Made by a program: the position numbers and the translations under genes. A stretch of DNA of 64,000 bases. Source: Chelativorans alearensis (lineage in GTDB: Bacteria > Pseudomonadota > Alphaproteobacteria > Rhizobiales > Rhizobiaceae). The notes under the pieces are model-generated. The model searched no databases. It saw only the letters and a list, made by a program, of their open reading frames with translations, and was not told where the DNA came from. Within the stretch, counting starts at the first letter, position 1, and each line of letters begins with the position of its first letter. The stretch is taken from contig NZ_WQNI01000009.1 in the NCBI RefSeq assembly GCF_010993735.1, positions 62,001-126,000 on the forward strand, given 5' to 3'. This document shows positions 1-64,000 of this stretch, one piece after another.

Positions 1-936
1 GCGCACGACGGCGACAAGCCCGCTCCCGTCCGGCTCGGCGGCGATATCGGCGATCAGCGCACGAAAGCAAGCTCCCGCCGGTACGCCGGCTTGTGCCGGT
101 GTGCGCATGCGCATGCGTACAACGCGCCGGTCTGCCCCCTCGCGCAGGTCGGCCAGCGCTTGCAGATAGGCGATGCGGTCGGCCACGTGGATACGGTCGA
201 AAAATCCTGTTCCCAAAAGCATCTCCGGCGCCACGGCAAACAAGTCTTCCGCCTGCGGCGAAGCCTCAACCACGTCGCCGCCCTGCTGCATGCGCAGGAC
301 CGCCGCGCCAATGACCTCCTCGACAGACCGGCCCTTCGGTCCGCCAGCGGCCTCGCGCTCGCCGGCTAGCGGCAGCCGGGCGAGAAGTGTCGCCATATAA
401 AGAAGCGGCACCGCCCACAGCCACGCCGAGGCAGGCACCGCGCCGGCAAAGACCGTCGCGCTCAACGCCGCGCCGAACCCGATGGCCGAGCCGGCCGCCA
501 TCAACCCGAAGCCGAGCGCCCTCTTCGTTCGCCCAATCCAGCCCGCCTCGACGGCAAGTGCAGCCGCCATCGCCGTCAGCGGCGAGGAAAGCCCGCCGCC
601 GGCGGCCGTCAAGACACCGACCGCCACAGCCGCGAGCACGAGCGAGGCAGGTTCGACCAGCCGTCGGCGGCCGGTGACGATCAGCGCGAAGGCCGCCAGA
701 AGGCCGGCACCGAATACCATGAATACGGAAGCGAGCGCACCTGCTCCACCTCCAATGAGCGGCATCGCCTGCGCGGTGGCGATCGCCGCAAGCACCGGCC
801 CCACCAAAAGCGCTGCCAACAGCCGCCGCTGCCGCGCGCGCTCATCCGCCCCCATGACGGAGGGATGCAGCAGGCGTTCGCAGGCCGCTTTCAGGCTCTC
901 GGGCCAGTTCGTGGAAAGGGACGCTCGTGTACTCAA
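1..936 (-). CDS. PAS-domain sensor histidine kinase, DivJ-type (3' part lies outside the window)
   Basis: The reading frame is open from the window edge to about 936 and encodes the N-terminal ~310 residues of a larger protein. It shows roughly six hydrophobic membrane segments, then a charged linker and a PAS-like sensory region (GFFDRIHVADRIAYLQAL at about 235-185). HisKA and HATPase domains would lie beyond base 1 and cannot be seen. This layout matches the rhizobial DivJ/PdhS group of membrane kinases that act on DivK/PleD-type regulators; the assignment is inference. The start is uncertain: no ATG with a good ribosome site exists at the front, TTG at 936 is possible and ATG at 855 is the next choice. 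Its promoter must lie in the 450-nt gap shared with the divergent DUF5330 gene. Confidence 0.72.
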   Translation of the reverse strand, partial: MSTRASLSTNWPESLKAACERLLHPSVMGADERARQRRLLAALLVGPVLAAIATAQAMPLIGGGAGALASVFMVFGAGLLAAFALIVTGRRRLVEPASLVLAAVAVGVLTAAGGGLSSPLTAMAAALAVEAGWIGRTKRALGFGLMAAGSAIGFGAALSATVFAGAVPASAWLWAVPLLYMATLLARLPLAGEREAAGGPKGRSVEEVIGAAVLRMQQGGDVVEASPQAEDLFAVAPEMLLGTGFFDRIHVADRIAYLQALADLREGADRRVVRMRMRTPAQAGVPAGACFRALIADIAAEPDGSGLVAVVR

Positions 937-1384
937 CTCGACGCGCTCGCTCGTGTCCGTTTGACGGGCTCTTGTTCTGGTCGGACACTCGCATCCAGCC
1001 TTTAAGGAAAGGATAAACGGGCGCCCGGGAAAGGCACCGCAAGGCCTGAAACGTGGCCGATCTGGGGAAATGCGGGCAAGGGAATGCGTACATGGTTAAC
1101 AAAAGATCGCCGGATTCGGGCTGTCACGCGCCCACCTCCGCCACTCGCGGAGAAGCCGCTCGGGCCGAATCCCGCAATCCGCGCAATTCCTTAGATGCTT
1201 ACGCAGAGGTTGCAGCCACGACGCGTCTTTGAAAGAAATTCGTTTCGAATCCCGACATTTTCGAATTTTCCAGCCATTTGCCTCCAATTTTAGCCAATTT
1301 CTCAAGAGCTCTTTTGCGCGCCGATGCCATTGTCGCTACCAGGGAAGCCCCGGATCCAAGGGGCGGCTATTGAGGACTGAAGCC
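937..1384. other. Intergenic region between divergent kinase and DUF5330 genes
   Basis: This 450-nt stretch separates two divergent genes and should carry both promoters. About 1200-1320 is more AT-rich than its surroundings and includes short T-runs, but I could not identify a convincing -35/-10 pair, an operator or an RNA gene. Short frames here lack coding character. Confidence 0.5.
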
Positions 1385-1726
1385 ATGGGATTCCTGATCC
1401 GTTGTGCCTTCTGGCTTTCGCTGGTGCTTCTTTTCATCCCGCTCAACACGGGTGAAGGGCCGGAGGCCGAAAAGGTCGGTCCGCTGCAGGCACTGGCGGC
1501 GGCCCGTGACGCGGTGCGCGACGTCGCCGGCATCTGCGAACGCCAGCCCGAGGTCTGCGCCACCGCCAAGACCGCCGTGCACACCATCACCGCGCGAGCA
1601 AGGGAAGGCATGCGCATCGCTCAAGGCCTGATCGACGACAAGGCCGTGCCCCAGGCGGACATCGTCGAAGAACCGGGGGAAGAACCGCAGGTGACCGCCA
1701 CCGGCAGCATCGCCCCGGCCGAATAA
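1385..1726 (+). CDS. DUF5330 domain-containing protein
   Basis: A 113-residue protein that begins with one hydrophobic segment (residues ~4-20), which could be a signal peptide or membrane anchor. A helical region with two cysteines follows (ICERQPEVC, about residues 46-54), then an acidic, proline-containing tail. The size and the pattern LQALAAARDAVRDVAGICERQPEVC resemble DUF5330 proteins, which in rhizobia lie next to sufE. Function is unknown. The start is supported by GAGGA about ten bases upstream of ATG 1385; longer upstream extensions lack coding character. It lies 71 nt before sufE on the same strand and may be co-transcribed. Confidence 0.75.
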   Translation: MGFLIRCAFWLSLVLLFIPLNTGEGPEAEKVGPLQALAAARDAVRDVAGICERQPEVCATAKTAVHTITARAREGMRIAQGLIDDKAVPQADIVEEPGEEPQVTATGSIAPAE

Positions 1727-1797
1727 TCCGGCCTCACGCGCTTCAAAAACCGGACTTTTCCCGTGACGCCCGCCCGCATAATCACTATATGCGGGCT

Positions 1798-2223
1798 ATG
1801 ACGACTGGTATCGACACCATCCGCGACGACTTCGCCTTCCTCGACGATTGGCAGGAGCGCTACCGCTATATCATCGAGCTCGGCAACGACCTGCCGGTGT
1901 TTCCCGAAGCCTCGCGCGACGACCGCCACAAGGTGCGCGGCTGCGTCAGCCAGGTCTGGCTTCATACCGAGATCGGCGAGGGCCGCGATCCGCTTATCAC
2001 CTTCAAGGGCGATTCCGACGCGCACATCGTTCGCGGGCTGGTGGCGATCATGATGGCGCTCTTCAGCGGCCGCCGCGCCAGCGAGATCCTGACCACCGAC
2101 GCCGAGGATACACTGCGTGCGCTCGGCCTCGACGAACACCTCACCCCGCAGCGCGCCAACGGCCTGCGCGCCATGATCCAGCGTATCCGCCAGGAGGCGG
2201 AGATGGCGATGGCCGCGGCGTAG
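1798..2223 (+). CDS. sufE: SufE family Fe-S cluster assembly protein
   Basis: A 141-residue protein of normal SufE length. SufE takes sulfur from the cysteine desulfurase SufS as a persulfide on its active cysteine and passes it to the SufBCD scaffold in the cytoplasm. The family core is visible: DDWQERYRYIIELG near the N-terminus and VRGCVSQVW with the probable acceptor Cys49. An earlier ATG at 1789 is possible, but family members usually begin at MTT..DTIRDDF, which fits ATG 1798. No other suf gene is in the window. A stem-forming region at 2246-2293 separates it from convergent msrB. Confidence 0.9.
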   Translation: MTTGIDTIRDDFAFLDDWQERYRYIIELGNDLPVFPEASRDDRHKVRGCVSQVWLHTEIGEGRDPLITFKGDSDAHIVRGLVAIMMALFSGRRASEILTTDAEDTLRALGLDEHLTPQRANGLRAMIQRIRQEAEMAMAAA

Positions 2224-2307
2224 CGGTTCGCACGTGGTGCGTCCCTTCATCCTTGTTGCTCGACATTCGGCAAGCTCAGAGAACAAAGGATACGAGGGTG
2301 CTTGGCC

Positions 2308-2715
2308 TCACCGCTCCTCGAAATCCAGCGCGTGCCCGTTCATGCAGTAGCGCAGCCCCGTCGGCTCCGGCCCGTCGTTGAAGACATGGCCCAAATGCGC
2401 GTCGCAATCCGCGCAGCGCACCTCCGTGCGCGTGGAAAACCATGAGCGGTCCTCGTTGAGCGATACCGCCTCATCCTCCACCGGCGCATAGAAGCTCGGC
2501 CAGCCCGTGCCGGAATCGTATTTCGTCTTAGAATCAAAGAGCGGCCGTCCGCAATTCACGCAGTGATAAAGGCCCGGGAGCTTGTTGTCCCAGTAAGGGC
2601 CGGTAAAGGCACGCTCGGTGCCGTCCTCCCGCGTCACGTGATACTGCTCGGGCGTAAGCTGTTCGCGCCACTCGGCGTCCGACTTCTCAACCTTCAACCG
2701 CGTTTTGCTCGTCAT
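2308..2715 (-). CDS. msrB: Peptide-methionine (R)-S-oxide reductase MsrB
   Basis: A 135-residue cytoplasmic enzyme that reduces the R epimer of methionine sulfoxide in oxidised proteins. Two CxxC pairs that bind the structural zinc are visible (HCVNCG and RCADCD). The substrate pocket motif SGTGWPSF and the catalytic cysteine in RYCMNGHAL (Cys124) are also present. Length is typical for stand-alone MsrB. It converges on sufE, and its start at 2715 faces the mrp operon across a 220-nt gap. Confidence 0.95.
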
Positions 2716-2937
2716 GATCGATGCTCCCGTTCGTGCCGCCGCTTATATGGGGTCCAAACACTCGCTTTTGCAGCCGTCCATCTTGCAATTGGCGCCGACA
2801 ATTCGTGAATAACCGCGCGGATTGCCGCGCCCTCCTTGCCCCGCTTGACGCGAACGTCTATGTCACGGCGGCGATCGAAGCGTATTCATCGGCTTACCCG
2901 GATCGCAGGCTGCAAAAACATCGAACGAGGGGAACCA

Positions 2938-5313
2938 ATGGCAGCGGACGGGCAGTGGTTGACATTCCTTGTGCTGATCCTGCCCTTTCTCGGCGCCGCT
3001 GCAGCCCCGTTCCTGACCCGCGCCTTCGGGCATAACGCCGCCTGGGTCCTGGCGCTCGTTCCTGCGTTCATCTTTTACCACTTCACCGGCTTCCTGGGGG
3101 CGGTCTCGGAAGGGGAGACGGTCGCCGGCGGCTACGCCTGGATCGAAAGCCTCGACGTCGACTTCTCCTGGTATCTCGACGGCCTGTCGCTCACCTTCGC
3201 ACTCCTGATCTCCGGCATCGGCACGCTCATCGTTCTCTATTCGGGCGGCTATCTCAAGGGCCACCCGCATCTGGGGCGCTTCTTCTCCTTCATCCTCATG
3301 TTCATGGGGTCGATGCAGGGGCTGGTGGTGGCCGATTCCTTTCTGACGCTGTTCGTCTTCTGGGAACTCACCTCGATCACCTCCTTCCTCCTGATCGGCT
3401 TCGACCATTCGCGCGAGGCCGCGCGTCGCGCCGCGCTCCAGGCGCTGGTGGTGACGGGGCTCGGCGGGCTGTCGCTGCTGGCGGGGCTTCTGGTCATTGC
3501 CAACATCACCGGCGCCACTTCCCTCTCGGCGCTCCTTTCCGAGGGCGAGGTCCTGCGTGCGGCGCCGCTCTACATGGCGGCGCTGCTCCTGGTTCTGGGC
3601 GGTGCGTTCACCAAGTCGGCGCAGTTCCCGTTCCATTTCTGGCTACCCAACGCCATGGAAGCGCCCACCCCGGTTTCCGCCTACCTGCATTCGGCCACCA
3701 TGGTGAAGGCGGGCGTCTATCTCGTGATGCGCCTTAACCCGGTGATGGGTGAAACGCTGGCTTGGGAGACGATCCTGCCCGTCTTCGGCGGTACGACGCT
3801 CATCATCGGCACACTTCTGGCGCTGCGTCAGACCGACCTCAAGCTGATGCTCGCCTATACGACGGTCGCTTCGCTGGGGCTGCTCGTCGTGCTGACCGGC
3901 TTCGGCTCCGAGGTCGCGGTGGAGGCCGCAGTGCTCTATCTGGTGGCGCACTCTATGTTCAAGGGCGCGCTCTTCATGATCGCCGGCGCCATCGATCATG
4001 AGACGGGCTCCCGCGACATCACCAAGCTCGGCGGCATCGGCCGTGCCATGCCTGTCACCTTCGTTGCGGCCGTGCTCGCCGCGCTTTCGATGGGCGGTCT
4101 TGGCCCGTTCTTCGGGTTCCTGGCCAAGGAAGAGATCTATGCCGGTCTCGGCTTTGCCAGCGGCTGGAGCATATTGCTCACGCTCACCGCAGTGCTGGGC
4201 AACGCCCTGATGTTCGCCATCGGTTTCGCGGTAGCGCTCAAACCCTTCACCGGCGTGCGGGTGAAGATGCCGAAGACGCCGCACGAAGGGCCGGTGTTGT
4301 TGTGGCTTGGACCGCTGGTGCTGGCCGCGGACGGCCTCTTGGCCGCGCTTTTTTCGGACCTTAGCCACCGTTTCGTCTCCAGCCCCATGGCTAGCGCCGT
4401 GGCGGGTGAACCTCTTTCCGTGTCAATTTCCGTGATCCCGCATATCGGCCTGCCGCTTCTTCTGTCGGTGCTCACCATTGCCCTCGGCATCGCCTTCTAC
4501 CTGACGCTGGAGCGCGGACGCGCGGCGATGGCAGCGACGCTCACCGCCATCGGCTGGGGCCCGGACCGCGGCTTCGACCAGGCCGTGCGCGGCACGGTGC
4601 GGCTCTCGACCTTCGTCACCGGCATCGTCCAGGGCGGGCGCCTCGATGTCTACATGACCGCGACCTTCATCGCGCTGGCCGCCGCCCTTTTCCTGCCGAT
4701 GGTCATCTTCGACGAATTACCGGCGATGCCCGTGCTACCCTCCCTGCCGTTCTACGAACTGGCGGTGCTCGCCATCGGCTTCATCGGCCTTGCCGCGGTC
4801 CTCCACGCACGCGACCGGTTGACGGCCATCGTCTCGCTCGGCATCCAGGGCTTCGCCGTGGCGCTGATCTTCATGCTGCTCGGCGCGCCCGACCTCTCCT
4901 TCACCCAATTCATGGTGGAGACGTTGTCGGTGGTCATCCTGGCCCTCGTGATGACGCGGCTAAGGCTATCGCCGGCCGATCACCGGCCGACCGGCCAAAA
5001 GATGCTCGACATCTCGATCGCCGCCGTGTGCGGCGCCGGCCTCGGCCTCATCCTGCTGCGCGTCACGCAGGTACCGTTCGACGACGCCCTCAGCGTCTTC
5101 TTCGCCGAAAACGCCCGCGTCATCGCCCACGGCCGCAACATCGTCAACGTCATCATCGTCGACTTCCGCGGCCTCGACACGCTGGGCGAGATCGCCGTGG
5201 TGATGATCGCCGGGCTCGCCATCCTGGCGCTGGTGCGCATCCGCCCGGGGGTTGCCCCTATCAAGGCAGAAAAAAAGCAGCGGGCCAGGGCCGTGGAAAA
5301 GGTGGAGGCGTGA
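2938..5313 (+). CDS. mrpA: Mrp-type Na+(K+)/H+ antiporter subunit A
   Basis: First and largest subunit (791 residues) of the Mrp/Pha multisubunit cation/proton antiporter, related to NuoL of complex I. Many membrane segments are visible. The proton-path residues of the family are present: a glutamate in [17 protein letters not shown] and a lysine in [29 protein letters not shown] (~residues 222-249). The C-terminal extension ending [16 protein letters not shown] is polar. ATG 2938 is preceded by CGAGGGG at good spacing; the open frame further upstream lacks membrane character. In some rhizobia PhaA is fused to the B subunit, whereas here B is a separate gene one base downstream. It heads the seven-gene mrpABCDEFG operon for pH and Na+/K+ homeostasis. 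Confidence 0.95.
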
Positions 5314-5314
5314 C

Positions 5315-5734
5315 ATGCACACCCTGATCTTCCGCACCATCGCGCCTTATCTCGCCAGCCTCATGGTGCTGTTCTCCATCTTTGTGCTCCTGCGCGGTCA
5401 CAACGAGCCGGGCGGCGGATTCATCGGTGGCCTGATCGCCGCCTCCGCCTTCGCCATCTACGGCATCGCCTGCGGCGTGGCGCCGGTGCGCCGCGCGCTC
5501 TACTTCCACCCGATGGCCATCTCTGGCTTCGGCCTGCTCGTTTCGGCGCTGTCGGGAGCGGTGTCGCTGTTCATGGACATGCCCTTCCTGACCGGCCAAT
5601 GGACCGAGATCGACGTTCTGGGGCTGCCCGTCGACATCTCGACGGTGCTTGCCTTCGACGTCGGCGTCTATTTCGTCGTCGTCGGCTCGATCACCTCCAT
5701 CGCGCTGGCGCTTGAGGAAAGGGAGCACGCGTGA
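5315..5734 (+). CDS. mrpB: Mrp antiporter subunit B (MnhB-related)
   Basis: A 139-residue membrane protein with about four hydrophobic segments. The motif [20 protein letters not shown] (residues ~26-45) is the signature of the MnhB domain. It starts one base after the mrpA stop and its stop overlaps the mrpC start, so translation is probably coupled. It forms part of the membrane complex that exchanges Na+ or K+ for protons. Confidence 0.93.
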
Positions 5735-6111
5735 TGGAAACCATCCTTGCCGCCACGGTCGCCGTCTTCTTCGCAGTATCGATCTATCTGATGCTGTCCA
5801 AGCACATCATCCGCATCCTTCTCGGCGTGTCGATCTTCTCGAACGCCGTGAACCTGACGATCTTCACGGCAGGCCGCGTGGTGCGCGAAGTGCCGCCCAT
5901 CATCCCCGAGGGCCTCGACATACCCGACAGGGTGACGGCCAACCCACTGCCGCAGGCGCTCATCCTGACGGCGATCGTCATCTCCTTCTCCATTTTCGCT
6001 TTCCTCCTGGTGCTGGCCTTCCGCGCCTATCAGGAACTCGGCACCGACGACACCGACGGCATGCGGGTCGCCGAGCCCGAGGGCGAAGACCTCCCGCCGC
6101 TCGGATATTGA
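5734..6111 (+). CDS. mrpC: Mrp antiporter subunit C (NuoK-like)
   Basis: A 125-residue protein with three hydrophobic segments, homologous to NuoK/MnhC. The stretch HIIRILLGVSIFSNAVNL and the later TANPLPQALILTAIVISFSIFAF match the family. ATG 5734 overlaps the final base of the mrpB stop codon; a GTG one codon earlier is less likely. The C-terminus is acidic (DDTDGMRVAEPEGEDLPP). Confidence 0.93.
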   Translation: METILAATVAVFFAVSIYLMLSKHIIRILLGVSIFSNAVNLTIFTAGRVVREVPPIIPEGLDIPDRVTANPLPQALILTAIVISFSIFAFLLVLAFRAYQELGTDDTDGMRVAEPEGEDLPPLGY

Positions 6112-6118
6112 GGCGCCA

Positions 6119-7678
6119 ATGGCAATCGAACCCGGTCAAGCAGTCGATCTTTCGGGAGCCATGGTGCTGGCGCCTGCCACGCCCGCCGATTGGCTGGTGG
6201 TGGGGCCGGTGGCAATCCCCATCGTCACCGGCGCCATCCTGTTGATGGTGCGTCACGAGACGCGGCTGCATGCGGGCCTTGCCGTGGCCGGCCTCCTTGC
6301 CGCCCTTCTGTGCAATATCGGTCTTCTGGCGCGCGTCCTCGACCAAGGCCCGCTGGTGATGACCATGGGGCGCTGGCTGCCGCCCTTCGGCATTTCGTTC
6401 GCGGCCGATGCGCTCGGCGCATCCCTTGCCCTGGTCGCCACGCTGGTGGCAGTCGTCTGCGCGCTCTTCGCCACCGCCGACATCGGAGCGGTGGGCCGGC
6501 GCTACGGCTTCTATCCCTTCATGATGCTGATGATGGCCGGCGTCAGCGGCTCTTTCCTGACCGGCGACATCTTCAACCTATACGTGTGGTTCGAGGTCTT
6601 CCTCATCTCCTCATTCGGCCTCCTGGTGCTGGGCTCGCAGCACAAGCAGCTCGACGGGGCGACCAAATACGCCATCCTCAACCTCGTCGGCACAACGCTG
6701 TTCCTCACCGCCACAGCCCTCCTCTACGGCACCTTCGGCACGCTCAACATGGCCGATATCGCCCGCAAGGCGGACGGGCTGCGGGAGAACGCGCCACTCA
6801 CCACGCTTGCCGTACTCTACCTGCTCGCCTTCGGCATGAAGGCGGCCGCCTTCCCGGTCAATTTCTGGCTGCCCGCCTCCTACCATACGCCGCGGATCGT
6901 CACCGCCGCGCTCTTCGGCGGCGTACTGACCAAGGTCGGCGTCTACGCGCTGCTGCGCACGCTGGTGATGCTCTTCCCGCCGGAACTCGAGCTCCTGTCC
7001 GGCCTCATCGCCTGGGTGGCGGCGGCAACGATGGTGATCGGCATCATGGGCGCGCTCGCACAGACGGATTTGCGCCGCGTGCTCGGCTTCGTCGTCATCT
7101 CCGGCGTCGGCGTCATGTTGGCGGGCCTCGCACTCGGCACCTCGGAGGGCCTTACCGGCACAATATTCTACGCTTTCCATTCGATGATCGTCATGACGGC
7201 GCTTTACCTGCTCGCCGGGGTGATGAACGGCCTTGGCGGCAGCTATTCGCTCAGCAAGCTTTCCGGCCTCTACACCTCAAATCCACTGGTCGCCGCCTTT
7301 GCGCTGCTCTTGATGCTGGCGGTGGCCGGTCTGCCGCCGGCCTCGGGGCTGTGGCCGAAGGTGATGCTGGTGCGGGCCTCGCTCGATTCCGGCCAGCCCT
7401 GGCTTGCCTTCGCTATCCTGGCCACCGGCTTTCTCACCACGCTGGCGCTCGGCCGTGTCTTCATCCTCGCCGTCTGGCGGCCGCGGGTGGCGGCGGACCC
7501 AGAGGCTCCGGCCTCGCCGTATCTGGGCTATGTGGCGCTTGCCGCGCTTTCCCTGCCGGTGGTGGTCATGGGCCTTTATCCCGACCCGGTGATCAGCGTA
7601 GCGGAACGGGCGGCGAACGCCATCCTCGACGCGCCGGCCTATATCGGCACTGTCTTCCCCGAGGAGGCGGCGCAATGA
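6119..7678 (+). CDS. mrpD: Mrp antiporter subunit D (NuoM/N-like)
   Basis: A 519-residue polytopic subunit homologous to NuoM/NuoN and MnhD. Key features are the glutamate in YVWFEVFLISSFGLLVLGS and the lysine in GMKAAAFPVNFWLPASYHTP, both equivalent to proton-translocation residues in complex I antiporter-like subunits. It starts seven bases after mrpC, and its last codons overlap the start of mrpE by four bases. Confidence 0.94.
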   Translation: MAIEPGQAVDLSGAMVLAPATPADWLVVGPVAIPIVTGAILLMVRHETRLHAGLAVAGLLAALLCNIGLLARVLDQGPLVMTMGRWLPPFGISFAADALGASLALVATLVAVVCALFATADIGAVGRRYGFYPFMMLMMAGVSGSFLTGDIFNLYVWFEVFLISSFGLLVLGSQHKQLDGATKYAILNLVGTTLFLTATALLYGTFGTLNMADIARKADGLRENAPLTTLAVLYLLAFGMKAAAFPVNFWLPASYHTPRIVTAALFGGVLTKVGVYALLRTLVMLFPPELELLSGLIAWVAAATMVIGIMGALAQTDLRRVLGFVVISGVGVMLAGLALGTSEGLTGTIFYAFHSMIVMTALYLLAGVMNGLGGSYSLSKLSGLYTSNPLVAAFALLLMLAVAGLPPASGLWPKVMLVRASLDSGQPWLAFAILATGFLTTLALGRVFILAVWRPRVAADPEAPASPYLGYVALAALSLPVVVMGLYPDPVISVAERAANAILDAPAYIGTVFPEEAAQ

Positions 7679-8148
7679 CCCTTTATCTCATCAACATCCT
7701 CCTGGCGCTGATCTGGACGGCGATCACCGGCTCTTTCACGCTCGCCAATATCGTCTTCGGCTTCCTGCTCGGCGCGCTGGCGCTTTATCTCATACGCGAG
7801 CAGGTGGGTTCGCTCGGCTATTTTCGGCGCGGCTTCAAGCTGATCGCGCTCGCCGCCCTGTTCCTCTACGAACTGGTGCTTTCGGCCTGGCGGGTGGCGG
7901 TGCTCGTGCTTTCGCCGCGCATGGAGCTGAAGCCCGGTATTTTCGCCTTTCCGCTGAAGGCCGACCGCGATTTCGAGATCACGCTTCTCGCCAACCTCAT
8001 CACGCTGACGCCGGGCACGTTGTCGGTTGACGTCTCGGAGGACCGCAAGTTCCTCTATATCCACGCCATCGACTGCTCCGATCCGGATGCGCTCAGGCGC
8101 GACATCGCGCAGGGCTTCGAACGCAGGATCATGGAGGCGTTCCGATGA
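7675..8148 (+). CDS. mrpE: Mrp antiporter subunit E
   Basis: A 157-residue protein with two or three N-terminal membrane segments and a C-terminal cytoplasmic domain containing [26 protein letters not shown], typical of MnhE/PhaE. Its start overlaps the mrpD stop (ATGA) and its end overlaps mrpF by four bases. The subunit is needed for assembly and function of the antiporter in studied systems. Confidence 0.93.
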
Positions 8149-8483
8149 TTACCGGACAGGATTTCCTTGCCTTCGCTGAGCAGGCGGCGCTCGCCATACT
8201 GAGCCTGTCTTTCCTGCTCACCGTGCTGCGCGTCGTCATCGGACCCAGCCTGCCCGACCGGGTCCTGGGGCTCGACATGCTGGTGTCGATCGCCATCGGC
8301 TTCATCGTCGTCATCGGCATCCGCACCGGCTACACACTCTATCTCGATATCGCCATCGCGCTCGGCCTCGTCGGCTTCCTGGCCACCGTCGCCTTCGCCC
8401 GCTTCGTAATGAGCCGACGTTTCGAGGAAGAGTTCATCTCGGACGAGGCACGCGGGCAATTCGTGGAGAAGAGCGATGATTGA
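8145..8483 (+). CDS. mrpF: Mrp antiporter subunit F
   Basis: A 112-residue membrane protein with three hydrophobic segments. The motif [18 protein letters not shown] (residues ~30-46) is the MnhF signature; the aspartate in it is conserved in the family. It overlaps mrpE by four bases and mrpG by eight. Confidence 0.93.
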
Positions 8484-8844
8484 GCTTGTGCAAAACCTCC
8501 TCGTGGGCTCGCTGATGCTCGTCGGCTCCTTCTTCACCTTCGCCGCCGCCATCGGTCTTCTGCGCCTGCCGGATCTCTATTCGCGTATGCATGCCGCCTC
8601 GAAGGCAGGCATGCTGGGCGCCGGCGTGCTTCTGCTGGCCCTGGCGCTGTTCGCGCAGGATCATTCGACGGTGACGCGTGCGCTGGCGGCGATCGTCTTC
8701 CTCCTGCTGACGGCGCCCATCTCCGCCCATCTCCTGGCCAAGGCCGCCTATGCTGCCGGCTACCGCCTGTGGGAAGGTTCGGTGCACGACGAAATGGCCG
8801 AAGCGCCGGACGGAAAGAAACAGCCCAAGCGCCGCTCTTTCTGA
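8476..8844 (+). CDS. mrpG: Mrp antiporter subunit G
   Basis: A 122-residue protein with three membrane segments; [19 protein letters not shown] (residues ~28-46) is the MnhG/PhaG signature. It is the last gene of the mrp operon. I see no U-rich hairpin terminator directly after its stop; the next 270 nt are an AT-rich promoter region for mucR. Confidence 0.93.
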
Positions 8845-9117
8845 CCCGTCGCGGCCACAGTCCGGCTCTAATCGTAGAGATGTTGGCCAATGCCAAGGCA
8901 ACGGCCAAACCGAAATTCATCAAAACTGGAAGCAAGTATAACAAATATAGAGCATGCCGGTGCCCGATAGAAATTGTGAGTTGACGGGATATATCAAAGC
9001 GTGAATAACCCGTTGTGCTTGTATGCTGGCACTGATAAGACTAAGTAAATGGGTGTTTGAATGCCGCCGTATGTAGAAGGCGCGGTGTCGGATCATTGAT
9101 GACATTGGGGTAGGGTA
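8845..9117 (+). promoter_or_regulatory. AT-rich upstream region of mucR
   Basis: This 273-nt gap is clearly richer in A+T than the flanking genes, with runs such as TATAACAAATATAGAGCAT near 8936-8954 and TTGACGGGATATATC near 8991. MucR proteins are known to bind AT-rich promoter DNA with T-A steps and to repress their own gene, so autoregulation is plausible. I do not call an exact promoter because no -35/-10 pair stands out. Confidence 0.4.
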
Positions 9118-9543
9118 GTGAACATGGACGAACCACAGACAAAAAATGATGAAGTGCTTATCGAACTGACGGCAGATGTTGTCGCTGCTTATGTCAGCAA
9201 CAATCCTGTTCCCGTTTCGGAGCTATCGAACCTGATTGCCGACGTTCATACGGCGCTGGGCAAGGTGAACCGCACCAGCGAGCAGGCACCGACTGAGAAG
9301 CCGAAGCCGGCAGTCAATCCGAAGCGTTCGGTGCACGACGATTACATCATCTGCCTTGAAGACGGTAAGAAATTCAAGTCGTTGAAGCGCCACCTTATGA
9401 CGCACTACAGCCTGACGCCGGAGCAGTATCGCGAGAAGTGGGGTCTCGACCCCAGTTATCCGATGGTTGCTCCTAGCTATGCCGTGGCCCGCTCGCAGTT
9501 GGCGAAGAAGATGGGCCTCGGGCGCAAGCCGAAGAAGAAGTAG
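9118..9543 (+). CDS. mucR: MucR/Ros family zinc-finger transcriptional regulator
   Basis: A ~140-residue DNA-binding regulator of the Ros/MucR family, global repressors in rhizobia (exopolysaccharide, motility, cell-cycle genes). The N-terminal part ([27 protein letters not shown]) is the conserved oligomerisation region. The C-terminal single zinc finger has Cys in [21 protein letters not shown] with the two histidines HLMTH. The tail GLGRKPKKK is basic. The start may be GTG 9118 or ATG 9124; a G-rich ribosome site lies just upstream of both. A rho-independent terminator follows within 65 nt. Confidence 0.93.
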
Positions 9544-9547
9544 CGCT

Positions 9548-9946
9548 TCATCGCAGCTGAGTGCTTTCGAAAGGCGGCGCCTCAGGGTGCCGCTTTTGCC
9601 TTTTTTGAGCCCGCACCGAGCTAAATCGGCGCCGGGGAGGTTTTTTTTCAGCCTCCGATTCCCTTGCCCCGGCGACGCCCGCCTTCAACCGGTCATAGAC
9701 CTGCTTGAGAGCGATGTGGCGGTTGAGGTCATAGCTCCAGTGCCGCCGCATGCCCTTCAGCCGCTCCCGTTCGATCAGCCGGGTAAGCCGTGCCAGGATC
9801 GCCGCCCTTTTCTTTCCCGAGGACTTTAGGGCCGCCGCCAGGTCTATCCCCGAAACGAGGAAGAATACCGCGCATTGACGCGCCTCCGCTGCCTCGAGTT
9901 CCTTTACTTGCCGGAATGCCTTGGCCTCTTCCTGAAACACGCTCAT
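9548..9946 (-). CDS. Conserved hypothetical basic protein
   Basis: A 132-residue protein without signal peptide or membrane segments. The first ~90 residues look helical and contain an acidic/aromatic start (MSVFQEEAKAFRQVKELEAAEARQ) and KRAAILARLTRLIERERLKGMRRHWSYDLNRHIALKQ. The last ~35 residues are very basic and poorly structured. The start is well supported: GGAGGT lies six bases upstream of ATG 9946. I do not recognise a functional family; similar small cytoplasmic proteins seem to occur near MucR and DUF6456 genes in related bacteria. The mucR terminator is embedded in the last codons, so the basic tail may be fortuitous coding. Confidence 0.65.
   Translation of the reverse strand: MSVFQEEAKAFRQVKELEAAEARQCAVFFLVSGIDLAAALKSSGKKRAAILARLTRLIERERLKGMRRHWSYDLNRHIALKQVYDRLKAGVAGARESEAEKKPPRRRFSSVRAQKRQKRHPEAPPFESTQLR
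9569..9606 (+). terminator. Rho-independent terminator of mucR
   Basis: The arms AAAGGCGGC and GCCGCTTTT form a nearly perfect stem around GCCTCAGGGT, followed by TGCCTTTTTT. It lies 26 nt after the mucR stop. It also lies inside the last codons of the opposite-strand gene ending at 9548. Confidence 0.75.
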
Positions 9947-10160
9947 GCACGCACCTCCATCTGTTGGAGCCCCAGTGTGCGAGGGATGCGCGCCGCGGGG
10001 ATAAAATCGCTGTATTTTTTTCGCAAAAAAATAAAATTCCCTTCTAAAACAATAGGATATGATAACACGCTTCGATTTTTGTTCCTTTTTTGTTCACGCC
10101 CGCAGCCGGCAACGGTATAAGGAATTTATTCCTTTTTTTTCAGCGGGAGGGATCCGTTCC
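9947..10160 (+). promoter_or_regulatory. AT-rich, T-tract-rich promoter region of the DnaA-like gene
   Basis: The 214-nt gap between two divergent genes has several runs of seven or more T or A (near 10014-10030, 10085-10095 and 10131-10140), unlike the ~65 percent GC surroundings. It resembles the kind of DNA bound by MucR or nucleoid proteins. No exact promoter is assigned. Confidence 0.4.
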
Positions 10161-10583
10161 GTGCTTTTGACTGCCGCAAGCCCGATACCGGACGAAAACG
10201 AATTGCAGGATCCGACTGCGCTCGCCCAAGCCTATACACGCAAGCTAAGCCCGGTGACCGACGAGCGGGTGATGGACGTCTGCGAATGCGTGATGGACAT
10301 CGTCGCCGCCCTTTTCAATGTCAGCGGACGCGAGCTGCGCCGGCCCGGCAGGAGTACTGAAAGCGTGACACGGGTGCGGCAGATCGGCATGTATGTGACC
10401 CACGTGGTGCTGGGGCTTTCAATGACGGAGGTCGGCCAAGGCTTCGGGCGCGACCGCACCACGGTCAAGCATGCCTGCCACTTCGTCGAAGACATGCGTG
10501 ACGACGCAGATCTCGACCGCATCATCCACATGGTCGAGCGCGTCACGGCGGCGGCCTTCCGGCAGACGGAGGTGTTTCCTTGA
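10161..10583 (+). CDS. Orphan DnaA domain IV-like helix-turn-helix protein
   Basis: A ~140-residue protein made almost only of a DnaA C-terminal-type DNA-binding domain. VMDIVAALFNVSGRELRRPGRSTESVTRVRQIGMYVTHVVLGLSM followed by GFGRDRTTVKHACHFVEDMRDD corresponds to the DnaA-box recognition helix region (GGRDHTTVxHA in DnaA). No AAA+ ATPase domain is present, so it cannot initiate replication by itself. The frame is open back to ATG 10059, but GTG 10161 has GCGGGAGG ten bases upstream and is preferred. Its stop overlaps the TTG start of the DUF6456 gene. A role in transcription control or competition for DnaA-box-like sites is inference. Confidence 0.8.
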   Translation: MLLTAASPIPDENELQDPTALAQAYTRKLSPVTDERVMDVCECVMDIVAALFNVSGRELRRPGRSTESVTRVRQIGMYVTHVVLGLSMTEVGQGFGRDRTTVKHACHFVEDMRDDADLDRIIHMVERVTAAAFRQTEVFP

Positions 10584-11401
10584 GACGGGCGGAGATCGGT
10601 TCGGCGCGTGCGCGCAAGGAACGGGCGCGTGTTGTGCGCTTCCTCGCCGCGGGTCCCGTCGCCCTGCGCGCGGCAGCCAAGGAGGGCGCGGTCCTGCTCG
10701 ACGGCGGCGAGCGCGGCATGGTATCGGCCACCTCGGCAACGCTGGCCGCGCTGGTGCGTGACGGCGTGATACGGAGAGAAGGTGCGGGGCTTGCGCTCTC
10801 ACCGGAGGGCCGGGCGCTCGCAAAACGCACGGAAGCGGGCGATACGCCTTTTCGCGCTCAGCACATGGATCTCGGCACCCGCACGCTGCAGACCGAGACA
10901 GGTGCGCATACGGTCCAGGTTGATTTCTCCGAATCCCCATTGGCGCAACTGGCCCGGAGGCGGACGAAGAACGGCACACCTTTCCTCGACGACAACGAGT
11001 TCCGCGCCGGCGAACGCCTGCGCGCCGACTATACGCGCGGTCGCATCATGCCGCGGCTTGGCGCCAACTGGAGTGCGGCGGTGGCGGATGGCCGGCGCGG
11101 CGGCGGCGACAACGGCATCGCCGACCTCACGGACGCCGCCCTTGCCGCGCGCCAGCGGGTCGACCAGGCGCTTGTCGCGGTGGGGCCGGAGCTCTCGGGT
11201 GTGCTCGTCGATGTCTGCTGTTTCCTGAAAGGGCTGGAGCGCGTCGAAGCCGAACGCGGCTGGCCGGTGCGCTCCGCCAAGGTGGTGCTAAAGACCGCGC
11301 TTGCCGCTCTCAGCCGCCATTACGAGCCACAGTCCCGCCCGCGCAGGCGCTCGGTACTGCACTGGGGGGCGGAGGACTATCGGCCGAGGATAAGGCGGTA
11401 G
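10580..11401 (+). CDS. DUF6456 domain-containing protein
   Basis: A 273-residue protein. The N-terminal ~100 residues look like a winged-helix-type region (LAALVRDGVIRREGAGLALSPEGRALAKR). The C-terminal DUF6456 region contains SPLAQLARRR, FRAGERLRADY and the motif LVDVCCFLKGLERVEAERGWPVRSAKVVLKTALAALSRHY. Function is unknown. It begins with a TTG that overlaps the TGA of the upstream DnaA-C-like gene, so the two are probably translated as a coupled pair and may act together in DNA binding. Confidence 0.8.
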   Translation: MRRAEIGSARARKERARVVRFLAAGPVALRAAAKEGAVLLDGGERGMVSATSATLAALVRDGVIRREGAGLALSPEGRALAKRTEAGDTPFRAQHMDLGTRTLQTETGAHTVQVDFSESPLAQLARRRTKNGTPFLDDNEFRAGERLRADYTRGRIMPRLGANWSAAVADGRRGGGDNGIADLTDAALAARQRVDQALVAVGPELSGVLVDVCCFLKGLERVEAERGWPVRSAKVVLKTALAALSRHYEPQSRPRRRSVLHWGAEDYRPRIRR

Positions 11402-11591
11402 TGCTGGGCGTGATTGAGTGGGGTGACGAAGCTTTGAGCAACCGCGCCCCCTCTTCGGGCCTACCGTCTTGCACCTCTCACCCTCGCCACAAATCTCGCG
11501 CATAGCCCCTTGAACCGAAGCCAAAGGCCCTGTTCATTCTCATACGACTCGGCACCTCAGATTGTCCCCTTCGACAAGGATCCCACCCACC

Positions 11592-13703
11592 ATGCCGCAG
11601 AAGGCCGCCTTTCCCTCTCTCCCCGCGCCCCGTCCGGAAAAGCGCCCGCGCCAGGACACCCGCCACGGCATCACCCGCACGGACGACTATGGCTGGCTGA
11701 GGGCCGAGAACTGGCAGGAGGTGCTGAAGGACCCGTCCCTGCTCGCTGCCGACATCCGCATGCATCTGGAGGCGGAGAATGCTTATCACGAGCAGCTCAT
11801 GGCCGGCACCGAGGCGCTGCAGAAGACGCTCTTTGCCGAGATGAGAGGCCGCATCAAGGAGGACGATTCCTCCGTTCCCATGAAGGATGGCCCTTATGCC
11901 TATGGCAGCGCTTACCGGGAGGGCGGAGAGCATCCGCGCTTCTTCCGCACGCCGCGCGAAGGCGGCGCGGAGGAGGTGTTGCTCGATGGCGACAAGGAGG
12001 CTGAAGGCAAAGCCTATTTCCATATCGGCGGCATCGGCCATTCGCCCGACCACAAGCACCTTCTGTGGGGAGCGGACGAGAAAGGCTCGGAGTTCTACAC
12101 GCTCAGGGTCCGCGACCTCTCCTCTATGAGCGATCTTGAAGACCGGGTGGAAAATGCCAGCGGCTCCGGCACCTTCAATGCCGACGGCGGCGGCTTCTAC
12201 TATACGCGGCTCGACGACAACCACCGTCCCTCCAAGGTCTTCTTCCACGCGCTGGGCGAAGATGCCGCAAAAGACCGGCTCATCTACGAGGAAGCCGATC
12301 CCGGTTTCTTCATGAACGTCTTCGGCAGCCGGCTCGACGACTGGATATTCATCAGCGTTCACGACCACGAGACAACCGAGTACCGCATTCTGCCGGCGAA
12401 CGATCCGAGCGCTGCTCCACGCGTTGTGGCGGCACGCGAGACCGGCGTGCAATACGACATGGAGCCGGCGGGGGAGGAATTCTTCATCCTCACCAATGCA
12501 GACGGCGCCAAGGACTTCAAGGTCATGACCGCGCCTGCCGCCGACCCGTCGCGCGCCAACTGGCGCGATGTGGTGGCGCACGAGCCGGGGCGGCTGATCC
12601 TGTCGATCCTCGCCTTCAGGCATTATCTCGTGCGCCTCGAGCGCAAGGACGGCCTGCCGCGCATCGTCGTGCGCGAGCGGGAAAGCGGCGACGAGCATGT
12701 GATTGACTTCGGCGAGGAGGCGTATTCGCTGGGCCTCGGCGGCTCCCTCGAATACGACACGGAGACCTTCCGCTTCACCTACTCCTCGATGACGACGCCG
12801 GCGCAGGAATTCGACTACGACATGCGCACACGCCAGCGCACTCTCCTGAAAACACAGGAGGTGCCCTCCGGCCACAATCCCGAGGACTATGTCACGCGCC
12901 GCCTGATGGCGGCGGCACCCGACGGCGAACTTGTGCCGATCTCCCTCGTCCACCGCCGCGGTATTGAGCTCGACGGTACCGCCCCCTGCCTGCTCTACGG
13001 CTACGGTGCCTACGGCATCACCATCCCCGCCGCCTTCCGCACCAACTGCCTGTCACTGGTCGACCGCGGCTTCGTCTACGCCATCGCCCATGTCCGCGGC
13101 GGTAAAGACAAGGGCTATGCCTGGTACGAGGAGGGAAAACGGGAGAAGAAGCCGAACACCTTCACCGACTTCATCGCCTGCGCCCGCCATCTGGTGGCGG
13201 CAGGCTACACCGGTCACGACCGGCTCGTCGCCGAAGGAGGCTCGGCCGGCGGCATGCTGATGGGCGCCATCGCCAACATGGCCCCGCAGGACTTTCGTGC
13301 CATCGTGGCGGCCGTGCCGTTCGTCGACGTGCTCGAGACCATGCTCGACGACACGCTGCCGCTCACCCCGCCAGAATGGCCCGAATGGGGAAATCCCATC
13401 GCCAAAGAGGAAGACTATCGGACCATCGCCGCCTATTCGCCCTACGACAATTTGCGCGAACAGCCCTACCCCGCCATCCTGGCGCTGGCCGGCCTCACAG
13501 ACCCGCGCGTGACCTATTGGGAGCCGGCGAAATGGGTGGCGTGCCTGCGTGACAACAATACGGGCGACAATCCGATCATGCTGAAGATCAACCTCGACGC
13601 CGGCCACGCCGGCGCCTCGGGCCGTTTTTCAAGGCTGGAGGAGGTGGCGTTCAGCTATGCATTCATGCTGAAGGCGGTGGGAAAAGAAGTGAATAGCGAA
13701 TAG
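11592..13703 (+). CDS. ptrB: S9 family peptidase, oligopeptidase B
   Basis: A 703-residue serine peptidase of the prolyl oligopeptidase family. It should cleave short peptides after Arg or Lys in the cytoplasm. An N-terminal beta-propeller precedes the catalytic alpha/beta-hydrolase part. The nucleophile Ser551 is in EGGSAGGML and the catalytic His672 in DAGHAGASGR. Length matches oligopeptidase B (~700). ATG 11592 fits the family start; the frame continues ten codons upstream without support. The last residues (GKEVNSE) are encoded by an invading heptamer repeat, see 13691-13772. Confidence 0.93.
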   Translation: MPQKAAFPSLPAPRPEKRPRQDTRHGITRTDDYGWLRAENWQEVLKDPSLLAADIRMHLEAENAYHEQLMAGTEALQKTLFAEMRGRIKEDDSSVPMKDGPYAYGSAYREGGEHPRFFRTPREGGAEEVLLDGDKEAEGKAYFHIGGIGHSPDHKHLLWGADEKGSEFYTLRVRDLSSMSDLEDRVENASGSGTFNADGGGFYYTRLDDNHRPSKVFFHALGEDAAKDRLIYEEADPGFFMNVFGSRLDDWIFISVHDHETTEYRILPANDPSAAPRVVAARETGVQYDMEPAGEEFFILTNADGAKDFKVMTAPAADPSRANWRDVVAHEPGRLILSILAFRHYLVRLERKDGLPRIVVRERESGDEHVIDFGEEAYSLGLGGSLEYDTETFRFTYSSMTTPAQEFDYDMRTRQRTLLKTQEVPSGHNPEDYVTRRLMAAAPDGELVPISLVHRRGIELDGTAPCLLYGYGAYGITIPAAFRTNCLSLVDRGFVYAIAHVRGGKDKGYAWYEEGKREKKPNTFTDFIACARHLVAAGYTGHDRLVAEGGSAGGMLMGAIANMAPQDFRAIVAAVPFVDVLETMLDDTLPLTPPEWPEWGNPIAKEEDYRTIAAYSPYDNLREQPYPAILALAGLTDPRVTYWEPAKWVACLRDNNTGDNPIMLKINLDAGHAGASGRFSRLEEVAFSYAFMLKAVGKEVNSE

Positions 13704-13772
13704 TGAGTAGTGATTAGTGAACGGGCACCGACGCTGAACACTACTCACTACTCACTACTCACTACTCACTCT
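13691..13772. repeat. Inverted heptamer-repeat array between convergent genes
   Basis: On the right, four and a half direct copies of CACTACT run from about 13738. On the left the complementary pattern AGTGAGTAGTGATTAGTGA occupies about 13701-13720. The arms can pair over a long imperfect stem with the loop ACGGGCACCGACGCTG. The array overlaps the last codons of ptrB (from the left) and of the diheme cytochrome gene (from the right). It may act as a bidirectional terminator or be a mobile small repeat. Confidence 0.7.
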
Positions 13773-14679
13773 TCCCCACTTCCGGCACCGCTTTCAAATA
13801 CGCCGCAATCGCTTCCCGGTCCTCCGCGGGCAGCTTCGCCAGGTTCTCCTGCACAGCGGCCATGGTGCCGCCGACGGAATCGAAGTCGGGTGTGAAGCCG
13901 GTTTCGAAGTAGTAGACGATATCGGCAGGGGACCACGAACCGAGGCCGTCCCGGCTCGGCGTGATGTTGGGCACGGTCCCTTCCCTCTCCAGTGCCGGCG
14001 CACCCGCAAGCCACCGATCATCCTTCAAGCCGCCGATGAAGGAGCGCGGGGTGTGGCACTCGCCGCAGTGCCCCGCCCCCTCCACCAGATAGCGCCCGCG
14101 CAGCACCTCTTCCGGCGCGCCGGTGGCAAAGCTGATCACCGGCTCCTCGCTCAGGTATAGGCGCTTCCACAGCCCGAGGCCGCGCCGCAGCGTAAAAGGG
14201 AAGGAAAGCGTATGGGCCGCCGCATTCTCGGCGACCGGCGGCAGCGTCTTCAAGTAGGCGAAGAGGTCGGCCACGTCCTGCGGCTCCATGCGCGCGTAGG
14301 ACGTATAGGGAAACGCCGGATAATAGTGCTCGCCCTCGGGTGAGACGCCGCGCATCACGGCGTTGATGAAATCAGCTTCCTCCCAGGTGCCGATGCCATG
14401 CTCCGGGTCCGGCGATATGTTCGGCGCCACGAAAGTGCCGAAGCTGGTCTCGAGCGCAAGACCACCGGCAAGCTCCAGTTCCGCCGCGCCCTTGGCGCCC
14501 CGGCGTGCGTGACAGGAGGCGCAGCCGCCGATCTGGAAAATGCGCTCTCCGCGCTCAGGATCGCCCGGCCGCAGACCGGCAAGGGTTGCCGCGTCAAGCC
14601 GCTCCGGCTCCGTGACAAGCCAGAACACGCCGCCCGCGACCAGAATCAGGGCAACGGCATAAAGCAGCTTGCGCAGCAT
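13762..14679 (-). CDS. Diheme cytochrome c, membrane-anchored
   Basis: A 305-residue protein with an N-terminal hydrophobic anchor (residues ~5-24) and two c-type haem motifs: CASCH at about residues 53-57 and CGECH at about 206-210. Each haem domain has a candidate distal methionine region (MRGVSPEG...; GGTMAAVQ). The arrangement resembles the cytochrome subunit of membrane alcohol/sorbitol dehydrogenases and other two-haem electron carriers. It would pass electrons in the periplasm; the partner dehydrogenase is not in the window. Seven bases separate it from the upstream cytochrome c-prime gene, suggesting co-transcription. Its C-terminus EVGKSE is partly encoded by the heptamer repeat. Confidence 0.88.
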   Translation of the reverse strand: MLRKLLYAVALILVAGGVFWLVTEPERLDAATLAGLRPGDPERGERIFQIGGCASCHARRGAKGAAELELAGGLALETSFGTFVAPNISPDPEHGIGTWEEADFINAVMRGVSPEGEHYYPAFPYTSYARMEPQDVADLFAYLKTLPPVAENAAAHTLSFPFTLRRGLGLWKRLYLSEEPVISFATGAPEEVLRGRYLVEGAGHCGECHTPRSFIGGLKDDRWLAGAPALEREGTVPNITPSRDGLGSWSPADIVYYFETGFTPDFDSVGGTMAAVQENLAKLPAEDREAIAAYLKAVPEVGKSE

Positions 14680-14685
14680 GGGTCA

Positions 14686-15147
14686 TCAGTCGTTCTGGAT
14701 GCGGAAATCCTCGTGACAGCTTCGGCAGTTGGAAAGCACCGGACCGACCGCTTGCTGAAAGGCGGCAAGGTCCGCAGGGCCGCCCTTGCCGGAAGCCTCG
14801 AGCGCCGCAGCCACATCCGCCTGAAACTTGCCCAGCGCCTCCTGATATCCTTCCGGATCTTCCCAGATCGCCGGTGCGGCCGTCGTGTCCCCGCCGTTCT
14901 CCGAGCCTTCAGGGAAATAGTCGCCATAGGCTTGCGCGGTTGCGTTGAAAGTGGCGAGCGCGGCCTTCGCGACGGCCGGGTTGTAGTCGAGCTCCCCCTT
15001 CAGCATGGCGCCCGATGCCGCCGCCGAGGCCGCATTCGACTGCATCAACGCCTTGCGCACCGCAATGGGATCGTCCGCAGCCGTCACGGCGGCGGCAGAA
15101 ATGAAGAGGGCGCAAAGCGCCGAAGCGTAAACCACGAATCGTTTCAT
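14686..15147 (-). CDS. Cytochrome c' family protein (periplasmic)
   Basis: A 153-residue precursor with a clear signal peptide (MKRFVVYASALCALFISAAAVTA) and one C-terminal haem site CRSCHEDFR close to the end, as in cytochrome c-prime four-helix proteins. Such proteins bind NO or act as small electron carriers. ATG 15147 is chosen because GGAGA lies at good distance and the signal peptide begins there. It is upstream of, and probably co-transcribed with, the diheme cytochrome gene. Confidence 0.88.
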   Translation of the reverse strand: MKRFVVYASALCALFISAAAVTAADDPIAVRKALMQSNAASAAASGAMLKGELDYNPAVAKAALATFNATAQAYGDYFPEGSENGGDTTAAPAIWEDPEGYQEALGKFQADVAAALEASGKGGPADLAAFQQAVGPVLSNCRSCHEDFRIQND

Positions 15148-15277
15148 CAGCAATCTCCGAAGGTCACCCCATCGCAACCATACCGACCGCTGCGTGGGAT
15201 TGGCTCAAATGTGGGCCTGTCTCAATCACGCTTTCGTGAGATGCCGATGAATGAGGCCGCTCAAATACCAGCAAAAG

Positions 15278-15303
15278 AAAACCCGGCGCAAAGGCCGGGT
15301 TTT
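15278..15303 (-). terminator. Rho-independent terminator of sodB
   Basis: A perfect ten-base stem, AAAACCCGGC and GCCGGGTTTT, with a six-base loop lies 27 nt after the sodB stop. On the minus strand it is followed by TTTTCTTTTG. Confidence 0.8.
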
Positions 15304-15329
15304 GCAAACACTCCGCTGGCGCCTCGCGC

Positions 15330-15929
15330 TCAGATCGCCTTCTCGTAGCACTCCAGGACATAGTCCCAGTTGACGAGGTTATCGACGAAGGCCTCCAGAT
15401 ATTTCGGCCGCGCGTTGCGGTAGTCGATGTAGTAGGAATGCTCCCAAACGTCGACGCCGAGGATCGGCGTGCCGCCGTGGACCAGCGGGTTCTCGCCGTT
15501 GGGCGTCTTCATGATTTCAAGCTTGCCGTCCTTCACCGCAAGCCATGCCCAGCCGGAGCCGAACTGGGTGACGCCGGCGTTGATGAAGTCGGCCTTGAAC
15601 TTGTCGTAGCCGCCAAGGTCGCTATCGACGGCCTTCTGAAGCGCACCGGGCAGGCTGGTGCCGCCGCCGCCCTTCTTCATCCACTTCCAGAAGTGAATGT
15701 GGTTGAAGTGCTGGCCGGCATTGTTAAAGAGGGTCTGGTGCTTGCCGAAGGACTGCTTGACGACCTCTTCCACCGACAGGTTGTCCATGCCGGCTTCCGC
15801 CGCCAGCTTGTTGCCGGTGTCGACATAGGCCTTGTGGTGCTTGTCGTGGTGGAACTCGAGCGTCTCCCTCGACATGTAGGGCTGCAACGCCTCGTAGTCA
15901 TAGGGCAGGTCTGGCAGTTCAAAGGCCAT
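15330..15929 (-). CDS. sodB: Superoxide dismutase [Fe]
   Basis: A 199-residue cytosolic enzyme that converts superoxide to oxygen and hydrogen peroxide. Metal ligands expected for Fe/Mn-SOD are visible: His27 (LEFHHDKHH), His77 (FNHIHFW), Asp160 and His164 (DVWEHSYYIDYRN). The sequence pattern is that of the Fe-type common in rhizobia. ATG 15929 has GAGGGAGA upstream; the frame extends further but without family similarity. A strong terminator follows. Confidence 0.95.
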   Translation of the reverse strand: MAFELPDLPYDYEALQPYMSRETLEFHHDKHHKAYVDTGNKLAAEAGMDNLSVEEVVKQSFGKHQTLFNNAGQHFNHIHFWKWMKKGGGGTSLPGALQKAVDSDLGGYDKFKADFINAGVTQFGSGWAWLAVKDGKLEIMKTPNGENPLVHGGTPILGVDVWEHSYYIDYRNARPKYLEAFVDNLVNWDYVLECYEKAI

Positions 15930-16031
15930 ATTCGGTCTCCCTCGTAACAGCAGTTGAAAATCTAGCGACTCGCAGATGGGGTCGGGTGTGCGCTTTGACA
16001 ACTCCGGCCCGCGCCGATCGTTCCTAACAGG

Positions 16032-16910
16032 TCAGCCGGCAGGCGTCGAATGCGCCCATTCCCAATAAAGCTCGCGCGCCTTCTTGGCCACAGGGCCCGG
16101 CTGAAGTTCCCGATCCTCGATGCGGGTGACCGGCACAACCTTCGAGTGGTTGCCGGTGGAGAAGATTTCATCGGCGTCGAGAAAGTCCTGAACGCTCAAA
16201 GTCTTCTCAACCACCGGCGAGCCGGCATCGGCAAGCAGGGTCATGACGCGGGCGCGCGTGATGCCGGAGAGAAATGTGCCGTTCGGCGCCGGGGTGAAGA
16301 CCTGGCCATCCTTGACGAGGAAGATGTTGGAGGTGCCGGTCTCGGCGACGTTGCCCAGCATGTCGAGCACCAGCGCATTGTCGAAGCCGCGCGCCTTGGC
16401 ATCGAGGATCGCTCGCCCATTGTTCGGGTAGAGGCAGCCGGCCTTGGCGTTGGTCGGCATGGTCTCGAGCGTCGGGCGGCGGAAACGGGAGACGCCAATG
16501 GAGAAGCCTTTCGGCGAGATCATCGGCGCCTCGTAGAGGCATAGGCAGAAACGCGTGGAGGAAGGTTCCGCCGGCACGCTCATGTAGCCGCCATGCTCGG
16601 CCCAGTACATGGGTCGGATATAGACGGCCGTCTTGCCGTCGAACTTCTTCAGCCCTTCCCAGGTCAGCCCAAAGATTTCCTCCGCCGGCTTCAGCGCATT
16701 GAGGCCCATGACGCGCGCCGAGGCGTTCACCCGCGCGGCGTGGCGGTCGAGATCGGGCGCGACGTCCTCGAACCAGCGCGCGCCGTCGAAGACGGACGAG
16801 CCCAGCCACATGGCGTGGGTGCGCGGCCCGGCGATTGCCACGTTGCCCTCGTGCCAGTCTCCGTCGAGGAAGGTCCAGGTGGTGGATTGCGCCTCCGGCA
16901 GGGCATTCAT
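16032..16910 (-). CDS. ilvE: Branched-chain amino acid aminotransferase
   Basis: A 292-residue fold-type IV PLP enzyme (cytoplasm) that transfers the amino group between branched-chain amino acids and 2-oxoglutarate. The PLP lysine is Lys156 in TNAKAGCLYPNN, and the class IV signature region LDMLGNVAETGTSNIFLVKDG follows. ATG 16910 is preceded by AAGGAGG at ideal spacing. The substitution of the usual GGNY after the lysine by GCLY leaves the possibility of a D-amino-acid or other class IV aminotransferase. Confidence 0.87.
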   Translation of the reverse strand: MNALPEAQSTTWTFLDGDWHEGNVAIAGPRTHAMWLGSSVFDGARWFEDVAPDLDRHAARVNASARVMGLNALKPAEEIFGLTWEGLKKFDGKTAVYIRPMYWAEHGGYMSVPAEPSSTRFCLCLYEAPMISPKGFSIGVSRFRRPTLETMPTNAKAGCLYPNNGRAILDAKARGFDNALVLDMLGNVAETGTSNIFLVKDGQVFTPAPNGTFLSGITRARVMTLLADAGSPVVEKTLSVQDFLDADEIFSTGNHSKVVPVTRIEDRELQPGPVAKKARELYWEWAHSTPAG

Positions 16911-17061
16911 GGCGTTTCGCCTCCTTGTTCTTTCCATGGGCGATAGGGATAGCACCCGGAAAGGCGCCGTCAATTGTCACATCCACCCACGCGTCGGTCC
17001 AGCCGTTCTTGACCGCAGGCGGCACTTGCGGTCAAGTGGGGTTGTTTCCAAAGGTTTGGAC

Positions 17062-17724
17062 ATGCGCTTTTCCACTTTCGCTTTCGATGCTTACGGCACG
17101 CTATTCGACGTGCACGCCGCCGTGCGCAAGCACGCCGGCGAGATCGGCCCCGAGGGGCAGCTTCTTTCTGATATATGGCGCGCCAAACAGCTGGAGTATT
17201 CCTGGGTCGGCACGCTGATGGGCGAGCATGTCGATTTCTGGACGCTCACCGAGCGGGCGCTCGACTACGCCTTCCGCAAGGTCCCTTCGGCAGACACCGG
17301 CCTCAGGGACAAGCTCCTGGAGGCCTATTGGCATCTCGATTGCTATCCGGAGGTGCCGAGCGTACTCAGGGCGCTGAAGGCCGCGGGCGCGCGGCTTGCC
17401 ATCCTTTCCAACGGCTCCAAGGCGATGCTCGAGGCGGCTGTGCGCTCGGCGGCGCTGGAGACCGTTCTCGACGACGTCTTCTCGGCGGACGATGCCCGCA
17501 AGTTCAAGACGGATCCCGCCGTTTACGACTTGGTAACCATGTCGTGGCGTATTTATCCGAGCGCCGTCTCCTTCCAGTCATCGAACCGTTGGGACATTGC
17601 CGGTGCCACCCGCTGCGGTTTTCGCACCGTGTGGATCAATCGCACACAACAGCCGGACGAATATGCCGACCATCAACCGGAGCTCATCCTGCCCTCTCTC
17701 GAGGGCCTTATCACGGCAAGTTGA
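17062..17724 (+). CDS. Haloacid dehalogenase, type II
   Basis: A 220-residue HAD-superfamily protein. The nucleophile Asp9 is in FAFDAYGTLFDVH, the second motif is ILSNGSKAM (~115-123), the conserved lysine is in RKFKTDPAVYDL, and SSNRWDIAGATRCGF provides the acidic third motif with Asn/Asp. This pattern (SSN.WD..GA) is that of L-2-haloacid dehalogenases, which hydrolyse 2-halo acids to D-2-hydroxy acids. The physiological substrate is unknown. It is divergent from ilvE. Confidence 0.88.
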   Translation: MRFSTFAFDAYGTLFDVHAAVRKHAGEIGPEGQLLSDIWRAKQLEYSWVGTLMGEHVDFWTLTERALDYAFRKVPSADTGLRDKLLEAYWHLDCYPEVPSVLRALKAAGARLAILSNGSKAMLEAAVRSAALETVLDDVFSADDARKFKTDPAVYDLVTMSWRIYPSAVSFQSSNRWDIAGATRCGFRTVWINRTQQPDEYADHQPELILPSLEGLITAS

Positions 17725-17913
17725 TGGAGATCGGCCTGCATCAACGCGTTACAAATCGTAAGCGGTCGGATCGATAATGCGGCGCTGCCTTGCCAAATTC
17801 ACCCTCCCGCCCGAATTACAGGCTTATGCTTGTTCGCTTAGCCGACTCAGCCGTTCCTTGCGTAGGTTTCCACCGGATTGCACGAAGCCTTTTTGACCGA
17901 ATAGAAGAGACCC

Positions 17914-18678
17914 ATGTCCACCTTTGAGCCCTTCTCCCCCGCCATGACCCGCCGCCGGTTCCTTTCTGCCACGGCGGCCAGCGCCGCCACAGCGGCACTT
18001 GCCGGCTGCGTTTCGGTGCCTTCCACCCAGACGGCGTATGCGCCGGCCCGCCTGGCGTCGTTGCGCCCGCCGCCGGCGCCCGGCGTCTCCGATTTTCGTG
18101 CCATGTACGGCGCGAGGGTGGATAACGGCAACGAGATCCCCCCCGTCCCCATCGAGAAGCTGGACCCACGGCTCTACCGCCAGGAAGTGGCCGACCCGAC
18201 GGGCGAACAGCCCGGCACGATCGTCGTCGATACCTCGCAGCACTTCCTCTACCTCGTGCGCGGCGGCGGCCGGGCCTTGCGCTATGGCGTCGGCCTTGGA
18301 CGCGCCGGATTCGCCTGGGCGGGCCGGGCGGACATCGAAAGAAAGCGGGTGTGGCCGAAGTGGCACCCGCCGGAGGAGATGATCGAGCGGCAGCCGGAGC
18401 TGGAGAAATACCGCACGGAGTTCGACAAGGCCACCGGCGAATGGAACGGCGGCATGGAAGGCGGCATCATGAACCCGCTCGGCGCCCGCGCGCTCTATCT
18501 CTACGAGGGCGGCAAGGACACGCTCTACCGTATCCACGGTTCGCCGGAGTGGTGGACGATCGGCAAGTCCGTGTCATCGGGCTGCGTGCGCATGATGAAT
18601 CAGGACGTGATCGACCTTTATGACCGCGTTCCGGAGGGAACGCCGGTCCTGGTAACCGACGGGGTCTACGCGGTGTAG
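17914..18678 (+). CDS. L,D-transpeptidase (YkuD), secreted lipoprotein-like
   Basis: A 254-residue protein with a Tat-like start (MTRRRFLSATAAS) ending in the possible lipobox LAGC (Cys32). The YkuD domain occupies about residues 100-250; catalytic residues are His208 (YRIHGSPEWW) and Cys224 (SSGCVRM). It would form 3-3 peptidoglycan cross-links or attach proteins to the murein in the periplasm. AGAAGAGA precedes ATG 17914. It stands alone, converging on the HerA-like gene. Confidence 0.92.
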   Translation: MSTFEPFSPAMTRRRFLSATAASAATAALAGCVSVPSTQTAYAPARLASLRPPPAPGVSDFRAMYGARVDNGNEIPPVPIEKLDPRLYRQEVADPTGEQPGTIVVDTSQHFLYLVRGGGRALRYGVGLGRAGFAWAGRADIERKRVWPKWHPPEEMIERQPELEKYRTEFDKATGEWNGGMEGGIMNPLGARALYLYEGGKDTLYRIHGSPEWWTIGKSVSSGCVRMMNQDVIDLYDRVPEGTPVLVTDGVYAV

Positions 18679-18725
18679 CCGGGTAATCCCCTCCCCTTCC
18701 TGACCTTGTCGATGGAGGGAGGGCT

Positions 18726-20249
18726 TCAACGCCGCCTCAAACTCCCCAGAACCCCGCGGATAATTTCCCGCCCCAGCGTCGTACCGACCGAGCGGATGAT
18801 GGACTTGACGGCGGCTTCCGTCACCGATTGGCGCCGGTAGGAGCTCTTGCTGCCGGACGAGCGGCCGCCAAAACCCGGCAGTGACCAGCCCGATCCTCCC
18901 GCCTCCGCGGTTTCCTTGGGCGGCTGCTCCTCTTCCATGGCCTTCTCGGCAGTGCGCTTCTGCAGCTTCTCGAAGGCCGACTCCCGGTCGACCTCCTTGT
19001 CGTACTGCGCGGCGACCGGGCTTTGTCCAATAACCGTCTGACGTTCGGCATCGGTGATCGTGCCCATGCGCGAGGACGGCGGGCGGATGAGCGTGCGCTG
19101 GACGATCGAGGGAACAGCCTTCGCCTCGAGCGTGGAGACCAGCGCCTCCCCTACGCCCAGCTTCGTGATCGCCTCGAAACAGTCGAAGTCAGGATTGGGG
19201 CGAAAAGTGTCGGCCGCTGTCTTCACCGCCTTCTGCTCGCGCGGGGTGTAGGCACGTAGCGCGTGCTGCACGCGGTTACCGAGCTGCGCCAGAACGCTGT
19301 CGGGCACGTCGAGCGGGTTCTGCGTGACGAAGTAGACGCCCACGCCCTTTGAGCGGATGAGGCGCACCACCTGCTCGACACGATCGATCAGTGCCTTCGG
19401 CGCCTCGTCGAAAAGCAGGTGCGCCTCGTCGAAGAAGAAGACGAGATTCGGCTTGTCCGGATCGCCCACCTCGGGCAGTTCCTCGAACAGCTCCGACAGG
19501 AGCCACAGCAGGAATGTGGCGTAAAGCCGCGGATTCATCATCAGCTTGTCGGCGGCAAGCACGCTGACATAGCCACGCCCGTCGCGGGTGGTGCGCATCA
19601 GGTCGGCGATCTGAAGCGCCGGCTCGCCGAAGAAGTGCTCCCCACCCTGCTGTTCGAGCACCAGGAGCGAGCGCTGGATAGCGCCGACAGACTGCTTCGA
19701 CACGTTGCCGTAGCGCGCGCCGATCTCGTCGGACCGTTCGGCGATATGGGCGAGCAGCGCCTGCAGGTCCTTGAGGTCGAGCAGCAGCAGCCCCTCTTCG
19801 TCGGCAATGCGGAAGGCGATGTTCATGACACCCTCCTGCGCATCCGACAGGTTCATGAGCCGCGACAGAAGCAGCGGTCCCATCTCGGAGATGGTGGCGC
19901 GAATCGGGTGTCCCTTCTCGCCGAACAGATCCCAGAAGATGACCGGCGTCTCGCGGAACTCGTATGGTTCCAGCTTAATCGTCTCGGCGCGCTTCAAGAG
20001 GAAATCCATCTCCTCGCCCTTCATGGCGATGCCGGAGAGATCGCCCTTGATGTCAGCACAGAAGACGGGAACACCGGCATTGGAGAAGCCCTCGGCCAGG
20101 ATCTGCAGCGACACGGTCTTGCCTGTGCCGGTGGCGCCGGTGACGAGGCCGTGCCGATTTGCGTATTTCAGCAGGAGCTGCTCGGCCTGCTGATAGCTAT
20201 CGTCGTTGTGCCGACTGGCGCCGAGAAAAATGCTATCTTCGCCGCTCAT
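18726..20249 (-). CDS. HerA-like ATPase, DUF853 (YjgR) family
   Basis: A 507-residue P-loop ATPase. Walker A GATGTGKTVSLQ lies near residue 40-50 and Walker B LVFFFDEAHLLF near 270. The family (HerA helicase-like, DUF853) has no settled function. The C-terminal third is low-complexity and polar (SGWSLPGFGGRSSGSKSSYRRQS), followed by a helical end. ATG 20249 is selected because AAAGGAG lies six bases upstream; an ATG eight codons earlier is weaker. Confidence 0.88.
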   Translation of the reverse strand: MSGEDSIFLGASRHNDDSYQQAEQLLLKYANRHGLVTGATGTGKTVSLQILAEGFSNAGVPVFCADIKGDLSGIAMKGEEMDFLLKRAETIKLEPYEFRETPVIFWDLFGEKGHPIRATISEMGPLLLSRLMNLSDAQEGVMNIAFRIADEEGLLLLDLKDLQALLAHIAERSDEIGARYGNVSKQSVGAIQRSLLVLEQQGGEHFFGEPALQIADLMRTTRDGRGYVSVLAADKLMMNPRLYATFLLWLLSELFEELPEVGDPDKPNLVFFFDEAHLLFDEAPKALIDRVEQVVRLIRSKGVGVYFVTQNPLDVPDSVLAQLGNRVQHALRAYTPREQKAVKTAADTFRPNPDFDCFEAITKLGVGEALVSTLEAKAVPSIVQRTLIRPPSSRMGTITDAERQTVIGQSPVAAQYDKEVDRESAFEKLQKRTAEKAMEEEQPPKETAEAGGSGWSLPGFGGRSSGSKSSYRRQSVTEAAVKSIIRSVGTTLGREIIRGVLGSLRRR

Positions 20250-20284
20250 GCCCTCTCCTTTTTTCTTTCCCATGCCGCAGCCGG

Positions 20285-20318
20285 CATGCGGTCAGGTATA
20301 ACATGCGGTCAGGTATAA
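20285..20318 (+). repeat. Tandem duplication of a 17-bp unit
   Basis: CATGCGGTCAGGTATAA is repeated exactly twice, head to tail, in the leader between the HerA-like gene and the mutase operon. Confidence 0.9.
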
Positions 20319-20342
20319 TCGGCGGTGCCCGATGCCACAATG

Positions 20343-20376
20343 TCTTGTTCTTGAGGGGGTCTTGTTCTTGAGGGGG
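20343..20376 (+). repeat. Second tandem duplication of a 17-bp unit
   Basis: TCTTGTTCTTGAGGGGG occurs twice without spacer, 25 bp after the first tandem duplication. It lies upstream of the methylmalonyl-CoA mutase operon. Confidence 0.9.
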
Positions 20377-20503
20377 CCTTCTCACGCCCTATTTACGACG
20401 TTCAAGAAAAGCGATTGCAGGCCGAAGGGTGCATTGCGGCAAAAGGTACGTCATCCTAAACTCAGAACATGGCCGCGCGCATACGAAGGGACAGGGGACA
20501 AAG

Positions 20504-21938
20504 ATGGATCGAACGATCCTGACAGAGTCGGAATTTCCCGATGTCGACAGGAAGCAATGGCTGGAACTCGTTGCCCGCTCGCTGGGCAAGGACACCGACT
20601 ATAGTTCTCTTGGCCATCGCAGCGACGACGGCATCGGCATCGAGCCGCTTTACGAGCGCGCCGCTGGCGCATCGCCCCTGCCGCGTCTCGAACCGGGCGC
20701 CTCCTGGACGCTCGTCCAGCGCATGGATGACCCCGACCCGGCACGGGCCGCAGCCCAGGCGAAGGAGGACCTGGCGCAGGGCGCTACCGGCCTCTCCCTC
20801 ATCTTTGCCGGCGCACCCAACGCCTTCGGCTACGGTCTGCCGGCAAGCCCGGAAGGGCTGCGCGCCGCGCTTACCGACGTGCTTTTGAGGAACGTCCATC
20901 TGCGCATCGATGTGCATCCGAACAGCCGCGCCTCCATCGACTGGCTGGTGCAGGTGCTGCGCGACAAGCGCGCCGATCCCGCCCGCCTCAGCCTCTCCTT
21001 CGGTATCGACCCGGCCTCGCTCTTCGCCGGCACGGGGAGGCTGCGCATGTCGATCGAGGCGCTGGAGGCTTCGATGCCGCAGTCGCTGGCCGGCTTCTTT
21101 GCGCTGGCGCTGCCCGGCATCCTGCTCGAGGCGGACGGGCGCGTTTTCCACAATGCCGGGGCGACCGAGGCGCAGGAGCTCGGCATCATGCTGGCTTCCG
21201 CCGTCTCGCACTTGAGGATGTTCGAAGAAGCGCGCCAGCCGCTGGTCTATGCCGCCCCGCATATCGGCTTCGCGCTCAGCGTCGACCAGGACCAGTTCCT
21301 GTCGATGGCCAAGATCAGAGCGCTGCGCAAACTATGGACACGCATGCTGGAGGCCTGCGCCATCGACCCTATGCCGGTCGCCATCCACGCCGAGACTTCC
21401 TACCGCATGATGACGGCACGCGACCCCGAGACAAACATCCTGCGCACCACCATCGCCGCTTTCGCGGCGGCCACGGGGGGTGCCGATTCCATCTCGGTCG
21501 TGCCGCACACCATCACCCACGGCCTGCCCGACGCCTTCGCGCGAAGGCTGGCGCGCAACACGCAGCTTATCCTCGAAAAGGAATGCCGGCTTGATTTCGT
21601 CGCCGATCCGGCCGCCGGCTCCGGCGGTATCGAGGCGCTGACGGACGGGCTGTGCGAGAAGGCGTGGGAGGAGTTCCGCCGCATCGAGGCCGAAGGCGGG
21701 GTCTTGAGAAGCCTCGCCGCCGGCCATATCCAGAAGCGCGTCGCGAGCGCCCGCATGGAGCGGCTCGGCAAGGTTCGCGAGGGCGAGCACAAGATCATCG
21801 GCACGACGGTCTACACGATGGACCGGGAGCGCCCCGTCACCACGCTTGCCGCCGAGAGGCAGCCCATGCCGCGCGACGGGGCGGTGGCCTGCGATCCCTT
21901 GCCCGCCTCGCGCCTCGACGAGGGGCTTGGAGAACCGA

Positions 21939-21949
<11 letters not shown>
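20504..21949 (+). CDS. mutA: Methylmalonyl-CoA mutase, small (beta) subunit
   Basis: A 481-residue protein with the TIM-barrel mutase fold ([53 protein letters not shown]). It is paired with the catalytic large subunit. The C-terminal cobalamin-binding domain is absent, and the protein is clearly shorter than the ~620-residue small subunits of actinobacteria. That is usual in rhizobia-type systems, where this subunit is structural. AGGGGACA precedes ATG 20504. It overlaps the large-subunit gene by eleven bases, indicating coupled translation. The enzyme links propionyl-CoA breakdown to succinyl-CoA. Confidence 0.9.
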
Positions 21950-24065
<2,116 letters not shown>

Positions 24066-24128
24066 AACTTTCAGCCGCGATAATGGTCTGATATTCAGCC
24101 TCGGCGCGTCTTTCGAGGAGACAACGCC

Positions 24129-25121
24129 ATGATCCAGGTCTTTTGCATCGAAGGCGACCACCTTCGCCGGGTCGACCCGAAGCCGGGCGAGGCCCTCCCC
24201 GCCGGCACGTTGTGGATCGACCTCCTCAACCCCTCCGCAGAGGAGGACAAGGCGGTGGAAGCCTGGACGGGGGCCGCCATCCCGACCACCGAAGACATGG
24301 CCGAGATCGAGGAATCGAGCCGCTTCTACACGGAAGGGGGCGTGAAGTATCTGACCGTGCCCATCCTCCACAAGGTCGACATGGGGCACCGGAAGATCGC
24401 CCCCGTTTCCTTCGTGCTCACCGATAGGCTGCTTGTCACCGTGCGCTACAGCGAGCCCAAGGCAATCGATCTCTATATCGGCCGCGCCACGAAACCCGGC
24501 AGCGGCCTTCTCGGCCCCAGGTGCAGCGGCCGCTCGGTCATGCTCGGCATCATCGAGGCGACCACCGACCGGCTGGCGGACATCCTGGAAGGCGTGACGG
24601 AGGAGATCGAGACCGCCTCGCAGGCGATCTTGCATAAACAGGCCGCTGAACGCCCCATGAGCACCAAGGAGTTCCGCCGCCTGCTGACGCGCATCGGCAG
24701 CCAGGGCACCTTTCTGTCCAAGGTGCGTGAGAGCCTGTCGGGAATCAGCCGGCTGCTCGCCTATATCCAGGTGGGCGTTGAGGCCGGTGAGCCCCGCAAG
24801 GAGACGCGTGCCTGGATCAAGTCGCTGGAGCGCGATACGCAGTCGCTGGAAAACTATGTCGACTTTCTATCGAACAAGATCACGTTCCTGCTCGACACCG
24901 TCGTCGGGCTCATCTCGGTCGAGCAGAACGCGATCATCAAGATCTTCTCTGTCGCCGCCGTCGGCCTGATGCCGCCGACGCTGATCGCCTCCATCTACGG
25001 AATGAACTTCCATTTCATGCCGGAACTCGGCGAGCCCTGGGGTTATCCAGTAGCGCTGGGGATCATGGTCCTGTCGGCCATCCTGCCGCTGTTCTACTTC
25101 CGCAGGAAAGGATGGTTGTGA
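24129..25121 (+). CDS. corA: CorA family magnesium transporter
   Basis: A 330-residue Mg2+ channel. A large cytoplasmic N-terminal domain is followed by two C-terminal membrane segments; the selectivity signature YGMNFHFMPEL lies between them (~residue 296). Lysine/arginine-rich end RRKGWL fits CorA. GGAG lies upstream of ATG 24129. It is 63 nt after the mutase operon and may be independently expressed. A short hairpin (GGAAGGC-GCAT-GCCTTCC at 25121-25138) follows the stop. Confidence 0.92.
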   Translation: MIQVFCIEGDHLRRVDPKPGEALPAGTLWIDLLNPSAEEDKAVEAWTGAAIPTTEDMAEIEESSRFYTEGGVKYLTVPILHKVDMGHRKIAPVSFVLTDRLLVTVRYSEPKAIDLYIGRATKPGSGLLGPRCSGRSVMLGIIEATTDRLADILEGVTEEIETASQAILHKQAAERPMSTKEFRRLLTRIGSQGTFLSKVRESLSGISRLLAYIQVGVEAGEPRKETRAWIKSLERDTQSLENYVDFLSNKITFLLDTVVGLISVEQNAIIKIFSVAAVGLMPPTLIASIYGMNFHFMPELGEPWGYPVALGIMVLSAILPLFYFRRKGWL

Positions 25122-25248
25122 GGAAGGCGCATGCCTTCCCCTCGCGCTTCGACAAGCTCGGGTGAGGGCGAGGCGCAACGGTATGCGCCTCCCTTCCCCT
25201 CACGCCGCCAGCGGCTCCACCTCTATGGTCACATGGGAGAGTTCGCGG

Positions 25249-25617
25249 ATGGGTCGCATCGCGACGCATTTGCGCCGCCATGGCGGCGCCCATGGCATCC
25301 GTGACGACAACGCCCTCGAATCAGCGCTTGCGCGTGCCAAGAACAAGGCTGTCTATGGCGAGCCAGATATTTTCGCGCTGGCGGCGGCTTATGCTTTCGG
25401 CCTTGCACGCAACCATGCATTCGTGGACGGCAACAAGCGCACGGCAATCGTTGCGGCAGGCACTTTCCTGCTCCTGAACGGCTACCGCATGACCGCTGAT
25501 AACGGCACGGTTTACGCATTTGCCATGTCGCTGGCGGCCGGCGAGGTCGATGAGGATGGCGCGGCGGCTTTCTTCCGCGACTATGCAGTTGCCGCGAGTA
25601 TCGACCTAGACCGGTGA
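25249..25617 (+). pseudogene. Doc/Fic-like (death-on-curing) protein, probably N-terminally truncated
   Basis: The frame encodes HGGAHGIRDDNALESALARA, then HAFVDGNKRTAIVAAGTFLLLNGY, the Fic/Doc active-site motif. Doc toxins phosphorylate EF-Tu and are paired with a Phd antitoxin. Here no antitoxin frame is visible upstream. The normal first helix (about ten extra residues before HGG) is replaced by unrelated sequence that reads on the opposite strand like the end of another gene. ATG 25249 gives 122 residues; an earlier start at 25162 is open but shows no similarity. The core motif is intact, so activity cannot be excluded. Confidence 0.6.
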
Positions 25618-25645
25618 GATGCAGTGGGGGTGACCCTCGCCGCCC

Positions 25646-26095
25646 CTACTGCAGCATATTCTTGACGATGCCGCTCGCCTTACCAAGGTCCATGCGGCCG
25701 GGGAACTTTTCCTTGAGCGCGTTCATGCAGCGGCGCATGTCGCGCAGCCCGTCGGCGCCCACCTCGTGGACAACTTCGGCGCAGGCCTTCTTCATGTCGT
25801 CCTCGCCAAGGGGCCGGGGCAGGAATTCGGCAATGATGCCGATTTCCTCGCGCTCTTGCTCGGCGAGTTCGAGGCGGTTTCCCTCCTCGAAGCCCTTGGC
25901 CGATTCCTTGCGCTGCTTCACCATGCGGATGAGGATATCCATGATGTCCTCGTCGCTCACCGGGTCCTTGCCGGCTCCGCGATTGGCGATGTCGCGATCC
26001 TTGATGGCCGTCTGGATCAGACGCAACGTCGAGATGCGTCGTTTGTCCTGTTCCTTAACGGCGTCTTTCAGCGCCTGGGCGATTTTCTCGCGCAT
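25646..26095 (-). CDS. GatB/YqeY domain-containing protein
   Basis: A 149-residue protein (MREKIAQALKDAVKEQDKRRISTLRLIQTAIKDRDI ... LGKASGIVKNMLQ shows the full YqeY domain). Members share the tail domain of the GatB amidotransferase subunit and are thought to bind tRNA; the precise function is not known. ATG 26095 is better spaced from GGGAG than the ATG three codons upstream (26104). It is divergent from carA. Confidence 0.9.
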   Translation of the reverse strand: MREKIAQALKDAVKEQDKRRISTLRLIQTAIKDRDIANRGAGKDPVSDEDIMDILIRMVKQRKESAKGFEEGNRLELAEQEREEIGIIAEFLPRPLGEDDMKKACAEVVHEVGADGLRDMRRCMNALKEKFPGRMDLGKASGIVKNMLQ

Positions 26096-26220
26096 GGCAT
26101 TCATCTCCCGTCGCAGTGGCGACCATACCGCCGACTGACTTGTGACGCAAACCGTTTCGCTATCTTGTAAGTTGCTGGGATTCTTATGTTAATCGGACAC
26201 AAGCAATTCCAGGGCGGTAA

Positions 26221-26249
26221 TTGACCGCTTGCTGGCCTTCGTCTATCGT
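26221..26249 (+). promoter_or_regulatory. Candidate sigma70-type promoter of carA
   Basis: TTGACC (26221-26226) and TATCGT (26244-26249) are separated by 17 bp in the gap between divergent yqeY and carA. It would give a ~125-nt leader. No attenuator hairpin is obvious. Confidence 0.4.
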
Positions 26250-26381
26250 CCGCGCCTTGCATGGACATTAACTGTGTTGGCAAGGGACTGCGGCTTTACG
26301 CCATCTCCCTTCGCATGTCGCCGGGCGATATGGCGCACGGCGGAACATATTTCAAGGCCTCCCTGTAGATGGAGATTCTAA

Positions 26382-27584
26382 ATGGCAATGACAAGCGCGC
26401 CCTGGGGTGAGACCAAGCCGACGGCGCTGCTCGTCTTGGCCGACGGTACGGTGATCGAAGGATACGGGCTCGGTGCCGTAGGCTCCGCCGTGGGCGAGGT
26501 GTGCTTCAACACGGCGCTCACCGGTTACCAGGAAATCCTCACCGATCCCTCCTACGCCGGCCAGATCGTCACCTTCACCTTCCCGCATATCGGCAATGTC
26601 GGCGCCAATCGCGAGGACATCGAAGACCTGACGCCGGCTGCCCGCGCCGGCGCGGTGGGCGCCATCTTCCGTGCCGACATCACCGAACCGTCCAACTACC
26701 GCTCGGCCGAACACCTCGACGAATGGCTGAAGCGCCGCGGCATCGTTGCCCTGTCGGGGGTGGATACGCGGGCGCTGACCGCGCTCCTGCGCGAGAAGGG
26801 CGCCGCCAACGCGGTCATCGCCCACGCGCCGGACGGAGCGTTCGACGTCGAAGCACTCAAGGCCGAGGCGAAGGCCTGGAGCGGGCTCGTCGGCCTGGAT
26901 CTCGCCAAGCAGGTCACCTCCGGCCAGTCCTCCACCTGGCGCGAGACGCCCTGGGTCTGGGACGAAGGCTTTGGTACCACCGGTGAGACCGCGCTGCATA
27001 TCGTCGCCGTCGATTACGGCGTCAAGCGCAACATCCTGCGCCTGCTTTCAAGCCTCGGCGCCGAGGTAACGGTGGTGCCGGCCACCAGCACGGCCGAGGA
27101 CATCCTGGCCATGCATCCGGACGGTATCTTCCTGTCCAACGGGCCGGGCGATCCGGAGGCGACGGGCGAATATGCCGTGCCGATGATTCGCGAGCTCTTG
27201 AAGAGCGACGTTCCCATCTTCGGCATCTGCCTCGGCCATCAGATGCTGGCTCTGGCGCTCGGCGCCAGAACCGTCAAGATGCACCAGGGCCACCATGGCG
27301 CCAATCATCCGGTCAAGGATTTCACCACCGGTAAGGTGGAGATCGTCTCCATGAACCACGGCTTCGCGGTCGACAGCGACAGCCTGCCCGAAGGCGTCGA
27401 GGAAACACATGTTTCGCTCTTCGACGGCTCCAACTGCGGCATCAGCCTCGTCGGCCGTCCCGTCTTCTCGGTCCAGCACCACCCGGAAGCTTCCCCCGGC
27501 CCGCAGGATTCACACTATCTCTTCCGCCGCTTCGTCAACCTGATCCGCGAGAAGAAGGGCGAGCCTGCGCTGGCCGAGCGTTAG
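26382..27584 (+). CDS. carA: Carbamoyl-phosphate synthase small subunit
   Basis: A 400-residue glutamine amidotransferase subunit that supplies ammonia to CarB for carbamoyl phosphate, used in arginine and pyrimidine synthesis. The N-terminal CPSase domain ([25 protein letters not shown]) precedes a class I amidotransferase domain with nucleophile Cys283 in FGICLGHQM and the His/Glu pair in [23 protein letters not shown] precedes ATG 26382. carB is not in the window. The final codons and stop lie in a perfect hairpin shared with the convergent gene. Confidence 0.96.
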
Positions 27585-27596
27585 CTTCTAACGCTC
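27576..27596. terminator. Symmetric hairpin containing both stop codons
   Basis: GAGCGTTAG and CTAACGCTC form a perfect nine-base stem with loop CTT. The left arm holds the carA stop (27582-27584), the right arm the stop of the minus-strand DUF2937 gene (27588-27590). It could act as a bidirectional terminator, though no U-tract follows. Confidence 0.6.
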
Positions 27597-28097
27597 TGCA
27601 ACTCGCGCCGCCCGGCGGCGCCTGAAGGGGAAGGCCAGCGTCTTGTAAAGGCCGAAGCCGGCGAGCAGCCCGGAGACAGTCCAGATCATGCCATGCGCCG
27701 TCAGCGGCACCGCCGGCTCGAAGTCCTCTACCGCGCCCTTCAAAACGTCACCATCCGGATTGACGAAAACCGCCAGGGGGCGCAGCGAGAGCGGCCACTC
27801 GGCGAGGCGCACGGCCTGCTGTTCCAGATGCTCGAAGCGCTCGATGACCCGGCGCATGGACAGGCCGCGATCGCGCAGGAAGGGCTCCTCGGCATCGCTG
27901 TAGGCGGCCAGCGCCTCCTCGCGCCGCATCTCGTGGCGGGCGGCATCCTCCTCGAACCGCGCCACGACCTGGGCCAGCTCCTCCAGCGCCCCGTGGAGCC
28001 GCTGGCGATACTGCTGCGCCAGTTCAGGCGCCTGCGAGGTCGCCGCCCCACCGGCGAGCGAGACCAGGAGGGCCAGAACCGTTCCAACTCTCATCAT
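27588..28097 (-). CDS. DUF2937 family protein
   Basis: A 169-residue protein with an N-terminal signal or anchor (VGTVLALLVSLAGGAATS), a helical middle (LAQQYRQRLHGALEELAQVVARFEEDAARH) and a C-terminal membrane segment (TAHGMIWTVSGLLAGFGLYKTLAFPF) followed by arginines. This matches DUF2937, of unknown function. It is 30 nt downstream of the zinc metallopeptidase gene and likely co-transcribed. Confidence 0.85.
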   Translation of the reverse strand: MMRVGTVLALLVSLAGGAATSQAPELAQQYRQRLHGALEELAQVVARFEEDAARHEMRREEALAAYSDAEEPFLRDRGLSMRRVIERFEHLEQQAVRLAEWPLSLRPLAVFVNPDGDVLKGAVEDFEPAVPLTAHGMIWTVSGLLAGFGLYKTLAFPFRRRRAARVAER

Positions 28098-28127
28098 TCG
28101 GCAATCCCCCTTCGGAGTAATCGATGA

Positions 28128-29021
28128 TCAAATGGGTCCGTTGAACGTGTCGCAATCCGTCGGCCGGCCGCTTTCGATCCCGCGCGCGAACCAGCGCTGC
28201 CGCTGTTCCGACGTACCGTGATTGAAGCTTTCCGGCACCACATAACCCTGGGTTCGCCGCTGCAAGGTGTCGTCGCCGATCTGGTTGGCCGCGTTCAACG
28301 CCTCCTCGATGTCGCCCTCCTCCAGAAGGCCTTTCTGCGCCGTGTGATGCGCCCAGACGCCGGCGAAGCAGTCGGCCTGCAGTTCGACGCGGATGGACAT
28401 GGCGTTGGCCTCGGCCTGGCTCATGCGCTGGCGCATCTGGTTGAAGCGCGGCAGCACGCCGATCACGTTCTGCACATGGTGGCCCACCTCGTGCGCCACA
28501 ACATAGGCGCGGGCGAAATCGCCGGCCGCGCCGAAGCGGTTGGCAAGTTCGCTGAAGAAATTGAGGTCGAGATAGACCTTCTTGTCGCCTGGGCAATAGA
28601 ACGGGCCGCTGGCGGAAGAAGCGAAGCCGCAGGCCGATCTGATCTGCCCTCCGAAAAGCACCAGCGAGGGTTCGGGATAGCTGTTGCCTTCGGCCTCGAA
28701 GAGGTCGGTCCAGACATCTTCCGTCTCGGCAAGGACCACGCGCACGAACTGGCTCATCTCATCGTTCGCGGTACTGCTCTCCACGGTCCCGCCACTGGGC
28801 GCGCCGGGGCCTTCGGCCAGCATCTCCATCGGATCGATGCCCAAGGCGCGCAGGCCGAAAAACAGGACGACGAGAATGATGAGGGAGGACAAGGACAGAC
28901 CGCCCCCACGCCCCGCCCGCCCTATGGGCAGGCGTATCCGACCGCCGGGAAATGCACTTGCGCCGGACCGCCCTCGCCGGTCCTCGACATTCGCGCTTTG
29001 GCGGCGCCCTCTCCAGCGCAT
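28128..29021 (-). CDS. Neutral zinc metallopeptidase, YpfJ family
   Basis: A 297-residue protein with a polar N-terminus (MRWRGRRQSANVEDRRG), one membrane segment (LSSLIILVVLFFGLRALG, about residues 42-60) and a periplasm-facing peptidase domain. The zinc motif is HEVGHHVQN; ELQADCFAGVWAH provides the third region. The family (PF04228) is widespread; substrates are not established. Confidence 0.93.
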   Translation of the reverse strand: MRWRGRRQSANVEDRRGRSGASAFPGGRIRLPIGRAGRGGGLSLSSLIILVVLFFGLRALGIDPMEMLAEGPGAPSGGTVESSTANDEMSQFVRVVLAETEDVWTDLFEAEGNSYPEPSLVLFGGQIRSACGFASSASGPFYCPGDKKVYLDLNFFSELANRFGAAGDFARAYVVAHEVGHHVQNVIGVLPRFNQMRQRMSQAEANAMSIRVELQADCFAGVWAHHTAQKGLLEEGDIEEALNAANQIGDDTLQRRTQGYVVPESFNHGTSEQRQRWFARGIESGRPTDCDTFNGPI

Positions 29022-29102
29022 TAAGATTACTCCCGATTTCCACGCCCGCCGCCCGACGGGGTGAAGGTTAGCCGAAGCGGCTTACGAAGTCATGGCCGTT
29101 GT

Positions 29103-29669
29103 TTACCTCACCCGCTCAAGCCGGGCGGCCGCGTTTGGCGCGATGTCGTGCAAAGCGGAGACGGGCTTCCACATGGCGGCATGGACCTCCTCGCGCTGCG
29201 CTCTCAACGGCAGGCGCGGGTCGGCCGTGAAAAGATACTGCAGGTCGTGGTGGAGATGTGGTGCCTCGCCGCGCGCGGCCTTGCCCGGCACCTCATGACT
29301 GTCGATGTTGAAGGGCAGATCCCCATCCCGGTGCCAGCCATGCAACGCAAGGCCGGCGATGCCGGTCTCCTCCACCGCCTCGCGCGCCGCCGACCGGCAG
29401 AACTGTTCCGCCGGCTCATAGTGCCCGCCCGGCTGCAGCCAGCGGCGGAGGTGGATGTGGTCGATCAGGAGAACCTGCGCATGGTCGGGCGAGACGACGA
29501 TGGCGCTGGTGGTCACATGCCCTGGCATGGTGGCGCGGTCGTCGAGCGCATGCCGCTCGGCCATCTGCCAGCGCAGCACGGCCAGATGCTCGTGCGGCGC
29601 GGCAACTTCAGCGCAATAGCGGGAAACGAGGGCTTCGAGGCGGCTGAGGAAGTCGGAGGTGGAGGCCAT
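29103..29669 (-). CDS. NUDIX hydrolase
   Basis: A 188-residue protein with a complete Nudix box GGHYEPAEQFCRSAAREAVEETGI (about residues 76-99). Nudix enzymes hydrolyse nucleoside-diphosphate-linked compounds; the specific substrate cannot be told. The N-terminal ~55 residues are helical and unassigned. It is divergent from the VOC gene at 29778. Confidence 0.9.
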   Translation of the reverse strand: MASTSDFLSRLEALVSRYCAEVAAPHEHLAVLRWQMAERHALDDRATMPGHVTTSAIVVSPDHAQVLLIDHIHLRRWLQPGGHYEPAEQFCRSAAREAVEETGIAGLALHGWHRDGDLPFNIDSHEVPGKAARGEAPHLHHDLQYLFTADPRLPLRAQREEVHAAMWKPVSALHDIAPNAAARLERVR

Positions 29670-29777
29670 TGCCGGTTGATAGCCGATTCTGTCGCGGCGG
29701 GTGAATTGATCGATGTTATTGCGATGGCTGTCTCTTCACCTAACCTTCCAAAACACCGTTCTGTGGGAGACAACAAA

Positions 29778-30227
29778 ATGGAGATGTACAGTGTCCGGCT
29801 ACTGGTGCAGGATTTCGGCGCCTGCTTCAGGTTCTACCGAGACGTTATCGGACTTGCGCCGGTTTGGGGAGATGAAGCGGGACCCTATGCCGACTTCCCG
29901 GCTGGGGACGAAACTATGATCTCCCTATTCTCCCGTGATTTGATGGCAGAAGCCGTTGGCACGACGGACCTTCCGTCCGCAGCACGCGAACAGGATCGTT
30001 TCGTGGTCGTTTTGCAAGTCGATGATGTGGATGCCGTTCACAAGCGCCTTGCAGAGAAGGGCGCCGATTTCGTGAACGGGCCGAAAGACTACCCCGCCTG
30101 GACGATCCGGGCGGCCCACTTGCGCGACCCGGATGGCAATCTCCTGGAACTGTTCTCCCCTCTTGCGCGCCAGCAGTGGACTGAAGAGGTCGAGCAGAAG
30201 GATCCGCAGACGGTGATCCAAGGCTGA
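29778..30227 (+). CDS. VOC family (glyoxalase/bleomycin-resistance fold) protein
   Basis: A 149-residue protein with paired beta-alpha-beta-beta-beta motifs: SVRLLVQDFGACFRFYRDVIGL at the start and HLRDPDGNLLELFSPL near the end, where the glutamate is a typical metal ligand. Substrate unknown. Base composition of 29700-30050 is lower in GC than the neighbours, consistent with later acquisition. Confidence 0.88.
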   Translation: MEMYSVRLLVQDFGACFRFYRDVIGLAPVWGDEAGPYADFPAGDETMISLFSRDLMAEAVGTTDLPSAAREQDRFVVVLQVDDVDAVHKRLAEKGADFVNGPKDYPAWTIRAAHLRDPDGNLLELFSPLARQQWTEEVEQKDPQTVIQG

Positions 30228-30309
30228 TCCACGGCGAACCGCTGGACATCTTGATCCGGCAGTCTGCGTGTCTCATCCACGCATTGCAGCGGTTCGTGTG
30301 AATGCTCTC

Positions 30310-31317
30310 TCACCCGCCCAGCGCCCCCGCCGGCCTGAGAGCACCGACCTCGATGCCGCGCCAGTTCTTCAGCGCCGGGCGCGCCATCGCCGCAAGTACG
30401 GCGCGCAGCGGGTCGCCCTCGGGAAGGAGGTCGTGCAGCACGGCGGCCACCATCACTTCGGCCGCACGTCCGGCACCGTCGTCGCATTTGAGCGCGATGC
30501 CGAGGCCGCGTTCGGGGATGGCGGCACAGAAGACGCCCTCCGCACCCCCCTTGGTGAAAAGACGCCCCCTGCCCGCCTCCATCATCGCCGTGTCGGCGCG
30601 GCCCGTGCCGGCGACGTAGAAGGGCTCGGCCGTGCAGGCGGCGAAGATGCGCCTTGCAGCGGCGGCACGTGTGCTGGAAAGGCCCTTGCCGGTCGCCATG
30701 CGGGCGAAGCCCTGAGCGAGGTTCTTCAGCGGCACCGCATAGGTGGGTATGGAGCAGCCGTCCGTGCCGCAGGCGTCGACGCCGTGGGCTGCGCCCGTCA
30801 CCGCTTCCAGCGCCTCGCGCACCATCTCCTGAACCGCATGATCGTGGCCGACATAGCCACGGTGGTCAATGCCACTGTGAACACACGTGCACAGGAAGCC
30901 GGCATGCTTGCCGGAGCAATTGTTGTGGAGTTGCGTCGGCGCGCCGCCTGTGCGGGCGAGCATGAGCGTGGTCTCATGGTTCGTCGGCCAGTGGGCGCCG
31001 CATTCATAGGCCGTCTCGTCGAGACCGGCCCTCGCGAGCATCGCTTGCGCCAGTTCGATATGCGCCGGCTCGCCGGAATGGGAAGCCGAGGCGAGCGCGA
31101 TTTCGCGGTTGCCGAAGCGATAGGCATCGGCCGTGCCGCTCTCGATGAGCGGCAGAGCCTGGATCGCTTTCACCGCCGAGCGGGGGAAGACGGGCCGCTC
31201 GACGTCGCCAATGGCGACAACCTGCCCGCCGTCGGCATCGACCACCGCCACCGCGCCGCGATGCCTGCTTTCCACCACGCCGCCGCGCAGCGCCTCGACC
31301 AGAACCGGATTTGCCAT
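30310..31317 (-). CDS. ansA: L-asparaginase, Rhizobium etli type (asparaginase II family, PF06089)
   Basis: A 335-residue enzyme that hydrolyses asparagine to aspartate and ammonia. The family signatures are visible: VFPRSAVKAIQALPL, ASASHSGEPAHIE, HNNCSGKHAGFL and GTDGCSIPTYAVPL. This family is unrelated to E. coli-type asparaginases. ATG 31317 (MANPVLVEAL) fits the family start. Upstream lies a 16-bp tandem duplication. Confidence 0.92.
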   Translation of the reverse strand: MANPVLVEALRGGVVESRHRGAVAVVDADGGQVVAIGDVERPVFPRSAVKAIQALPLIESGTADAYRFGNREIALASASHSGEPAHIELAQAMLARAGLDETAYECGAHWPTNHETTLMLARTGGAPTQLHNNCSGKHAGFLCTCVHSGIDHRGYVGHDHAVQEMVREALEAVTGAAHGVDACGTDGCSIPTYAVPLKNLAQGFARMATGKGLSSTRAAAARRIFAACTAEPFYVAGTGRADTAMMEAGRGRLFTKGGAEGVFCAAIPERGLGIALKCDDGAGRAAEVMVAAVLHDLLPEGDPLRAVLAAMARPALKNWRGIEVGALRPAGALGG

Positions 31318-31330
31318 GCTCTTACCAATA

Positions 31331-31362
31331 TTGCCGGGATCAATTGTTGCCGGGATCAATCA
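31331..31362 (+). repeat. Tandem near-exact duplication of a 16-bp unit
   Basis: TTGCCGGGATCAATTG is followed directly by TTGCCGGGATCAATCA (14 of 16 identical). It lies in the 85-nt gap between divergent ansA and the DUF3750 gene, 14 nt ahead of the ansA start codon. Confidence 0.85.
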
Positions 31363-31402
31363 CTGCCGCACCATCGGCGGTTGGGGTTAAAGAGCGGGCG
31401 TC

Positions 31403-32245
31403 GTGCGGAAAATCAAGCATCTTGCCAGTTTTATTTTTGTCGCCTTCCTCCTGCCTGCCGGCGTTTTCGCCGGCTGGTGGTGGCTCGAAGAGCGGCCTTC
31501 CTCCTGGGGCGCCGCCGACTGGAGCGCGACCGGCATGCTGCCGCCGGCCTCGATAAGCGGGGAAGCGGCCATCTATGTGCTCGCCGCCCGCACCGGCGGC
31601 ATGAAAGGCGCCCTCTCCGTTCACACCTGGATCGTGCTCAAGCCGGAAGGCGGAGACTACGAGCGCTATGAAAAGGTCGGCTGGGGTATGCCCGTGCGCC
31701 GGAACGCCTATCCGCCGGACGGGCGCTGGTATTCCAACCCGCCCTATGTGGTGAAGGCGCTTTACGATGCCGAGGCCGAACGGCTGATCCCCGCGGTGCG
31801 CGCTGCCATCGACAGCTATCCCTATTCCCACAGAGGCGACTACGTCATCTGGCCGGGGCCCAATTCCAATTCCTTCGTCGCCCATGTGGCAAGCCAGGTA
31901 CCTGAACTCGGCGCCTCGATACCGCCCAACGCCATCGGCCGCGACTACCGGCCCGGCCTGTTCGTCTTCGAGCACGATGCGGACTGGACGGACTACCGCC
32001 TCTTTCTCGGCGGCTATGCCGGGCTGGCGCTCGGGCGGGATACGGGGCTGGAGCTCAACCTTCTGGGCCTCGTCGCCGGCTTCGACCTCCTGCAGCCGGC
32101 GATCAAGCTTCCCGGCTTCGGCCGTATCGACTTCTGGGCCACCGCCTCGGCTCAACCGTCACGCGGCAATCCAGCGACCGAGAATCCTCCGTCCACCACC
32201 AATGTGTGGCCCGTGATGAAGCCGGCCTCCGGCGAAAGCAGATAG
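31403..32245 (+). CDS. DUF3750 domain-containing protein
   Basis: A 280-residue protein with an N-terminal membrane segment (HLASFIFVAFLLPAGVFAGWWWL). Domain hallmarks include SISGEAAIYVLAARTGGMKGALSVHTWIVLKPE, SYPYSHRGDYVIWPGPNSNSFVAHVASQVPELG and TDYRLFLGGYAGLALGRDTGLELNLLGL. Function unknown. It starts with GTG 31403. The family seems to end soon after PGFGRIDFW; the last ~30 codons overlap the end of the opposite SDR gene and look like read-through coding. Confidence 0.85.
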   Translation: MRKIKHLASFIFVAFLLPAGVFAGWWWLEERPSSWGAADWSATGMLPPASISGEAAIYVLAARTGGMKGALSVHTWIVLKPEGGDYERYEKVGWGMPVRRNAYPPDGRWYSNPPYVVKALYDAEAERLIPAVRAAIDSYPYSHRGDYVIWPGPNSNSFVAHVASQVPELGASIPPNAIGRDYRPGLFVFEHDADWTDYRLFLGGYAGLALGRDTGLELNLLGLVAGFDLLQPAIKLPGFGRIDFWATASAQPSRGNPATENPPSTTNVWPVMKPASGESR

Positions 32246-32895
32246 GCCACCGCCGCGGCGATGTCGCGCGGCTCGGCGGCGCGGTGCTGCGGCGTCGCCT
32301 CCAGCCAGGCACGGCGGCGCTCCATGTCCTCGTCGAAGGCGGCGGTGGACGCTTCCACAAGGCCCGCCGCCACGCAATTGACACGCACGCCACGGCCGGC
32401 AAGCTCCAGCGCCATCACCTCGCTCATCAGCTTCACGCCCGCCTTCGAGGCACCATAGGCAGCATGGCCGCCATTGGCGCGCAGGCCGCTGACGGAGGTG
32501 AGGTTGACGATGACAAGCCCCTGGCCCATGCGCGCGAGCGCCGCCTGGGAGGCAATGAAGGCGCCCGCCAGATTGATGTCGAGGACCTGCCGGAAAAGCT
32601 CCGCGCTCGTTTCCTCGAACGGCGCCTCGCGCCGTATGCCGGCACAATTGACAAGGGCGGCAAGAAGCCCCTGCGCGCCCACGGCCGCGTCGAAGGCCTC
32701 GGCGACCTCATCCTCGTCCGTAACATCGGCGGCAAGGAAGATCGCCTCCTCCCCGGCCAGAAGATCCTCCGCCTCGGCCAAGGCCGTACGGTCGCTGTCG
32801 ACCACCGCGACGTACCAGCCATCGTCCAGAAGGCGCTCGGCCACAGCAAGGCCCACGCCCGAAGCGCCGCCGGTGATGATGGCCGCCGGGTTCAT
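32152..32895 (-). CDS. SDR family NAD(P)-dependent oxidoreductase
   Basis: A 247-residue short-chain dehydrogenase. Cofactor motif TGGASGVGLAVAERL at the N-terminus, NCAGIRR in place of the usual NNAG, and the active site YGASKAGVKL. The end GHTLVVDGGFS is typical. It lies directly upstream of, and divergent from, betI. Substrate unknown. Confidence 0.9.
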   Translation of the reverse strand: MNPAAIITGGASGVGLAVAERLLDDGWYVAVVDSDRTALAEAEDLLAGEEAIFLAADVTDEDEVAEAFDAAVGAQGLLAALVNCAGIRREAPFEETSAELFRQVLDINLAGAFIASQAALARMGQGLVIVNLTSVSGLRANGGHAAYGASKAGVKLMSEVMALELAGRGVRVNCVAAGLVEASTAAFDEDMERRRAWLEATPQHRAAEPRDIAAAVAYLLSPEAGFITGHTLVVDGGFSVAGLPRDG

Positions 32896-33049
32896 CCTAT
32901 GCGTCCCCCAGCGGAGAACCGTACCGCTGTCGCCATTGCCGACTCCTTAGCCACCCCATTGATAGCACATCCTGAGGAGGCGGTCGCGGGGGCTGAAGTT
33001 GGAACGGATGGCCGGCATGCACCGCTCTTCATACTTCTCAATATTTTTC

Positions 33050-33069
33050 TTGATTGATCACTCAATCAA
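33050..33069. promoter_or_regulatory. BetI operator
   Basis: TTGATTGATCACTCAATCAA is an inverted repeat with eight-base arms and a four-base centre, 17 nt before the betI start. Sites of this form are known as BetI targets in the choline regulon, so autorepression relieved by choline is expected. Confidence 0.8.
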
Positions 33070-33085
33070 AAATAGACTGCCCTCC

Positions 33086-33673
33086 ATGCCTAAGATCGGA
33101 ATGGAACCCCTGCGCCGCCGGGCGCTCATCGACGCCGCTATCCACGCCATCGGCGAGCGCGGCTCTCTCGATGTCACCATGTCGGAGATCGCCGGCCGCG
33201 CCGGTGTCTCGGCGGCCCTTGCACACCACTATTTCGGCGCCAAGGAAGACCTGCTCTTCGCAACCATGCGCCATATCCTGGCCGAACTCGGGCGCGACCT
33301 GAGCCAGGCGGTGGAGGGATGCGCCGGCCTTACCCGCGTGCGCGCCATCATCGCCGTGAACTTTTCGCAAAAGCAGTTCCGGCCGGAGATCATCGCCGCC
33401 TGGCTCGCCTTCTATGTGGAGGCGCAGCGCGCGCCGGCGCTCAGGCGCCTCTTGCGCGTCTATGCGCGACGGCTCCACTCCAACCTGATCTTCGCGCTCA
33501 CACCCCTTCTGCCGCGCGCGGAAGCCGAGCGCACGGCCGAGGGCATCGCCGCGCTCATCGACGGGCTCTACATCCGCCGCGCCCTCAAGGACGGCCCGCC
33601 GGACGCGGCGTCGGCCATTGCGCTGGTGGAGGATTATGTGACGCTGCGGCTCGGAGGGCGGCATCATGCTTGA
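33086..33673 (+). CDS. betI: Transcriptional repressor BetI (TetR family)
   Basis: A 195-residue TetR-type repressor. The HTH occupies residues ~25-55 ([27 protein letters not shown]). The ligand domain contains [33 protein letters not shown], highly typical of BetI, which senses choline. ATG 33086 is preceded by CCCTCC-rich sequence, so the ribosome site is weak. The gene overlaps betA by eight bases and has a palindromic operator just upstream. Confidence 0.93.
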
Positions 33674-35318
33674 GGCCGACTACGTCGTCGTCGGCGCGGG
33701 CTCCGCCGGCTCCGCGCTCGCCTACCGCCTGTCGGAGGGCGGCAAATATTCGGTGATCGTCATCGAGCATGGCGGCAGCGATTTCGGCCCCTTCATCCAG
33801 ATGCCGGCCGCCCTCTCCTTCCCCATGAACATGGCCCGATACGACTGGGGCTTTCGCACCGGGCCCGAGCCGCATCTCGCCGGCCGCTCCCTCGCCACGC
33901 CACGCGGCAAGGTCGTCGGCGGCTCCTCCTCCATCAACGGCATGGTCTATGTGCGCGGCCATGCCCTTGACTTCGACCACTGGGCCGAAGCCGGCGCCAA
34001 GGGCTGGGCCTTCGCGGACGTGCTGCCCTATTTCAAGCGCATGGAAAACACGAAGGACGGCGAGGATGGCTGGCGCGGCACCGATGGGCCGCTGCACGTA
34101 CAGCGCGGCCCGCGGCTCAATCCGCTCTACCAGACCTTTGTCGAAGCGGGCCGCGAAGCGGGCTTCGAATTGACCGAAGACTACAACGGCGCCAAGCAGG
34201 AAGGCTTCGGGCCGATGGAGCAGACCATCCATCGCGGCCGTCGCTGGTCCGCCGCCAACGCCTATCTGAAGCCGGCGCTCAAGCGGCAAAACGTGAGTCT
34301 CGTCAGAGGCTTCGCGCGGCGCATTGTGATAGAGAATCAACGCGCCGTCGGCGTAGAGATCGAAGTTGAGAAAGTGATTCAAGTTGTTAAAGCACAACTT
34401 GAAGTTGTTGTTGCCGCCTCCGCGATCAACTCGCCGAAACTGCTCAAGCTGTCGGGCATCGGCCCGGCCGAGGAACTTATCCGCAACGGCATTAGGGTTG
34501 TCGCCGACCGGCCGGGCGTCGGCCAGAACCTGCAGGACCACCTGGAGCTCTATATCCAGCAGGAGTGCGTCAAGCCGATCACGCTCTATTCCAAGCTCGG
34601 CCTCTTTTCCAAGGCGCTGATCGGCGCCGAGTGGTTGCTCTTCAAGACCGGGCTCGGCGCCTCCAACCATTTCGAGGCGGCTGCCTTCGTGCGCTCCCGC
34701 CCCGGCGTCGACTATCCCGATATCCAGTACCACTTCCTGCCCGCCGCGATCCGCTACGACGGCAAGGCCGCGGCCGAGGTGCACGGCTTCCAGGCCCATG
34801 TCGGGCCGATGCGCTCGAAGTCGCGCGGCTCGGTCACCCTTGCCTCGCCCGATCCTTGGCAGGCGCCGAAGATCCGTTTCAACTACATGGCGCATGAGGA
34901 AGACTGGGCCGACTTCCGCCACTGCATCCGGCTCACGCGCGAAATCTTCGCCCAGGACGCCTTCGCACCCTATCGCGGGCAGGAGATCTCGCCGGGCGGG
35001 CACGTGACATCCGACGAGGCCCTGGACGATTTCATCCGCGAGCACGCGGAGAGCGCCTACCACCCCTGCGGAACCTGCCGCATGGGCGACAGGGGCGACC
35101 CCATGAGTGTCGTCGATCCGGAACTGAAGGTGATCGGCGTGGAGGGCCTCAGGGTGGCCGATTCCTCTGTCTTCCCGCGCATCACCAACGGCAACCTCAA
35201 CGCGCCCTCGATCATGGTGGGCGAAAAGGCCGCCGATCATATCCTCGGCAAGCCCCTCCTGCCGCCGTCGAACCAACAGCCGTGGATCAACCCGCGCTGG
35301 CAGGTTTCCGACCGCTAA
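33666..35318 (+). CDS. betA: Choline dehydrogenase
   Basis: A 550-residue FAD-dependent GMC oxidoreductase that oxidises choline to betaine aldehyde at the membrane. FAD motif [19 protein letters not shown] signatures [22 protein letters not shown] and [18 protein letters not shown], and the active-site His in [11 protein letters not shown] are visible. Length is normal. Codons at about 34335-34420 are strikingly AT-rich and hold a perfect 10-bp inverted repeat, although the amino acids fit the family. Confidence 0.95.
34378..34403. repeat. Intragenic inverted repeat in a low-GC patch of betA
   Basis: TTCAAGTTGT and ACAACTTGAA form a perfect ten-base dyad around TAAAGC. The surrounding ~80 bp use GTT, GAA, AAA and CAA codons that are rare in the rest of the gene. 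Confidence 0.75.
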
Positions 35319-35334
35319 CCCCGTGGAGAAGAAT

Positions 35335-36798
35335 ATGCGCGCCCAGCCAAAGGCCTCGCACTACATCAATGGCGACTTCGCCGAGGATACGCGAGGCGCA
35401 AGCCTCGATGTCATCTACCCCGCGACGGCCGAGACGATCGCCCGGCTGCATCTGGCGACGCCCAATGTCGTCGAGCTGGCGGTGGGCTCCGCGCGCGCCG
35501 CCCAGGCTGCCTGGGCGCGGCTGAAGCCCATGGAGCGTGGGCGAATCCTGAGAAAGGCGGCGGACATCCTGCGCGCCCGCAACGCCGAGCTGGCGCGGCT
35601 CGAGACGCTGGATACCGGAAAGGCCATCCAGGAGACGCTGGTTGCCGACGCGGCGTCCGCCGCCGATGCGCTGGAATTCTTCGGTTGCGCCGTCGCCGCC
35701 CACAATGGCGAGCATATCGAGCTCGGCGGCCCCTTCGGCTATACAAGGCGCGAGCCGCTCGGCGTCGCCGTCGGCATCGGCGCCTGGAACTACCCCATCC
35801 AGATCGCCGCCTGGAAGGCGGCCCCGGCGCTCGCCGCCGGTAACGCCATGGTCTTCAAACCGTCGGAGAACACCCCGCTTTCCGCCCTGGCGCTCGCGGA
35901 GATCCTCACCGAGGCCGGCCTGCCGGACGGCCTCTTCAACGTCGTGCAAGGGGCGGGCGAGGTGGGCGCGCAACTGGTAGGCCATCCAGCGGTAGCGAAG
36001 GTCTCCCTCACCGGCTCCGTCGCCACGGGCAAAAAGGTGATGGCGCTTGCCGGCAGCCAGATGAAGCACGGCACCATGGAGCTCGGCGGCAAGTCGCCCA
36101 TCATTATCTTCGACGACGCGGATGTGGAAAACGCCGTCGGCGGCGCCATGCTCGGCAATTTCTGTTCCACCGGCCAGATCTGCTCCAACGGCACCCGCGT
36201 CTTCCTGCAGAAAGGCATCTACGATCGCTTCCTCGACCGGCTGAGCGAGCGCACGCGCGCCATCCGGCTGGGAGACCCGCTCGATCCGGACACGCATCTG
36301 GGCCCGCTCGTCTCCGCCGAGCAGCGCGAGCGCGTCTTGTCATACATCGCGCTCGGTGTGGAGGAAGGCGCGCATCTGCACCTCGGGGGCGGCGCTCCCA
36401 GCCTGCAGGGCTTCGAGAAGGGCTTCTTCGTGGAGCCCACCATCTTCACCGGGGTGCGCGACGACATGCGCATCGCCCGCGAAGAAATCTTCGGGCCAGT
36501 GATGTGCGTCTTCTCCTTCGATACGGAGGAAGAAGCCATCGCGCGAGCCAACGACACGGAGTTCGGGCTGGCCGCCGGCGTCTTCACGCGCGACATGGCG
36601 CGCGCTCATCGCGTCGTCGGCCAGTTGCAGGCGGGAAGCTGCTGGATCAACGCCTATAACCTGACACCGGTGGAGCTTCCCTTCGGCGGCTTCAAAAGTT
36701 CCGGCATCGGCCGAGAGAACGCCCTTGCAGCGCTCGACCACTATTCCCAGATCAAGGCGGTCTATGTGGAAACCGGAAATGTCGAAAGCCCCTATTGA
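35335..36798 (+). CDS. betB: Betaine aldehyde dehydrogenase
   Basis: A 487-residue NAD(P)-dependent aldehyde dehydrogenase that makes glycine betaine, an osmoprotectant. Cofactor region [31 protein letters not shown], general base Glu in [16 protein letters not shown] and catalytic Cys in [16 protein letters not shown] 35335 is used; an in-frame GTG four codons earlier is possible. It follows betA by 16 nt and completes the operon. No betC or choline transporter gene is present here. Confidence 0.95.
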
Positions 36799-36856
36799 GG
36801 GCACGGTTTCAGCTTGCGAAGGCGCGGCGTGCCCGTTATAAGCCGCCGTCGGGTCA

Positions 36857-36933
36857 CGGAGTGTAGCGCAGTCTGGTAGCGCACCTCGTTCGGGACGAGG
36901 GGGTCGCAGGTTCGAATCCTGCCACTCCGACCA
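36857..36933 (+). tRNA. tRNA-Pro (anticodon CGG)
   Basis: The sequence folds into a full cloverleaf: acceptor CGGAGTG/CACTCCG, D arm GCGC...GCGC, anticodon stem CCTCG/CGAGG with loop TTCGGGA, and T arm GCAGG TTCGAAT CCTGC. The 3' CCA (36931-36933) is encoded. The anticodon CGG reads the proline codon CCG. Confidence 0.96.
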
Positions 36934-37067
36934 GCCAAATCAAGCGCTTAGCGACCCTCCGCAAAATCCACGGCAATGAAACACGTTGCCCCTCCCTGCT
37001 CTACTGCTGGTGAACGCATCTCCAATCTCGGCATAATGGCCGGGATGATGGTGTCCATAAGACATCA

Positions 37068-37200
37068 ATGCGAAGCCTTGGCCCGATTTCACAAATCATT
37101 TCCTGTGCCAAGATTGCTGAAACGGGGTCATTTTCCAAGGCTGCGCGTGAACTGAACCTGACACCATCAGCAGTCAGCAAATCGCTTTCGCTACGAGCAG
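37068..37200 (+). pseudogene. LysR-family regulator remnant (N-terminal HTH only)
   Basis: ISQIISCAKIAETGSFSKAARELNLTPSAVSKSLS is a clear LysR helix-turn-helix segment beginning close to ATG 37068. Similarity stops abruptly near 37190, where the 3' end of the anti-sigma gene begins on the other strand. The remaining ~250 residues of a LysR protein are missing. Base composition is lower in GC than the flanks. It lies 134 nt after tRNA-Pro. Confidence 0.75.
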
Positions 37201-37230
37201 GCCCGCCTGGAGGCGGCGTTTGCCTGCGGC

Positions 37231-38004
37231 TCAGCCCAGTTGCTCGTAGGCTTGCGTCGCGATCTCGCGCAGCCGGTCGCGGGAAAGGTCGCCGACGAGC
37301 GCGCAACTGATCCCCTCGTCCGTCCAGAAAAATGCCTCCAGCCGATCGAGCGAGACATAGCGGAACGCGGTCTCACGTCCCTCTTCGGCGGTGATGATGT
37401 AGAGCGTCACCCGATGCCCGGCCTCGTCCTCGTACATGAACTGCGCGGCCGGCCCTCTTGCAGACGGCAAAAGCCGTCCCCCGACGAGGTTGAGCCCGTC
37501 ATCCCTGAGGTCGGGCACGTTGATTGACCGGTCGAGGCGCTTGGAAAGCCATGTCTGCAAATGGTCTTTCTCATCCGCCCAGACCTCCACGGGATGGATG
37601 ACCTCGCTGGCATAGATCCTGTGGGCTTCCATCGCCGTGGCGGCGAGGTCAGCCCGCGTCGATATGGAGGGCGCCAGTATATCGCGTCCGTACCAGCCTG
37701 CCGTTCCGCTGATGGCCACCAGAATCACGGCAGCCGCGACCGCCCGGCCCCAACGTCCGGCCGCTGCCCGGCGCTCCCGCTCGATGCGGTAGACGCCGAG
37801 CCGCGGCGGCATCGGCTCGGCCGCCATGTGTCCGTAGAGTGCGCGCAGTGTCTCGTTCTGGTGCCGCCAAGCCTCCACCTCCCCGGCCACTGCCGGATTC
37901 TCCGCCAGATAAGCCTCGACCGCCGCGCGCGCCCGCCCGTCGAGCGCGCCGTCGACATAGGCGTGCAGCTCGTGCTCTGTGATCTTGCGCTGCTCCCGGC
38001 TCAT
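37231..38004 (-). CDS. Anti-sigma factor, transmembrane
   Basis: A 257-residue protein: an N-terminal cytoplasmic region with EHELHAYVDGALDGRARAAVEAYLAENP, the usual anti-sigma start, then one membrane segment (WGRAVAAAVILVAISGTAGWYG, about residues 84-105) and a ~150-residue outer domain with SERVISIGNAL-independent sequence such as INVPDLRDDGLNLVGGRLLP. The zinc-binding HxxxCxxC motif of ZAS anti-sigmas is absent. It overlaps the sigma gene by four bases, so it very probably binds and inhibits that sigma factor. Confidence 0.87.
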   Translation of the reverse strand: MSREQRKITEHELHAYVDGALDGRARAAVEAYLAENPAVAGEVEAWRHQNETLRALYGHMAAEPMPPRLGVYRIERERRAAAGRWGRAVAAAVILVAISGTAGWYGRDILAPSISTRADLAATAMEAHRIYASEVIHPVEVWADEKDHLQTWLSKRLDRSINVPDLRDDGLNLVGGRLLPSARGPAAQFMYEDEAGHRVTLYIITAEEGRETAFRYVSLDRLEAFFWTDEGISCALVGDLSRDRLREIATQAYEQLG

Positions 38005-38507
38005 TTCACGGACCTCAGTCTCGGCGTTCCCGTTTCCGTCAAGCGGCGCAGCGCCGCGCGCGCCCGCCCCAAGCGCGACATCAGTGTGCCGATGGGAATG
38101 GCAAGTACGGCCGCCGCTTCCGCATAGCTCATCTCCTCGACGGCCACGAGAAGCAGCGCCTCGCGCTGCTCCATGGGCAGTTCCTGTATCGCCCGAGCCG
38201 TCTCGGCAAGCGCCAGCCGGCCAGGCTGAGCATCAAGGCCAGGTGGATCGCCCGGCAGGGCGTCGAGAGGAAGCGGAGCGGGCGCGCGCCTTCTCCTCCT
38301 CGCCTCGTTGCGGTGGATGTTCAGGAGGATCCGGAACATCCAGGAGCGGACGGAGCCCGACGGCCTCCATAGGCCGCGTTTGCGGATCGCCCGCTCCAGA
38401 CAGTCCTGGACGAGATCGTCGGCAAGATCGGGATCGTGCGTAAGGGCCCGCGCATAGCGCCTGAGCGCCGGCACGCATTCCTCGATCTCATCCAGGAACT
38501 GCGACAT
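38001..38507 (-). CDS. ECF-type RNA polymerase sigma factor
   Basis: A 168-residue sigma70-family factor. Region 2 is seen in LRRYARALTHDPDLADDLVQDCLERAIRK and VRSWMFRILLNIHRNEARRRRR. Region 4 is in LPMEQREALLLVAVEEMSYAEAAAVLAIPIGTLMSRLGRARAALRR. It is followed by the overlapping anti-sigma gene and preceded, four bases away, by a gene for a small secreted protein, suggesting one transcription unit. The signal is not known. Confidence 0.92.
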   Translation of the reverse strand: MSQFLDEIEECVPALRRYARALTHDPDLADDLVQDCLERAIRKRGLWRPSGSVRSWMFRILLNIHRNEARRRRRAPAPLPLDALPGDPPGLDAQPGRLALAETARAIQELPMEQREALLLVAVEEMSYAEAAAVLAIPIGTLMSRLGRARAALRRLTETGTPRLRSVK

Positions 38508-38510
38508 CGG

Positions 38511-38897
38511 CTACTCTTTGGCGACGTGCCAGACATCGCCCACGCCGTCTCCGGTCATGTCGCCCGGTTTCTGGTCGTTCACCCACAGATAGAGCGGCTC
38601 GCCCTTGTATGCCCACTGCATTGTGCCGTCCTTGCGCTCCACCAGCGTGTAATCTCCTTCCGCCGTCGCGCCCGCATCGGCGATGAGCGGCGGCCATTTC
38701 GCGGCGCAGTCATCATAGCAGTTCGACATGCCCGCCGTATCCTTGTCGAAGGTGTAGAGCGTCATGCCGTTGGCATCGGTGAGAATCTCGCTGCCTTCGG
38801 TTTCCATCGACTTGATGGCGCCGCCGGCATAGTCGTCGGCATAGGCGAGCGGCATTGCAATCGCCATCGCGGCGGCGGTCAGTATGAGAGAACGCAT
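38511..38897 (-). CDS. Secreted repeat protein (COG4315/PF03640 type)
   Basis: A 128-residue precursor with signal peptide MRSLILTAAAMAIAMPLAYA. Two motifs of the family are present: MTLYTFDKDTAGMSNCYDDCAAKWPPL and GEPLYLWVNDQKPGDMTGDGVGDVWHVA (YxFxxD type). Such small periplasmic or lipoprotein-like proteins have no firm function. It is the first gene of the three-gene unit with the ECF sigma and anti-sigma factors, so it could be the sensed target or a regulon member. Confidence 0.87.
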   Translation of the reverse strand: MRSLILTAAAMAIAMPLAYADDYAGGAIKSMETEGSEILTDANGMTLYTFDKDTAGMSNCYDDCAAKWPPLIADAGATAEGDYTLVERKDGTMQWAYKGEPLYLWVNDQKPGDMTGDGVGDVWHVAKE

Positions 38898-39060
38898 GAT
38901 CTGAAACCCTCTGTTTTGATCCTCAAACGTGCGGACCTTGTGCCCGCATTACGAAGAACACCTTTGGACAGCAAATAATCCCGGCGGAAGAAAACTTTCC
39001 GGTTACGCAAGCGGCTGCCGCACCACTCAAGGAACATTGATGGAGGCTCCAGCTCGGCAG

Positions 39061-39234
39061 GAAGTCAAGGCGGAGGCGACCACTAGCCGGGTCACCCGAT
39101 AGAGTGACGGCCCCCGCGCCGATGCCGAGCACCATCACGAGGACTGCGCCAGTCGACGCGCCGGCCGAGATGCCGAGCAAGTAAGGCTCCGCCAGCTGGT
39201 TGCGCAGCACCCTGAGGACCTCGGCCGGCATCAC
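39061..39234 (-). pseudogene. FecCD-type iron-siderophore ABC permease remnant
   Basis: The minus strand encodes LRVLRNQLAEPYLLGISAGASTGAVLVMVLGIGAGAVTLS, the unmistakable core of FecCD/BtuC permeases (usually LLRNPLADPYLLGISSGAS). Only ~58 residues are recognisable; both flanks are unrelated and no start or transporter partner is near. It is a decayed fragment next to the FloR-like gene. Confidence 0.72.
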
Positions 39235-39299
39235 CAGCGGGGTGGAGGCGCTGATGCTGACGAGCGGCCTGACGTCGCGGGCCGCTCGTGCAAACAGCG

Positions 39300-40508
39300 C
39301 TACATGGCTTGCAGAGGTACACCACGAATGCGACGCCACAGCAGCGCCGCCAGCGTGATCGCCGCCATGACGGCTGAATAGGCGGCCAAGGGCCAAGCGG
39401 TGTCGCCATTCAGCACAATAACGAAGCTGGTGCCGATAACACCGACAATGAGGCTCTGGATGCAGAAATGCAGAGCGACGGCGGTGCCGGCGATGTCACC
39501 GAACTCCCGCAACGCGCCCTCGGCCGTCACCGAGATGGTGAACACAATTCCGACCGCCATCAGCCACATCGGCAGAATGAACGACCAGAAGGATGGCGGC
39601 AGCGAGAGTTGACCCAACAGCAGCGCACAGGCACCCAGGATCAGAAGCGCCATGCCACGGACAGCACTCCCGGCTATTCCCCACCGCTCCACGAAGAACT
39701 TCGCGAAACGTGTCGTGGCGATCATGACGAGAGCTACCGTCGCGAAGGCCAGGCTGAAGCCGAGCTCGGAGAATCCAGCGCCGTCGATCAAGACACGCGG
39801 TGCCGTCGAGAAGAACACGAAGAACGTGCCCATCGCTGTGCCGAAGCCCAACGTGTAGGTCCAGAAGGCAAGGCTCTTCACCACCAGGCCGAACGACGCC
39901 CTACGCGGCGTTTCATCGACCGGTCGCGTTTCATGCCACGCGGGCAGCGCGCAGACCAGCATCACCAAGGCCGGGAGGCCCAAAGCCACGAAGATGAAAC
40001 GCCATCCTAGCGAACCGGCAATAACCGCTCCGGCAATGGGTCCGAGCGCCGGCACGAAGGCCAGCATCGCGTTCATGAGGCTGTAGACGACAGCGCTTTC
40101 CGGCCTTTGTGCGTAAACATCGCGAACGGTCGCGAACAGGGTGACCAACGTTGCCGACGCGCCTACCGCCTGGACCAACCGCAGCGTCACGAATAGATAT
40201 GACGAGGACGTCGTTGCCAAGGCAAACGAGGACAACGCAAACAACACTGCGCCGCCGATCAGGACGGGACGGCGGCCAGCCCGGTCGGAGAGCGGACCGA
40301 AGGCGATCTGCCCGACGCCGAGCATGATCATGTAGAAGGTGAGGGTTAGCTGGACCACTGCCGGCGTGGTCCCCAGGATTTCCGGCATTGCTGGGACAAC
40401 CGGCAGATATATGTCCATGCCGAGCGAGGCGAGGATGTTGAAGGGTGCCAGAAGCATCAAGGCAACTGGCAGGCTGTACGTCCACAGCCGTGGATTCCGA
40501 GTAGGCAT
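39300..40508 (-). CDS. MFS drug exporter, CmlA/FloR-like (Bcr/CflA subgroup)
   Basis: A 402-residue transporter with twelve membrane segments. From memory it resembles the phenicol exporters CmlA and FloR along most of its length: LLAPFNILASLGMDIYLPVVPAMPEIL, LTLTFYMIMLGVGQIAFGPLSDRAGRRPVL, GMGTFFVFFSTAPRVL-like TAMGTFFVFFSTAPRVLI and AFATVALVMIATTRFAKFFVERWGIAG. It would export chloramphenicol-type compounds; true specificity is inference. ATG 40508 is used; a TTG six codons earlier is possible. GC content is lower than the neighbourhood. A candidate leader peptide and hairpin lie upstream. Confidence 0.88.
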   Translation of the reverse strand: MPTRNPRLWTYSLPVALMLLAPFNILASLGMDIYLPVVPAMPEILGTTPAVVQLTLTFYMIMLGVGQIAFGPLSDRAGRRPVLIGGAVLFALSSFALATTSSSYLFVTLRLVQAVGASATLVTLFATVRDVYAQRPESAVVYSLMNAMLAFVPALGPIAGAVIAGSLGWRFIFVALGLPALVMLVCALPAWHETRPVDETPRRASFGLVVKSLAFWTYTLGFGTAMGTFFVFFSTAPRVLIDGAGFSELGFSLAFATVALVMIATTRFAKFFVERWGIAGSAVRGMALLILGACALLLGQLSLPPSFWSFILPMWLMAVGIVFTISVTAEGALREFGDIAGTAVALHFCIQSLIVGVIGTSFVIVLNGDTAWPLAAYSAVMAAITLAALLWRRIRGVPLQAM

Positions 40509-40589
40509 GACGAAGCATCCGCTCAAATGAGTGACATCTGGCGGCGGTCTGCGCTGTCATGATTTGAAAGAAGTGGAACCGTGCAGACT

Positions 40590-40620
40590 GCCGCAACAAC
40601 TTGGCAAACGTTGTTGCGGC
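40590..40620 (-). promoter_or_regulatory. Leader hairpin upstream of the FloR-like gene
   Basis: GCCGCAACAAC and GTTGTTGCGGC are perfect 11-base arms with a nine-base loop. The hairpin starts directly after the stop of an eight-residue leader frame and ends 81 nt before the exporter start. No U-tract follows, so it is not an ordinary terminator. A second weaker stem (40583-40592 with 40543-40552, 9 of 10 pairs) overlaps its 3' arm. Confidence 0.65.
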
Positions 40621-40647
40621 CTAACGGTCGGATTGCTTCGGTTCCAT
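40621..40647 (-). CDS. Putative leader peptide MEPKQSDR of the FloR-like gene
   Basis: ATG at 40647 begins an eight-codon frame (MEPKQSDR) ending in TAG at 40621. TGAGG lies nine bases upstream, a proper ribosome site. The next base opens the 11-bp hairpin. This order (short leader, immediate hairpin, exporter gene) is that of translational attenuators, which are established for cmlA. The peptide itself does not match a leader I know, so the role is inference. Confidence 0.5.
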   Translation of the reverse strand: MEPKQSDR

Positions 40648-40876
40648 GGGATCGAGCCTCAGGGATGTGGTCGATAAGCGGTGGCTATCCCTTACCAATC
40701 GTGATTTGACCTGGCAACCGCCAGCTCCGGTCGTGGCGATACTAGGCACCAACACCGCTAATTGCTCGACACCGCTGCCGGTTTGGCGGCAGAACGCGCA
40801 CTGAAGACGATGCGCTCTACCGGAGGGCCAGGGGCGCGGGTATTATCAGTGCGCTAAACGTCACGAGGAGGGAAAC

Positions 40877-41170
40877 TTGGACCTGCAAGCCTTTAGAGAA
40901 TCCATTGCGAAGCCGCAGCCGCCCGCCGGTTTGAGCCATGCTCTGCAGGCGCTGTGGTGGGATGCGAAGGGTGATTGGCACAAGGCGCACGAGCGCGCGC
41001 AGGAGCGCGACGACAGGGCGGGCATGCTTGTGCACGCCTACCTCCATCGCAAGGAAGGCGATCAATCAAACGCGGAATATTGGTATCGCCGCTGCGGCGC
41101 GACGCCGTCGACATTGGCACTTGATGATGAATGGGAAGAGTTGGCGCGGGCACTTTTGGGGCAAAGCTAG
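40877..41170 (+). CDS. Conserved small hypothetical protein
   Basis: A 97-residue soluble protein. The pattern LQALWWDAKGDWHKAHERAQ ... MLVHAYLHRKEGDQSNAEYWYRRCG is shared by a widespread family of small uncharacterised proteins. It has tetratricopeptide-like helix pairs. Start is TTG 40877, five bases after a strong GAGGAGGG; no ATG is near. Function unknown. Confidence 0.8.
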   Translation: MDLQAFRESIAKPQPPAGLSHALQALWWDAKGDWHKAHERAQERDDRAGMLVHAYLHRKEGDQSNAEYWYRRCGATPSTLALDDEWEELARALLGQS

Positions 41171-41260
41171 GGCTTCTGGGCGCAAGGGGAGCGCCTGCTG
41201 AAATCCTCGCGATAGGCTATGGCCCCGCAGCGGCTGAAAGCTGGCTCGCTCCGGTATCCG

Positions 41261-42193
41261 TCAATGCTGTTCAGCCGCTGCCGCGATGTCCTCCAGGAGC
41301 ATATCGACAAACAGCTTGCAAGGCGGCGAAAGCGATCGTCCCTTCTTCGTTACCAGCGCCATCGTACGTTTGACTTCCGGTTCCACCAGCGGCCGCGTCA
41401 CCAATCCGTTGCCGGCTCGAAGCCGGGCAAGCGCGGCCGGCAGTATGGTTACGCCAAGCCCGCTGGCTGCCATCCAGGCGGCAGTGTCGAGAAAGCCGAC
41501 CTCGTGCACAATCCTGGGCTCGAAGCCGGCCTTCATCACCGTCGCATCGAGCAACTGCCTGACGCCATAGCCATTGCGGAAGGCGATCAGCGGCACACCC
41601 TTGAGATCGGCCCATCTTACCTGGTCCTCGGTTGCGAATGGATGATCCGCCGCGCAGACCAGCAGCATGCGGTCCTCCAGGATCGGTCGCGAATCGAACT
41701 CCGTCCCGGCCGGCGCCGGCACGCCGATCCCCAGTTCGACGCGGTCGGACGAGATGAGCGGCAGGAACTGGTTGGGCGCGCAGTCGTCCAGCACCAGCTC
41801 GATATTGGTGTAGCGCCGGCTGAACCGGCGCGCGGTTTTCGGCAGTATGGCAACCGCCGTACCAGGCGTTGCCGCCAGCCGCACGCGGCCACGGCTGCCT
41901 TCCGACAGGTCGCGGAAATTGCTGCCCAGCGTGGCGACATCCTCAAGGATGCGCTCAGCGATGCCGAACGCTTCCTCTGCGGCCGAGGTCGGCACCAACG
42001 ACCGCGTGGTGCGGTCGAAGAGGCGCGTGTTCAGCGTTTCCTCCACCTGGCGGATGAGCACGCTGACGGCCGACTGGGTGACGCCCAGCTCCTCCGCGGC
42101 GGAAGCGAGCTTTCCATGCCTGTAGACGGCGGCGAAGGCGCGCAACTGTTTGAGCGTGAGCTGGTTTTCTATTTTCACTTTAGATAACTTCAT
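41261..42193 (-). CDS. LysR family transcriptional regulator
   Basis: A 310-residue regulator. HTH: LKQLRAFAAVYRHGKLASAAEELGVTQSAVSVLIRQVEETLNTRLFDRTTR (residues ~14-64), then a periplasmic-binding-like effector domain. It is transcribed divergently from the TAXI-TRAP transporter and decarboxylase genes, so it is likely their regulator, responding to the transported acid. The 118-nt shared gap is AT-rich (TGAATTTTTCGATTTTATTTAG). Confidence 0.9.
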   Translation of the reverse strand: MKLSKVKIENQLTLKQLRAFAAVYRHGKLASAAEELGVTQSAVSVLIRQVEETLNTRLFDRTTRSLVPTSAAEEAFGIAERILEDVATLGSNFRDLSEGSRGRVRLAATPGTAVAILPKTARRFSRRYTNIELVLDDCAPNQFLPLISSDRVELGIGVPAPAGTEFDSRPILEDRMLLVCAADHPFATEDQVRWADLKGVPLIAFRNGYGVRQLLDATVMKAGFEPRIVHEVGFLDTAAWMAASGLGVTILPAALARLRAGNGLVTRPLVEPEVKRTMALVTKKGRSLSPPCKLFVDMLLEDIAAAAEQH

Positions 42194-42311
42194 GAATGAT
42201 GCTGAATTTTTCGATTTTATTTAGAATGCACTTCCTCTTCAATGTCCGGGCGCAAACAATCCGCACGGCAGCCATGGGCCGCTGGCGGATAACGCAACTG
42301 GGAGGATTGTC

Positions 42312-43307
42312 ATGAACTGGCGTCGCTATGCCGCGATTGCCCTGGCCGGAGCCATGGGCCTTCTCGCAAATTCGGCCATATCCGCCGATCGTTATACGCT
42401 TGGCACCAACCCGCAGGGCACGATCTATTACACGATCGGCGGCGGCATCGCCGCCGCGCTGCAGGACAAGCTCGGCAAGCAGATCACCGTACAGCCCTAT
42501 ACCGGCTCGTCCGTCTACCTGCCACTGATCGCCGCCGGCGAGGTGACAATGGGGCTCAATTCGAGCCTCGATCTCGGCGGCGCCCGCGCCGGGGATTTCG
42601 GAGAGCCGATGACCGATCTGCGCGTGCTGGCGCGCATCTGGCCGCTGCGTGTCGCGCTCGTCACCCGCAACGATCTCGGCATCACCAGGGTGTCCGAACT
42701 GGAGGGCAAGCGCGTCGTCACCGACCTCAGCGCGCTGAAGGCCATGAGCGCGCTCTCAAAGACCATAGTCGAACTGTCCGGGTTGAGCGTTGACGACGTC
42801 GAGCAGGTTTCGGTTGCCGGTCTCGGACCGGGCATGGAGCAGCTTACCGAGAACAATCTCGACGCCACGCTGATCGCGGTTGGCATTCCTCTCACCCAGC
42901 AAGCGCACGCCTCGATTCCCGGCGGCATCCGCTACCTCGACATCGACGGCGAAAACGCCACGACCGAGAAGGCGGACGAGATGTACCCTGGCCTCTACCT
43001 CACCGAGGTCGAGCCGAATCCGCGCATGCCCGAGGTAACGGAACCGGTGACGGTGACGGCCTTTGACGTCTATCTCACCGTGAACGCCGACCTGCCCGAC
43101 GAAGACGCGACGGCCATTCTCGAGGCGTTCCACGAAATCCTGCCGCAGCTCAAGCAGGACTATCCGCCGCTTGGCGGCGCGGCGCAGGAAAGGCTTTCCG
43201 CGCCGTCGAACTCGGTGCCGTATCACCCGGCCGCGGTCGAGTTCTACAAGGCAAAGGGCATGTGGAGCGAGCAGAACGAAAACCGCGATTCCGCGATGCG
43301 GAACTAG
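42312..43307 (+). CDS. TAXI family TRAP transporter substrate-binding protein
   Basis: A 331-residue periplasmic receptor with a signal peptide (AAIALAGAMGLLANSAISA). DRYTLGTNPQGTIYYTIGGGIAAAL and VQPYTGSSVYLPLIAAGEVTMGLNSSLDL are typical of TAXI proteins, which bind small carboxylic acids. It is the first gene of a three-gene unit; GGGAGGATTGTC precedes ATG 42312. Substrate is unknown, but the decarboxylase gene in the unit points to an aromatic acid. Confidence 0.92.
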   Translation: MNWRRYAAIALAGAMGLLANSAISADRYTLGTNPQGTIYYTIGGGIAAALQDKLGKQITVQPYTGSSVYLPLIAAGEVTMGLNSSLDLGGARAGDFGEPMTDLRVLARIWPLRVALVTRNDLGITRVSELEGKRVVTDLSALKAMSALSKTIVELSGLSVDDVEQVSVAGLGPGMEQLTENNLDATLIAVGIPLTQQAHASIPGGIRYLDIDGENATTEKADEMYPGLYLTEVEPNPRMPEVTEPVTVTAFDVYLTVNADLPDEDATAILEAFHEILPQLKQDYPPLGGAAQERLSAPSNSVPYHPAAVEFYKAKGMWSEQNENRDSAMRN

Positions 43308-43334
43308 CCTGACGTGGCCAGGACAGCGCATCGT

Positions 43335-45236
43335 ATGAAGGCGAACCGCCTGGCGGTGCCGATCACCGTCATCGGCATTGCGTGGCTGCTCGACGTACCG
43401 CGCCGGCTCGGCCATGTCGTCATCACGGAGCAGTATCTCGCCCTTATGATCGGCATGGCCGTGCTGGTTGGCCTCGTCGTCGCGCCGCTCAGGGGCCGCT
43501 GGCAAGTGCTGGACTGGCTTCTCGGCCTAGCGGCGCTCGCGTCGTGGCTTTGGCTCGCCTGGAACTACGAAGTTTGGCTGCTCGATCCGGTCAATCGTGG
43601 GCCGGAGAAATGGGTGCCGGCGCTGCTTGCGATCGTCGGCGTGGTCGAGGCCACCCGGCGGCACTGCGGCGCCGTCCTGGCCGCCCTTGCGCTCGCCTTC
43701 ATTGCCTATGGCCTGTTCGGCACCTACGCGCCGGGCATATTCGAGGCCGCCGAAATCGCGCCGGCGCGGTTTCTGCTCTACCTCTACACCGACACCAACG
43801 GCATACCCGGGCTGGTGCTCGGCGTGGGCGCCACGCAGATACTGGGCTTCATCGTCTTCGGCGCGGTGCTGAACGCGGTGGGCGGAAGCCGCATCCTGAC
43901 CGATCTCGCCATGGCCGCGATGGGCCATCGCCGTGGCGGCCCGGCCAAGGTCGCGATTCTTGCGTCCAGCCTGTTCGGAACCTTGTCCGGTTCCACCGTC
44001 GCCAATGTGATGAGCACCGGCGTCGTCACCATTCCGATGATGAAACGGTCGGGCTTCCCTGCCCGACACGCTGCCGCGATCGAGGCTGTCGCCTCCAATG
44101 GCGGCCAGATCGCTCCGCCCGTCATGGGCGCGACCGCCTTCGTCATCGCGGAATTCCTGCAGGTCTCCTATGCGGAAGTGGTAATGGCCGCCCTGCTGCC
44201 GGCGGTCGCCTACTATCTGATGCTTTATCTGCAGGTCAATCGCTATGCGGCCGTGCACAGGCTGGAAGGCGCGCCGCGCGCGGAACTGCCGCCAATCGGG
44301 GCCAGTCTTGCCAAGGCCTGGCCGCTGCTGCTGCCGCTCGGCGTGCTGATCTACTTCCTGTTCGGGCTGGGCTATGCGCCAGGCAAGGCCGCGCTCTATT
44401 CGGCCTTCGTCTCCTACGCGCTCCATGTCGTGACCCAGCCGCGCAAGGCGCTGAGCCTGTCGCTGCTGGACGAGATCCTTCGCAACGCCGGGATCATTCT
44501 GATTCCCGTTCTATTAGTCTGTGCCATCGCAGGCATCATTATCGGCACGATCAACGTCACCGGACTGGGCTTCGCCCTCACGCTGGCGCTGGGCGGGATC
44601 GCCCAGCTCGGCGGCGTTCTGGCGCTTCTCGCCGTCACCGCCCTCATCGCCATCATCCTCGGCGTCGGCATGCCGACGACCGGCGTTTATGTGGTGGTCT
44701 CGGTGCTTCTGGCGCCGGCGCTGGTCAAGGCCGGCATCGGGCAGATGTCGGCGCATCTGTTCATCTTCTATTTCGGCCTGCTTTCGATGCTCACGCCGCC
44801 GGTGGCCATCGCATCCTATGCCGCCGCCTCGCTTGCCGGGAGCGACATGTGGCGCACGGGGATCACCGGCATGCGGCTGGCGGTCGTCGCCTACCTCATC
44901 CCCTTCGTGTTCGCCTTCAACCCGGCGCTACTGCTCGCCGGAACGTGGTTGGAAATCGCCGTTTCCTGCGTCAGCGTCGCGGCGGCGGGTGTCATTCTCG
45001 CGGAAGTGCTGGCTTGGCGAGGCGCCTATGGCGGCGGCTGGCGACGCGTCGCAATGGGCGCGATCGCGCTTTTCATCGGCGCCAGCACCGCCGTCTTCGG
45101 CCCGTCGACGGTCGCCGCCATGGTCGCGACGGTAGCGGGCATCGCGCTCGTGGTCGTGACGAAACGCATTACTTCCGCGCCGGCACCGGTCCCGCCTTCA
45201 GGAAAAGACACATCAAACCCATTGGAGGAAACATGA
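43335..45236 (+). CDS. TRAP transporter fused permease (4TM+12TM)
   Basis: A ~633-residue fused DctQM-type permease, as is usual in TAXI systems. Many membrane segments are seen. Family landmarks are FGTLSGSTVANVMSTGVVTIPMMKRSG, SNGGQIAPPVMGATAFVIAEFLQV and LGVGMPTTGVYVVVSVLLAPALV. A GTG at 43314 could extend the start by seven codons. Its stop overlaps the ATG of the decarboxylase gene (ATGA). Confidence 0.92.
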   Translation: MKANRLAVPITVIGIAWLLDVPRRLGHVVITEQYLALMIGMAVLVGLVVAPLRGRWQVLDWLLGLAALASWLWLAWNYEVWLLDPVNRGPEKWVPALLAIVGVVEATRRHCGAVLAALALAFIAYGLFGTYAPGIFEAAEIAPARFLLYLYTDTNGIPGLVLGVGATQILGFIVFGAVLNAVGGSRILTDLAMAAMGHRRGGPAKVAILASSLFGTLSGSTVANVMSTGVVTIPMMKRSGFPARHAAAIEAVASNGGQIAPPVMGATAFVIAEFLQVSYAEVVMAALLPAVAYYLMLYLQVNRYAAVHRLEGAPRAELPPIGASLAKAWPLLLPLGVLIYFLFGLGYAPGKAALYSAFVSYALHVVTQPRKALSLSLLDEILRNAGIILIPVLLVCAIAGIIIGTINVTGLGFALTLALGGIAQLGGVLALLAVTALIAIILGVGMPTTGVYVVVSVLLAPALVKAGIGQMSAHLFIFYFGLLSMLTPPVAIASYAAASLAGSDMWRTGITGMRLAVVAYLIPFVFAFNPALLLAGTWLEIAVSCVSVAAAGVILAEVLAWRGAYGGGWRRVAMGAIALFIGASTAVFGPSTVAAMVATVAGIALVVVTKRITSAPAPVPPSGKDTSNPLEET

Positions 45237-46285
45237 ACCAGAAGAACCCCAACCCGCCCTACAAGCGCATCGCCACCGAGGAGGCCTGGGCATCGGATGA
45301 ACTGATCCGGCTCTACCGCAAGGAGATCGAGGAAAAGACGATCGGCGATCCGGGCTTCCAGAGCCTGTGGGGGTTCTTTTCGGGCGATTCCGAAAAAGCC
45401 CGGGCGCATAACCGGCGCATCCAGGACCTGGATGACGAACGCCTCAAGGACATGGACGATTCCGGCATCGACATCGCCGTGCTGTCGCTGACCTCGCCTG
45501 GTGTGCAGATCTTCGACCCAGCCACCGCCTCGTCCCTGTCGGAACGCTTCAACGATGAGCTTGCCGAAGGCATCGCGCGTCATCCCGACCGCTATGTCGG
45601 GCTCGCCGCCTTCAGCCCGCTCGATCCGGCCAATGCGGCAAAGGAGCTTGAGCGCAGCGTGAAGAAGCTCGGCCTGCGCGGCGGCATCCTCAACTCGCAC
45701 ACGCTGGGCACATATCTCGACGACGAGCAATATTGGGAGGTTTTCGAGGCGGCGGAAGCGCTCGAAGTGCCGATTTACCTGCACCCGCAGACTCCGTCGG
45801 CGAATATGATCGAACCATTCCTGAAGCGCGGCCTCGATGCGGCGGTCTACGGGTTCGCATGCGAGACCGGGCTGCACGCGCTGCGCCTCATCGTCTCGGG
45901 CCTGTTCGACCGCTTCCCGAAACTGCAGATCGTGCTCGGTCACTGCGGCGAGGCTCTTCCCTACTGGCTGTCGCGGATTGACTTCATGCATGGGCATATT
46001 TCGGTGTCGAAGCGCTATCCACATGTGCATCCGCTGAAACGCAAGGCGAGCGAGTATCTAAAGGAGAACTTCCACTACACCTCGAGCGGCGTCGGCTGGG
46101 CGCCGCCGGTGATGTTCGTACGCGACGTGATCGGCCCCGACCGCATGATGTATGCCATGGACTATCCTTGGCAGTTCGTCCCTTCGGAAGTCGGCGAGCT
46201 GGAAGCCATGCCGATCGGCGAGGCGGGCCTGAAGCAATTCTTCGAGGACAATGCACGGGCGCTTTTCAAGATCGGAAAATCGTGA
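45233..46285 (+). CDS. Amidohydrolase-family decarboxylase, LigW/gamma-resorcylate decarboxylase-like
   Basis: A 350-residue metal-dependent TIM-barrel protein of the ACMSD/amidohydrolase-2 group. Probable metal ligands are Glu16 (KRIATEEAW), His184 (IYLHPQTP) and Asp310 (MYAMDYPWQF), with His237 in LGHCGEALPYW. The start IATEEA resembles 5-carboxyvanillate decarboxylase LigW rather than a hydrolase. It should remove CO2 from an aromatic acid; the exact substrate is open. GGAGGAAAC precedes the start, which overlaps the transporter stop. Confidence 0.85.
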   Translation: MNQKNPNPPYKRIATEEAWASDELIRLYRKEIEEKTIGDPGFQSLWGFFSGDSEKARAHNRRIQDLDDERLKDMDDSGIDIAVLSLTSPGVQIFDPATASSLSERFNDELAEGIARHPDRYVGLAAFSPLDPANAAKELERSVKKLGLRGGILNSHTLGTYLDDEQYWEVFEAAEALEVPIYLHPQTPSANMIEPFLKRGLDAAVYGFACETGLHALRLIVSGLFDRFPKLQIVLGHCGEALPYWLSRIDFMHGHISVSKRYPHVHPLKRKASEYLKENFHYTSSGVGWAPPVMFVRDVIGPDRMMYAMDYPWQFVPSEVGELEAMPIGEAGLKQFFEDNARALFKIGKS

Positions 46286-46379
46286 CGCGCAGCCGATGGC
46301 CGGCAAGGGTTTTCACGACGTCTGACGCTGAGCACTGAAATTTCCACTGCGCGGCGGACCTGCCAGACGCCACGGCGCA

Positions 46380-46865
46380 TTACCCGGCGAGGCCGCCCTG
46401 ATTGGCAGACATCGAAAGGAGATTGAGTTCGGAGCGCAGACGATCCGGGTCTGAAAGCACCGTTTCGATCTCCGCATGGAGGCGCCGCCAGATCGGCGCC
46501 GCCTCGACTAGAGCTGCCTGGCCGGCCGGTGTCAGCCGCAGCAGTCGGGCGCGCCTGTCCGTCGGATCGGTTACCGTCTCGACCAGGCCGCGGCGCTCCA
46601 GCGGCTTGAGATTGGCAGTCAGGGTCGTCCTGTCCATCGCCAGCAGCGCCGCCACGCTGCCGAGGTTCGGCGGTTTCAGCCGATTGAGCGACATGAGGAG
46701 AGAGAACTGCCCGCTGGTGATGCCGGCGGGCTTCAGCGCGATGTCGAAACGGCGTGCGAGCGCACGCGCCGCCCTCTGCGCATGCAGGCACAGGCAGGTG
46801 TCACGCACCAGAAGTGTGGTTTCGAAGGCAAGGTTGGCAGGAGTGTGCATCTGGAAGGTTGACAT
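46380..46865 (-). CDS. MarR family transcriptional regulator
   Basis: A 161-residue winged-helix regulator. The DNA-binding part reads GITSGQFSLLMSLNRLKPPNLGSVAALLAMDRTTLTANLKPLERRGLVETVTDPTDRRARLLRLTPAG. Cysteines near the N-terminus (DTCLCLHAQRAARAL) could allow redox sensing, as in a known group of MarR proteins. It is divergent from the VOC gene; a palindrome lies 17 nt before its start. Confidence 0.9.
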   Translation of the reverse strand: MSTFQMHTPANLAFETTLLVRDTCLCLHAQRAARALARRFDIALKPAGITSGQFSLLMSLNRLKPPNLGSVAALLAMDRTTLTANLKPLERRGLVETVTDPTDRRARLLRLTPAGQAALVEAAPIWRRLHAEIETVLSDPDRLRSELNLLSMSANQGGLAG

Positions 46866-46881
46866 CCATGGGCTCTTTACA

Positions 46882-46891
46882 TTGATATCAA
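46882..46891. promoter_or_regulatory. Candidate MarR operator
   Basis: TTGATATCAA is a perfect ten-base palindrome within the AT-rich start region of the marR gene, a usual place and form for MarR autoregulation. Confidence 0.5.
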
Positions 46892-46929
46892 CATAGATGA
46901 GGAGAGGTCAATCGACGGCCGCCTACACG

Positions 46930-47053
46930 CTGGCAGAAGGGTGAGCAGGGCGCGGAGGGCAGCATCACGCTCGCCCGCTTCAGGGCCGCCGGGCAGAGCG
47001 TGCTGGCCAGCAACAGCCTGGTAAAGCACGCCTTCGACTTCACGCCATCCTGA
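46930..47053 (+). pseudogene. PhnB-like VOC protein fragment
   Basis: The plus strand encodes EGSITLARFRAAGQSVLASNSLVKHAFDFTPS then stops at 47053. This matches the segment of PhnB/3-demethylubiquinone-methyltransferase-like VOC proteins that normally reads ..SFxLxGQxFxxxDSPVKHxFxFTPA. No start codon or preceding part exists, and the following part is cut off by the stop. It sits between marR and an intact VOC gene. Confidence 0.6.
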
Positions 47054-47088
47054 CATGCATCGAAGCACCAATCAGAAAGGAGACGACC

Positions 47089-47535
47089 ATGAAGATCGTG
47101 ACCAGCCTGAGCTTCCAGGGCCAGTGCCGCGAGGCGTTCGAGTTCTACGCCAAGGTCCTGGGCGGAAAGATCACCGCCGCCATGCCCTACAGCGATGCGC
47201 CTCCCGACATGCCGATCACCGACGAGAAGTACAAGACCTGGCTGATGCACTGCTGGCTCGAGGTCGGCGACCAGGCGCTGATGGGCGCCGACATGGACGT
47301 CGGATGGGCACCCAACATCGACAAACCCAAGAACGGCTTCGACGTCACCCTGCACACCGAGGACAAGACCGAAGCCCAGCGCTGGTTCGATCAACTGTCC
47401 GAAGGTGGCAAGGCCGTCATGCCATTCGGCGAGACCTTCTGGTCACCGGGCTTCGGCTCCCTAATCGACAGGTTCGGCGTCCCGTGGATGATCAACGTCG
47501 TTCCATCGGCTGACTGGAAGCCGTCGCAGGGCTGA
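47089..47535 (+). CDS. VOC family protein, PhnB-like
   Basis: A 148-residue protein: SLSFQGQCREAFEFYAKVLGGKITAAMPYSDAP at the start and FGETFWSPGFGSLIDRFGVPWMINV at the end are hallmarks of PhnB-type VOC proteins, whose substrates are mostly unknown. AGGAG precedes ATG 47089. It is divergent from marR, which may control it. Confidence 0.88.
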   Translation: MKIVTSLSFQGQCREAFEFYAKVLGGKITAAMPYSDAPPDMPITDEKYKTWLMHCWLEVGDQALMGADMDVGWAPNIDKPKNGFDVTLHTEDKTEAQRWFDQLSEGGKAVMPFGETFWSPGFGSLIDRFGVPWMINVVPSADWKPSQG

Positions 47536-47623
47536 TCCCATGCCCATCAAACACCGATAGAAGAATGCACCGGATATAAGCGCCGGCAGCGCCGGCGCAT
47601 GCCCGTGTTCGCGTTGGCCGACC

Positions 47624-48838
47624 TCATGTGGCCCTGCTCCTCGAACGCCGCAGCAGGGCGGCCGCACTGCTCGCCGCTGCGAAACAGAGAACGAGACCTG
47701 CCGCAGCGGCGAATGTCCAAGCATATCCGACCTTGCTGATCATCGGTGTTGTTGCAAATGGAGAGACGATCTGCCCGACAAAGACGGATGTCGTGAGAAT
47801 TCCACCGATGACGCCGCGGCGTTCCGCGGGGGCAATCATGAGAGCCAACGTGACAAAATTCGGCATCACGAGAGCAAAGCCCAACCCGATCGCAATCGCA
47901 CCGGCAAGCGTTGCCGCAAACTCCGGGCTTGAAGCTATGCCTGCGAAACCGAGTGCCATGAGCACATATCCGGTCGCAAAAACGCCGATCTCGCCGAACC
48001 GGCCGCTCGCCCGGTGATAGGCGAGCGCGGCCAGCCCGCCCGCCAGCGTGAGAGCACCGAGAACGATGCCTGTCCCTGACGCGCTATCGAAGCCTCGCGC
48101 AGCCAGAAGGAAGGGAATCTGAGTTGGCATGATAAAGAAGAGCGCCGTCGTCCCCATCTGGAGTGCTGCGAGGCCCATCACCGGCCCAAACCACTTTTCG
48201 CCGAGAGGTGCGAGGGATTGACCGGGCGCGGCCGCGCGGTCGCACCGAACGGCTGGCTCTGCAATCACCCTCCAAACCAGCAGCAAAAGCAGAACGGGCA
48301 AGGCATAGACCGCGAAGGGCAAACGCGGCGAGGTCGCGGCAAGCCAGCCTGCGAGCGTGATAAAGGCGAACCCGCCAAAGTTCCGCGCCGAGACCTGCAG
48401 ACCCGCGAGGCGTTTTAGAGCGGTGCCTTCGTAGTAGTCCCCGATAAGCGCCGTTTGAGATGTCATGATCATCGCCACCGCGAGGCCGAGCGCGAGCCTG
48501 CTCGTCAGGATGGACGTCAGATCAGCGAGGTAGAGGCCAGCGCTGCCCGTGATCGCGAACAGCAGGATGCCGGTCAGCAGAAGCCAGCGCCGGCCGAGAC
48601 AGTCCACCGCCAACCCGGCAAGCGGAGCGCAGAAAATGACGGTGAGAGAGGGCGCCGGGACCAGCAGTGTCGTCATGAACCGCGCATTGGGATGGTCGGC
48701 GAACAACTCCGCAAGCCCGCCCAGAGCCGGGCTGATCGTGGCGTTGGCCATCGTGGTCAGTGAGGCGGCGAACAGTAGGGCGAGCGCTCGGGGGTCGCGC
48801 AACACAGCACCACGATCCACGATCATTTCGGACGACAT
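47624..48838 (-). CDS. MFS transporter
   Basis: A 404-residue major-facilitator protein with about twelve membrane segments. The loop 2-3 motif is APLAGLAVDCLGRRWLLL. The neighbourhood (divergent MerR regulator with a MerR-type promoter) suggests an inducible exporter of a toxic compound. ATG 48838 has AGAGGAAG seven bases upstream; the longer frame is not supported. Confidence 0.9.
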   Translation of the reverse strand: MSSEMIVDRGAVLRDPRALALLFAASLTTMANATISPALGGLAELFADHPNARFMTTLLVPAPSLTVIFCAPLAGLAVDCLGRRWLLLTGILLFAITGSAGLYLADLTSILTSRLALGLAVAMIMTSQTALIGDYYEGTALKRLAGLQVSARNFGGFAFITLAGWLAATSPRLPFAVYALPVLLLLLVWRVIAEPAVRCDRAAAPGQSLAPLGEKWFGPVMGLAALQMGTTALFFIMPTQIPFLLAARGFDSASGTGIVLGALTLAGGLAALAYHRASGRFGEIGVFATGYVLMALGFAGIASSPEFAATLAGAIAIGLGFALVMPNFVTLALMIAPAERRGVIGGILTTSVFVGQIVSPFATTPMISKVGYAWTFAAAAGLVLCFAAASSAAALLRRSRSRAT

Positions 48839-48875
48839 AGCTTGCTTCCTCTTGCAGATTTCGAGCAGGAAGCGC

Positions 48876-48906
48876 ATGCTACAAATTCAAGCCAACTTGA
48901 GGTCAA
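48876..48906 (-). promoter_or_regulatory. MerR-type promoter with 19-bp spacer for the MFS gene
   Basis: Read on the minus strand: TTGACC (48906-48901), a 19-bp spacer, TAGCAT (48881-48876). The spacer contains the dyad TCAAG-TTGG-CTTGA. Over-long 19-bp spacers with a central dyad are the established architecture of MerR-activated promoters. The dyad also resembles the SoxR box (14 of 18 positions). Confidence 0.75.
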
Positions 48907-48916
48907 TAGGGAAACT

Positions 48917-49348
48917 ATGAAGGTTCTCGACATCGGCGAGGTGGCTGCGCAAACGGGCCTGCCGCCATCCGCTCTGCGGTATTACGAGGAGGTAGGGCTC
49001 ATCGCTTCGATTGGGCGAAAGGGGCTGCGGCGGCAGTTCGATCCTCAGACGATCCTGCAGCTTTCGCTGATCCAGCTTGGCCGGTCAGCCGGGTTCTCGC
49101 TGGACGACATCCGGGGAATATTCGGTGCCGACGGTCAGCCGGATCTGCCGCGCTCCGAGCTTCATGCCCGTGCGGACGAGATAGACCGACAAATTCGAGA
49201 TCTCACAAAGTTGCGCGAGGCGCTCCGCCATGTCGCAGATTGCCCGGCGCCGTCTCATATGGAATGCCCCACATTCCGCCGCCTGCTGCATATCGGAAGT
49301 AGGCGCGGCCGACCCCTACCCCGATCTCGGCCTGGGGAACGCCGGTAA
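48917..49348 (+). CDS. MerR family transcriptional regulator
   Basis: A 143-residue regulator. HTH and wing: LDIGEVAAQTGLPPSALRYYEEVGLIASIGRKGLRRQFDPQTILQLSLIQLGRSAGFSLDDIRGIF. A coiled dimer helix follows, then DCPAPSHMECPTFRRLL with two cysteines, fewer than the four needed for a SoxR iron-sulfur cluster. It is divergent from the MFS gene. AGGGA precedes ATG 48917. The last residues (SRRGRPLPRSRPGERR) are basic. Confidence 0.9.
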   Translation: MKVLDIGEVAAQTGLPPSALRYYEEVGLIASIGRKGLRRQFDPQTILQLSLIQLGRSAGFSLDDIRGIFGADGQPDLPRSELHARADEIDRQIRDLTKLREALRHVADCPAPSHMECPTFRRLLHIGSRRGRPLPRSRPGERR

Positions 49349-49498
49349 TTGGTGCGTCCTGCTGGTTCAACACCTGAGCTGCAGAACGCCCTGGCTGCCC
49401 ATTGGCGCGATCAGGATCGCAGGTTCCACTCCAACTTCATTAAATTTTTACCCAAATCTCCCATTCATGCGCTTTCCCATGAATTGCGTGTGAAGGTT

Positions 49499-49708
49499 AT
49501 GACCAAGAAGCTTGCAACTTTCTGTCTCTTGGGCGGCATGCTTGCCGCTACGGCCGGTTGTTCGACGACTGACAAGACGATAACCGGCGCAGCGGCCGGC
49601 GGCATCGGCGGCGCAGTGGCCGGCAACGCGATCGGCGGAAGCGGGGGCGCCTTGATCGGCGGCATCGGCGGCGCGGTCGCCGGCGGCATGATCGGCCGGA
49701 ACCTCTAG
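49499..49708 (+). CDS. Glycine-zipper small lipoprotein
   Basis: A 69-residue precursor: signal MTKKLATFCLLGGMLAATAGC with lipobox ATAGC (Cys21), then glycine-rich repeats GAAAGGIGGAVAGNAIGGSGGALIGGIGGAVAGGMIG, a 2TM glycine zipper as in Rickettsia 17-kDa-type outer-membrane lipoproteins. Function unknown, probably envelope. AAGG precedes ATG 49499; the frame is open upstream but not coding-like. Confidence 0.82.
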   Translation: MTKKLATFCLLGGMLAATAGCSTTDKTITGAAAGGIGGAVAGNAIGGSGGALIGGIGGAVAGGMIGRNL

Positions 49709-49714
49709 CGCTCC

Positions 49715-49787
49715 GCGCCCATATGGGCGCACAAAGGGCGCCTTTGAAATCTCATCGGCCCGAGAATCGACCCGATTCTCGGGCCGA
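49715..49787. terminator. Cluster of three perfect dyads between convergent genes
   Basis: GCGCCCATATGGGCGC (49715-49730), CAAAGG-GCG-CCTTTG (49732-49746) and a 15-base stem starting TCGGCCCGAGAATCG with loop ACC (49755-49787) follow each other. The last is the strongest and probably ends transcription from both sides. Confidence 0.6.
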
Positions 49788-49802
49788 TTCCGTGACACGA
49801 CG

Positions 49803-50921
49803 TCACGACGCGCGGCGCGCCGTACCATCCTCCTCGGCGGCAACCGCCGGACGGGCCCCCTCAGCCTTGGCCATCATCAGGGGCCCCACCCCCTTGGGAT
49901 CGTCGGCGACCACCGGCTCAGTCAGATAATAGCCTGCGGTACCGTCACGGTAGACGCCGGAATAGCCGCCGAGGCCCGCCACGCGGCAGATGCCGCCGAG
50001 GCGGACAATGCCGTCCTCCGACCGTTGCAACGCCCTCTGCGTCAGCGCCAAAAGGCTCTCCCGGCCGAGCGCGGCAGCGCCGTCGAGGAGCCCCAGCCTG
50101 CCGGCCTTGATGAGCGCATATGTCAGCATGGCCGTGGCGGAGGTCTCCGCGTAGTTGCCGACAAGATCGGGCCGGTCGATCACCTGCAGCCACATCGCCT
50201 CACGCGTGCGGAAGCCGGCGATGCGCTTCAAGAGCGCGGTTGCTTCCTCGGCAATGCCCATCTCGCCGGCATGCTCCATTCCGATCAGCTCGATGATGTC
50301 GACCAGCGCCATGGCGAGCCAGCCCAGGGCCCGCGCCCAGTGGGCGGGCGAGCGGCCGGTGTCCGGATCGGCCCATTGCTGCTTGCGACTTTCGTCATAG
50401 CCGTGCGCGTAAAGCCCTGTCCTCGCCTCGTGGGTAAGCGAGAGCGCGATCTGCAACTGGAAAAGCGCATCATAGACAAGGGCCTCGTCGCCCGTCATGC
50501 GGGCAAACTCGATCTGGAAGGGCAGTCCCATATAGAGGCCGTCGAGCCAGATCTGCCAGGGATAGATTTTCTTGTGCCAGTAGACGCCAGACTCGGTCCG
50601 CGGATGTCCAGCAAGCTGCCGGGCAAGCAGCCTGGCAGCGGCAGCGTATTTCTCCTCGCCGGTCAGACCGTGAAGATAGATCAGCGCCCTGCCGGACAGG
50701 ACGTGGTCGATGTTGAATTCGTCGACGGAGTAGCCCGCCAATTCTCCCTCGGGCGAGACCTGCGCATCCACCAGACGCGTCAAGTGCGCGAGCCATCGCT
50801 CCTCACCCGTAGCAAGATGCAGAAGGGCAAGCCCGCGATAGACGCAGCCGTCCTCGTAGCACCACGTTCCCCCCTTATAGGGCGCGTAGGCCGCGGCATA
50901 AGTGTCGAAATACGCCATCAT
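49803..50921 (-). CDS. GH105 unsaturated rhamnogalacturonyl/galacturonyl hydrolase
   Basis: A 372-residue (alpha/alpha)6-barrel enzyme of glycoside hydrolase family 105 (YteR/YesR). It releases the 4,5-unsaturated uronic acid from the non-reducing end of pectin lyase products. The conserved segment WQIWLDGLYMGLPFQIEFAR holds the probable catalytic Asp127, and HWARALGWLAMALVDIIE is the typical late motif. No signal peptide is seen, so it acts in the cytoplasm after uptake by the adjacent ABC importer. ATG 50921 or 50918 may be used. Confidence 0.9.
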   Translation of the reverse strand: MMAYFDTYAAAYAPYKGGTWCYEDGCVYRGLALLHLATGEERWLAHLTRLVDAQVSPEGELAGYSVDEFNIDHVLSGRALIYLHGLTGEEKYAAAARLLARQLAGHPRTESGVYWHKKIYPWQIWLDGLYMGLPFQIEFARMTGDEALVYDALFQLQIALSLTHEARTGLYAHGYDESRKQQWADPDTGRSPAHWARALGWLAMALVDIIELIGMEHAGEMGIAEEATALLKRIAGFRTREAMWLQVIDRPDLVGNYAETSATAMLTYALIKAGRLGLLDGAAALGRESLLALTQRALQRSEDGIVRLGGICRVAGLGGYSGVYRDGTAGYYLTEPVVADDPKGVGPLMMAKAEGARPAVAAEEDGTARRAS

Positions 50922-51077
50922 GCCGCGGCCACTCCCCCCGCCCTCCCCGGACGCTCCAATCTTTCCCCAAACGCCGCAAAGGCGCGGCAAGGCACACCGA
51001 AAGGAGGAAAAACGGGCGCAGGGGGGATGGGATGGTCCGGGGTCATCGGTGCCATTCGGAAAGAACTTCAGCAGAAA

Positions 51078-51102
51078 GCGGCGGCGGGGAACCCGCCGCC
51101 GC
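51078..51102 (-). terminator. Terminator-like hairpin after the sugar-binding protein gene
   Basis: GCGGCGGCGGG and CCCGCCGCCGC form a perfect 11-base stem nine bases after the stop at 51111. On the minus strand it is followed by TTTCTGC. It may lower expression of the downstream GH105 gene. Confidence 0.6.
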
Positions 51103-51110
51103 GGTGGATA

Positions 51111-52376
51111 TCAGAACTTCGCCAGGACGCCGTTCACGCCCTCGATGATTTCCGTTGAGGCATCGGCCGCGGAGATATTGCCGTAGGCGAACTCCTCCAG
51201 CGTGTCCTTGAAGATCTCGCGCACCTCGGGATGCTCGTTGAAAGGCGAGACCGTCGGCCCCTCGGCCTCGATGACGAGCTTGTGCGCTTCCAGCAGCCGC
51301 GGGTGGATGGCGCCGCCTTCGGCGAGTGTCTCTGCCGCGATCCGGCTCGCCGGTATGCCGCGTGTATCGCCAAGCGCCTCGATGCCCTCGGGCTCGTTCA
51401 GGAGGCAGTTGACGATCTGGGCGGCCGCCTCCGGGTTCTCGCTGTTCTTGGAGATGGAGAAGAGCATGGACGGCTTCCGGTACACACCCGCCGTCGCGGC
51501 ATCTTCGACCGTCAGGAGCCCCACAGGCACGAGCTCGCCGTTCTCGATGGGATCGTTGAACTTCCCATAGGTCGAATCCCATTCATAGGAGCCGGCGATC
51601 TTGCCCTCCGACCAGGCAGGCAGCTCGAACAGATCCACGTTGCCACCCCCCGCGACCGTCTTCCAATCGCGGATGACACCCTTGTCTGCAAGGCTCTGGT
51701 TGAACTCGATGCCCTTTTGCAGTTCCTCCGTCGTCCAGGCGACGGTGTTGGTGGCGGGATCGACGAGATCCTTGCCCGTCATCTGCGTCGTCACCAGCGA
51801 GACGTTGAGGATGGCGCCCAGCCCTTGATCTCCCCCTTGCGCGTCGAAGGGATAGTAGTCCTCGCCCAGCTTCTCCTTGAAGACGGCGGCGGCCTCGATC
51901 AATTCGTCCCAGGTGGTGGGCAGAGGAAGTCCGGCTTTGTCGAAGGTGGCTTCGTTGAAGAAGAAGACGCGGCCGGTGGTGGAGACCGGAAGGCCGTTCA
52001 GCTTGCCGTTCACGGTGGCGCTATCGAGCTGGTCCTTCGACCACTGGCTCAGGTCGATGGTGTCCGAGTACTCGTTCAGGTCCGCAAAGCCGTCGCCTTC
52101 GAGCGAGAAGAGCGGCAGCCAGGGCCAGTTGATCTGCATGATGTCGGCCTCGGTGCCGCCGGCAAGCTGCGTGGCCACCTTCTCCTGATGGCCGGTCCAG
52201 CCGGTGAATTCCGGCTTGATCGTGTGGCCATGCTTCTCGCCGCAGGCTTTCAGGGCCTCCTGTGTCGCCACATGGCGGCTGTCGCCGCCCCACCAGGACA
52301 TGCGCAGATCCGCAGCCGAAGCGGAGCCCGCACTGAGGGCCATGATCACGGCCAATGCTGTCGTTGTCTTTCTCAT
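51111..52376 (-). CDS. togB: ABC sugar transporter substrate-binding protein (oligogalacturonide type)
   Basis: A 421-residue periplasmic binding protein with signal peptide MRKTTTALAVIMALSAGSASAA. The start of the mature part DLRMSWWGGDSRHVATQEAL and ADIMQINWPWLPLFS resemble binding proteins of the TogMNAB oligogalacturonide system. It is the last gene of the four-gene ABC unit and is followed by a strong hairpin. The substrate is inferred from GH105 and kdu neighbours. Confidence 0.85.
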   Translation of the reverse strand: MRKTTTALAVIMALSAGSASAADLRMSWWGGDSRHVATQEALKACGEKHGHTIKPEFTGWTGHQEKVATQLAGGTEADIMQINWPWLPLFSLEGDGFADLNEYSDTIDLSQWSKDQLDSATVNGKLNGLPVSTTGRVFFFNEATFDKAGLPLPTTWDELIEAAAVFKEKLGEDYYPFDAQGGDQGLGAILNVSLVTTQMTGKDLVDPATNTVAWTTEELQKGIEFNQSLADKGVIRDWKTVAGGGNVDLFELPAWSEGKIAGSYEWDSTYGKFNDPIENGELVPVGLLTVEDAATAGVYRKPSMLFSISKNSENPEAAAQIVNCLLNEPEGIEALGDTRGIPASRIAAETLAEGGAIHPRLLEAHKLVIEAEGPTVSPFNEHPEVREIFKDTLEEFAYGNISAADASTEIIEGVNGVLAKF

Positions 52377-52402
52377 TTCATCCTCCCAAGTTTCTTTCGG
52401 GT

Positions 52403-53527
52403 TCAGGCATTCGCCGAGAGACTGACATTCCTCCCCGTCTCCCGGTCGAAGATGTGGACGGCCGTCTCGCGCGGGACGAGCCGGATGCGGTCATCACGTA
52501 TGTCCTCAGGGTGGTACTGTTCGGAGGGCACGACGACGACGATGCGGATATCGCCGACGTCGACATAGAGGTAGACCTCGTGGCCCATGAACTCGATGTG
52601 CGAGACGTGGCCTTCCAGAGCGTTCTCCTCGTCGTTTGTCGCAATGCGCAGATGCTGCGGCCTGACGCCGAGAAGCACATCGCCGCCGCGCATGCCGAGG
52701 CGGCTGCCGACATCTTCGCCGAAGGTGAGCATCTGACCTGCCAGGCCGATGTTGACGCCGCCATTCACGGCAAGCGCACCCTCCATCAGGTTCATTTCCG
52801 GGCTGCCGATGAAACCGGCGACGAAGGCGTTCTCCGGCCGGTTGTAGAGCGTGACGGGATCCGCCACCTGCATGATGCAGCCGTCCTTCATCACGCAGAT
52901 GCGGTCGCCCATGGTCATGGCCTCGGTCTGGTCATGCGTGACGTAGACGACGGTCGAGGACTGGCCCTCGCGCTTCAGCCGCTTGTGCAGGTCGGTGATG
53001 CGCACGCGCATGGAGGCGCGCAGCTTGGCGTCCAGGTTGGACAGGGGCTCGTCGAACAGGAAGACGTCCGGCTTCTTGATGAGCGCCCTTCCCACCGCCA
53101 CGCGCTGCGCCTGACCGCCCGAAAGCTGCTTCGGCAGCCGGTCGAGCAGCGGATCGATCTCGAGGGTGTTCGCCACCGCCTCGGTAGCATCCTCGATCTC
53201 CGGCTTCGGCCGGCGCTTCAGCTTCAGGCCGAACGCCAAGTTGCTGCGCACCTTCATGTGCGGGTAGAGCGCGTAGTTCTGGAACACCATGGACACGCCG
53301 CGCTGGCCAGGCGCCAGGTTGTTGACGATCCTGTCGCCGATGCGGATCTCGCCGCCGGTGATCGTCTCGAGCCCGGCGATCATCCTCAGCGTCGTCGACT
53401 TGGCGCAGCCGGAAGGGCCGACCAGCACCATGAACTCGCCGTCGTCGACATCGAGGCTGATGCCGTGCACCGCCTTGAAGGAATTGCTGTAGACCTTTTC
53501 GAGGTTCCTGATCTGCAGGCGGGCCAT
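52403..53527 (-). CDS. togA: ABC sugar transporter ATP-binding protein (UgpC/MsmK/TogA type)
   Basis: A 374-residue ATPase of the CUT1 class. Walker A VGPSGCAKSTTLRM (Ala in place of the commoner Gly), signature QLSGGQAQRVAVGRAL, Walker B DVFLFDEPLSNLDA, switch VTHDQTEAM, and a C-terminal TOBE-like domain. It powers uptake through the two adjacent permeases. Four bases separate it from the preceding permease gene. Confidence 0.92.
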   Translation of the reverse strand: MARLQIRNLEKVYSNSFKAVHGISLDVDDGEFMVLVGPSGCAKSTTLRMIAGLETITGGEIRIGDRIVNNLAPGQRGVSMVFQNYALYPHMKVRSNLAFGLKLKRRPKPEIEDATEAVANTLEIDPLLDRLPKQLSGGQAQRVAVGRALIKKPDVFLFDEPLSNLDAKLRASMRVRITDLHKRLKREGQSSTVVYVTHDQTEAMTMGDRICVMKDGCIMQVADPVTLYNRPENAFVAGFIGSPEMNLMEGALAVNGGVNIGLAGQMLTFGEDVGSRLGMRGGDVLLGVRPQHLRIATNDEENALEGHVSHIEFMGHEVYLYVDVGDIRIVVVVPSEQYHPEDIRDDRIRLVPRETAVHIFDRETGRNVSLSANA

Positions 53528-53531
53528 GAGC

Positions 53532-54440
53532 TTAACCTTTCACTCCACCGGTGGAGATGCCTTCGATGAAGTATTTCTGGGCCAGGAAGAACACGGTGAG
53601 CGCGGGCACCAGCGCCAGCACCGACATGGCCAGAATGCGGTTCCACTGGAACGCCTCGGTCGTGTCGATCGACAGCTTGAGGGCCAGCGAGATAGGATAC
53701 TTGTCGACCGAGGAGAGATAGATGAGCGGCCCGAGGAAGTCGTTCATCGTCCACATGAACTGGAACAGGCACACCGAGATCAGTGCCGGGGCCAGCATGG
53801 GCACGACGATATAGATCAGCGTCTGCAGCGTGTTGGCGCCGTCGACGCGCGCCGCCTCCTCCATGTCGCGCGGGATGGCGCGCAGGAACTGGATCAGCAT
53901 GAAAACAAAGAAGGCGTCGCCCGCAAAGGCCGAGGGCACCCACAGCGGCAGGAAACTATCGAGCCAGCCGAGGTCGCGGAACAAAAGATATTGCGGGATG
54001 CGCGTCACCACGTTGGGCAGGAGAAGCGTGGCGATCAGGGTGGCGAAGAGGATGCGCTTTCCCGGAAACTCGAAGCGGGCGAAACCGTAGGCCACCGCCG
54101 CACAGGAGATCGCGGTGCCGATCGTCTTCGGCAGGATGATGAGGAAGGTGTTCCAGAAGAAGGTGGCGAAGGTGTAGGGCGTGGAGGTCCTCCAGCCTTC
54201 GATATAGCCGGTCAGCGTCGGCTCCGACGGGATGAAGCCTGGATTGGCGAAAATCTCCGAGTTGGTCTTGAAGGAGGCGCCGATCAGCCAGATGAGCGGG
54301 TAGAGCATGAGGAAGCCCACCCCCGCCAGCAATGCATAGCGCACGGCCGAGGAGATGGCGTGCATGCGGCGGCCTTCGGCCAATGCGCGTGCGGAAGCGA
54401 GCTCGGCGGTGGTGGCGCGGACGGTGATCTCTTCTGCCAT
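53532..54440 (-). CDS. togN: Carbohydrate ABC transporter permease (TogN-like)
   Basis: A 302-residue CUT1 permease with about six membrane segments. The cytoplasmic coupling loop EEAARVDGANTLQTLIYIVVPMLAPA is the EAA motif. It begins two bases after the first permease gene. Confidence 0.9.
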   Translation of the reverse strand: MAEEITVRATTAELASARALAEGRRMHAISSAVRYALLAGVGFLMLYPLIWLIGASFKTNSEIFANPGFIPSEPTLTGYIEGWRTSTPYTFATFFWNTFLIILPKTIGTAISCAAVAYGFARFEFPGKRILFATLIATLLLPNVVTRIPQYLLFRDLGWLDSFLPLWVPSAFAGDAFFVFMLIQFLRAIPRDMEEAARVDGANTLQTLIYIVVPMLAPALISVCLFQFMWTMNDFLGPLIYLSSVDKYPISLALKLSIDTTEAFQWNRILAMSVLALVPALTVFFLAQKYFIEGISTGGVKG

Positions 54441-54442
54441 CG

Positions 54443-55327
54443 TCAGCTCCGCTTGTCGCCGGCGTAATAGACCCAGTGCCGCGACGACCAGAAGGCGATC
54501 AGCGTCAGCACCATGATGATGGCGAACAGCACCCAGGCGATCGCCGAGGCATAGCCCATGTGGAACTTCTTGAAGGCCTCCTCATAGATGTAGAGGGGCA
54601 AGAGGTAGGTCGATTTCAGCGGCCCGCCCTCGGTGATGACGTAGGGCCCGTTGAACTCCTGGAAGGCCTGGACCATCTGCATGATCAGGTTGAAGAAGAT
54701 GACCGGCGTGATCAGCGGCAGGGTGATATAGACGAAGGTATGCCACTTGCCGGCGCCGTCGATCGCGGCGGCCTCGTAAAGCGTCTTGTCGATGCTCTGG
54801 AGGGCGGCCAGGAAGATGACCATGGCCGAGCCGAACTGCCACAGGCGCAACAACGTGATTGTGAAGAGGGCATTGCCCGGATCGCCGAACCAGTTCACCG
54901 CCTCGCCGCCGAAGGCGGTGATCGCCATGTTCACCAGCCCGGCATCGGCGAAGATGTAGCGCCACAGCACCGCCACCGCGATCGATCCGCCGAGGATCGA
55001 CGGCACGTAATAGGCGGTGCGGAAGAAGTTTATGAATTTCAGCCGGTAGTTCAGGATGTAGGCGATGAAGAGCGCGAAGATCAGCTTCAGCGGCACCGTC
55101 ATGAACACATAGAGAAGTGTCACCGAGAGCGACTTGCGGAAGGTCCTGTCGCGGGTAAAGAGCTCGGTATAGTTCTCCAGCCCCGACCACTGCGGCGGCC
55201 GCATCAGACTGTAGTCGGTGAAGCTCAGATAAAAGGACGCGACGAAGGGGACCGCCGTGAAGATCAGAAGCCCGGCGATATACGGCGCCACATAGGCAAG
55301 GCCGAGATATTTGCTGTCGCCGCCCAT
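54443..55327 (-). CDS. togM: Sugar ABC transporter permease (TogM-like)
   Basis: A 294-residue CUT1 permease and the first gene of the ABC unit. Six membrane segments; EAA loop YEAAAIDGAGKWHTFVYITLPLITP. Its start faces the AraC gene across 241 nt, which should hold both promoters. Confidence 0.9.
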   Translation of the reverse strand: MGGDSKYLGLAYVAPYIAGLLIFTAVPFVASFYLSFTDYSLMRPPQWSGLENYTELFTRDRTFRKSLSVTLLYVFMTVPLKLIFALFIAYILNYRLKFINFFRTAYYVPSILGGSIAVAVLWRYIFADAGLVNMAITAFGGEAVNWFGDPGNALFTITLLRLWQFGSAMVIFLAALQSIDKTLYEAAAIDGAGKWHTFVYITLPLITPVIFFNLIMQMVQAFQEFNGPYVITEGGPLKSTYLLPLYIYEEAFKKFHMGYASAIAWVLFAIIMVLTLIAFWSSRHWVYYAGDKRS

Positions 55328-55568
55328 CAGCCGGCCCGGTTGAGGGAGCCGTCGCCGATAAAGGCTATTGCAGCGCTGCGGGTATCTGCGAAATCATGCA
55401 TGTCGATGGCACAAGACGACACCGCCGGCCTGCACTGGCAGACCGATACAGACTCCCGGTATCGTCGATTCCTCCCAGAATGACGTGTTTTTTCGCGCTT
55501 GCCGCGATGACTGGAGCCAGTATCCTGCTGTAAAAGCCAGTTTGAAATTGACAAATCTGGAAAAAAGG

Positions 55569-56486
55569 ATGGACAAAATCGAAGGCGGCATTCTGGCAGG
55601 GATTCCAGAGAACGCGCTGAAGCTCACCCTCACCCGCTCGACCATCAAGATGCAGCACTCGCGCACCTGGCGCGTCGACAAGTCGAACAGCGTGCACGAC
55701 CTCGTCATCTGCCTCACCGGCGGCGGCGGCTATATGGTCGATGGCGGCGCTTACACGCTGGCGCCCGGCGACGCGATGCTGATCCCGGCGGGCAGCCGCT
55801 TCGTCGGCTGGCATGCCTCGGGCGAAGCCTATACGGGGGTCGCCCAGCACTTCACGCTCGACCTCTTCGGCAAGCACGACCTCATCGCGCAGATGCGCAT
55901 CAACCGGGCCGTGCGCTTCTCACGCTGGCCGCTCCTGGAGCCGGTGGTGCGGTACTATCACGACATCGCGCCGGCTTCCTCGACGACGCTTATCCAGCAC
56001 CACCTCTTCATGTTCATCCTCATCGAGTTCCTGGAGGACGCGTTCATCGCCTGGAACGCACAGCCCGTCAGTGCGGTGGGAAACGCGGACGGCATCTCGC
56101 TCGGCATCATGCTGGCGGCAACACGGATCACCGCCGACCCGCTGGACGAAGACATCGCCGAGCGCGTGGTCGCCGATGCACCCTACAATCCGGACTATTT
56201 CAAGCGCGAGTTCCGCCGCCAGATCGGCTGGACGCCGAGGAAGTTTCAGGAATTCAAGCGCATGGAGCGGGCGATGAACCTGCTTGCCAGCGGCAACACC
56301 GTGGGCGAGACGGCCGCACTCGTCGGCTATTGCGACGTCTACTACTTCTCACGCATGTTCAAGCGCCACATCGGCACCAGCCCCGCCGGCTACAAGCTGG
56401 CGGTGAGGGAGAGCCAGGACGGCAAGTTCCCGCGCGGCGAGGAGGACGGGCAGATCATCTATCCGCTGGTGGAGAGGGTGGAGTGA
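55569..56486 (+). CDS. AraC family transcriptional regulator
   Basis: A 305-residue regulator. N-terminal cupin-like sensor (HDLVICLTGGGGYMVDGGAYTLAPGDAMLIPAGS) and C-terminal double HTH (ADAPYNPDYFKREFRRQIGWTPRKFQEFKRMERAMNLLASGNTVGETAALVGYCDVYYFSRMFKRHIGTSPAGYKL). It is divergent from the ABC importer and probably activates it in response to a pectin-derived sugar. ATG 55569 has GGA at ten bases. Confidence 0.9.
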   Translation: MDKIEGGILAGIPENALKLTLTRSTIKMQHSRTWRVDKSNSVHDLVICLTGGGGYMVDGGAYTLAPGDAMLIPAGSRFVGWHASGEAYTGVAQHFTLDLFGKHDLIAQMRINRAVRFSRWPLLEPVVRYYHDIAPASSTTLIQHHLFMFILIEFLEDAFIAWNAQPVSAVGNADGISLGIMLAATRITADPLDEDIAERVVADAPYNPDYFKREFRRQIGWTPRKFQEFKRMERAMNLLASGNTVGETAALVGYCDVYYFSRMFKRHIGTSPAGYKLAVRESQDGKFPRGEEDGQIIYPLVERVE

Positions 56487-56523
56487 GGGCCCTGCCCACG
56501 GCGAAGCGCAATCATAACTACGC

Positions 56524-56570
56524 CGTCATCCCCGACAGCCTCCGCTATCGCTCCGGCTTCCGGAATGACG
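56524..56570. repeat. REP-like palindromic element, copy 1
   Basis: CGTCATCCCCGACAGCC and GGCTTCCGGAATGACG form imperfect arms around TCCGCTATCGCTCC. It lies between the convergent araC and kduD genes. A second copy with the same outer and central sequence is at 62824-62881. Confidence 0.7.
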
Positions 56571-56584
56571 CTGCGTAGAGTTAA

Positions 56585-57328
56585 TCACCGCGCCAGCCAC
56601 CCCCCATCGACCGGCAGCACGGCCCCATGCACATAGGCCGCCGCGTCCGACGCCAGAAACACCGCCGCGCCGCCGATGTCCGACGGCTCGCCCCAGCGGC
56701 CGGCCGGGATGCGTTCCAGGATCGCCCGATAACGCGTCTCGTCCTCGCGCAGCGCCTTGGTGTTCGAGGTGGCGATGTAGCCCGGCGCGATGGCGTTGAC
56801 GTTGATGCCCTTGGCCGCCCATTCGCAGGCCAGTAGCCGCGTCAGCCCAACGATGCCGTGCTTGGAGGCCGTGTAGGAGGCGACGCGTATGCCGCCCTGG
56901 AAGGAGAGCACCGAGGCGATGTTGATGATGCGCCCGCCAGCCCCCCGCGCGAGCGCGGCCCGCCCGAAGGCCTGGGACAAAAGGAACGCCGCCTTCAAGT
57001 TGACGTCGATCACCTCGTCCCAGTCGGCTTCCTGGAAGTCCACCGCGTCGGCGCGGCGGATGATGCCGGCATTGTTGACGAGGATATCGAGCCCCGCCAC
57101 CTCCTCGACTTTCCGTGCGGCGGCCTTCGGATCGGCAAGGTCAAGCGCCAGCGCCTCGGCGCTGCCGCCGGCCGAACGAATGCGCTCTACGGTTTCGTCC
57201 ATGGCGGACCGGCCGGCACAGACGACGTGCGCGCCCGCCCAGGCCAGCGACGCGGCGATCCCCTGGCCGATGCCCGTATTGGCGCCCGTCACGAGGGCCC
57301 GGCGGCGCGAAAGGTCGAACGGCTTCAC
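56585..57328 (-). CDS. kduD: 2-deoxy-D-gluconate 3-dehydrogenase / 2-keto-3-deoxygluconate oxidoreductase KduD
   Basis: A 247-residue SDR that reduces 2,5-diketo-3-deoxygluconate to 2-keto-3-deoxygluconate with NADH. TGANTGIGQGIAASLAWAGAHVV, NNAGIIRRADAVDFQEADWDEVIDVNLKAAF and the active site YTASKHGIVGLTRLLACEWA are characteristic of KduD. It overlaps kduI by four bases and is the last gene of the uronate operon. Confidence 0.92.
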   Translation of the reverse strand: MKPFDLSRRRALVTGANTGIGQGIAASLAWAGAHVVCAGRSAMDETVERIRSAGGSAEALALDLADPKAAARKVEEVAGLDILVNNAGIIRRADAVDFQEADWDEVIDVNLKAAFLLSQAFGRAALARGAGGRIINIASVLSFQGGIRVASYTASKHGIVGLTRLLACEWAAKGINVNAIAPGYIATSNTKALREDETRYRAILERIPAGRWGEPSDIGGAAVFLASDAAAYVHGAVLPVDGGWLAR

Positions 57329-58149
57329 CGCATGCCTCCGATCTCCACCATCTCCACGTCCTTGTAGTCGATATTATCGCCGGCCATGGCCCAGATGAAG
57401 GTGTAGGAGGACGTGCCGGCGCCGGAATGGATCGACCAGCTCGGCGAGATCACCGCCTGGTGGTTGGCGACCACCAGATGCCGCGTCTCCTGCGGCTCGC
57501 CCATCAGATGGAAGACCCGATGATCCTCCGCCAGATCGCGGTAGAAATAGACCTCCGAGCGGCGGTCGTGCAGATGAGCGGGCATGGTGTTCCAGATGGA
57601 ACCGGTGGCGAGCCGCGTCATGCCCATGACGAGCTGGCAGGTCTCCAGAACGTCGGGGTGGATGAACTGATAGATGACGCGCTCGTTGCTGCTTTCGGTA
57701 CTGCCGAGCGCCACCTGCGCCGCATCGTCGATCCTGATGAGCCGCGTCGGGCAGGTGCGGTGCGCCGGCGCGGAGACGAGATAGAAGCGCGCGCCATCGC
57801 CCGAAAAGGAAAGCGGCCCGGCGCCCATCCCCACATAGAGCATGTCGCCGTCCGCCACCTCGTAGCTGTCGCTGCCGGCGCGGATCCCGCCCGAGCCGCG
57901 CACGCAGGCGATGCCGATCTCGCGGCGGTCGAGCAGGCTCTCGGTGCCGGCCTCGGGAACATGGTCGATTGGAACAGCCCCGCCCGCCGGCTCGACGCCG
58001 CCAACGATCATCCGGTCGTGGTGGGAATAGACGAGGCGCGCCTTGCCCGGCTGGAACAGGTCCTCGATAAGGAAATGCCGGCGCAGTTCCTCCGTCGTCA
58101 TGGTCTTGGCGAATTCCGGGTGGACCGGGCGGCGGGTTTCGGTCGTCAT
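57325..58149 (-). CDS. kduI: 5-dehydro-4-deoxy-D-glucuronate isomerase KduI
   Basis: A 274-residue cupin enzyme that isomerises 5-keto-4-deoxyuronate (formed from the GH105 product) to 2,5-diketo-3-deoxygluconate. RRHFLIEDLFQPGKARLVYSHHDRMIVGG, IWNTMPAHLHDRRSEVYFYRDL (metal ligands His, His, Glu) and SPSWSIHSGAGTSSYTFIWAMAGDN are family hallmarks. ATG 58149 has AGGAAG at six bases; an in-frame GTG precedes it. Confidence 0.95.
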   Translation of the reverse strand: MTTETRRPVHPEFAKTMTTEELRRHFLIEDLFQPGKARLVYSHHDRMIVGGVEPAGGAVPIDHVPEAGTESLLDRREIGIACVRGSGGIRAGSDSYEVADGDMLYVGMGAGPLSFSGDGARFYLVSAPAHRTCPTRLIRIDDAAQVALGSTESSNERVIYQFIHPDVLETCQLVMGMTRLATGSIWNTMPAHLHDRRSEVYFYRDLAEDHRVFHLMGEPQETRHLVVANHQAVISPSWSIHSGAGTSSYTFIWAMAGDNIDYKDVEMVEIGGMR

Positions 58150-58210
58150 CACTCTTCCTCGTTCTGCTGTTGGCCCTCCGACCGGGGCCGAAAACGGACG
58201 TCGCGGGCCG

Positions 58211-59008
58211 CTATTCCTCGCGGATCGGCTCCACCACGAAGAGGCCGCCCTGGTAAAAGGCCTCCGGCGCGTCCTTGGGGGGCGGTGGCGCCTTGGCGTA
58301 GACCTCGTCGCGGTAGACGGCCGAGTTGTCCTTCGGCCGCCAGCCGAGATAGCCGACGTAGCTGTTGTCCCACCAGCAATCGTCGTTGTCGGATACGCCG
58401 TAGATGACCGGGCAGCCGAGCCGCGGCACGGTAAAAACGCGCTCGACCAGCGAGACGAAGTCGTCTGGGCTCAGCCACGTGGCCAGCATGCGGCGGTCGA
58501 CGGGCTTGGGAAAGCACGAGCCGATGCGCACAAGGGCGGTCTCGATGCCGAAGCGGTGGTGGTACATCTGCGCCAGCCCCTCGCCGAAGTGCTTGGAGAC
58601 GCCGTAGAGCGTATCGGGCCTGGGCGGTGCGGTGTGGTCGAGGTGCTGGTCCTGCGTATAAAGCCCGATCACGTGGTTGGAGCTGGCAAAGAAGATGCGG
58701 TTGCAGCCATGCTTGCGGGCGGCTTCATAAAGGTGGAAGACGCCGTGGATGTTGGCGTTGGCGATGACGGAGAACTTGTCCTCCACCGACTGGCCGCCCA
58801 GATGCACGATGCCGTCGCAGCCTTCCACCAGGCGTTCCACGGCGCGGGCATCGCCAAGGTCGCACTGCACGCATTCCTCGTTCGGCCCGGCGGGGCCGAT
58901 ATCGGCGATGTCGGAAACGCGCAGCGTCTCGGCGAGATGGGCAAGCCTTTGGCGGGCCATCTTGCCCAGCCCGCCGCCGGCACCGGTGATGAGAAGTCGT
59001 TTCAGCAT
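58211..59008 (-). CDS. udh: Uronate dehydrogenase
   Basis: A 265-residue NAD-dependent SDR that oxidises galacturonate or glucuronate to the aldaro-lactone. Motifs: LLITGAGGGLGKMARQRL, IVHLGGQSVEDKF, FASSNHVIGLY, catalytic YGVSKHFGEGLAQMYH, and the late DNDDCWWDNSYVGYLGWRPKDNSA typical of Udh. ATG 59008 has GAGAG upstream; an alternative four codons earlier is weaker. It sits between the TRAP permease and kduI genes. Confidence 0.93.
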   Translation of the reverse strand: MLKRLLITGAGGGLGKMARQRLAHLAETLRVSDIADIGPAGPNEECVQCDLGDARAVERLVEGCDGIVHLGGQSVEDKFSVIANANIHGVFHLYEAARKHGCNRIFFASSNHVIGLYTQDQHLDHTAPPRPDTLYGVSKHFGEGLAQMYHHRFGIETALVRIGSCFPKPVDRRMLATWLSPDDFVSLVERVFTVPRLGCPVIYGVSDNDDCWWDNSYVGYLGWRPKDNSAVYRDEVYAKAPPPPKDAPEAFYQGGLFVVEPIREE

Positions 59009-59034
59009 GGGTACTCTCATTGGATCAGGTTGGC

Positions 59035-60312
59035 CTATTGGATCAGATTGGGCAGCGTCATCGATATGGCCGGAATATACGTCGTCAAGAGCAGCGCGAC
59101 GAGGATGGCCAGATAGAACGGCCAGATCGTCTTCACCGCGTCCTGTATCTTCACCCCGCCAACGGCGCAGCCGACGAACAGGCACGCCCCGACCGGCGGC
59201 GTGCACAGCCCGAGGCCAAGGTTCATCAAGAGGATGATGCCGAACTGTACCGGGTCGACGCCGATGGAGACGGCAACCGGCAGGAAGATCGGCGTGCAGA
59301 TGAGGATCAGCGCCGCCATGTCCATGATCATGCCCAGCGTCAAAAGGATGAGGTTGAGCATGAGCAGGATGACGAGCGGGTTGTCGGAAACGACGGTAAC
59401 CGCGCCGGCAAGCAGCTCCGGCACCCGGTAGAGCGCCAGGAGATAGGCGAAGCCTGAGGCGCAGCCGACCAGGATCATCACCAGCGACGTGGTGATGACG
59501 GACCGCAGCACCGCCACCTTGAAGTTTTTCCACGTCAACTCGCGGTAGACCAGCGTCGTCACGGCAATCGCGTAGATGGCGCCGAGGGCGCCCGACTCCG
59601 TCACGGTCATGATGCCGGAGAGCACACCGCCGACGATGATGACGGCGGTGAAGAGGCCGGGAAGGGCGATGACGAAGCTTGATGCGAGCACCGCCCAACC
59701 GGGGAAAGCCTCGCCGCCATAGCCGCGCTTGACGGCCACCAGGTAGGCGGCGACGCCGAGGCACAGGCACATCAGGATGCCCGGCACGATACCGGCGATG
59801 AAGAGCCTGGAGACCGAGACGCCGCCTGCCGCCACGGCGAACAGGATCATGTTGTGGCTGGGCGGAATGACGATACCGGCGATGGAGGATGTGACCGTCA
59901 CATTCACATTATAATCAGCATCATAGCCCTTTTCCTTCATAACCGGAATCAGGATCGAGCCAAGTGCAGAGGTATCGGCCACGGCTGAGCCGGAAATACC
60001 CCCGAAGAGCATCGAGGAGGCCACGTTGACGACGCCCAGCCCACCGCGCAGCGCGCCCACGGCCGCCGCCGCCAGACGCACGAGCCTCGCCGCGATGCCG
60101 CCCTGCATCATCAATTCGCCGGCGAAGATGAAGAAGGGGATCGCCAGGAGCGAGAAGACCGAAATGCCGGAAAGGATGCGCTGGAACGCCACGAAAAGCG
60201 GCAGGCCCTCGTAGAGGAAGCCGGCGACGGTGGCGATACCGAGCGCGAAGGCCACCGGCACGCCTGCAACCATCAGGCCGAAGAAGAGGCCGAAGAGTAA
60301 TGCCAAACCCAT
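59035..60312 (-). CDS. dctM: TRAP transporter large permease (DctM)
   Basis: A 425-residue twelve-segment permease: LFGGISGSAVADTSALGSILIPVMKEKGY and LGMIMDMAALILICTPIFLPVA are DctM landmarks. ATG 60312 fits the family start MGLALLFGLFFGLM; the frame extends 60 codons further into the dctQ end without similarity. It is part of a dctP-dctQ-dctM uptake system, likely for uronates. Confidence 0.93.
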   Translation of the reverse strand: MGLALLFGLFFGLMVAGVPVAFALGIATVAGFLYEGLPLFVAFQRILSGISVFSLLAIPFFIFAGELMMQGGIAARLVRLAAAAVGALRGGLGVVNVASSMLFGGISGSAVADTSALGSILIPVMKEKGYDADYNVNVTVTSSIAGIVIPPSHNMILFAVAAGGVSVSRLFIAGIVPGILMCLCLGVAAYLVAVKRGYGGEAFPGWAVLASSFVIALPGLFTAVIIVGGVLSGIMTVTESGALGAIYAIAVTTLVYRELTWKNFKVAVLRSVITTSLVMILVGCASGFAYLLALYRVPELLAGAVTVVSDNPLVILLMLNLILLTLGMIMDMAALILICTPIFLPVAVSIGVDPVQFGIILLMNLGLGLCTPPVGACLFVGCAVGGVKIQDAVKTIWPFYLAILVALLLTTYIPAISMTLPNLIQ

Positions 60313-60329
60313 TGGGGGCAGACCTTTTG

Positions 60330-60851
60330 CTAGCGGCCCAACGCGCGAAGGCGACGGTAGAGGCCGGAGGAGACGAAGAGAACCATCAGAACGCCGCAGA
60401 TGACGAGCGGCGCGGCGCGCCAGCTTTCCGAGAGGCCCAGAAGCGGTATCTTTCGATTGAGGTTGGTGGCGACGAGATGCCATCCCTGCCACGCCATGAA
60501 GGCGCCGAAGACGATGAGCGCCACATCGGAAATAACCTCCAGCACGCGGCGCGGCAGCCGCGGCATCGCTTCACGCACGAAGTCGATGCTGAGATGCGTG
60601 TTGCGGCGGATGCCGACCGCCGCCCCGAGAAAGGTCACATAGGCGACGATCAGAAGCGCGGCCTGCTCGACCCAGGTGGGTGTATTGTTGAGGATGTAGC
60701 GGCCGTAGACCAGCCAGCCGAAGATCACGATGAGAACGACCATAAGCACGCCGGCCACGCGGAGGCAGAATTCGGAAGTCGCGTCCAGAAACCGCTCGAC
60801 CGTATCCCCCTCGCCCGCCGCATGGCCGGGCTGGCCCTGATCGTCCTGCAT
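60330..60851 (-). CDS. dctQ: TRAP transporter small permease (DctQ)
   Basis: A 173-residue four-segment subunit; the motif NTPTWVEQAALLIVAYVTFLGAAVGIRRNTHLSIDF is characteristic of DctQ. ATG 60851 has GGAGA at nine bases. It lies 17 nt before dctM. Confidence 0.92.
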   Translation of the reverse strand: MQDDQGQPGHAAGEGDTVERFLDATSEFCLRVAGVLMVVLIVIFGWLVYGRYILNNTPTWVEQAALLIVAYVTFLGAAVGIRRNTHLSIDFVREAMPRLPRRVLEVISDVALIVFGAFMAWQGWHLVATNLNRKIPLLGLSESWRAAPLVICGVLMVLFVSSGLYRRLRALGR

Positions 60852-60912
60852 CGCCTGTCTCCGTTGGCCGCCGAACGTCGGCGCCTGTACGGCGCCGACG
60901 GCGTTTCTCAAC

Positions 60913-61899
60913 CTATTCGGTTTCCTTGATCGCCTTGATCAGTGGCTCGAGGTCAGGGTTCTCCTCGATGAACGTGGCGTAGATCGGCTCCATCGCTTCC
61001 TGGAAAGCGGCCTTGTCCTCGACCTCGTTGACTGTCACGCCGGCTTCCTCGACCTTCTTCCGGCTGGCCATGACCTGCTCGGTGAACAGCTTGCGCTGCG
61101 TCTCGGCGGACCTGATCGCCGCCTGACGGACGATTTCCTGATCCTCCGGCGACAACTCGTCCCAGCTCGACTTGGCGATGCAGACGCATTCAGGAATGAT
61201 CAGATGGTCGGTGATGGAGTAATAGCGCGCGACTTCGTAGTGGCCGGTCGAATCGAAAGACGCATAATTGTTCTCCGCCCCGTCGATCACCCCTGTCTTC
61301 AGCGACTGGTAGACTTCGCCGAAGGCCATGGGCGTGGCGTTGCCGTCAAGCTCGCCGACCATTCCCACGTAGAGATCGTTGTTCATCACCCGGATCTTGA
61401 GCCCCTTCACGTCCTCTGGATTCGCGATAGGATGCTTGGCGTTGTAGAAGCTGCGCGAACCTGAATCGTACCAGGCGAGCGACACCAGGCCGTACTCCTC
61501 CATGCCCTTGGAAAACCGGGCTCCGATCTCGCCGTCCATCACGCGGTACATGTGCTGAACGTCCTTGAACAGGAAGGGCAGCGAAACGACGTTGGTGACG
61601 GGGATGATCGGCCCCATCGGGCCCATGTTGAAATTGCCGAAATCGAGCGCACCGTTGCGCGTCTGCTCGATCGCATCGGGCTGGTCGCCCAGCACCGCGC
61701 TGTCATAGACGGTCGCGTTTATCCGTCCTTCCGTCTTCTCGGTCACCTCGTCGGCGAACTGCTTCATCGCGACGGTGTTGGGATAGCCTTCCGGATGGAT
61801 ATTCCAGCCGCGCCAGTCGGCCGCAGCCGCGGATCCGGCACCCGCAATGAGAACAGCGCCGGCCATGGTCGCGGCGCGGATCGTCGTTATCGCATTCAT
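60913..61899 (-). CDS. dctP: TRAP transporter substrate-binding protein (DctP)
   Basis: A 328-residue periplasmic receptor with signal peptide TMAGAVLIAGAGSAAAA. The DctP signature region LKIRVMNNDLYVGMVGELDGNATPMAFGEVYQSLKTGVIDGAENN holds the substrate-binding arginine and asparagine. GGAGGAATAAA precedes the start. It is the first gene of the six-gene operon dctPQM-udh-kduI-kduD; uronates are the likely substrates. Confidence 0.94.
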   Translation of the reverse strand: MNAITTIRAATMAGAVLIAGAGSAAAADWRGWNIHPEGYPNTVAMKQFADEVTEKTEGRINATVYDSAVLGDQPDAIEQTRNGALDFGNFNMGPMGPIIPVTNVVSLPFLFKDVQHMYRVMDGEIGARFSKGMEEYGLVSLAWYDSGSRSFYNAKHPIANPEDVKGLKIRVMNNDLYVGMVGELDGNATPMAFGEVYQSLKTGVIDGAENNYASFDSTGHYEVARYYSITDHLIIPECVCIAKSSWDELSPEDQEIVRQAAIRSAETQRKLFTEQVMASRKKVEEAGVTVNEVEDKAAFQEAMEPIYATFIEENPDLEPLIKAIKETE

Positions 61900-61921
61900 T
61901 TTATTCCTCCCTAAGTACGAT

Positions 61922-61973
61922 AGTTGTCATATATCCCTGTATTTTTATAATATGTATTTGGCAGCCGCGTCAA
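61922..61973 (-). promoter_or_regulatory. dctP operon promoter with putative GntR operator
   Basis: On the minus strand TTGACG (61973-61968), 17 bp, TTATAA (61950-61945). Just downstream, plus-strand AGTTGTCATATAT (from 61922) matches a site in the kdgD promoter at 12 of 13 positions. Position after -10 fits repression. Confidence 0.6.
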
Positions 61974-62063
61974 CAAGAGCGAAGCATGCAGCGCGCATTG
62001 ACACGGAAGGGGCCGCCGGCACAATCATGAGCCGGCATGGCGCCGGCAGGGAAGGAGTTCGAG

Positions 62064-62810
62064 ATGGCGGGTGGCGCTTCCAGGAATCCACGCGGAACGG
62101 AACGGCGCGAGGGCCGCGTCAACCTCGTCGGCATGGTCGGCGACGATCTCAGGCGGCGCATCGTCGAGGGCGAACTGAGCGTCGGCGACAAGCTGCCGAG
62201 CGAGGCCGAACTGACACGGCACTACGAGGTGAGCCGCACGGTCGTGCGCGAGGCCATCGCCTCGCTGCGCTACGACAGCCTTGTCGAGGCGCGGCAGGGC
62301 GCGGGCGTGTTCGTGCGCAATAACCGGCCGGCCGGCGGCTCGCCCTTTCCACAACCGGACATGGCGCGGATTTCCTCCATCATCGAGATCCTGGAACTGC
62401 GGGCGGCGGTGGAGATGGAAGCGGCCGCCCTTGCCGCCGCCCGCCGCTCGCCGGCACAGGAAGAGGCGATCATGGAGCGCTACGACGACATCGATGCGCT
62501 GATCGCCGAGGGCAAGCCGACGCGCGATGCCGACATGGCCTTCCACCTGGCGATTGCCGACGCCACCAACAATCCGCGCTTCCGGGAGTTTCTGGAACTG
62601 CTGGGCATCAGCGCCATCCCCCGTGCCATGTTGCAGCCGGACGCCGACGCCGCGACGCCGAAGGACTATCTCCTGAAGATCCAGGAGGAGCACCGGCGCA
62701 TCGCCGAGGCGATCTCCCTGCGCGACGAGGAGGCGGCACGCAAGGCCGTGCGCGTCCACCTGATCGGCAGCCAACAGCGCTACCGGTCGCGGCTCAGGCC
62801 GGAGGGGTGA
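62064..62810 (+). CDS. GntR family transcriptional regulator, FCD domain
   Basis: A 248-residue FadR-type regulator. Winged HTH: LRRRIVEGELSVGDKLPSEAELTRHYEVSRTVVREAIASLRYDSLVEARQGAGVFVR; FCD ligand domain follows with metal-site residues in MAFHLAIADATNN and EEHRRIAEAI. It is divergent from dctP and directly precedes kdgD, so it most probably represses both until a uronate-derived acid binds. AAGGAG precedes ATG 62064. Confidence 0.92.
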   Translation: MAGGASRNPRGTERREGRVNLVGMVGDDLRRRIVEGELSVGDKLPSEAELTRHYEVSRTVVREAIASLRYDSLVEARQGAGVFVRNNRPAGGSPFPQPDMARISSIIEILELRAAVEMEAAALAAARRSPAQEEAIMERYDDIDALIAEGKPTRDADMAFHLAIADATNNPRFREFLELLGISAIPRAMLQPDADAATPKDYLLKIQEEHRRIAEAISLRDEEAARKAVRVHLIGSQQRYRSRLRPEG

Positions 62811-62823
62811 TGTCATTCCCCTG

Positions 62824-62881
62824 GCGTCATCCCGGAAAGCCGAAAACAGTCTCCGCTTCGCTCCGACTTCCGGGATGACGC
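62824..62881. repeat. REP-like palindromic element, copy 2
   Basis: GCGTCATCCCGGAA and TTCCGGGATGACGC are perfect 14-base arms; the middle contains CTCCGCTTCGCTCCGAC, also found in copy 1. It lies just after the gntR stop and can act as its terminator. Confidence 0.8.
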
Positions 62882-62949
62882 GCGCGCGTGTGAGGATGAG
62901 AGAGGGCAGGCAACCCTCTCCTTACCCACAACGACATGTCATACATACA

Positions 62950-62977
62950 TTGACACATATATGATAACTCTTATGAT
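62950..62977 (+). promoter_or_regulatory. kdgD promoter with putative GntR operator in the spacer
   Basis: TTGACA (62950-62955), 16 bp, TATGAT (62972-62977). The spacer holds ATATATGATAACT, the reverse complement of AGTTATCATATAT, nearly identical to the dctP site. An imperfect dyad TGTCA...TGACA lies at 62937-62955. Confidence 0.65.
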
Positions 62978-63001
62978 CGCTGCCGTAGCCCCCAAGCATA
63001 G

Positions 63002-64000
<999 letters not shown>

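Follow-up and report, generated by a model that had tools for sequence, protein, structure and literature searches.

A leader ORF, an abutting perfect hairpin, and two further helices upstream of a chromosomal CmlA/FloR-family exporter gene of Chelativorans alearensis (genome size of 5.7 Mb) very probably constitute a translational attenuator of the chloramphenicol type, like those of cmlA and floR. The parts and their conservation, a coding constraint on the leader, covariation of the helices, and predicted refolding were all found, and we infer ribosome stalling, chloramphenicol as the drug, induction, and the site of transcription start in C. alearensis. On balance, we also lean toward a broader reading, in which an old chromosomal regulator would have been retained beside CmlA/FloR-family exporters in Pseudomonadota and Myxococcota alike, and the switches of cmlA and floR on clinical plasmids would be two samples of it that are mobile; the leaders would form a natural mutational scan of the chloramphenicol stalling context, with one strict rule (Ala, Ser, or Thr before the P-site residue); a three-helix relay (1:2, 2:3, and 3:4) would convey the signal to the ribosome-binding site (RBS), about 80 nt away; and the occurrence of Ser and Thr would point to a phenicol as the inducer for which the system evolved, and not to a drug that strictly depends on Ala.

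Leader, hairpin, and exporter gene

The following features were assigned in the window (the whole stretch of DNA analyzed; 64,000 nucleotides).

39300..40508, minus strand: CmlA/FloR-family phenicol exporter (MFS); start codon ATG at 40508-40506; matches NCBIfam NF033134 and MFS_1
40519..40529, minus strand: segment 4, CATTTGAGCGG, the 3' strand of helix 3:4 with the exporter SD-like GAGCGG
40535..40544, minus strand: 5' strand of the putative RBS-masking helix 3:4 (CCGC, then AGATG); 93.2% paired
40541..40552, minus strand: segment 3, GCAGACCGCCGC; forms helix 2:3 with 40594-40583 (11/12)
40583..40600, minus strand: segment 2, the 3' hairpin arm GTTGTTGCGGC (40600-40590) plus the extension AGUCUGC (40589-40583) that pairs with segment 3
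40610..40620, minus strand: segment 1, the 5' arm of hairpin 1:2, GCCGCAACAAC; 1:2 paired in 865/868 cells of 79 leaders
40621..40647, minus strand: leader ORF, MEPKQSDR-stop; present in 121/122 loci (a count biased upward); apparent coding constraint
40657..40660, minus strand: SD-like GAGG of the leader ORF, from the sequence
40689..40717, minus strand: weak promoter-like TTGCCA-17-TAAGGG upstream of the leader; equal spacing in L003, L004, and L005 by eye

The downstream gene, initially annotated as phenicol-exporter-like, did score well above the cut-off of the cmlA_floR equivalog model (NCBIfam NF033134): 615.7 against 450 bits. Its scores were below the cut-offs for FloR proper (NF000219; 526.8 against 700 bits) and CmlA proper (NF000509; 364.6 against 875 bits). 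The ORF divergent from it (40877-41170, plus strand, 97 codons) gave no Pfam/NCBIfam match at E 0.001. Transcription would start upstream of the leader; a sigma-70 scan returned no site there, the promoter-like sequence at 40689-40717 included. An Rfam covariance-model search of 40300-40900 yielded one match of 11.7 bits against a gathering score of 72, and none above gathering.

The leader codons (ATG GAA CCG AAG CAA TCC GAC CGT TAG) run from the ATG at 40647 to the end of the TAG at 40621, and the hairpin (40620-40590), perfect over 11 bp with a 9-nt loop, begins at the base immediately after the stop. The ribosome site, the MEPKQSDR frame, and the abutting hairpin were all on the minus strand where the initial annotation had placed them, and the sequence bore out its distance of 81 nt from the end of the hairpin to the exporter ATG (40508). 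When the 368 nt separating the exporter start from the next ORF (40509-40876) were subjected to dinucleotide shuffling, a perfect stem of at least 11 bp appeared in only 2 of 2000 shuffles; this, together with the leader plus hairpin in nearly all of the loci sampled, ruled out a chance hairpin. The RNA fold of 40660-40480 had a z value of -2.54, and 7 of 200 shuffles folded as well. Folding energy by itself was only moderate evidence for the element, and conservation, as read from the homologous sequences, is far stronger evidence. An intrinsic terminator was rejected, since the hairpin lacks a U-run after it and a terminator scan gave none there. Reinitiation from the leader stop was also rejected, the distance of 112 nt appearing to be too long.

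Homologous exporter loci (122: 115 from genomes and 7 from plasmids) consisted of 8 from the genus (including the window, L002), 27 further ones from the family (of 77 matches), 80 kept of 336, and 7 plasmid records of 2982. A leader ORF with its stop directly before the GCCGC of the hairpin was found in 121/122 loci, the window's own included, but this value is biased upward, since the loci are close relatives by selection; the value of 70/77 in the family-wide draw (see below) is fairer. Several genomes occur twice, and the search pattern itself demanded a stop followed by GCCGC. In the exception (L133), the leader stop is lost (TAC where others have a stop) and the frame runs into the hairpin. 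Without the GCCGC requirement, the longest perfect stem started right after the leader stop in 78/115 genomic loci; 23 had no perfect stem of at least 7 bp, and in 14 the longest perfect stem was elsewhere or one base off. Distinct leader-to-start sequences numbered 95/121. L133 was left out of all leader counts, a redundancy filter reduced the 121 leaders to 81, and L067 and L112 (long inserts) were left out of the RNA counts with 79 rows; L165 contains an exporter fragment only.

Helices between the hairpin and the RBS

The consensus of 79 aligned leaders comprised four strands: GCCGCAACAAC (strand 1), GUUGUUGCGGC plus about UCUGC (strand 2), GCAGA.CGCCGCC.AAUG (strand 3), and CAUUU.GAGCGG, which holds the exporter SD-like site (strand 4). 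Segment 2 is common to helices 1:2 and 2:3, and segment 3 to helices 2:3 and 3:4. In the window, helix 2:3 joins 40594-40583 with 40552-40541 by 11/12 pairs with one A.C mismatch. The second stem of the initial annotation (40583-40592 with 40543-40552) was, therefore, real but slightly longer than proposed (12 positions), whereas the third helix (40544-40535 with 40529-40519), which would mask the RBS, had been missed.

On the tree of the 79 leaders, 99.7, 95.1, and 93.2% of cells were paired in helices 1:2, 2:3, and 3:4, with 6, 7, and 12 double compensatory changes, respectively. When the registers were slid, these values were 27-81, 28-61, and 33-45% paired, with 1-2, 0-6, and 0-3 double changes, respectively. 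Since one slide (-3) of helix 2:3 gave 6 double changes against 7 in the true register, the count alone was not decisive for this helix, and a cognate-fit permutation test was performed, in which segment 2 of each leader was paired with its own segment 3 in the part outside the fixed GCGG. The cognate mean was -8.95 kcal/mol against -7.86 kcal/mol on permutation, and none of 5000 permutations was as good; when each segment-2 type was represented by a single row (32 rows), the values were -8.69 and -6.81 kcal/mol, again with 0/5000 as good. In a separate alignment of 43 rows (A1), helix 1:2 was 99.6% paired with a covariation score of 0.143, each of which was reached by 0/500 shuffles; three of its pairs were changed on both sides, a number reached by 49/500. 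Judging from this covariation and cognate fit, a conserved relay of helices 1:2, 2:3, and 3:4 links the hairpin to the exporter RBS, and the earlier suggestion that the second stem could relay a signal toward the start region gained support from helices 2:3 and 3:4. Pairing of the last leader codons with segment 2 (at least 3 bp; 47/79) and of the leader start with the bases that follow segment 2 (at least 4 bp; 27/79) was also predicted and was not relied on.

The inverted repeat is nearly a perfect palindrome with strongly conserved outer arms, as might be expected of a DNA operator for a repressor in place of an RNA hairpin. This explanation is highly improbable: the arms are between 3 and 12 bases apart, depending on the leader (81 compared); G-U pairs, which break a DNA palindrome and keep an RNA stem, are common (15/79 and 13/79 at two positions); one genus (g96) has swapped the inner arm on both sides; and the repeat abuts the leader stop codon in all but one of the 122 loci. 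Furthermore, no regulator gene adjoins it, the LysR gene (41261-42193) lying past another ORF and being divergent from ORFs that start at 42312.

For the RNA helices, the switching predicted by folding was as follows. In the free RNA, helix 1:2 formed in 79/79 leaders, helix 2:3 (>5 bp) in 10, and helix 3:4 (>3 bp) in 78. When the footprint of a ribosome stalled at Asp was masked, helix 2:3 (>5 bp) increased from 10 to 51/79 leaders, against 0/79 in the control with segment 2 shuffled (mean of 10). Mean 3:4 pairing decreased from 12.3 to 8.0 bp under masking, against 13.2 bp with segment 2 shuffled. RBS accessibility increased in 63/79 leaders (mean unpaired fraction from 0.32 to 0.43), with no rise in 16/79. 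For the window, computed 2:3 pairing changed from 0.3 to 8.9 bp and 3:4 pairing from 12.4 to 6.8 bp. Helix 3:4 kept >3 bp in 70/79 masked folds, and helix 2:3 was shorter than 5 bp in 28/79, including cmlA (L163), in which the variable parts of segments 2 and 3 pair well (-8.9 kcal/mol). These models predict partial opening of the RBS on refolding. Exporter starts were placed by alignment and are approximate; those of L162 and L163 were a few bases off in the refolding and accessibility computations.

Ribosome stalling in the leader peptides of erm(C) and cat-86 refolds the mRNA and frees the RBS, and the erm(C) attenuator operates by a 1:2/2:3/3:4 logic; these systems differ from the cmlA/floR type in genes, peptides, and RNA sequences. 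For the window, the corresponding mechanism would be as follows. Without the drug, ribosomes would translate MEPKQSDR and leave, hairpin 1:2 and helix 3:4 would persist, and the latter would hide the exporter RBS. At a low drug level, a ribosome would stall when Asp7 occupies the P site and Ser6 is the penultimate residue; the stop codon would lie under its leading edge, as would about seven of the eleven segment 1 bases. Segment 2 would then be freed to pair with segment 3, which would be taken from segment 4 (the RBS strand), and the exporter would be translated. The attribution to cmlA-like leader-peptide attenuation in the initial annotation was strengthened by the conserved codons, the compensatory changes, and a layout common to plasmid floR and cmlA.

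Control may, as a tentative alternative, be mixed, the leader also governing transcription or mRNA life (by Rho polarity or stabilization by the stalled ribosome) and translation being only part. The mRNA of floR increases with florfenicol or chloramphenicol and that of the Myxococcus homologue also increases (log2 5.6); induction measured at the mRNA level is not predicted by purely translational control and speaks against it. Translational repression coupled to Rho termination is also reported for topAI, in the available portion of PMC12121999. On the other hand, the conserved helix 3:4 sits on the RBS, a signature of translational control, and the missing U-run excludes an intrinsic terminator.

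Leader peptides and the stalling context

The initial annotation had regarded the differing peptide and the distance to the start codon as peculiarities of this copy; both turned out to be normal for the family. There were 62 different peptides among 81 non-redundant leaders, and the leader stop was 92-133 nt from the exporter start in 119/121 leaders (165-166 nt in two; starts placed by alignment). With the nearest start taken, 52 of the 81 leaders have 9 residues, 28 have 8, and 1 has 6. Counting back from the stop, position -1 is Arg or Lys in 68/81 (all six Arg codons occur), position -2 is Asp in 73/81, and position -5 is Lys in 65/81. Position -3 is Ala in 42, Ser in 38, and Thr in 1; among all 121 leaders, the numbers are 64, 56, and 1, respectively, with no exception to Ala/Ser/Thr. 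Thr is also at -3 in the more distant leaders L178-L181, read by eye.

In the last five leader codons, 50/75 single-base changes were synonymous against 18.9 expected (protein tree, 79 loci); the pattern of substitutions indicates that the leader is translated as a peptide under coding constraint. The comparison among homologues proposed in the initial annotation, of the eight codons and of compensatory changes in both stems, was thus performed with a positive outcome. Codon -3 is mostly GCA or TCA (69/81): GCA in 42/42 Ala cases and TCA in 27/38 Ser cases, while the window has TCC (40632-40630). At this codon, 5/14 single-base changes were synonymous (expected fraction of 0.37), and the rest swap within Ala/Ser/Thr; a constraint on the codon or on base pairing may add to that on the amino acid.

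In cmlA, Asp8 occupies the P site and Lys9 the A site of the stalled ribosome, according to the accessible part of PMC11190716. When this register is applied here, residue -3 is penultimate in the nascent chain. The window leader carries Ser6-Asp7, namely, an Ala/Ser/Thr-class penultimate residue and Asp in the predicted P site; by this analogy, the P site of the stalled ribosome is predicted to hold the Asp7 codon (40629-40627) and the A site Arg8, Ser6 being penultimate. Ala, Ser, and Thr are the residues after which chloramphenicol stalls ribosomes (the available portion of PMC12121999, citing Marks 2016 and Syroegin 2022). Since position -3 is always one of these residues, the sole strict rule of the family leaders is the drug's own context rule. 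Natural leaders may serve as an independent record of where chloramphenicol stalls ribosomes.

Distribution and relationship to cmlA and floR

The kind of system is already known, having been proposed for cmlA and described for floR, and the window contains a well-preserved chromosomal copy. In the model of Stokes and Hall (1991) for cmlA (Tn1696, class 1 integrons), as given in the accessible part of PMC8876359, a 9-amino-acid leader is combined with two alternate stem-loop pairs, one of which masks the SD. Similar to the window, the leader of cmlA (ending ADK-stop; MSTSKNADK in the plasmid loci L163 and L164) is directly followed by a hairpin, a second stem-loop masks the SD, and the exporter is homologous. 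The window differs in its 8-codon peptide (MEPKQSDR, in which Ser takes the place of Ala ahead of Asp), its chromosomal location, an exporter only about 48% identical, and, by eye, a weaker SD-like site (GAGCGG against AAGGAG).

The attenuator of floR, which is inducible, has a 9-amino-acid leader and a perfect 11-bp inverted repeat, with the hairpin away from the RBS (Li et al., PMC5890775; floR-T1/T2, PMC8256890; both as far as their accessible text goes). In L161, the floR leader MGNSKSADK is followed by the same GCCGCAACAAC arm as in the window; the proteins are 64% identical, and the window exporter is below the FloR cut-off. The anatomy of plasmid floR (L161), floR2 (L160), and cmlA (L163 and L164) was the same as that of the window. 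The available text of PMC8256890 calls the part of the stem-loop in induction not clear because of its distance from the RBS, and the floR descriptions, in the portions available, contain one stem-loop and leave the RBS link open; segments 3 and 4 are proposed here as this link. Conserved helices 2:3 and 3:4 thus offer a concrete, testable answer to how a floR hairpin far from the RBS could act, and the window copy is chiefly valuable for opening up a large comparative set that bears on this question. A comparative survey of chromosomal CmlA/FloR leaders was not found in the literature searched (mostly without subscription papers); nor, in the same literature, were the breadth of the chromosomal family, a covariation-supported link between the hairpin and RBS in floR-like genes, or the strict penultimate Ala/Ser/Thr rule.

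MXAN_2566 of Myxococcus xanthus, similar to the window exporter in being chromosomal and of the CmlA/FloR family, was the most upregulated gene in a chloramphenicol culture at 36 h (log2 5.60; 1.42 at 8 h), and its knock-out was sensitive (PMC6617876, accessible text). The word "leader" is absent from the main text of that paper. Five Myxococcus loci (L139, L141, L143, L148, and L155) contain the leader and hairpin, and are likened to MXAN_2566 by genus only.

The leader with an abutting hairpin was found in Rhizobiales, relatives of Halomonas, Myxococcus, Acinetobacter, and plasmid cmlA and floR. In a family-wide draw, 77 exporter matches (E 1e-100 or better) occurred in 76/394 family genomes, and a covariance model of the leader plus hairpin placed the element 66-149 nt upstream of 70/77 exporters. 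The 394 genomes gave 72 strong RNA-model matches (E 2.4e-10 or better), of which 70 preceded an exporter, one a broken exporter, and one an exporter fragment, and none preceded another kind of gene; the reading of gene context covered these strong matches only, many weaker ones being the same hairpins on the other strand. In the C. alearensis genome, only this locus matched the model well (other matches, E 0.18 or worse). This distribution points to the chromosomal exporters of environmental bacteria as the home of the regulator, which would reach plasmids together with the gene; the direction of such transfer is a surmise.

In a phylum draw, 30/398 genomes matched the RNA model at E 0.001 or better. 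Among 16 loci read, 7 lead to an exporter (L170, L172, L175, and L178-L181; L172 and L175 by eye), and 9 (L182-L188, L191, and L193) look like chance hairpins. L166, L171, L173, L174, L176, and L177 are exporter loci by coordinates; L189, L190, L192, and L194-L198 were left out of the reading.

Decayed copies exist: L042 is solitary, and L227 and L228 have broken or truncated exporters. It is nevertheless very unlikely that the attenuator is a decayed relic in C. alearensis, because its parts are intact: start, stop, 11-bp perfect stem, 11/12 pairs of helix 2:3, penultimate Ser, and an open exporter. In L042:1501-1632 (G012:C12), no exporter follows the decayed leader and hairpin. The leftover attenuators L228 (G122:C9, 11781-11848) and L227 (G282:C7, 44361-44429) precede exporter remnants, a short fragment in one case and a frame-broken gene in the other; the fragment was seen by eye, and tblastn gave no exporter there.

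The 7/77 exporters without the standard hairpin all belong to one genus (g96). In six of these loci that were read, leaders are kept, ending KSATR (L229) or ESATR (L230-L234). In L230-L234, each arm of the hairpin has a different inner sequence (GCCGTAAATTT / AAATTTACGGC), exchanged wholesale in a compensatory manner, and the hairpin of L229 is imperfect. The leader stop of L229-L234 is inside the 5' hairpin arm or beyond, and no longer before the hairpin, so passing ribosomes should disturb it even without the drug.

The exporters of three loci of genus g230 (L179, L180, and L181) are more distant (about 56% identical). Their leaders have 11 codons, end in PQTVR-stop, and are abutted by a hairpin; by eye, Thr is at -3 and Val replaces Asp. 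L175 (G478:C1:1942255-1942319) appears by eye to be a natural mosaic of a cmlA-type leader (MSTSKNADK) and a floR2-type hairpin and exporter start, with the junction within the conserved AGACAAGTAAGCCGC block.
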